Assembly: GCA_016193565.1 (NCBI GenBank) | Contig: JACPRY010000052.1 | Span: forward strand, 1,686 to 36,896 | DNA from: Armatimonadota bacterium | GTDB lineage: Bacteria > Sysuimicrobiota > Sysuimicrobiia > Sysuimicrobiales > Kaftiobacteriaceae | Direction: 5' to 3' | DNA length: 35,211 bases | Shown here: piece by piece, positions 1-35,211 of the stretch | Layout of the letters: every line of letters starts with the position of its first letter | Numbering within the stretch: position 1 is the stretch's first letter | The notes under the pieces: generated by a model | Databases searched by the model: none | Seen by the model: only the letters and a program-made list of their open reading frames with translations | What the model was told of the DNA's origin: nothing | Position numbers and translations under genes: made by a program

Positions 1-275
1 GGAGCATGATTCTGGCTGAAGAGCTGGGGATCACGCAGGCCGTGGCGCGCAATCCCGCGCGACTCACCGAAATCACAGGCAAGGATCCTAATGCGAAGCA
101 CTTCGCCGAATTGAAGGGAGGCGCCGGCCTGAGGGTGATTCGTCTCGTGGGAAATTACGGCGAGGTGTACGATCGCTACTTCGGGCGGCGGGGGAGAATT
201 CCGATCGATCGTGACGGGACCCCAAACGAACTGGCCAAAAACGGAGGCGCGATGATCAGCCGCCCGTTCCGATAG
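1..275 (+). CDS. Amino-acid ABC transporter substrate-binding protein (AapJ/BztA-like), C-terminal fragment; 5' end outside window
   Basis: Translation ...ILAEELGITQ...NPEIT-like...VGNYGEVYDRYFGRRGRIPIDRDGTPNELAKNGGAMISRPFR resembles the C-terminus of general L-amino-acid binding proteins; followed by matching permeases and ATPase. Confidence 0.8.
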   Translation, partial: SMILAEELGITQAVARNPARLTEITGKDPNAKHFAELKGGAGLRVIRLVGNYGEVYDRYFGRRGRIPIDRDGTPNELAKNGGAMISRPFR

Positions 276-321
276 CACTGATGGCGACGAGTCCGCCGCG
301 TTAGGACGGGTGTGATACATT

Positions 322-349
322 CCGGGCGTGCGCGCATGCGCACGTCCGG
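322..349 (+). promoter_or_regulatory. Strong hairpin between binding-protein gene and first permease gene
   Basis: CCGGGCGTGCGC-gcat-GCGCACGTCCGG: 12-bp stem with one G-T wobble, 4-nt loop. Confidence 0.75.
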
Positions 350-371
350 TGCATATCTGGGTGTGAGTGTG

Positions 372-1379
372 ATGCAACCTCCATTTTGGCGCGACGCACG
401 CAAGCTGGCCATCATCACGCAGGCGGCGTTCCTTGTCGTCGTGGCCCTTGCGTTGTGGAGTACGAACGAGGCCCTGGAGCGGAGCTTCATCAGGCAGAAC
501 ATCCGTCTGGACTGGTCCTTTTGGCGCCAGCCGGCGGGATTCTTAGTCAGCGCGCTGACCTGGACGGTCGACCTGGAGACCCTCAGCCTCAAGCAGTACG
601 ATCCGGCCGACAGCGCTGGCGAGGCGATGATCGCCGGGTTCTTCAACACGATCAAGGTCGCGATACTGGGCATCGTCCTGGCGACGCTCCTCGGCCTGAT
701 CGTGGGCATTACCCGCCTCTCGCGCAACTGGCTGGTAAACCGACTGGCCCTGGGCTACGTCGAGCTGCTGCGGAACACACCGCTGCTGGTGCAGCTGTTC
801 TTTTGGTACTTTGCCGTAATGCTGCAGCTTCCGAACGGGTCGCCGGAGCAGCCCCCGCTCCGGTGGTTCGGCGACTTTGTCGTGCTCACCAACTCCGGGC
901 TGGCATTCGGGGGTATGGTCATGGAGCGCTTCGGGCGACTCGTCGTGGACGGGGGCTTTCAGTTGACGCCAGAGTTCGCGGCGCTCGTGATCGGGCTTGC
1001 TGTCTATACCTCATCCTTCATCGCCGAGATCGTCCGGGGTGGCATTCTCGCGGTATCCCGAGGTCAGATGGAGGCGGCGCGCAGTCTCGGGCTCACGTAC
1101 CGCCAGGCGCTTCAGCTGATCGTGCTACCCCAGGCCCTGCGCATCGTGATTCTGCCGCTCGGCAACCAGTTCCTGAACCTGACGAAGAACAGCAGCCTCG
1201 CAATCGGTATCGGCTACGCCGAATTCCTCACCGCGGCCAACACGGTGAGCAGTCAATCGTTCCGGTCGCTCGAGGCATTCACGTTCGTCACGCTGGGCTA
1301 TCTTATGCTGTCGCTGACGATCTCGGCGTTTCTCAACCTCATCCGCGCCCGGCTGCGGCTGCCGGGCACGATCGGGTAA
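372..1379 (+). CDS. Polar amino-acid ABC transporter permease (AapQ/BztB-like)
   Basis: ORF 312..1379; MQPPFWRDARKLA start at 372 lies downstream of the hairpin; contains the EAARSLGLTYRQALQLIVLPQALR permease signature. Confidence 0.88.
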   Translation: MQPPFWRDARKLAIITQAAFLVVVALALWSTNEALERSFIRQNIRLDWSFWRQPAGFLVSALTWTVDLETLSLKQYDPADSAGEAMIAGFFNTIKVAILGIVLATLLGLIVGITRLSRNWLVNRLALGYVELLRNTPLLVQLFFWYFAVMLQLPNGSPEQPPLRWFGDFVVLTNSGLAFGGMVMERFGRLVVDGGFQLTPEFAALVIGLAVYTSSFIAEIVRGGILAVSRGQMEAARSLGLTYRQALQLIVLPQALRIVILPLGNQFLNLTKNSSLAIGIGYAEFLTAANTVSSQSFRSLEAFTFVTLGYLMLSLTISAFLNLIRARLRLPGTIG

Positions 1380-1382
1380 CTT

Positions 1383-2399
1383 ATGGCCATGCGCGTCGAA
1401 GCCCTGGCCCCACCCGAAGAGCGGATCACGCTCCTGCAATGGACACAGCGGAATCTCTTCGATGGGCTGTGGAACACGGTCCTGACGCTGGCCACGGCGG
1501 CGGTGCTGGCTACAGGAGTGAGCCGTGTTGCCCGGTGGGTGGCCTCCGCCCACTGGGGCGTGATCACGGACAATCTGCGGTTCTGGCTGGTAGGGGTCAT
1601 GCCCGTGGAGTTCGTGGGCCGCGCGCTGTGGGCCGGCGGGCTCGTCGCGGTCATGACGCTGCTCACGGCTGTTGGGATGCGCGCCAGGGCGCGGCCGCGG
1701 ACGCTCGCGGCGGCTTGGGCCGGCATCGTCATAGCGGTGCTGTGGATCATGGCGCCGATCCGGATCGACCAGATCGGCGGGCTCTACCTCACCCTGCTGC
1801 TTGCGGTGGTGGCGATCTCGTTCGCGTTCCCGATCGGTGTGATCGTGGGCGTGGGGCGGGTCAGCACGCTGCCGGTCATCCGGGCACTCTCGACAGTATA
1901 CATCGAGGCGATTCGCGGGATTCCGTTCATCACCGTGCTGCTCTGGTTTTCGATCTTTGTCAGCCTCGTCTCGGGCGATGCGCTGACGAGAGTACAGCGC
2001 GCGATGATCGCGATGACGATCTTCTCCTCAGCCTATGTCGGGGAGATCGTGCGGGCCGGCATCCAGGCCGTGCCGCGAGGGCAGGTCGAGGCCGCCCGCG
2101 CGGTCGGGCTGTCCTCGGTCCAGACGATGCGCTACATTGTGCTGCCGCAGGCTGTGAAAAACATGATCCCGGCGCTGGTGGGCCAGTTCATCGGTCTGTT
2201 CAAGGATACGTCGCTGACGGTGATCATCGGGCTCACGGAGCTGGTTGGCACCGGCCGGGCGCTGCTGGCGATCACCACCTACCTGCATGATGTGCGCGAG
2301 GTCTACGTGTTCCTGATCGTCGTCTACTTTGTATTCTCGTTTGCGATGTCGTATGGTAGCCGCAGACTCGAGAAGCGGCTGGGGTTGGGAGAGAGATGA
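1383..2399 (+). CDS. Polar amino-acid ABC transporter permease (AapM/BztC-like)
   Basis: [35 protein letters not shown] signature, multiple TM helices, tandem to the AapQ-like gene. Confidence 0.88.
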
Positions 2400-3151
2400 C
2401 TGACGGCAAGGCGCAGCCCATCATCATTCTTGACACCGTCAACAAGTGGTTCGGGAAGCTCCACGTCCTGCGGGGAATCAAACTGGACGTATGGACGGGC
2501 GAGGTGGTCGTCGTCGCCGGCCCGTCGGGATCGGGTAAGTCGACGATGATCCGCTGCATTAACAGGCTGGAAACACATCAGCTTGGCCGAATCGTCGTGG
2601 ATGGCATCGAGCTCACCGACGACGTGCGAAATATCGACGCGGTGCGCAGCGAAGTCGGGATGGTGTTCCAGTCCTTCAACCTGTTCCCGCATCTCACCGC
2701 CTTGCAGAACGTCGCGCTCGCGCCGGTGAAGGTGCGGAAGCGGCCAAAGGTCAACGCCGAGCGTATCGCGATGGAGATCCTGGAGCGCGTCGGAATTCCG
2801 GAGAAGGCACACAGTTATCCGGCGCAGCTCTCGGGCGGCCAGCAGCAGCGGGTGGCCATCGCCCGGGCGCTGGCAATGCAGCCAAAGATCATGCTGTTCG
2901 ACGAGCCGACGTCCGCGCTCGACCCGGAGATGATCCAGGAAGTCCTCGACGTCATGAAGGGCCTGGCCAAGGATGCGGGAATGACGATGATCGTCGTGAC
3001 ACACGAGATGGGATTCGCCCGCGAGGTCGCCGACCGGATCGTCTTCATGGACGAGGGCGTCATCGTCGAGGAGGGTGAGCCCGAACACTTCTTCACGAAC
3101 CCGACGCACCCGCGTACGAAACTCTTTCTGTCGAAGATTCTGCACCAGTAA
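2396..3151 (+). CDS. Polar amino-acid ABC transporter ATP-binding protein (AapP/GlnQ-like)
   Basis: Walker [10 protein letters not shown], signature [15 protein letters not shown], Walker [19 protein letters not shown] overlap with upstream permease. Confidence 0.95.
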
Positions 3152-3244
3152 CGAAAGGAAACGAGGAAACGAGGAAACGAGGAAACGAGTAACTGCCGAA
3201 GGTGGGTCTGTCTCGTTACCTTGTTTCCTAGTTTCCTAGTTTCC
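3150..3244. repeat. Element A: tandem-repeat-armed inverted repeat (word GGAAACGA / rc GTTTCCTA)
   Basis: Left arm acgaaaGGAAACGAGGAAACGAGGAAACGAGGAAACGAgtaac; right arm tctcgttaccttGTTTCCTAGTTTCCTAGTTTCCg. Confidence 0.93.
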
Positions 3245-3254
3245 GAAGCTTGCA

Positions 3255-3263
3255 TGGTATAAT
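3255..3263 (+). promoter_or_regulatory. Extended -10 promoter TGGTATAAT
   Basis: Exact TGn-TATAAT about 34 nt upstream of the TTG start of the CBS protein gene, directly after element A. Confidence 0.65.
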
Positions 3264-3296
3264 GGGTGGTCGCAGGAAGGGTGGGAGAAGACCTCG

Positions 3297-4583
3297 TTGG
3301 ATGCCTCTGGTAGTCCGCTGGGGTACGTCATCCTGGCGGTGTTTTTGCTCTTGCTACTCTCTGCGTTTTTCTCCGGAGCCGAGACCGCACTTTTCGCGGT
3401 GAACCGGTTGCGCATGCGGCGGATGGCCGAAGAAGGCCGCCGCCGGCCAGCGCTCATCCTCCGGCTTCTCGAGCAGCCGGGGCGCGTGCTCACCGCGCTG
3501 CTCGTCGGCAACAACATCGCCAACGTAACCGCGTCCGTCCTGGCCACCGCGCTGCTGGTCGCCGTCCTGGGTCCCCAGCTCGGTCCAATCTACGCGATCA
3601 TCATCCTGACGCTCGTCATCCTCATTATCGGCGAGATCACACCGAAGACGTTTGCTGCTAAATACGCCGACCGGCTGGCAATCCTGGTCTCGCGACCCGT
3701 GCATTATTTCACCGTTGCGTTGACCCCGGTGATCTGGCTGCTGTCTCGGCTGAGCGACCTGCTCGTCCGCCCGCTGGGCGGCCGCGTCAACCTGGCCTCA
3801 CCGCTCGTGACCGAAGAAGAGATCCGGCTGCTGGTGAAGATGGGCGAAGAGGTGGGCGTGCTGCAGGAAGAAGAGCGGCAGATGATCCACTCAATCTTCG
3901 AGTTCGGCGATACCGTGGCGCGCGAGGTAATGGTCCCGCGCATCGACATGATCTGTATCGAGGACAGCGCGAGTCTGGATGACATCCTCAGGGTCATCCT
4001 TGAAGAGGGTCACTCCCGCCTGCCGGTGTACCACGAGAGCATCGACCGCATCGTCGGGGTGATCTACGTGAAGGACCTACTCAGTCACTTGAAAGCCGGC
4101 CACAGCACACTGCAGGCGAAAGAAGTGATGCGCCCGGCATATTTCATCCCCGAGACGAAGCGGCTGGACGATCTGTTCAGGGAGATGCGCCGCAAGAAGA
4201 CGCCGATGGCGATCGTCGTCGACGAGTACGGCGGCACGGCCGGGCTAGTCACGACCGAAGACCTCCTGGAGGAGATCGTGGGCCCGATCCTTGACGAGTA
4301 TGACGTCGAAGAGAAGCTCGTGGAGATCGTCAACGATCAGGTGGCGCTCGTCGATGGTCGCCTGAGCCTCGAAGAGGTCAACGAGCTCCTGAACCTCGAC
4401 CTGCCGGTCGGAGAAGTAGACACGATCGGAGGCTTCGTGTACGCCCTGCTGGGGCGCGCGCCGACTCAGGGCGAGTCCGTCCGGGCTGACAGCGTGGAGA
4501 TGCAGGTAGAACGGCTCGACGGCCAGCGGATCGCCCGGGTCAAGATCACCAGGCTGGTGCCCTCCCAACCGCTGCGGCCGTAA
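3297..4583 (+). CDS. CNNM/HlyC-CorC family protein (CNNM + CBS pair + CorC_HlyC domain)
   Basis: N-terminal TM DUF21, EEEIRLLVKMGEEVGVLQEEERQMIHSIFEFGD, CBS motifs, VDEYGGTAGLVTTEDLLEEIVGPI; TTG start with GGGAG ribosome-binding site. Confidence 0.92.
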   Translation: MDASGSPLGYVILAVFLLLLLSAFFSGAETALFAVNRLRMRRMAEEGRRRPALILRLLEQPGRVLTALLVGNNIANVTASVLATALLVAVLGPQLGPIYAIIILTLVILIIGEITPKTFAAKYADRLAILVSRPVHYFTVALTPVIWLLSRLSDLLVRPLGGRVNLASPLVTEEEIRLLVKMGEEVGVLQEEERQMIHSIFEFGDTVAREVMVPRIDMICIEDSASLDDILRVILEEGHSRLPVYHESIDRIVGVIYVKDLLSHLKAGHSTLQAKEVMRPAYFIPETKRLDDLFREMRRKKTPMAIVVDEYGGTAGLVTTEDLLEEIVGPILDEYDVEEKLVEIVNDQVALVDGRLSLEEVNELLNLDLPVGEVDTIGGFVYALLGRAPTQGESVRADSVEMQVERLDGQRIARVKITRLVPSQPLRP

Positions 4584-5104
4584 TGCGCCCTTCGACTCGC
4601 TCAGGGCACTCGACTCGGAGCGGCCGAAGGCCACGAGCGAGCCGGCGAAGCAGGCGAGTCGAGTGGGAACGCGGAACTGCGAAGCGCCCCTCCGACCGGG
4701 AACTCATCGAAGCGGCCAAGCGGGCGAGGCTCAAGGCGTACGCCCCCTACTCGAAGTTTCGCGTCGGCGCGGCGGTGCTGACCGCTGACGGGCAGGTCTT
4801 CACCGGTGCGAATGTCGAGAACGTGTCGTACCCGGTGTCGCTGTGCGCGGAGCGGGTTGCGATCCACCAGGCCGTTGCAGCCGGCCACCGCGACCTCCGG
4901 ACCGTGGCGGTGGTGGCCGACGGCAAAGAGCCGGCCATGCCCTGCGGCGCCTGCCGGCAGGTCATGGCTGAGTTCGGCGTGCGGAAGGTGATCGTCGCGA
5001 CACCGAACGGCCGCACGCGCGTCCGCTCCCTAAGGCAACTCCTCGCCGAACCATTTCTTCCTGAGCGGCTCCTCGGGAAAGCCAAAGGCGGTCGTAGGTC
5101 GTAG
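4583..5104 (+). CDS. cdd: Cytidine deaminase with repeat-derived N-terminal extension
   Basis: AYAPYSKFRVGAAVLTADGQVFTGANVENVSYPVSLCAERVAIHQAV...PCGACRQVMAEF; first ~28 codons coincide with the dispersed repeat. Confidence 0.92.
   Translation: MRPSTRSGHSTRSGRRPRASRRSRRVEWERGTAKRPSDRELIEAAKRARLKAYAPYSKFRVGAAVLTADGQVFTGANVENVSYPVSLCAERVAIHQAVAAGHRDLRTVAVVADGKEPAMPCGACRQVMAEFGVRKVIVATPNGRTRVRSLRQLLAEPFLPERLLGKAKGGRRS
4585..4670 (+). repeat. Dispersed ~90-bp palindromic repeat, copy 1 (inside cdd 5' end)
   Basis: gcgcccttcgactcgctcagggcactcgactcgg...cggccgaaggccacgagcgagcc...ggcgagtcgagtggga; shared with 26310-26410 (reverse) and 34471-34570. Confidence 0.9.
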
Positions 5105-5166
5105 GTCGTGGGTCGTAGCAACACTCAACCGAACTTCCAACGACCTACGGCCCACGACCTGTGACC
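5087..5166. repeat. Element B: tandem-repeat-armed inverted repeat (word GGTCGTA)
   Basis: Left arm ggcGGTCGTAGGTCGTAGGTCGTGGGTCGTA; right arm aacgacctacggcccacgacctgtgacc. Confidence 0.88.
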
Positions 5167-6060
5167 GCAGTCAGCTCGTTTCGTTCGGGCTTCGTCGTCC
5201 TGGCCGGCCGCCCGAATGTCGGCAAGTCCACCCTGGTCAACCGGCTGGTCGGTCAGAAGGTCGCGATAACGGCGGCCGTGCCGCAGACCACCCGCACCAG
5301 GCTGCAGGCGATCGTCACGTTGCCCCACGCTCAGCTGATTTTCGTGGATACTCCGGGCATCCACCATCCCCGTCACCGGCTCGGCGAGAAGATGGTCAGA
5401 GATGCCAGGCACGCGCTGCTGGACGCCGACGTGATCGTGTTCATGCTCGATGCCACCGCGGGCGTGACGCCTGAAGACGAGACGGTCGCCCGTGCCCTGA
5501 AAGGCGCCGGAACGCCAGTGGTCGTCGCCCTCAACAAAATGGATCGCGTGGAACCCATGGCGCTCACCGCCCTCGCAAGCGTCGTGGGGGCGCTCGGGAA
5601 CTTCCAGGCCGTCCTTCCCATTTCGGCGGCTGCCGGCACCAACGTCGACCGCCTGCTCGAGATGCTCGTCGGCCTGCTGCCCGAGGGACCGCAGTACTTT
5701 CCGCCCGAGATGCTCACGGATCAAAGCGAGCAGTTTCTCGCTCGGGAACTGATCCGCGAACAGGCCATCAAGCTGACGCGGGAGGAACTGCCGCACAGCG
5801 TCGCGGTCGAGATCGAGGAGTTCGCGGATCGGCCGGGCAAGGATTTAACCTACATCCGGGCCACCCTTCACGTGGAGCGGGACTCCCACAAGAAGATGCT
5901 GATCGGCCGCGAGGGTCGCCTGCTGAAGGAGATCGGACGGCTCGCCCGCCGCGAGATCGAAGCGCTCCTGGAGCGTCGCGTCTACCTCGACCTCTGGGTC
6001 AAGACCTCGAAAGACTGGCGCGACAAGGACGAGCTGATCAGAGCGTTCTACCCTGAGTAA
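5161..6060 (+). CDS. era: GTPase Era
   Basis: GRPNVGKSTL, DTPGIH, NKMD, C-terminal KH domain (IGREGRLLKEIGRLARREIEALLERRVYLDLWVK); GTG start. Confidence 0.96.
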   Translation: MTAVSSFRSGFVVLAGRPNVGKSTLVNRLVGQKVAITAAVPQTTRTRLQAIVTLPHAQLIFVDTPGIHHPRHRLGEKMVRDARHALLDADVIVFMLDATAGVTPEDETVARALKGAGTPVVVALNKMDRVEPMALTALASVVGALGNFQAVLPISAAAGTNVDRLLEMLVGLLPEGPQYFPPEMLTDQSEQFLARELIREQAIKLTREELPHSVAVEIEEFADRPGKDLTYIRATLHVERDSHKKMLIGREGRLLKEIGRLARREIEALLERRVYLDLWVKTSKDWRDKDELIRAFYPE

Positions 6061-6065
6061 CCCCA

Positions 6066-6222
6066 AAGTCTATTGCGTCCATTGCGTCCATTGGGTCCAT
6101 TGCGTCCTCTGTGGGAAGGCCTTGTAGGGTTTGTTGCGTCGAAGACGCAATATTCCCTGAGATAATTCAGGAGACGCAATAGACGCAACAGACGCAATAG
6201 ACGCGATGGACGCAAAAGACGC
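6066..6222. repeat. Element C: tandem-repeat-armed inverted repeat (9-nt word ATTGCGTCC / rc), with nested palindromes in the loop
   Basis: Left arm attgcgtccattgcgtccattgggtccattgcgtcc; right arm gagacgcaatagacgcaacagacgcaatagacgcgatggacgcaaaagacgc; loop contains TTGCGTC-gaa-GACGCAA (6134-6150). Confidence 0.92.
6158..6166 (+). promoter_or_regulatory. Possible extended -10 (TGAGATAAT) inside element C loop
   Basis: TGn-GATAAT, 5/6 to TATAAT, about 40 nt upstream of ATG 6206. Confidence 0.35.
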
Positions 6223-7498
6223 CCTTCAGGTTTTCTATCTGAGCCAGCTCATTGGCGCCGCAATTGTGGACGCCGACGGACTTCGGCTGGGTGTGCTCGG
6301 CGACGTCGCCGTCGATCTGCGCGAAACGCTCCCCCGTGTGACGGGCGTCTGGATGCGCAGCGACCGCAGCCTTGTGGCGCTCATTCCCCGCGACGCGATC
6401 GCCGAGTTCCACCTCCATGCGGTGTGGCTGAAGGTCGCCCGCCGGTACCTCCAGCCGCGGCCGCTCCAGCCCGAAGAGATGCTGCTCGGCGAGGTCCTCG
6501 ACAGCCAGGTCGTGGATACCGACGGCCTGAAGGTCGTGCGCGTCAACGACCTGCAGTTGATGCGTACCGACGGTGATCTCAGGGTGCTGGCGGCAGATGT
6601 CGGCACGACGGGACTCCTGCGGCGGCTGAACCTGGAAGGACCGGTGCAGCGTCTGGTGCGCGCCTTCGGACGAAGGCTGCCGGATCGCGTCATCCCCTGG
6701 CGCATGGTCGCCGCGTTCGGCGGCCGGATGACGCCGGTGAAACTCTCGATCTCCCGCGAACGGCTCCGCGAAATTCATCCGGCCGACCTGGGGCAATTGA
6801 TGGGAGATCTCGACCGCGATGAGCGCGTGGAAGTGATGACCGCGCTGGAGCACGAGGCGGCGGCCGATACGCTCGCCGAAGCCGAGCCCGAGGTCCAGGC
6901 CGACGTGCTCAAGAGTCTGCCCAGCGAGCTCGCGGCGGACATCCTCGAGGAGATGTCGCCGGACGACGCGACCGACGTGCTCACCGACCTCCCGGCCGAG
7001 AAAGCCAGCGAGCTCATCGGCCTGATGGAAGCGGAAGAGGCCAAGGATGTCCAGGAACTGCTGAAGCACCCTGAGGGGACCGCCGGCAGCGTGATGACCA
7101 CGGAGTTCATCGCGCTGCCGGAAACGCTCACCGTCGAGGAGACGATCCAGTTTCTCCGGGAGAAGGCGCCTGAAGCCGAACAGATTTACTACTTATATGT
7201 CGTTGACGCGCAGCAGCGGCTGGTCGGCGTGCTCCCGCTGCGGACCCTCATCACGTCGCGGCCCTCGCAGCGCCTCAGCGACATTATGGTCTCCGGTGTC
7301 GTGTATCTCTCCGTCAACGACGCTGTCGAAACTGCCGCGGGGGCGCTCACCAAGTACGACCTCCTGGCGATGCCGGTGTTGGATGAATCGCTGCGCCTGG
7401 CCGGCGTCGTCACCGTCGATGACGTGATGGACGTCGTTCTGCAGAAGGGGCGGCGGCGAGTGCCCCCGCGCTTCCGCCGTCGAGCGAGGCAGCGCTGA
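6206..7498 (+). CDS. Soluble PRC-barrel / MgtE intracellular N domain / CBS-pair protein lacking the MgtE membrane domain
   Basis: IHPADLGQLMGDLDRDERVEVMTALEHEAAADTLAEAEPEVQADVLKSLPSELAADILEEMSPDDATDVLTDLP (MgtE_N), then GTAGSVMTTEFIALPETLTVEETIQFLR and second CBS; ends at RRRVPPRFRRRARQR without TM segment. Confidence 0.85.
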   Translation: MDAKDALQVFYLSQLIGAAIVDADGLRLGVLGDVAVDLRETLPRVTGVWMRSDRSLVALIPRDAIAEFHLHAVWLKVARRYLQPRPLQPEEMLLGEVLDSQVVDTDGLKVVRVNDLQLMRTDGDLRVLAADVGTTGLLRRLNLEGPVQRLVRAFGRRLPDRVIPWRMVAAFGGRMTPVKLSISRERLREIHPADLGQLMGDLDRDERVEVMTALEHEAAADTLAEAEPEVQADVLKSLPSELAADILEEMSPDDATDVLTDLPAEKASELIGLMEAEEAKDVQELLKHPEGTAGSVMTTEFIALPETLTVEETIQFLREKAPEAEQIYYLYVVDAQQRLVGVLPLRTLITSRPSQRLSDIMVSGVVYLSVNDAVETAAGALTKYDLLAMPVLDESLRLAGVVTVDDVMDVVLQKGRRRVPPRFRRRARQR

Positions 7499-8742
7499 TG
7501 GGGTCCTGGCTCCGGTACCGGTGGAGCCGCCTTACGTTGTTCCTTGCTATCATGGGCCCCGGGATCATCACCGGGAACGTCGACAACGACGCCAACGGAA
7601 TCGCCACCTATTCGGTGGCCGGCGCGGAGTTCGGCTACGGACTGCTCTGGACGCTGTTCTTCTCGACGGTGACGCTCGCGCTCGTGCAGGAGATGGTCGC
7701 CCGGATGGGAGCGGTGACCGGGAAGGGGCTCGCCGACCTGATCCGGGAACGCTTTCGAGTCCGGCTGACGGTCCTGGTGATGAGCATTCTGGTACTGGCG
7801 AACTGGGCCAATACCGTGGGTGATTTTGCCGGCGTCGCGGGCTCGATGGAGATCTTCGGCGTCAGCCGTTATCTCACCGTGCCACTGGCGGCGCTGTTGG
7901 TCGGTGTGCTGGTGGTGCGCGGAAGCTACCGAGTCGTCGAGCGGGTCTTTTTGGGGGCGACGCTGATTTATGTGACGTATATCGTCTCGGCCGTGCTCGC
8001 AGACCCTCCCTGGGGCCAAGTGTTGCGTGCCACGGTTACTCCGGCATTCCGGTTTGAGGCGCGGTACCTGGCGCTGGTAGTCGGACTGGTCGGCACAACA
8101 GTTGCACCGTGGATGCAGTTCTACCAGCAGGCCGCCGTTGTGGATAAGGGGATCGGTGAGAAAGACTACGCATATGCACGGCTGGACACGTATCTCGGTG
8201 TCATCTCGCTCAATGCGGTTGCATTCTTCATCGTCGTCGCGTGCGGAGCGACGCTGTTCGTGCACGGGGTCCGGATCCAGGACGCAAAGGACGCCGCCGT
8301 CGCGCTGGCCCCGCTCGCAGGACAGTACGCATCGACGTTGTTCGCCATTGGGCTCCTCAATGCAGCCGTTTTCTCCGTGGCCATCATCCCGCTGTCGACG
8401 GCGTACACGGTGTGCGAAGCCTTCGGCTGGGAGGCGGGGCTCGACCGGACCGTCCGCGAAGCGCCGATCTTCGTGGGCCTGTACACCGGGATGATCGTCC
8501 TCTCGGCGCTGGTCATCCTCGTGCCCGGCATCCCGCTGATCCCCGTGATGCTGCTCTCTCAGGTGCTCAACGGGATTCTGCTTCCGTTCGTACTCATCTT
8601 CATCGTCCTCTTGATCAACGACCGGCAAGTCATGGGCGAGTATCGCAACTCCAAAACGCTGAACGTCGTCAGCGGTCTCACCATCCTCGTGATCATGGTC
8701 CTGACGTCCCTTCTCTTATGGACCTCGGTCGCGACGCTGTGA
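7498..8742 (+). CDS. NRAMP/SLC11-related divalent metal transporter (NRMT-like)
   Basis: GPGIITGNVDNDANGIATYSVAGAEFGYGLLW (TM1), VGTTVAPWMQFYQQAAVVDKG (TM6 region, M-P-H motif replaced by A-P-W), many TM helices; 1-nt overlap with upstream gene. Confidence 0.85.
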   Translation: MGSWLRYRWSRLTLFLAIMGPGIITGNVDNDANGIATYSVAGAEFGYGLLWTLFFSTVTLALVQEMVARMGAVTGKGLADLIRERFRVRLTVLVMSILVLANWANTVGDFAGVAGSMEIFGVSRYLTVPLAALLVGVLVVRGSYRVVERVFLGATLIYVTYIVSAVLADPPWGQVLRATVTPAFRFEARYLALVVGLVGTTVAPWMQFYQQAAVVDKGIGEKDYAYARLDTYLGVISLNAVAFFIVVACGATLFVHGVRIQDAKDAAVALAPLAGQYASTLFAIGLLNAAVFSVAIIPLSTAYTVCEAFGWEAGLDRTVREAPIFVGLYTGMIVLSALVILVPGIPLIPVMLLSQVLNGILLPFVLIFIVLLINDRQVMGEYRNSKTLNVVSGLTILVIMVLTSLLLWTSVATL

Positions 8743-9503
8743 TGCCCGTCTATAAAGCTGAGGCGATCGTCATCCGCCGCGTAAACCTCGGGGAGGCGGA
8801 CCGCCTGGTCACGCTGTACGCGCGCGATCACGGGAAAATTGCCGCCGTGGCCAAGGGTGCGCGCAAACCGAAGAGCCGGTTCGCCGGCCGGCTGGAACTG
8901 TTCACGCACATCCGGGCGTTGCTGGCGGTGGGGAAATCACTCGACGTCGTCTCACAGATCGAGGTCATCGAACCGTTTGCCCCGCTGCGCTCGGATCTGA
9001 CTCGGCTCGGCTACGCGTCGTTCGTCGCGGAACTGATGGACCGCGCCACCGCAGACCGCGAGCCTGCGCCCGAGATCTTCCGGGCACTCCGCGCCGCGCT
9101 CACGTTCATCATGGAAGGCGACGCCGAGATGGGTGGCCTATGGTTTGCGGCGCGAATCCTCGCACTGATTGGCTATGCGCCGGTCGTCGGACGCTGCGCG
9201 GTCTGCGGCCGGCCGGTTTCAGGGACCGCGGTGTACAGTTACGCGCTCGGTGGGACGCTGTGTGAGACGGACCGGCCTCGCGATCCGCTGGCGGCGACGG
9301 TCTCGGCGGCGGCACTCAAGTCTGTCGGATTTCTCCTGGAGACCCGCCCCGACACGCTGGCGCGGCTGTCCCTCGACCGCCGGCTCCGGACGGAGGTTGA
9401 GGGGCTGCTCCTGCGGTCGCTGGAGTACCGGCTGGAAACGAAGCTGAAGAGCCCGCTGGTTATACAGAAACTACGACAACGCGATAACGCGACAACGCGA
9501 TAA
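8742..9503 (+). CDS. recO: DNA repair protein RecO
   Basis: MPVYKAEAIVIRRVNLGEADRLVTLYARDHGKIAAVAKGARKPKSRFAGRLELF; CxxC at CAVC. Confidence 0.93.
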   Translation: MPVYKAEAIVIRRVNLGEADRLVTLYARDHGKIAAVAKGARKPKSRFAGRLELFTHIRALLAVGKSLDVVSQIEVIEPFAPLRSDLTRLGYASFVAELMDRATADREPAPEIFRALRAALTFIMEGDAEMGGLWFAARILALIGYAPVVGRCAVCGRPVSGTAVYSYALGGTLCETDRPRDPLAATVSAAALKSVGFLLETRPDTLARLSLDRRLRTEVEGLLLRSLEYRLETKLKSPLVIQKLRQRDNATTR

Positions 9504-9579
9504 CGAGATAACATGATGACCCCCACACAAAGGCCGTTGTCCCGTCTTCCTGTTATCCCGTTCTCGCGTTGTCGCGTCC
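9472..9579. repeat. Element D: tandem-repeat-armed inverted repeat (word CGACAACGCGATAA)
   Basis: Left arm acgacaacgcgataacgcgacaacgcgataacgagataac; right arm ccgttgtcccgtcttcctgttatcccgttctcgcgttgtcgcgt. Confidence 0.9.
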
Positions 9580-9580
9580 G

Positions 9581-9589
9581 TGGTATAGT
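9581..9589 (+). promoter_or_regulatory. Extended -10 promoter TGGTATAGT
   Basis: TGn + 5/6 TATAAT, directly downstream of element D right arm. Confidence 0.5.
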
Positions 9590-9608
9590 GTCACCGGAGG
9601 TGGTCGGA

Positions 9609-9863
9609 TTGGAGATCGACCTGGAGCGAGCGCGCCGTGTATTAATGCAGCTGGGATCGGCGCTTGAAGAGGCCCGCCGGGTGATCGCGCCGGGTCCCGA
9701 AGGCTCGGTACGGGTGAAGACCGACGACAAGATCGTCGAGCTGCCTGTCTCGTGGGCCGTCGCCGGCGCGGTGGCGTTCGCCGTGGCGGCGCTGCTGTCC
9801 TCGATGCCGATCCCGTCGGTGCGGCGCCGGCCGCGGGAAGAGGAGCCGCTCGGCATCGGCTAA
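9609..9863 (+). CDS. Hypothetical small protein with one C-terminal TM helix
   Basis: LEIDLERARRVLMQLGSALEEARRVIAPG...SWAVAGAVAFAVAALLSSMPIPSVRRRPREEEPLGIG; TTG start after GGAGG; the longer ORF start at 9513 lies in element D. Confidence 0.6.
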   Translation: MEIDLERARRVLMQLGSALEEARRVIAPGPEGSVRVKTDDKIVELPVSWAVAGAVAFAVAALLSSMPIPSVRRRPREEEPLGIG

Positions 9864-9867
9864 ACGA

Positions 9868-9936
9868 CGTTGAAGGCTGAAGGTTCAAGGTTGAAGGCAA
9901 GATCAAAGATGGCCTGCGACCTTCAACCTTCAACAT
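9868..9936. repeat. Element E: tandem-repeat-armed inverted repeat (8-nt word GTTGAAGG)
   Basis: Left arm cgttgaaggctgaaggttcaaggttgaagg; right arm accttcaaccttcaacat. Confidence 0.82.
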
Positions 9937-9952
9937 GAAGTGTGGAGTGGGC

Positions 9953-9986
9953 AGAGCCATCCGTCCCAGTACGGATCGGCTCTTTT
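9953..9986 (+). terminator. Terminator/attenuator-like hairpin abutting glyQ start
   Basis: AGAGCCATCCGT-cccagt-ACGGAT(c)GGCTCT-TTT: 12 bp stem with a single bulged C, followed by T-run. Confidence 0.6.
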
Positions 9987-9992
9987 CCTGTC

Positions 9993-10877
9993 ATGACCTT
10001 TCAGGACGTTATCCTCACCCTCCAACGGTTCTGGGCGCAGCAGGGGTGCGTCATCGAGCAGCCGTACGACCTCGAGGTCGGCGCGGGCACGATGCACCCC
10101 ACCACATTCCTGCGCGCGCTCGGCCCGGAGCCCTGGCGCGTTGCATTCGTCCAGCCCGCGCGGCGTCCGGTCGACGGGCGCTACGGCGAAAATCCCAACC
10201 GTACGTACAAGCACTACCAGTATCAGGTCATCCTCAAGCCCTCGCCCGATGACGTCCAGGATCTCTACATTAAGAGTCTCCGAAAACTGGGTCTCGATCC
10301 CCGCGACCACGACATCCGGTTTCTCGAGGACAACTGGGAAGCGCCGACGCTGGGTGCGTGGGGCCTCGGCTGGCAGGTGTTTCTTGACGGCCAGGAGATC
10401 ACCCAGTTCACATACTTTCAGCAGGTCGGCGGGATCGACGTGAAGCCGGTGTCGGCGGAGATTACCTACGGTCTTGAGCGTCTCGCGATGTACAGCCAGC
10501 GCAAGTCCAATGTCTTCGAGATCGAGTGGGCGCCCGGACTGACCTACGGCGAAATCCGCTATCAGGACGAAGCAGAGCAATCGGCCTACGGATTTGACGC
10601 GGCCGATGTGACGATGCTGCGCACGACCTTCGATGCATTTGAGGCCGAGGCGAAGCGGCTCCTCGAGCGCGACCTCGTGCTGCCGGCCTACGACTATGTC
10701 GTGAAATGCTCGCACCTGTTTAACCTCCTGGAAGCTCGCGGAGCCGTGGGCGTGGCCGAGCGGACGACGCTGATGGGCCGCTGCCGCGCGCTGGCGAGAT
10801 CATGCGCAGAGCGCTATCTGGCGCGCCGGGAAGCGCTTGGGTTTCCGTTGCTGAAGCAGGAACCTACACGTGCCTGA
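9993..10877 (+). CDS. glyQ: Glycine--tRNA ligase alpha subunit
   Basis: [48 protein letters not shown]. Confidence 0.96.
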
Positions 10878-13008
10878 TCTACTCTGCGAGATCGGGACCG
10901 AAGAGCTTCCGCCCGGCGAGATTCGACCCGCAATGCAGCAGCTCGAAGAAGGCGCCCGCGGGCTGCTCGAGGATCTGCGTCTGGGCGCGGGCAGGGTGAA
11001 GGTGTATGGGACACCGAGGCGGCTCGTCTTGTACGTCGCGGCCATTGCCGCCCGTCAGCGACCGTCGATCCGGGAAGTGCGCGGCCCGGCCGCGCAGGCG
11101 GCCTACGATGTCGCGGGCAAACCGACACAGGCCGCGATTGGATTCGCCCGCAGCCAGCGCGTGCCCGTGGAGAAGCTTAAAGTCGTCGAGACCGGCGGCC
11201 GCCGGTACGTTGCCGCCGTCATCGAAGAAGCTGGACGGTCTGCCTCGGCGGTGCTGCCGGCCGCCATCTCAGCACTTGTTGAGAAGCTGACCTTCTCGAA
11301 GACGATGCGCTGGGGACGGGGGGACGTGCGGTTCGCCCGCCCCGTGCGCTGGGTTGTGGTACTGCTCGGTGGGCAGGTACTGCCGGCGACCATCGCGGGG
11401 GTGCGCGCGGGACGACGCACCTATGGCCATCGGTTCCTCAGTCCTTCCGAAAGATCCATCAAGGACGCGAAGGCGTATCTGCGAGCGATGGCGGCGATGC
11501 ACGTCGTCATCGATCCTCAAGAACGCCGGCGCCGCATCGCCTCTCAGGCGCGCGCGTTGGCGACAAGGGCCGGCGGCCAACTGGTCCTTCATGCCGCACT
11601 GCTCGACGAACTCGTGATGAGCCTCGAGCGGCCCCAGGCGCTGCTGGGTTCCTTCGATAGGGAGTTTCTTGCGCTTCCGCGTCCGGTACTGGCCACCGTC
11701 ATGGAACACCATCAGAAGTACTTTCCGGTAGACGATCGTCGCAGCGCCGACGAGAGCGGCCTGCTGCCGTACTTCATCGCGGTGCGCGATGGGAACGCCC
11801 GCCACCTGCCCGCGGTGCGCGAGGGACACGAGTGGGTGCTGCGCGCGAGACTCGCCGATGCCCGGTTCTTCTTCGACCAGGACCGGCGCCAGCCACTGGA
11901 GGCGTACGGCGCGAAGCTCAGTGGGCTGGTGTTCCACGCGCAGCTGGGCACGATGGCCGACAAGATCAGGCGGCTCCTCGCGCTGACCGACTACCTCGCG
12001 GTCACCATGGTGCTGGACGGGCGGACGAGCGAAGCGCTGCGGCGTGCTGCGTCACTGTGCAAAGCCGATCTCGTGACCCACATGGTCGGCGAGTTTCCCG
12101 AACTGCAGGGCGTCATCGGCGGGATCTATGCCGCGATGGATGGGGAAAGCGAGATCGTCGCGCAGGCGATCGGTGAGCACTACCGTCCCGCGGGCGCGGG
12201 TGATCCTCCGCCGTCCACGCACGTCGGCGCGCTGCTCGCGCTGCTCGATAAATGCGACACGCTGACCGGTGGGATCGGCGCCGGTCTGATGCCCAGCGGA
12301 TCCCAGGATCCCTACGGACTCCGTCGCACCGCGCAGGGTATCGTAGACATCATTCTCGCCTACCGGATGACGCTTACGCTGCGCCCGCTGATCGCGAAGT
12401 CCGCCGACGGTTTCGGCCGCACGCAGGATCGTACCGTTTCCGACGTGGCCGAGTTTCTCCGGCAGCGGCTCCGCTCGACACTCCTCGACCGGCCCATGCG
12501 GTACGATCTGGTCGATGCCGCGCTGGCCGTGAGCGGCGATGACCTCCTGGCCGCTTCGGCGCGTGCCGAGGCCCTTCAGCGCTTCTCGACGAAGCGCGAG
12601 TTCGCCAGGCTGTACATCGCCTATGACCGCGCCTCCCGGATCCTCACGGATGGCGCCGGCCGTGTCGATCCCGGACGCTTCGAGGACGCAACCGAGCGCG
12701 CGCTGCACGAAGCGGTCGCCAAGGTGAGACCGCCGGTGGAACGCGCCGCGGCCGCGGGGGAGTACTCGAAGGCGCTCGATGCGCTGCTGCTTCTGGCCGG
12801 ACCCGTCGACCGCCTCTTTGACGCGGTCCTCATCATGGCGCCAGATGACGGAGTGCGTGCGAACCGGATGGCCCTGCTCACACAAGTCGTCGACGTGTTC
12901 AAGCATGTGGCTGATTTTTCGAAAGTGGTGATGAGTGAGGAAGAAAAATTCGGGAACCGGGAACCGAGAACCGGGAACCGAACTCCGAGGAAGCAGAAAA
13001 GGACGTAA
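10870..13008 (+). CDS. glyS: Glycine--tRNA ligase beta subunit, with repeat-derived C-terminal tail
   Basis: [22 protein letters not shown]...; conserved end [15 protein letters not shown] followed by [24 protein letters not shown] encoded in element F. Confidence 0.95.
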
Positions 13009-13099
13009 AGTATTACAGGGAATTGGCTGCTGGACTTCAGAATCGATAGGATTGGGATTAGTCGGTTACGGTTCCCCGTTCCCGGTTCCCCGTTCCCGT
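12950..13099. repeat. Element F: tandem-repeat-armed inverted repeat (word CGGGAACC), ~80-nt loop
   Basis: Left arm cgggaaccgggaaccgagaaccgggaaccg; right arm cggttacggttccccgttcccggttccccgttcccg. Confidence 0.9.
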
Positions 13100-13121
13100 A
13101 TTTCAGTGGGCGAGGTGATGA

Positions 13122-15533
13122 ATGGCGAAGGTGCACAATCGCAAGACACATGAGCGGGTGAAAGCCGGTCGGCCGTCGGCTCGGCGCGCGAGAAAGTCGA
13201 GGGCCCCGAAGCGGTCAGGGCGCTGGACGATGCTCTTTGAAGAAGGCACCGCGCAGATGCGCGAACTCCTCGGCGGAAAGGGCGCCGGGCTCGCCGAGAT
13301 GAGCCGCATCGGGCTGCCGGTACCGCCGGGATTCACGATCACCACGGATGCATGCTTAGAGTACTACCGGCGCGACCGGCAGTACCCCGCGGGGTTGATG
13401 GACGAGGTGCGCGAGAAGATGAAGATCGTCGAACAGCGGACCGGCAAGCGCTTTGGCGACCCGAAGCGACCACTGTTGATCTCGGTCCGCTCCGGCGCGA
13501 AGTTCAGCATGCCGGGGATGATGGATACGGTGCTGAACCTGGGCCTCAACGCTTCGACGTGCGAGGGGCTCGTCCGGGCCACCGGCGATGCGCGGTTCGC
13601 GTACGACTCCTATCGCCGCTTCATGCAGATGTTTGGGAACGTCGTCCTGGGGATGAAACACGAGCACTTTGAGGATGCCCTCGCGGCGATGAAGCACCGC
13701 CGCGGCGTCACCCAGGACACCGACCTCCGCGCCGAGGACCTGTGGCGGCTGATCGAGGAGTACCGCACGATCATCAAGGAGCGCACCGGCGAGGAGTTCC
13801 CGGACGACCCCTGGCGGCAGCTCGAGACGGCGATCCGCGCCGTCTTCGAATCGTGGAACAACCCCCGCGCGATGACCTATCGGAACTTCCACAAGATCCC
13901 GCACGACCTGGGCACCGCAGTGAACATCCAGACGATGGTCTTCGGGAACATGGGCCCGACCTCCGGTACCGGCGTCGCGTTCACGCGCAACCCCGCGACC
14001 GGCGAGAAAAAGGTGTACGGCGAGTACCTCCTCAACGCGCAGGGCGAGGACGTGGTCGCCGGCATCCGCACGCCCAAGCCCATCGAGCAGCTGGCGTCCG
14101 AGCTGCCTGTGGCCTACCGGCAGTTCATGGAGATCTGCGCGCTGCTCGAGCGGCACTACCGAGACGTCCAGGACGTCGAGTTCACGATCGAGGGCGGCAC
14201 GCTCTATCTGCTGCAGACCAGGAGCGGCAAGCGCACCGCCGGGGCCGCCGTCAAGATCGCCGTCGACATGGTGCATGAGACGCTCATTACGAAAGACGAA
14301 GCGCTGCTGCGCGTGGAGGCGGCGTCGATCGAGCAGCTGCTGCATCCCCGGCTCGACCCCAACGCGCCGAAGCAGGTGATCGGCCGCGGGCTGGCCGCCA
14401 GCCCCGGGGCCGTCCGACCGGAGACCAACCCGGACGACATCCACGGTCTCGTCGCCGCGGGGGGCGTGCTCACCAGTCGCGGCGGGATGACGAGCCACGC
14501 GGCCATCGTCGCACGGGGGATGGGCAAGCCGGCGATTGTCGGCGCGGAGTCGATCCGCATCGATGAGGACGCCAAGCAGTTCGCGGCCGACAGTGTCGTG
14601 GTCAGCGCTGGAGAGATGATCACCATCGACGGCAGCACCGGCGAGATCATCAAGGGGCAGATGCCCGTGCTCGACCCGAAACTGACCGGCGAGATCCAGG
14701 AACTGCTGGGCTGGGCGGACGAGGTCCGCACGCTCGGCGTGCGCGCCAACGCCGACTACCCGCGCGATGCCCGCAAGGCCCGCGAGTTCGGTGCCGAGGG
14801 GATCGGGCTGTGCCGCACCGAGCACATGTTCATGGAAGAAGAGCGGCTGCCGATCATGCAGCAGATGATCATGGCGGCGACAGAAGCGGAACGCCGGAAA
14901 GCGCTGGACCGCCTGCTGCAGTTCCAAAAAGACGACTTCAAAGGCATCTTCCGCGAGATGGGCAGCCTGCCGGTCATCATCCGGCTGCTCGATCCACCGC
15001 TGCACGAGTTCCTGCCGAGCCTCGAAGAGCTGCTGGTCGACGTCACCGAGCTGCGCCTCAAGGGCGACGGCACGGCGCTCAGGGAGAAAGAAGCGCTCCT
15101 GCGGCGCGTGCAATCCCTGCGGGAGTTCAATCCGATGCTCGGCCTCCGCGGGTGCCGGCTCGGCATTCTCTATCCTGAGATCAACGAGATGCAGGTGCGG
15201 GCGATCCTGCTGGCGGCGGTGGAACTCAAGCAGCAGGAAGGGATCGACGTCGTCCCCGAGATCATGATTCCCCTCATCGGGCATCCGAACGAGTTGAGAT
15301 TCGTGCGGCAGCAGCTCGAGGTGGTCGCCGAGAAGATCGTGCACGAATCGAAGGTGCCGGTGAAGTACATGTTCGGCACGATGATCGAGATCCCGCGCGC
15401 GTGCCTCGTGGCCGATCAGATCGCCGAGATCGCCGAGTTCTTCTCATACGGCACGAACGACCTCACGCAGACGATCTTCGGCTTCAGCCGAGACGACGCG
15501 CAGGCGAAGTTCCTGCACGTCTATCTGCAATGA
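13122..15533 (+). CDS. ppdK: Pyruvate, phosphate dikinase, N-terminal ~95%, interrupted before the CGEHGG segment
   Basis: [53 protein letters not shown] (phospho-His), GLCRTEHMF; terminates at [18 protein letters not shown]. Confidence 0.92.
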
Positions 15534-15745
15534 TGCGAATCGGCACGAAGTTGGGAAAGAAGACGCGCCCGGATCTTGAGGTCGGCATCTGCGGCGAGCA
15601 CGGCGGCGAGCCCAGCTCGGTCGAGTTCTGCCACGAGAGCGGCCTCGACTACGTGTCGTGCTCGCCGTTCCGCGTGCCCATCGCCCGGCTGGCCGCCGCC
15701 CAGGCCCGCCTCAAAGAGAAGACGGCGGTGACACGAGACGTCTGA
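15530..15745 (+). CDS. C-terminal segment of pyruvate, phosphate dikinase in a different frame (ATGA overlap)
   Basis: [64 protein letters not shown] is the canonical PPDK C-terminus. Confidence 0.85.
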
Positions 15746-15764
15746 GTCGTCCGCCCGATCGAGC

Positions 15765-16826
15765 ATGAATCCCAGAGAAGAAACGGAACGAAGAGAGCGC
15801 GAGTGGCTGAGCCCGCATGCGGCGCTGGCCTCATCATCGCGCGGGCGCGAGGTGCCAGAGCCCGAGGACATCCTGCGCACCTGCTTTCAGCGCGATCGCG
15901 ACCGCGTCATCCACAGCAAGGCGTTTCGCAGGCTCAAGCACAAGACACAGGTGTTCCTCGCGCCGGAAGGCGACCACTACCGGACCCGCCTCACCCATAC
16001 CCTTGAAGTCGCGCAGGTGGCGCGTACGATCGCGCGCGCGCTGAGGCTGAATGAGGACCTGACCGAGGCGATCGTGCTGGCACATGATCTCGGCCATCCG
16101 CCGTTCGGGCACGCCGGTGAAGACGCGCTCAACGAGGTGCTGCGCCCGGTGGGCGGGTTCCGCCATTACGAGCAGAGCCTGCGTGTTGTTCAGCTGCTCG
16201 AACTCCGCGTCCGGTCTGATGGTTCCACTGTCCGGGGCCTCAACCTCACGTGGGAAGTGCGTGATGGGATTGCGACCCATTCGAAGGGGCTCGAAGACCT
16301 GCAGGCAGATCCTGCGGCGGAAGGGATGCCGGCGACGCTTGAAGGTCAGATCGCGCGCGTCTCGGACCGCATCGCGTACGTCCATCATGACACAGACGAC
16401 GCCGTCCGGGCCGGGTTGATCACGGAGGCGGTCGTCCCGAAGCACGTCCGGAAGGTGCTCGGCGACCGCCGCGGCCAGTGGTTAGACCGCATGGTCATGG
16501 ACGTCGTCGGCAGCAGCCGTGACCGCCCGGCGATCCAGATGAGAGACGATGTGCGAGTGGCGTTGAACTCCCTGAAAGACTTCCTGACCGAGAGGGTGTA
16601 CCAAGGGCCGGCGAAGGCCGGGGAGGTCACCAAGGCCAAGCGGCTGCTCCACGACCTGTTTGCCTACTACGCCGATCACCCCGACCAGGTGTCGCCAGAG
16701 TACCGTGAGCTGATGCAGATGGGGGAACCCGCGCTTCGCGTGGTGGGCGACTTCCTCGCGGGGATGACGGACCGGTATGCGATCCGGCTGGCAGAGTCGC
16801 TCTCGCCGCGAACGCGGGCCTTCTGA
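15765..16826 (+). CDS. dgt: Deoxyguanosinetriphosphate triphosphohydrolase-like HD protein
   Basis: [84 protein letters not shown]. Confidence 0.94.
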
Positions 16827-16905
16827 AGGGACTCCTCCGAGGTGGAGAGAAAGACTCCGCCAATTACTGGCGACAGGGAGAGCGGTTCTGGAGGAGGGTG
16901 GGGGG

Positions 16906-17115
16906 ATGGAGTACCGTGGAAAGGTGAAGTGGTTCAATCCTGAAAAAGGCTACGGCTTCATCGCTCGAGACGACGGTCGCGACGTCTTCGTCCATTACTC
17001 TGCGATTCAGATGGAAGGGTTCAAGACGCTGGAAGAGGGGATGCCTGTCGAGTTCGACATTGTCGAAGGTGCCCGGGGTCCTCAGGCGGCCAACGTGGTG
17101 AAAGCAACGGAATAG
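16906..17115 (+). CDS. csp: Cold-shock protein
   Basis: [73 protein letters not shown] ribosome-binding site. Confidence 0.96.
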
Positions 17116-17130
17116 CGCTCGTGCGCATCC

Positions 17131-17160
17131 CGCCCCGGCGTCCAACACTCCGCCGGGGCG
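17131..17160 (+). terminator. Canonical-looking hairpin terminator between csp and hpf
   Basis: CGCCCCGGCG-tccaacactc-CGCCGGGGCG, perfect 10-bp stem; weak T-rich tail. Confidence 0.7.
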
Positions 17161-17190
17161 ATTCGTGTTTGAATAGCGGAGGGAGTTGTA

Positions 17191-17784
17191 GTGAAGCGAG
17201 CCCGGAGGGACCCGCTGCAAGTCATCGTGCAGGGCAAGCACCTCGACGTCACGCCGGCGCTGCGCGAGTACGCGCAAGAGAAGGTCGGTAAGATTTCCCG
17301 CTACTTCGACCAGGTGCAGGAAGCGCAGGTGGTGCTGAGCGTCGAGCGCCGCGACAGCGTGGGCAAAGCCCAGGTCGTCGAGGTGACGGTCTGGGGCGAC
17401 GGGCTCGTGCTGCGAGGCGAGGAAGCCTCGCAGGATATGTACGCATCGATCGATCTGGTTTTCGACAAACTCCGGAAGCAGATCGAAAAGTACCGCAGCA
17501 AACTCATTGAACGCCGGCGTATCACTGAGTCCCGCCGGAAAGATCGGTTCGCCGCCAGCGCGCGCGAGGCTGAGCGGCGGGCGGGAACGCCTGCGCAGCC
17601 CGAGTCGCCCATCGTCAGGACGAAGCGGTTTGCGATGAAGCCGATGACGCCGGATGAGGCCGTGATGCAGATGGATCTCCTCGGCCACGACTTCTTCGTG
17701 TTCCGGAACTCGGGGACGATGGAAGTGAACGTGGTCTATCGAAGAACCGACGGGAAGTATGGATTGATCGAGCCGGACGCCTAA
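17191..17784 (+). CDS. hpf: Long-form ribosome hibernation-promoting factor
   Basis: QVIVQGKHLDVTPALREYAQEKVGKISRYFDQVQEAQVVLSVE... and C-terminal domain KRFAMKPMTPDEAVMQMDLLGHDFFVFRNSGTMEVNVVYRRTDGKYGLIEPDA. Confidence 0.95.
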   Translation: MKRARRDPLQVIVQGKHLDVTPALREYAQEKVGKISRYFDQVQEAQVVLSVERRDSVGKAQVVEVTVWGDGLVLRGEEASQDMYASIDLVFDKLRKQIEKYRSKLIERRRITESRRKDRFAASAREAERRAGTPAQPESPIVRTKRFAMKPMTPDEAVMQMDLLGHDFFVFRNSGTMEVNVVYRRTDGKYGLIEPDA

Positions 17785-17794
17785 TGAGGACAGA

Positions 17795-17864
17795 CGGGAA
17801 CCGGGAACCGGGAACGGGGAACGGTCAAGACACGCAGGTACGGTTCCCGGTTCCCCGTTCCCGG
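17795..17864. repeat. Element G: tandem-repeat-armed inverted repeat (word CGGGAACC)
   Basis: Left arm cgggaaccgggaaccgggaacggggaacggt; right arm tacggttcccggttccccgttcccgg. Confidence 0.93.
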
Positions 17865-17889
17865 ATTCCATAGGTTCGGGGGGCAGAGG

Positions 17890-18543
17890 GTGGCGGGGGA
17901 GGGCGGGGATAGGTCTGTGGCGGAGGCGGCGGAAGCCGTCGTGCGGCGGCTGCGCGGTGTGCAGGCCGTGCGCGTGGAGACCGATGATAACGGCGGGATC
18001 CGGTACGTGCACGTGCTCGGCGGACCGCAGCGCAGCCCAAAGGTCATCGCCGTCGACGTTGTCTCCGCGCTCGCGGCCGAGCTCGGGATCGAGCTCGAGC
18101 CGCGCCAGGTGCGGGTCGCCGCGCAGCAGCGGACGGAGGAGCCGAAACTCTCCGAGCCCGGGCGCATGAAGTTCGTGGGTCTGAGTGTCTCGGTGATCCG
18201 GAACTCCGCCGAGGTGAAAGTCCACCTGGAAGAATCCGGGCTGGTCTACGAAGGGATCGCGACCGGACCGCACCACACCCGCACCAGGCTGGAACTCGTC
18301 GCCGACGCCGCGCTGAGAGCTGTGGAGATTTACCTTCGGGCCGAACGGCTCTTCATGCTGGAGGGCCTCAGCACGTCAAAGGTGGGTGGGCGTGAGATCG
18401 TCGTCGTGGTGGTCTCGTTCCCTGGACGCGAAGAAGAGGTCCTGACCGGCGCCTCGCTCATTCGCGATGATCCGCGCGAAGCCGTTGTGCGCGCCGTGCT
18501 CGACGCCCTGAATCGCCCTGTCTCCTGGCTGGCCGCCCGCTAA
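17890..18543 (+). CDS. Conserved hypothetical protein between hpf and secA
   Basis: 217-aa ORF, GTG start, coding-like composition; no family recognised with confidence. Confidence 0.65.
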
Positions 18544-18545
18544 CT

Positions 18546-18628
18546 ACCGGGAACGGGGAACTGGGAACGGGGAACGGACAACATCGAAGCGTCGTTACCG
18601 TTCCCCGTTCGCCGTTCCCGGTTCCCGT
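18546..18628. repeat. Element H: tandem-repeat-armed inverted repeat (word GGGAACGG)
   Basis: Left arm accgggaacggggaactgggaacggggaacgg; right arm taccgttccccgttcgccgttcccggttcccg. Confidence 0.93.
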
Positions 18629-18643
18629 CAGTTTTTAGTGGGG

Positions 18644-18652
18644 TGCTATAAT
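18644..18652 (+). promoter_or_regulatory. Extended -10 promoter TGCTATAAT, ~10 bp from secA ATG (leaderless-type spacing)
   Basis: Exact TGn-TATAAT immediately after element H; secA ATG at 18662. Confidence 0.65.
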
Positions 18653-18661
18653 ACGTCCGTT

Positions 18662-21313
18662 ATGGCCAACTTATTCGCGCGGCTGCTCGGGGATCCTAAT
18701 ACCCGCGAGACCCGCCGTCTCCAGCCGCTCGTCGACGCCGCCAACGCGTTCGAGCCCCAGCTGAGCACACTCTCGGACAGCGACCTCGCCGGGAAGACCG
18801 CGGGGTTCAAGGAACGGCTCGCCGCCGGGGAGACCCTTGAGGACATCCTGCCCGAGGCCTTCGCCGTCGTCCGCGAGGCCAGCGCTCGCACGATCGGGCT
18901 GCGGCACTTCGACGTGCAGCTGCTCGGCGGCATCGTGCTCCATCAGGGCAAGATCGCCGAAATGAAGACCGGCGAAGGCAAGACGCTCGTCGCCACCCTG
19001 CCGATCTACCTCAACGCGCTCACCGGCAAGGGCGTGCACCTCGTCACCGTCAACGATTATCTGTCCCGCCGCGACGCCGGCTGGATGGGACCCATCTACC
19101 GGTTTCTGGGGCTATCCGTCAGCACCATCGGCCACGAGTTCAGCGGGATGTACGATCCTGCATACAGCGATCCGCACCCGCACGCCGACGACCGCCTCAA
19201 TCACTTCCGGCCCGTCTCCCGCAAAGAAGCCTATGCGGCCGATATCACCTACGGCACCGTGAACGAGTTCGGCTTCGACTACCTGCGCGATAACATGGCC
19301 CTGCGGGTGGAGGATCTGGTCCACCGGGACCTCGTCTACGGCATCGTGGACGAGGTGGACTTCATCCTGATTGACGAGGCGCGGACTCCGCTCATCATCT
19401 CCGGGATGATCGACCAATCGACCAAGAAGTACTACGACTTCGCGCGGCTTGTGCAGCGGCTCCACTCGGGGCAAGACTATGCGGTCGATGAGAAGCTCAA
19501 GTCGGCGACGCTCACCGAAGCCGGCATCGCGTCGGTGGAGCGGCAGCTGGGAATCGAGAACCTGGCGGACATCGAGCACGTCGACATGATGCACCACATC
19601 CAGCAGGGGCTGCGCGCACAGGCCGCGTTCAAGCGCGACGTAGACTATGTCGTGAAGGACGGGCAGGTCATCATCGTCGACGAGTTCACCGGCCGCCTGA
19701 TGTTCGGGCGGCGGTACTCGGATGGGCTCCACCAGGCGATTGAGGCCAAAGAGAACGTGAAGATCGAGCGCGAGAGCCAGACCCTTGCGACGATTACCCT
19801 GCAGAACTACTTTCGCATGTACGGGAAGCTCGCCGGCATGACCGGCACGGCGAAGACCGAGGAAGAGGAATTGCTGAAGATCTACAATCTTCCGGTCGTC
19901 ATCGTTCCGACGCACCGGCCGATGATCCGCGAAGACCACGCCGACCTCATCTACAAGACGGAGAAGGCGAAGATGCGGGCCGTCGTCGCGGAGATCGAGG
20001 AATGGTACAAGCAGGGGCGTCCGGTCCTCGTCGGCACGCGCTCAATCGAGAAGAACGAACAGCTCGGCGCGGCGCTGGCGCGCCGGGGCATCAAGCACGA
20101 GATCCTCAATGCGAAGCAGCACGAACGCGAGGCGGAGATCATCTCCCAGGCCGGACGCTTCGGCGCGGTCACGATCGCCACGAACATGGCCGGTCGCGGC
20201 GTCGACATCATCCTGGGCGGCAATCCGCCGGATCAGGTAGAGGCGGACCGCGTCCGGCAGCTGAGCGGGCTGCACGTCATCGGGACGGAGCGGCACGAGG
20301 CGCGGCGGATCGATAACCAGCTTCGCGGGCGCTCGGGCCGCCAGGGGGATTCAGGCAGCTCCCGCTTCTATATCGGGCTCGACGATGAACTGATGCGTTT
20401 GTTCGCCGGACAGCGCATCGCCTCGATCATGGACCGGCTCGGCATCGAAGAGGATACGCCGATCGAGCATCCGCTGGTCACGCGCCAGATCGAGTCGGCC
20501 CAGAAGAAGGTCGAGCAATACCACTTCGATATCCGCAAGCACGTGCTGGAGTACGACGATGTGATGAACGTGCAACGGAAGGTGATCTACGGCGAGCGCC
20601 GCAAAGTCCTGCACGGGGACAGCCTCCGCGAGAACATCCTGGATATGATCGAGCGCCAGGTCCGCGCGCTCGTCGATGCCCACTGCCCCCAGGACGCGGG
20701 TCCTGAGGAGTGGGATCTGGCCGGGCTGGCCGAGGCGGCCGTGCAGTTGATCCCCGCGCTCGCTGACGTCGATGTAGGGTCGCCCTCATCCCGGGAGGGG
20801 CTTTCCGAGCAACTCGTGACGGCCGCGCTGGAAGCGTACGAACGGAAAGAGACCGAGATCGGATCCGAGCACATGCGGGAGATCGAACGGCTCGTCCTCC
20901 TGCAGAATATCGACCGGAAGTGGATCGACCACCTCTATAATATGGAAGCCCTGCGGGATGGGATCGGCCTGCGGGCCTACGCCCAGGTCAACCCTCTCAT
21001 CGAGTACCAGCGCGAGGGCTACGATCTGTTCCAGGAGATGCTGGAAGAGGTTCAGGACGAGACCGTGAGGGTGCTGTTCCACGTGCAGCTGGAAGGCGAG
21101 GCGCACCCCTTGCCCCGCCGCACATCGGTGTTCGTGCCTGGTCCCGGCACCTCCCGTGAACCCGTGGCGGTCGGATCGGGTGCATCGCCGGCTTCGTCTG
21201 GGGACGGCAAAGCCGCCGGCCAGGGTCAGCTCAAGCGGAAGATCGGCCGGAACGACCCCTGCTGGTGCGGTTCGGGCAAGAAGTACAAGAAGTGCCACGG
21301 GAAAGACGAATAG
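18662..21313 (+). CDS. secA: Preprotein translocase subunit SecA
   Basis: [13 protein letters not shown]..., [40 protein letters not shown]-terminal [24 protein letters not shown]. Confidence 0.97.
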
Positions 21314-23037
21314 CAGGTAGGCTGTTCCTCGCAGGTCTTTCCGGCGTGTTGTTTGCGCTGTCGTTTCCGCCCGCGGATCTCGGCGTGCTTGCGTGGGTCG
21401 CCCTCGTCCCGCTACTGTTGAGCATCCACGATCTTGAGCCGAAGCAGACCCTTCGTCTCGGCTTCCTCGGCGGATTCATTGGGTTCTTCCTCGTCGTCTC
21501 CTGGATCCGGGTCTACGGCCTTCCGGTCTGGCTGCTGCTCAGCGCGTATCTTGCGCTGCAGTGCGGGGCGTTTGCGGGCGCGCACCGGTGGATCGCGCAG
21601 GGACGTTCGCCGTGGGTGGGGGTCGCGTCCGTGCCGCTCTTGTGGACGTCGCTGGAGTTCCTGCGCTCCATCGGACCGTTTGGATTTCCGTGGGCGCTGC
21701 TCGGTGTAACCCAACATGCCTTTCTGCCAGCGATCCAAGTGGCGCGGATCGCCGGAGTGTTCGGCGTGTCGTTTCTGGTGTCGCTCGGCAGCGCGTTCGT
21801 CTTCGCCGTGTTGCAGAGACGACTCTTCGCCGCCGCGGTCCCGGCGGCACTGATTGCGCTGGCGGTCGCGTGGGGTGGAAGACAGATCGACCCCGTTCCC
21901 GCAGCCTCCCTGCAGGTCGCAGCCGTTCAGCCCAACATCGCCCAGGGGGCCAAGTTCGATCCGTCGCACGCGCGAGAGATCATGGTGGGCCTCGAGCAGC
22001 TGGTCCGCCGGGCTTCGAAACAGAATCCCAAGCTGGTCATCTTTCCAGAAACCGCCGTGCCCGTGAATCTGTTCGGACCGGGCGGTGTGCTCCCTGAGGT
22101 CGGACGGTGGGCGAATGCCGCGCGAATGACTGTGATCGCCAGCAGTCTCGAGAACGGCGAGTCGAACACGGCGGTCGCCGTCGCCCCATCGGGGCAGGCC
22201 ACCGATCGTTATGACAAAGTCCGCCTGGTTGCCTTCGGCGAGGCTGGCATCCGGCCAGGCAATCAGCACAAACCCCTGTGGACGCCGGAAGGCCGGGTCG
22301 GCATCGCGATCTGCTTTGAGTCAATCTTTCCTGATGTCGCGCGGACGTTGACAAGGAACGGCGCCGAGATCCTGGCGGTGATCACGAATGACGGCGTGAT
22401 CGCCACGAACTCGCCGGTAGATCGCTGGGCGGGCCCGGAACAGCACGCAGCGCACGCCGTGTTTCGCGCCGTCGAAACCGGCCAGTGGGTGATCCGCGCG
22501 GCTAATATCGGCCTCACCCAGATCATCGACCCAGCGGGACGGATCCGCGCCGCGTTGCCGCGGGGACAGGCAGACGTACTCGCCGGTCGAGTCGCGATGG
22601 TCCGTGCCCCCACGCCTTATGCGGCTCGCGGAGACGTGTTTGCGTGGGCCGCGCTTATCGTGACCGGTATCGTTGCGCTTCCCCGCGCTATCCCGTGGCT
22701 CGCCGCTCGATCGCGGGAGCAAGTCTTTCAGCAGGCGGCGGCAGCGACCGCATTGCCGGCGCTCGCAACGTGGCTGTTGCTTCACTCACGGGCACCGTCG
22801 TGGTTATGGGTTGGAGTGCTGCTGACCTTTGCGGCGATCTTCAGCGTGCTGCGGCGGCCTGAGAGGGGATTCCGATCATCCTCATCGCGCCTGGAACCGG
22901 CTGGCAGCGCTTCGCGCTCGCACAGCTCATCGTTGCCGTGGCAGTGGAGGGCTGGCTGCGGGGCTACGCATTCTCCGCGCTCGCAGAGTCGCTGGGTACG
23001 GGGTGGGCGATTGCTCTGGCCACGTTCCTGGGCATGA
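21265..23037 (+). CDS. lnt: Apolipoprotein N-acyltransferase; real coding probably leaves this frame near 22865
   Basis: N-terminal TM bundle, nitrilase-like triad contexts [28 protein letters not shown]; tail after RRPERG is low-complexity out-of-frame sequence. Confidence 0.88.
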
Positions 23038-23195
23038 TGATGCAGACCGGGCTCCGGCCAGAAGCCTATGCGTGGGCGATGGTCACGGGCGCCGCCTTCG
23101 GTCTCATTCGCGCGAAGACCGGAAACGTGGCCGGCCTCGTCGTCGCCCACACACTGGGCAACATCCTCATGAGCGCAATCGTACCCGTCCGGTGA
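22863..23195 (+). pseudogene. CPBP intramembrane protease-like domain, apparently frameshifted off the lnt ORF
   Basis: [41 protein letters not shown]...NVAGLVVAHTLGNILMSAIVP; ExxxR and HxxxN-type motifs. Confidence 0.6.
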
Positions 23196-23242
23196 ACGGT
23201 CTTTATCGGCATGAGAGCAACTGGTACTATGATGCGGAGACG

Positions 23243-24347
23243 ATGATGACCATTGACGAAGTCAAATCACTGATCGAGGCAGACCGTACACGTCTTGCAG
23301 AGATCGGGAGGCATCTTTGACCTCCCTACCCAACAGGCCCGCATCATCGCGCTGGAGGAGCGCATGCAGCGGCCCGACCTCTGGAGCAATCCTGAAGAGG
23401 CCAAGCGGGTCGGGCAGGAACTGAGCGGCCTGCGCAGCCAGGTCGAGCGACTCACCACGCTGTCCCGTCAGATCGACGATCTGATCGTGCTGGCACGCCT
23501 GGCGACCGACGATCCAGGCAGTCTCAACCCCGACGAACTCGCGACCGAAGCCCAGTCGGCACACCGGCGCATCCAGGAACTCGAGCTGATGACCCTGATG
23601 TCCGACGAGCACGACGGCAGCAACGCGATTCTCTCCATTCACGCGGGCGCCGGTGGCACCGACTCGCAGGACTGGGCGCAGATGCTGGTGCGGATGTACC
23701 TGCGCTGGGCGGAGCGCCGCGGGTTTTCTGCGGAAGTCGCCGACATGTCGCCGGGCGAAGAAGCCGGCGTGAAGAGCGCGACCCTCATCGTGAGCGCGCC
23801 CTACGCCTACGGCTACCTGAAAGGGGAGCGCGGCGTGCACCGGCTCGTCCGGCTGTCGCCGTTCGACGCGGCCCACCGGCGCCACACCTCGTTCGCGCTG
23901 GTGGACATCATTCCGGAAGTCGAAGACGTTGAGTTCCGCCTGCGCGACGAGGAACTCAAAGTCGACACCTACCGCGCCGGCGGAGCGGGCGGCCAGAACG
24001 TGAACAAGGTCGAGACCGCTGTCCGCATCACGCACCTGCCGACCGGCATCGTCGTGCAGTGTCAGAATGAGCGCTCTCAGCACGCCAACAAACTGACCGC
24101 TCTGCGCCTGCTGCGGGCGAAACTCGCTGACCTAGCGGCCGAGCAGAAGCAGCAGCGCCTGGCGGAGCTGCGCGGAGAGTACAAGGAAGCCGCCTGGGGT
24201 AATCAGATCCGGTCGTACGTGCTGCATCCCTACACGATGGTGAAAGATCACCGCACCGGGGTCGAGACCGGGGACGCGCAGTCAGTGATCGACGGCGATC
24301 TCGATCCCTTCATCGACGCCTATCTCCGCCAGCCTGCGCATGCGTAA
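23243..24347 (+). CDS. prfB: Peptide chain release factor 2 with programmed +1 frameshift (join 23243..23317, 23319..24347)
   Basis: [25 protein letters not shown], then +1 [10 protein letters not shown]...; GGGAGG-CAT-CTT-TGA-C; GGQ region [27 protein letters not shown]. Confidence 0.96.
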
Positions 24348-25020
24348 GCCCGGTCTATGGATCGTCGTGCTGGCGCTCATCGCCGCGCCGTTTGTGCTGT
24401 TTCCCTCCATTGTCGGATGGCGGCTGGAGGCCGCCCTCCGCTCTGACATGCGGGCGCAGTCGGCCCGGGTCTCGCTGCGCGGCGGCCTGGGAACCTTTCG
24501 CGGGAACTTCTCGCGTCTCGCCTTCACGGTACGTGGGGGTCAGCTCGACGGCGTCCCGGTCTCGGAGATGACGGGAGAGTTTTCGCGCGTCGAACTCGAT
24601 GTTGGAGAGGTCCTCGGGCGCGGGCGGCTCGCCATCACCCGGATCGGGTCCGGCCGCGCCTCCCTCACGCTCACCGCAGACGATATCCGGCGCTACCTGG
24701 TCGACCAGAAGGGCCTCCACGGCATGGAGGTCGGTCTGGACGACGGGAAGGTGCACCTCCGCGGCAAGGTCAGGGTGCTCAACTACGAGATCGACACGGT
24801 CCTGCGGGGGCGTCTCGTCGTGGCCGACGGCCGGCGCGTGGTCATGCGTGTTGAAACCCTGGCCGTGAGCGGAGTGGCGCTGCCGCCGTCGGTCGCCGAA
24901 GCGCTGGCCGCTTCGATGAATCCCCTGCTGCGCGCCGATGATCTCCCGCTGCCGATGCGCCTGTCGGAGGTCGCCGTTGATGACGGGCGCGCCGTCGTGC
25001 AGGCGGTCGTGCCCCCGTGA
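24340..25020 (+). CDS. DUF2993/LmeA-like lipid-binding protein
   Basis: N-terminal signal/[12 protein letters not shown]...[15 protein letters not shown]... pattern typical of DUF2993. Confidence 0.65.
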
Positions 25021-27104
25021 ATCCGTCTGCGACCATGCGCCGCACGCTCACCATCATCGCCGGCCTTGGGCTGCTCGCTGCGCTGGTAATCCTGGCGATC
25101 CGCTGGACCGTGGAATCCGGCTATCGCACCGTCTCGATCGTCCTCGATGGGCCGGACTGGGAGGCGATGGCGGCGCGCGAAGGAGAGGATCCCGACACGG
25201 TGCTGCGCGCGGCGGCAGCGCGCGGAGCCACAGCGGTGGCGGTGTACGAGTGGACACTCGTCCGCCTGGCGGAGCAGGGGCGGGTCGCGTATGCGTCATC
25301 GGAGGAAATTCAGTCGCAGGCGCAGGCCGGGGTCGTTCCGCCCGCGTTCCGGCGTCTCTTGGCCAGCGGTGAGTTCCGCTCGCGCGCCGTGTATGCCGCG
25401 GCCGCGCCGGAATGGCTTGGATGGCTTGAGGCGGCGTTTTCTGACTTCCTCGGTCCGCAGCGCGTCCGCCGGGTCGCCGGTCTGCTGGAGATCACAGGCT
25501 TGCGCGATGATGTCGAAGAGATCGGGCTCGGCTACCTCGGCCAGGACCTCCGCCGGATCCAGTCGCTGGGATATGTGCCTGTCCTCCGGCTCCGCAACTA
25601 CGCAGGTTTGACCAAAAACGGACTGCAGCGCAAGCTTGCGCGGCTGGCCCAGCTGGGCCAGGGATACATCGTCGTGTTTGAGCTGACTGAGGTGTTGGGT
25701 TACGACCGCCTCGTGAAGGACACCGCGGATGCGTTCAAGGCGGCGCGCTACTCGTATGGACGAATCGAGGTATTCAGCGAGCGTCGCCGGCAGCGCGGTG
25801 ACGGGCGGCTGGCCGCACAGATGCGCCCTGATGTGATCCGCCTGTTCAGCCTGACGCCCGAAGAGCTCCAGGTCCTGCGGGGCGGCGACGCGCGCGACAA
25901 GTTCGTGCGCGCTGCGCGCGAGCGCAACATCCGCCTCTTGTATGTGCGGCCGCTCCCCGCCGGAGCCGGCGTGTCGGCATCCGAGGCCAATCTTGCGTTT
26001 GTCGGCGCGATCGCTGCAGATCTGCGCCGGTTCGGTCTGCAGACGGGCCACGCCGAGCCCCTGGAGATCGCCGTGCCGAGGCTGCTGCGGCTGGCCGTCG
26101 CGGCCGGCGCCGTTGCGATCATGGTGCTTGGACTGGTCATGCTCGGCGACACGATCGGCGCGCCCGTGCCGGCGTCCTGGGCGTACGGCTTGACGGCGGC
26201 CGGGGTCGTCCTCACCGCGGGGCTGCTCTTCGTGGGGCAGGCGGTGATGTGGCGGAAACTCCTCGCCCTGGGCACGGCGTCGGTCACCGCAGCGATCGCC
26301 ATCGTGGGAGCGCTCCCACTCGACTCGCCGCGTCGCGGCTCGCTCGTGGCCTTCGGCCGCACCGAGTCGAGTGCCCTGAGCGAGGGCAGCGAGTCGAAGG
26401 GCGCGCTCCCGCAACTTTTGTGGAGTGGGGTACGGACCCTGTGGGTTGCCTCGGCGGCGTCGGTGGCCGGGGCGCTGCTGGTTGCGGCGCTGCTGACCTC
26501 GTGGGATTTCATGATGTCCGCGCAGGTCTTCCTCGGTGTGAAGATCGCGCATCTGATTCCCGTGGTCCTGGTGGCGTCCCTCGTGTGGGGTCTCTACCGC
26601 ACCCCGCAGTCATGGCGCGAGACCGCGCAGGAACTGTGGGCCTGGTCTGCGCACCCGCTGCTCCTGCGCTACGCGATTGCGGCGATCATTGTCGGCTTTG
26701 CCGGGATCGTACTGCTGGCGCGGAGCGGCAACTTCGGCCTGCCGGTGCTCGCCGTTGAAGAGCGGCTGCGGACGATCACCGAAGACCTGCTGGTGGCGCG
26801 GCCGCGAATCAAAGAGTATCTGATCGGTCATCCGGCGCTGCTGCTGGCCGGCGCGGTGGCGGCGGCCGGGTGGAGACGCTGGGTCCTGCCGCTGGCCGCG
26901 ATCGGCGCCATCGGTCAAGCCGGCATCATCAACAGCTTTTCGCACATCCACACCCCTCTGCTGTACACGGTCCTCCGTACGATCAGCGCGCTGGCCCTCG
27001 GCACCGTGCTCGGCGCGATCGCCACCTGGATCGTGGTCACCGCCGCGACGCGCGTCTTGGGCCGCCCTGCACCATCGGGCACAGGGCGACGTCCCTCGTC
27101 GTGA
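25017..27104 (+). CDS. DUF5693-like multi-TM protein upstream of csaB, carrying an in-frame repeat insertion
   Basis: 695-aa ORF; N-terminal extracytoplasmic-type domain then TM helices; GTGA overlap with csaB. Confidence 0.7.
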   Translation: MNPSATMRRTLTIIAGLGLLAALVILAIRWTVESGYRTVSIVLDGPDWEAMAAREGEDPDTVLRAAAARGATAVAVYEWTLVRLAEQGRVAYASSEEIQSQAQAGVVPPAFRRLLASGEFRSRAVYAAAAPEWLGWLEAAFSDFLGPQRVRRVAGLLEITGLRDDVEEIGLGYLGQDLRRIQSLGYVPVLRLRNYAGLTKNGLQRKLARLAQLGQGYIVVFELTEVLGYDRLVKDTADAFKAARYSYGRIEVFSERRRQRGDGRLAAQMRPDVIRLFSLTPEELQVLRGGDARDKFVRAARERNIRLLYVRPLPAGAGVSASEANLAFVGAIAADLRRFGLQTGHAEPLEIAVPRLLRLAVAAGAVAIMVLGLVMLGDTIGAPVPASWAYGLTAAGVVLTAGLLFVGQAVMWRKLLALGTASVTAAIAIVGALPLDSPRRGSLVAFGRTESSALSEGSESKGALPQLLWSGVRTLWVASAASVAGALLVAALLTSWDFMMSAQVFLGVKIAHLIPVVLVASLVWGLYRTPQSWRETAQELWAWSAHPLLLRYAIAAIIVGFAGIVLLARSGNFGLPVLAVEERLRTITEDLLVARPRIKEYLIGHPALLLAGAVAAAGWRRWVLPLAAIGAIGQAGIINSFSHIHTPLLYTVLRTISALALGTVLGAIATWIVVTAATRVLGRPAPSGTGRRPSS
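26310..26410 (-). repeat. Dispersed ~90-bp palindromic repeat, copy 2, flanked by GCGCTCCC direct repeats
   Basis: Reverse complement gcgcccttcgactcgctgccctcgctcagggcactcgactcggtgcggccgaaggccacgagcgagccgcgacgcggcgagtcgagtggg matches copy 1; direct repeats at 26310-26317 and 26403-26410. Confidence 0.9.
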
Positions 27105-28192
27105 CCCGGATCGTCATCTCCGGATATTACGGCTTCGGCAACATCGGTGATGAAGGCGTCCTCGCGGGGATGCTCAGCAGTCTCCGGCCGCGGATTCCCG
27201 GCGTCGCGTTCGTCGTGCTGTCTTCCAACCCAGAGGAGACCATGCGGATGCACGGCGTGCCGGCCGTCTCGCGCACCGGCGCCGCCGCGCTGCGCGCGAT
27301 CACCGGGGCGGACCTTTTCATCAGCGGCGGCGGCAGTCTGATTCAGGACGCCACGAGTGCCCGCAGCGCACTCTACTACCTCGGCGTGCTCGAAGCCGCC
27401 ACGCTCCTCGCGCGTCGGACCATGGTGTTCTCGCAGGGACTGGGACCGATCCGCCGGCGCTGGATCCGTGCCATCGCGGGACGCACGCTCAACCGGGTTC
27501 ACGTGGTGAGTCTCCGCGATGAGGACTCCCAGCGGTTCGCGCAGGAGATCGGGGTTCGCCGTCCCACGCAGCTCGTCGCGGATCCCGTCTTCGCCCTCGA
27601 CCCGGCGCCGCCTGAGGAGGCTGAGCGGTTCCTGGCGGGGCTGCCGCGTCCCCGGATTGGCCTCGCGCTCCGACCGGTTCCCGGTGCGCGGGTCGCCGAA
27701 CCGGTTATCGATGCTGTGAGGGCCGTGGTGAAAGAGACCCGGGGATCCGTCGTCACGCTGGCATTCCACCCGGCGCAGGACTTGGATCTTAGCAGAGAGG
27801 TCGCCGGCGCCGTGCAGGGGAGGGTGATTTCCGGCCTTTCCCCCACAGAGATGCTCGCGGTGGTCGGCGCCCTGGACGTGCTCGCAGGGGTCCGGCTGCA
27901 CGCCCTGATCTGCGCGGTCGCCATGGGCATCCCCGCCGTGGGGCTCTCGTACGATCCGAAGGTGGATGGATTGTTCCGCCGGGTTGGGGCGGGGCCGCTG
28001 CTGCCGCTGGCCGGGCTGAATCCTGGGCAGCTCCGGCAGGCGCTGGCCGCCACCTGGGGGGGACGTGAGGCGCTGCAGGCGCACCTGCGGGGGGCGGCGG
28101 GAGCGCTGCGCGAGGAGGCCCTCCGCGCCGCCGATCTGGCAGCGGCGCTCCTGTCGATGCCCCCGCGCTCTTCCATGACTGGCCGCAACTGA
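27101..28192 (+). CDS. csaB: Polysaccharide pyruvyl transferase CsaB
   Basis: MTRIVISGYYGFGNIGDEGVLAGMLSSLRPRIPGVAFVVLSSNPEETMRMHGVPAVSR... Confidence 0.92.
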   Translation: MTRIVISGYYGFGNIGDEGVLAGMLSSLRPRIPGVAFVVLSSNPEETMRMHGVPAVSRTGAAALRAITGADLFISGGGSLIQDATSARSALYYLGVLEAATLLARRTMVFSQGLGPIRRRWIRAIAGRTLNRVHVVSLRDEDSQRFAQEIGVRRPTQLVADPVFALDPAPPEEAERFLAGLPRPRIGLALRPVPGARVAEPVIDAVRAVVKETRGSVVTLAFHPAQDLDLSREVAGAVQGRVISGLSPTEMLAVVGALDVLAGVRLHALICAVAMGIPAVGLSYDPKVDGLFRRVGAGPLLPLAGLNPGQLRQALAATWGGREALQAHLRGAAGALREEALRAADLAAALLSMPPRSSMTGRN

Positions 28193-28198
28193 CCAAAC

Positions 28199-28226
28199 AG
28201 AGGATTTCCCCATACCCCTGCGAAGT
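28199..28226 (+). promoter_or_regulatory. Sigma-H-like promoter upstream of spoVS
   Basis: AGAGGATTT-N11-TGCGAAGT; -35 fits RNAGGAWWW fully, -10 only partly fits RNNGAAWW. Confidence 0.45.
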
Positions 28227-28238
28227 AGTGGAAGGCCT

Positions 28239-28541
28239 ATGGACGGACCTGTCGTCGCAGCAGGTGCGGCTCGTGCAATGCCGGAGGTGCTCAAGGTCGC
28301 TGCTGAGTCTAAGCCGAAGGCTGTCGCCGGGGCACTTGCGGCGGTGCTCAGAGAGAAAGGGAAGGTGGAGTTGCAGGCGGTCGGGGCAGGCGCGGTCAAC
28401 CAGGCAGTGAAGGCGATCGCGATCACCCGCGGTTTTGTCGCGCCAAACGGCATTGACCTGGTGGCTATCCCCGCGTTCACGAAAGTCATGATCGACGGCG
28501 AAGAGCGCACCGCTATCCGGTTCCTCGTCGAAGCCCGCTGA
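28239..28541 (+). CDS. spoVS: Stage V sporulation protein S family (start could be ATG 28278)
   Basis: MPEVLKVAAESKPKAVAGALAAVLREKGKVELQAVGAGAVNQAVKAIAITRGFVAPNGIDLVAIPAFTKVMIDGEERTAIRFLVEAR. Confidence 0.94.
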   Translation: MDGPVVAAGAARAMPEVLKVAAESKPKAVAGALAAVLREKGKVELQAVGAGAVNQAVKAIAITRGFVAPNGIDLVAIPAFTKVMIDGEERTAIRFLVEAR

Positions 28542-28555
28542 TTTACCCAGAGCAC

Positions 28556-28640
28556 AGACGACAACGCGATAACACGACAACAGGGCAACGGGTAACTCTC
28601 CTATCGCGTTGCCGCGTTGTCCCGTTGTCGCGTTATTGTT
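28556..28640. repeat. Element I: tandem-repeat-armed inverted repeat (word CGACAACGCGATAA, as in element D)
   Basis: Left arm agacgacaacgcgataacacgacaacagggcaacgggtaac; right arm tatcgcgttgccgcgttgtcccgttgtcgcgttattgtt. Confidence 0.92.
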
Positions 28641-28652
28641 AAGGTAATAGCG

Positions 28653-29603
28653 ATGGACGCCGGGTATGGCGAGCTGAAGATTTTCTGCGGCACCGCGAAC
28701 CCCGCGCTGGGGGAAGAGATCGCCGCGTACCTCTCGGTTTCCCTGGGGAAAGTCGGCATCACCCGGTTTGCGGACGGGGAGATCTACGTGCGGTTTGAGG
28801 AGAATGCGCGCGGGGTCGACGCGTTCGTCGTCCAACCGACCTGCCATCCTGTGAATGAAACGCTCATGGAGTTGCTGATCATGCTGGATGCGCTTCGCCG
28901 CGCATCGGCCGGGCGGATCACCGCCGTGATGCCGTACTACGGCTATGCGCGGAAGGACAAGAAAGATGCGCCGCGCGAGCCGATCACCGGACGACTGGTC
29001 GCGGACCTGGTGATCAGCGCCGGCGCGAACCGAGTGCTGACGGTGGACCTGCATGCCGGGCAGATCGAAGGGTTCTTCAATATTCCGGTCGACCATCTGC
29101 GTGCGATGCCGCTGTTTGCCGACTACCTGCGGGAGAAAGATCTCCGCAACGCCATCGTCGTCGCGGCGGATGACGGCGCCGTGAAGCGCAGCAAGCAGCT
29201 CGCCGACCGGCTCGACCTGCCCCTGGCGATCATCTTCCAGCGGCGCGTCGGCGCGGATGCGAAAGAGCCGGTCGAGATCGTCGGCGACGTTGAGGGGATG
29301 GTCCCGGTCATGATCGAGGACGTCATCGACACGGCGGGGACGCTCTCCGGCGCCATCGACGTGCTCGTGCGCAAAGGCGCCCGGCCGGAAGTGTACATCT
29401 GCGGGACGCACGCCGTGTTCGCCGGCCAGGCGCGCCAGCGGCTCGACCGGCCGGAGATCCGCGAGGTCGTGGTGACCAACACAGTCCCGCTGCCGCCGGA
29501 GAAGATACTGCCGAAAGTCACCGTCCTCTCGGCCGCACCACTGCTGGCTGAGGCGATCCGGCGGATTCATCTCAATCAGTCCGTGAGCATGCTCTTTACG
29601 TGA
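28653..29603 (+). CDS. prs: Ribose-phosphate pyrophosphokinase
   Basis: LKIFCGTANPALGEEIAAYLSVSLGKVGITRFADGEIYVRFEENARGVDAFVVQPT; VMIEDVIDTAGTL PRPP motif. Confidence 0.95.
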   Translation: MDAGYGELKIFCGTANPALGEEIAAYLSVSLGKVGITRFADGEIYVRFEENARGVDAFVVQPTCHPVNETLMELLIMLDALRRASAGRITAVMPYYGYARKDKKDAPREPITGRLVADLVISAGANRVLTVDLHAGQIEGFFNIPVDHLRAMPLFADYLREKDLRNAIVVAADDGAVKRSKQLADRLDLPLAIIFQRRVGADAKEPVEIVGDVEGMVPVMIEDVIDTAGTLSGAIDVLVRKGARPEVYICGTHAVFAGQARQRLDRPEIREVVVTNTVPLPPEKILPKVTVLSAAPLLAEAIRRIHLNQSVSMLFT

Positions 29604-29698
29604 ATGGTGAATGGTGAATGGTGAATCGCAACTTCCAAACTGTTGGCAGATAGTGGCCATTCGCCTTTCCGATTCACGATTCACGATCCACGATTCAC
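29601..29698. repeat. Element J: tandem-repeat-armed inverted repeat (word GTGAATG / ATTCACG)
   Basis: Left arm tgaatggtgaatggtgaatggtgaatcg; right arm ccattcgcctttccgattcacgattcacgatccacgattcac. Confidence 0.9.
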
Positions 29699-29699
29699 A

Positions 29700-31178
29700 A
29701 TGAAGGTCCGGACGCGGACGGCGCCGAGCCCCACGGGGTACCTGCATGTCGGCAATGCCTGGAGCGCGTTCTTCAACTGGCTGCTGACCCGCAACCAGCG
29801 CGGGGTGTTTGTCCTGCGCGTCGAAGATACCGACCGCTCTCGCTCCACCGAAGAGTTTGAAACCTCAGTCCTCGAGGATTTCAAGTGGCTTGGGATCGAT
29901 TGGGACGAAGGACCGGATGTCGGCGGGGGGTACGGGCCGTACCGGCAGACCGAGCGGATGCACCTGTACCGGCAGTACGCGGACGAGTTGCGAACGCGCA
30001 GAGCCGCCTATCACTGTTACTGCACCCCCGAGGAACTGGACGCAGAGCGGAAGCAGGCGGAGGCGGCCGGCGGCGCATACCGATACTCGGGCCGCTGCCG
30101 CGACCTCTCGGAGTCACAACGAGCGGCATTCCTCGCCGAGGGCCGCGTGCCGACCGTCCGCATGCGCATCGATCCCGGCCCGCCGATCGTCGTGGACGAT
30201 CTCGTCCAGGGGCGCGTCGAGTTCGGTCCGGAACACCTCGATGACTTCATCATCGTACGGTCCAACGGCACGCCGCTGTACAACTTTGCGAACGTCGTCG
30301 ACGATCACCTCATGGCCATCACGCACATCGTGCGCGGCAGCGAGCACCTGAACAACACGCCCCGGCAGCTCCTGATCTACCAGGCGCTGGGCTGGACGCC
30401 CCCGCAGGTGGCACATCTGCCGGTGATCCTCGGCACCGATCGCAAGAAGCTCAGCAAACGTCACGGCGACACGGCGGTCCGGGACTACCGGCGCGCGGGG
30501 TACCTACCCGAGGCACTGCGCAACTTCTTCGCGTTGATGGCGTGGTATCCGGAGGAGGATCGCGAGATCTACTCGATGCAGGAACTCATCCAGAAGTTCC
30601 GCATCCAGGACGTGAACAACGTCTCGCCGACCTTCGACGTGGCGAAACTCACCTGGATGAACGGCGTCTACATGCGCGACCTGATCGCCCGCGATCCCGA
30701 CCGGGTCGTGACGCTCTGTCAGGATGTGCTGAACGATGCCGGGCTGCTGGACGGCCGGGTGACGCCCGAGACGAGAACGTACATCGCCCGAGTGATCGAC
30801 GTGCTCGGTGACCGCATCAAAATCGGCCGTGACATTCTGGCGTACGGCGACTTCTTCTTTACAGACGGCGTGACCTACGAACCTGACGCCGTGAAGAAAT
30901 ACTTCAGCCGGAAGGACGTTGCCGCCACGCTGGGCCAGCTGCGGGACCGGATCGCGCGTGCAGGCCCGTTTGAGGCCGGAGCGGTCGAGACCATTGTCCG
31001 CGAGATGGCAACTGACCTGGGACTCCAGACCGGAGAGATCATCCATCCGGTCCGGGTGGCGCTGACCGGCAAAACGGCGGGTCCGGGGTTGTTTGAGTTG
31101 ATGGCGCTGCTCGGACGGGATCGCGTCGTCCAGCGGCTCGACAGCGCGATCGACTGGATTCGGTCGGCCACTTCCTAG
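29700..31178 (+). CDS. gltX: Glutamate--tRNA ligase
   Basis: [72 protein letters not shown]. Confidence 0.96.
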
Positions 31179-32729
31179 GAAGTCCGTCCGGCCAGCTGGC
31201 GCCTGGTCCAGGAGTCGCGTAGGCTCACGATGCGGTTGAAGACGAGGCGTTCCGGTCTCGAATCCACCGGATCGCGCCAGAAGTAGCCCAGTCGCTCAAA
31301 CTGATAGCGCAGCTCCGGCGGATCCCGCAGCACACTGGGCTCGGCGTACCCCTCCACGACTGTTAGCGACTCCGGGTTCAGGCGGTCGGTGAAGTCGCCC
31401 TCACCCGCTTCCGGGTCGGCCACGCTGAAGAGACGGTCGTAGAGGCGCATCTCGGCTGTCGCCGCGTGCGGCGCCGAGACCCAGTGGATCGTGCCTTTCA
31501 CCGGGCCCTCGGCCGGAGGATGGCCCAGCGTCGCTGGATCGTGCGTGCATCGTAACTCCACTGGGGTCCCGGTCGCGTCCTTCACCACCTCATCGCAGCG
31601 GATGACATAGGCATGCCGCAGCCGCACCCGGCCGCCGGGTGTCAGGCGGTAGAAGCCCTTGGGCGGGTGCTCCATGAAATCCTCGCGCTCGATGTACAGC
31701 GTTCTTGAGAATGGCACTGTTCTCGAGCCTTCCTTGGGCACATCATGCGGCCAGTAGGGTGCAGTAAGCTCCTCGACCTTCCCCTCAGGGAAGTCCGTCA
31801 GCACCAGCTTCAGCGGTCTGAGCACCGCCAGGACGCGCAGCGCGCGGTAGTTGAGGTCGTCCCGAACGGCGGCCTCGAAGATCCCGAGGTCGACGCGGCT
31901 GTTCGCCTTGGCCACGCCGATCCGGTTCACAAACTCCCGGATCGCCTCAGGCGTGACGCCCCGCCGGCGCAGCCCGGAGATCGTCGGCATCCTCGGATCA
32001 TCCCAGCCATTCACGTGTCCGGCCTCCACCAGCTCGATCAGCTTGCGCTTGGAGAGGATGGTGTAGTCCAGGTTCAGCCGGGCGAACTCGTACTGGTAGG
32101 GACGGGGGGATGCGGGGAGACCGCACTTGCCGCGCAGATTCTCCAGGAGCCAGTCGTAGATGGCGCGGTTGTTTTCGAACTCCAGTGTGCAGATGCTGTG
32201 CGAGATGCCCTCAATAGCGTCGGAGAGCGGATGGGCAAAGTCGTAGAGCGGGTAGATGCGCCACGCGTCGTTCGTGCGGTAGTGGGACGCATGGACGATG
32301 CGATAGAGCACCGGGTCGCGGAGCTTCATGTTGGGGCTCGAGAGGCCGATCTTGGCACGCAGCACGTGCGCGCCGTTGGGAAACTCACCTTTTCGCATGC
32401 GTTCAAAGAGGTCCAGGTTCTCCTGCACGGTGCGGTCGCGGTAGGGGCTCGGCTTCCCGGGCTCGGTCACGGTGCCACGGTATGCGCTGATCTCCTCGTC
32501 CGAGAGGCTATCAACGTACGCCTTGCCTTCGCGGATGAGTTGAACGGCGCAGTCAACCAGCCGGTCAAAGTAGTCCGAGGCGTAGCGCTCCCGGGCCCAC
32601 TCGAATCCCAGCCACTGCACGTCGCGTTTGATGGCCTCAACGTACTCGAGGCTCTCCGCGGGTGATGACCGTGGCGTAGCGGCCCTGCCGAAGGTCTTTA
32701 TCGATGATCTCCGTGATGAAGTTACTCAT
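31175..32729 (-). pseudogene. glnS: Glutamine--tRNA ligase with an apparent internal deletion of the HIGH-motif region and frameshift
   Basis: [24 protein letters not shown] (32729 to ~32660) jumps directly to [33 protein letters not shown] (frame of ORF 31175..32620). Confidence 0.85.
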
Positions 32730-32956
32730 GAAAATCCTTTGCGCCTTAGGATACGCTGCCCAAGCCAATTGCGATAGTCCTGTGAGCCCTGTCTCGTAGC
32801 ATCCGCTCATGGGCGCCAGGGCGCCATTCACGGCGCCTTCGCGCCAGTTGTGTCAGATTTGCTGACCCGCTTGGATCGGCCCGCTACCCTGTGGGCGAGT
32901 TCCGCACTGCGCGCCGCGGACGCAGCGACGGAGCTCGTCTGAAGGGAGGCGGGACC

Positions 32957-33259
32957 ATGCAGAAGGCGAAGGCGTTCGCGTTCACCATCATCCTTGTGAT
33001 GATGGCCGTGAATTTCATCACCCCCCGGCCCTGGTTGCCAACGCTCCCGCACAAGTCCTGGCAGTGGCTCACACCGTGGCCGACGCAAATCGTCCAGGCC
33101 ACTGTTGCACCGGCGATGAGCTACCAAGACCTTGAGCGAATTATCGTCGGAGCGCTCGTCGGGCTTCTTGTGCGTGACTTCGCGGGCCGTCTAGAGCGGC
33201 TGGTCAACGCAGTGGAACGGGCGACAAGAGGCCGAGAGTCAAGAGGCCGAGACGGATGA
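32957..33259 (+). CDS. Small membrane protein, unknown function
   Basis: MQKAKAFAFTIILVMMAVNFITPRPWLPTLPHKSWQWLTPW...; strong AAGGGAGG ribosome-binding site. Confidence 0.6.
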   Translation: MQKAKAFAFTIILVMMAVNFITPRPWLPTLPHKSWQWLTPWPTQIVQATVAPAMSYQDLERIIVGALVGLLVRDFAGRLERLVNAVERATRGRESRGRDG

Positions 33260-33411
33260 CTTTACGAGCCCTTTTCACAGTTGCCGTTGGCCTAGGCTTG
33301 GGGCTGATCCTGGGACAGATCCTGCCCGATGCAGGATGGTGGTTTGAATTGGTCCTCTTGGGACTGATCGGAGCCTGGATGACCACTCGCTATCTGCGCA
33401 AGGCGCAGTAG
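33256..33411 (+). CDS. 51-aa two-helix membrane microprotein, ATGA-coupled to the previous ORF
   Basis: MTLRALFTVAVGLGLGLILGQILPDAGWWFELVLLGLIGAWMTTRYLRKAQ*; read directly, below ORF-track cutoff. Confidence 0.5.
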   Translation: MTLRALFTVAVGLGLGLILGQILPDAGWWFELVLLGLIGAWMTTRYLRKAQ

Positions 33412-33427
33412 CCGAGTGCGCAGGCAG

Positions 33428-33452
33428 CCGGGGCGGGTAGCACCCGCCCCGG
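33428..33452. terminator. Bidirectional hairpin terminator between convergent genes
   Basis: CCGGGGCGGGT-agc-ACCCGCCCCGG: perfect 11-bp stem, 3-nt loop. Confidence 0.7.
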
Positions 33453-33463
33453 TGGACTTTCGA

Positions 33464-34276
33464 TTACGGAGTTTCAGAGACCGCAGGGCGAATGGTGAGC
33501 CAGTCTGTCCGGACCCTGTCCCATTCTTGAATGAAGAAGCCCTGGGATTCCATGAACGCGTGGATGCGCGCCGGTTCCCAGCCGAGGACACCCTCGAGAA
33601 TCGGGACGAAGACGCTCATCACGTCGTCGCTCAGCACGGTCCGTTTGGCGATGGGGGAGAGGTGCTTTGCCTCTGACACTGCGATGGTGAAGCCCTCCCG
33701 CCGGTTGACGTGCAGCATCACATGGATGTCCGAGCTCCCGTCGCCGACGTAGATGATACGGTCCCGGCCGATCTGGAGTTGATCCTGCAGCTGATCCACA
33801 ACCGCGACCTTGCCGTAGCCAGCGGGGACGCGGACGATTGACGTGATCTCCCCGGTGGACGAGTCGTACGCGAACCGCGTTCCGAAGATATGGTCGGGCT
33901 GGACGATGTCCTCCAGGGCCGACTGGATGACCTCCTCCGGCGCCGCTGAGATGATATAGAAGTGAAAGTAATGCCCCTCGATCTCACGGTCAAGCAGCTC
34001 CGCAAAGGTCCGGAGGTTCTTCTTCAGTCGAATCCGTCTGCCCGTTTCGAGGAGGTGTTCTCTGCGAACCCGGCGGTACTCCGGGTCATGGCGCAGCAGG
34101 TAGGCGAGCTCGCCGCCCTGCTGAACGAGGTTGGTCCGCGACAGGCCGGCGACTTTGTCGTGGAAGCCAGGAATGCCGAGCAACTCGCTCAGTGTCAGCC
34201 CCGTGTCGTTGAAGCTCAGGGTTTGATCAAAATCGCAGGCTAGAAGGTAGCGCTTCGGACCTCCTACCGAGTTCAT
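33464..34276 (-). CDS. HAD-superfamily (HAD-IB-like) phosphohydrolase
   Basis: [17 protein letters not shown] (motif I), [15 protein letters not shown] (motif IV). Confidence 0.85.
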
Positions 34277-34306
34277 CGAAATCCTCTCTTCCCGAAGAAA
34301 TAAGGA

Positions 34307-34327
34307 GCCCGCTCAATCCGAGCGGGC
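34307..34327 (-). terminator. Hairpin upstream of the HAD gene, T-rich tail on the minus strand
   Basis: GCCCGCTC-aatcc-GAGCGGGC; minus-strand continuation TCCTTATTTCTT. Confidence 0.5.
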
Positions 34328-34470
34328 ATCCTGGCTCGCAAATCCTTGATGTTCTTCTACACATATTTTCAACGAGAGTCAAGGCCCAAATATTTCAACA
34401 ATCAGATTCAATATTCGGTGCCTACGTCCTGACGGGCTCAAATAGCTCGATGGGATTACCGGAGGGGATC

Positions 34471-34570
34471 GCTTCGCTCTCTCGCTCAGGGCACTCGACT
34501 CGTCCGCGTCGAGAACGACAGTTGGCCGAAGGCCACGAGCGAGGCCGCGGGAGCGGCCGAGTCGAGTGGC
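34471..34570 (+). repeat. Dispersed ~90-bp palindromic repeat, copy 3 (non-coding)
   Basis: gcttcgctctctcgctcagggcactcgactcg...ggccgaaggccacgagcgaggcc...ggccgagtcgagtgg. Confidence 0.85.
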
Positions 34571-34661
34571 TGGGGGAGGACGCTTTCTCGAAAGTACACA
34601 TCCCCTACAGGCTCAGCGTGAACGTGCCCACTGCACGGTGCCTGGCACCGGCTAAATTTTT

Positions 34662-34699
34662 CAAGGACTACCGATTCGGTCGGTAGTCCTTGGATTTTT
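34662..34699 (+). terminator. Rho-independent terminator
   Basis: CAAGGACTACCGA-ttcgg-TCGGTAGTCCTTG perfect 13-bp stem followed by gaTTTTT. Confidence 0.8.
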
Positions 34700-34860
34700 G
34701 GCTAGGCAGGATCACGCTGGCCGAGGCGATGGATCAGGGACAGGCCCAGATCGACGGCCCGCCGGCGCTGACCCGCGCGTTTCCACTCTGGTTACAGCTC
34801 AGCCGCTTCGCCGATGTGGTCCGCGAAAGCGTCACTCGCGAAGTCACCCGAACCCCCTAG
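34690..34860 (+). pseudogene. Possible C-terminal remnant of a regulator with SCP2-like domain
   Basis: Frame reads LDFWLGRITLAEAMDQGQAQIDGPPALTRAFPLWLQLSRFADVVRESVTREVTRTP*, no upstream coding frame (stop at 34684). Confidence 0.35.
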
Positions 34861-34911
34861 CGCCACTTCAGAGACGGCGTATCTCCGCGCAACCAGGCGC
34901 GTCACCCCAGT

Positions 34912-35211
34912 CTAGAAGCTGGCCGGAGAGGAAAAGGGCTTAGTCGCATCTACCAGAAACATCACGAACGCGCGTAGATCTGTCGAGCCGCAACTGGAGA
35001 CTTGCGTCGGAGTGCCGGCAGGCGGACCAGCTTCGGTCCCACTAGCCGGAATACGAATCACCCCTTGGGGAGTCCGCACGCAAACCTCTCCCTTGAGCAC
35101 GTAGAACCCTTCGCTCCCTGGATGAGTGTGTACGATGGTTGTGCTACCGAGGGGGCCACTGGGTGTGTTGATCCGAAGAAGATACTCTGGTGCGACCACC
35201 GGCGGGAGTGG
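34912..35211 (-). CDS. Cupin-domain protein, 5' end probably outside window
   Basis: INTPSGPLGSTTIVHTHPGSEGFYVLKGEVCVRTPQGVIRIPAS. Confidence 0.7.
   Translation of the reverse strand, partial: PLPPVVAPEYLLRINTPSGPLGSTTIVHTHPGSEGFYVLKGEVCVRTPQGVIRIPASGTEAGPPAGTPTQVSSCGSTDLRAFVMFLVDATKPFSSPASF

Follow-up and report, generated by a model that had tools for sequence, protein, structure and literature searches.

The window, a stretch of 35,211 nucleotides from an Armatimonadota bacterium, carries two adjacent forward-strand genes at 6206–8742. The first (6206–7498, 430 aa), here called the sensor gene, encodes two PRC barrels, an MgtE_N superhelix, a CBS pair and a short basic tail. The second (7498–8742, 414 aa) encodes an NRMT-type NRAMP transporter with D-A-N-G in TM1 and T-T-V-A in TM6. 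The sequence reads TGATG at 7496–7500 (forward strand), where the sensor TGA (7496–7498) and the transporter ATG have one A in common. Both reading frames and this overlap had been given in a sequence-only reading of the window and proved to be real. A second TGATG (8740–8744, forward strand) links the transporter gene to a recO gene, and the ORF starting at 8742 was confirmed by Pfam as RecO. A chance origin of the pair is excluded by the profile E-values and by its conservation across phyla.

Two features of the surroundings may be mentioned. A CNNM/CorB-type gene (PF01595, CBS pair, CorC_HlyC) lies at 3297–4583, three genes upstream of the pair; this family is linked to Mg2+ transport. A dispersed palindromic element without assigned strand (6068–6222), which is context outside the system, overlaps the sensor start codon. 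Its arms consist of the 9-bp units TTGCGTCYA / RGACGCAAT plus a spacer, and its 3' arm provides the start codon and the first six or so codons of the sensor gene; at C131 another ATG directly follows a 3'-type arm. Several copies occur in the window genome and in G019–G021, and the element is absent from the other 39 genomes of the phylum, including G015 of the same genus. Further occurrences were listed at L146, L147, L148 and L150.

Family of the transporter and anatomy of the sensor

The transporter matches the Pfam family Nramp (PF01566, E = 3.8e-101). Its best match in the PDB is EleNRMT (4.7e-117, 49% identity), all others being at 2.9e-29 or weaker, and these search E-values place it with the NRMTs rather than with canonical NRAMPs. 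The NRMT signature was described as DxxG in TM1 and TxxA/T in TM6, as opposed to DxxN and A/CxxM (PMC8806188). The DANG and TTVA of the window transporter agree with this signature, and its TM1 (ITGNVDNDANG) and TM6 (GTTVAPWMQ) align column for column with NDAGG and GTTIAPWM of EleNRMT. The sequence-only reading had picked out GNVDNDANG and TVAPWMQ in an NRAMP-like gene, and considered that the loss of the NRAMP methionine would fit NRAMP-related Mg2+ transporters; the alignment with EleNRMT agrees with this. Since the signature is present, the missing methionine is a trait of the subfamily rather than an oddity of this gene, and by its sequence the protein is assigned to the NRMT (NrmT) subfamily of SLC11/NRAMP. 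A homologue 70% identical to it superposed on EleNRMT (7qia) in Foldseek with a TM score of 0.94.

The genomes of family f4 and G015 also contain NRAMP-related paralogues (L128–L138, 33–38%) with DNDPAG/DDDPSG and TPYM/SPYM motifs, or ENDAPS and TPWM in the case of L136. These divergent proteins were considered as extra partners of the sensor and rejected, as their motifs differ and no sensor gene adjoins them.

The domain order given for the first gene by the sequence-only reading, ending before a membrane domain, was borne out by Pfam, which returned PRC (2.1e-8, two stretches, one at residues 9–41), MgtE_N (PF03448, 3.1e-26, residues 190–290) and two copies of CBS (PF00571, 9.3e-17), and no match to the MgtE membrane family (PF01769) in this gene. 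In an AlphaFold model built on an alignment of 89 sensors (mean pLDDT 89.5), a pair of small barrels is connected to the MgtE superhelix through a joint of low confidence (residues 174–180), and the CBS pair follows. The first PRC-like barrel spans residues 8–75 (6227–6430), where the Pfam stretch coincides with beta strands of the model. The second spans residues 91–170 (6476–6715) and was placed from the other Pfam stretch, the model and the alignment. They are followed by the MgtE_N superhelix (residues 181–294, 6746–7087) and the CBS pair (residues 297–414, 7094–7447), both recognised by Pfam and in the model. The basic C-terminal tail (GRRRVPPRFRRRARQR, 7448–7495) occupies the position of the MgtE plug helix and is modelled as a low-confidence helix. 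All of these segments are on the forward strand. A sequence search of the PDB matched the MgtE cytosolic domain (E = 1e-46), and in Foldseek the second half of the model superposes on MgtE (2zy9/2yvy). The PRC assignment is based on Pfam and on the arrangement of the strands, and every match listed by Foldseek was to an MgtE, CBS or CNNM structure; a search of a viral structure library gave no useful match. A 242-aa sensor frame that is devoid of the PRC part was seen at L125 (1438–2166) and is reminiscent of the split fragment known from C. acetobutylicum.

The gene stops where the membrane domain of MgtE would begin, as might be expected of a decaying remnant of MgtE that lost its channel half and has no present function. 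The same truncated, PRC-bearing architecture, however, is found in the 89 aligned sensors from many phyla, with intact frames and conserved ligand positions. This conservation refutes the remnant idea, and its probability is practically nil.

The numbering of TtMgtE was transferred to the sensors with twelve residues from the literature as anchors. The window sensor has Asp at positions 59, 91, 95, 226, 247 and 250 (E59, D91, D95, D226, D247 and D250 in MgtE), which are the ligands of sites Mg4–Mg7. It lacks the plug-helix ligands E258 and D259 of sites Mg2 and Mg3, and has the basic tail instead. Across 95 sensors, D95 was retained in 93, D91 in 76, D247 in 71 and D226 in 36, so position 226 is poorly conserved as a ligand. 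Family-wide, the ligand positions were acidic at a frequency of 0.76 against 0.52 for other acidic positions (p = 0.03), which is a modest excess. Taken from these residues, binding of Mg2+ by the sensor seems probable. Sensing of ATP by the window sensor was rejected, because the base contacts N203 and F227 are replaced by V and L; the ribose contact D188 is T.

Nine columns are invariant in the 89 aligned sensors, and four of them (D99, D104, D115 and R139) are in the second PRC domain, which makes this domain a candidate coupling surface. The same four residues can also be read in another way, in which the protein does not gate the transporter at all and is merely co-expressed with it, serving as a metal chaperone, as an assembly factor or as a regulator that acts elsewhere, perhaps through its PRC barrels. 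PRC barrels are general adaptors. Shin et al. (PMC4072509) likewise considered a chaperone role for the MgtE-like fragment. Against this speak the MgtE parentage of the protein, which suggests gating, the restriction of the sensor to NRMT genomes within the phylum, the genomes in which the two genes are unlinked and both still kept, and the predicted contact described below. A non-gating role is therefore regarded as quite improbable.

Distribution of the pair and of MgtE

An NRMT of the window subfamily was found in 31 of the 43 genomes of the phylum. Thirty of these proteins are at least 56% identical to the window transporter; the remaining one is a divergent protein of G013 that shares the motifs and whose gene is followed by a sensor gene. 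In all 29 loci that are unbroken by contig ends the sensor gene adjoins the NRMT gene. The 12 NRMT-less genomes are without a sensor; MgtE_N matched full-length MgtE there or, weakly, FliG-like sequences. The gene order in families f1 and f2 is hlyC-cdd-era-sensor-NRMT-recO-glyQS, and in families f4 and f6 the pair is at other genomic places.

For a wider survey, 84,980 genomes were scanned and the 80 best NRMT loci retained; close relatives of the window protein are over-represented among them. The loci come from Chloroflexi, Omnitrophota, Deltaproteobacteria, Nitrospirae, Firmicutes, Acidobacteria, a Methanomicrobia MAG and others, and one locus (L048) is from a genome of the window's own phylum (G041). 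A sensor gene was present within about 1.1 kb in 69 of the 80 loci, either upstream, downstream or convergent, and in these sensors the chain continues past the CBS pair for no more than about 20 residues. Eight further loci have no sensor nearby; in their genomes a sensor is encoded at another place, likewise with the PRC part and free of a membrane domain. The last three NRMT genes are at contig ends. Two of these genomes have an MgtE_N ORF (437–447 aa) elsewhere, and none was found elsewhere in the genome of the third (L088). The conservation of the pair that the sequence-only reading had called for is thus found both in the phylum and in the best loci across phyla. Pairing of sensor and NRMT is almost obligatory across bacteria. 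A natural fusion of the two proteins was sought and not found, the sole candidate (815 aa, G030, L029) being a frameshift with the CBS part out of frame.

The MgtE membrane domain shows the opposite distribution. It was detected in 12 genomes of the phylum, of which one (G014) belongs to the 31 NRMT genomes and eleven to the 12 that lack NRMT; in other phyla, one of 20 NRMT genomes was above the MgtE cut-off. NRMT and MgtE channels thus almost exclude each other in the phylum of the window; as the genomes are related, these counts are not mutually independent. An MgtE membrane domain encoded elsewhere as partner of the sensor gene was what the sequence-only reading had named as evidence against itself, and no such domain (PF01769) was found in the window genome, which is 87% complete. 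The exclusion searches covered MgtE and CorA. CorA is present in the window genome, and neither MgtE nor CorA was found in 15 genomes of the phylum, i.e., all 12 of family f4 and three of genus g5. In NRMT-less genomes (L032–L039) full-length MgtE is encoded twice in tandem, and the two products may form a heteromeric MgtE. The idea that a sensor is paired with a full-length MgtE in such relatives was dropped, as the pairs are actually these tandem genes.

M-box riboswitches were found in eight of the 53 related loci that were scanned, with a sensor nearby in six (L053, L062, L078, L094, L103 and L116) and before NRMT alone in two (L069 and L075). No M-box was found in the window.

These distributions bear on whether the transporter is mainly a Mn2+ importer, with the MgtE-like protein sensing Mn2+ or the balance of Mg2+ and Mn2+. 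The transporter of A. capsulatum acted as a Mn2+ importer despite having a sensor; it fully rescued a Mn2+-import mutant and rescued Mg2+ uptake only at low millimolar concentrations (PMC4072509). EleNRMT carries Mn2+ as well as Mg2+, in both cases without H+ coupling (PMC8806188, Ramanadane et al. 2022), and the window genome could rely on CorA for Mg2+. However, the relatives controlled by the M-box are 51–58% identical, NRMT genomes are mostly devoid of MgtE, the 15 genomes above lack CorA as well, and the soft methionine ligand is missing from the transporter. Import of mainly Mn2+ is considered unlikely, yet it is the main rival of sensor-gated Mg2+ import.

A sensor that may gate the transporter in trans

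The reading that we favour, with moderate confidence, is that the pair imports Mg2+ independently of protons and that a Mg2+ sensor gates this import in trans, a gating that the sequence-only reading had already inferred. By analogy with EleNRMT, the transporter would be a carrier of the NRAMP fold with a widened ion site that has no methionine; this site would accept Mg2+ (and Mn2+) in partly hydrated form, and transport would not be coupled to protons. Lacking such coupling, the carrier would work like a channel and would therefore need a brake, as MgtE has. The MgtE_N-CBS part of the sensor would bind Mg2+ and become compact as in MgtE. The sensor may dock on the transporter from the cytosol, with its PRC barrels, its tail or both, and would inhibit transport when cytosolic Mg2+ is high.

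Contact between the two proteins was modelled with the pair of locus L007, whose sensor is 72–73% and whose transporter is 68–70% identical to the window proteins. Its genes are in frame across a single TGA, which was read as Trp (table 4), and about 33 intergenic residues served as the joint. The AlphaFold model of this pseudo-fusion, made from an alignment of 109 rows of which 22 were paired, had a pTM of 0.71. According to the pTM formula, which was the only yardstick and was used without an unrelated-fusion control, two halves that are unplaced relative to each other would give about 0.45–0.55, and 0.71 corresponds to a mean error between the halves of about 8–10 Å. The model suggests that the sensor docks on NRMT; the interface called for by the sequence-only reading thus has a prediction in its favour, which falls short of proof.

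The published experiments can be read in two ways. In complementation of B. subtilis, NrmT was functional without the sensor gene, and co-expression of the A. capsulatum fragment, in a test whose transporter seemed to prefer Mn2+, did not improve the rescue; the latter is, as far as the source indicates, the single published co-expression test (PMC4072509). No later test of the MgtE-like fragment was found in the open-licence literature. Activity without the fragment and no gain in rescue are expected of a brake, and equally of an irrelevant protein. It is this ambiguity that limits our confidence in sensor-gated Mg2+ import.

With about even chances, a broader view may be taken: an MgtE-type Mg2+ sensor was separated from its channel and acquired PRC barrels, and it docks on an unrelated carrier, a LeuT-fold NRAMP, which it gates in trans. 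Sensor and NRMT together would then be a complete replacement of MgtE across many phyla, and the conserved second PRC domain would either couple the two or be a new site for metal. If this is true, transporters of two unrelated folds are under the control of one sensing module, once in cis and once in trans. Importers of Mg2+ need a cytosolic brake, and if the sensor is the brake of NRMT, studies of NRMT without it miss half of the system. The almost obligatory pairing across bacteria makes control of the transporter by the sensor an idea that is easy to test.

Comparison with known systems

The window sensor resembles the MgtE channel (2zy9, 2yvx and 2yvy) in its MgtE_N superhelix, CBS pair and Mg2+-ligand residues. 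It differs in having neither the plug-helix ligands nor the membrane domain and in its extra N-terminal PRC barrels; the pore of the window pair is an unrelated transporter. This transporter shares the NRAMP fold and Pfam family with canonical NRAMP/MntH proteins (DraNramp and ScaDMT), in which the ion site has the DxxN and A/CxxM motifs that are replaced here. EleNRMT (7qia and 7qji) is the closest in identity, ion site (DxxG/TxxA) and fold; it was studied without a sensor partner, and the accessible part of its paper does not discuss an MgtE fragment.

The nearest precedent is the set of nrmT/mgtE-fragment operons of Shin et al. (2014, PMC4072509), such as Ca_c0685 of C. acetobutylicum and ACP2976/2977 of A. 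capsulatum. According to the available text, homologues of the cytoplasmic domain of MgtE are encoded in most nrmT loci and were proposed to act in feedback regulation, and an M-box lies upstream in a subset of the loci and is not required. The window has the same gene pair, to which the same proposal applies, without the M-box. The idea of gating has thus been known since 2014. As far as that text goes, the PRC barrels, the near-obligate co-occurrence even of unlinked genes and the exclusion with MgtE go beyond it, and what is new here is the extent of this co-occurrence and the exclusion of MgtE.
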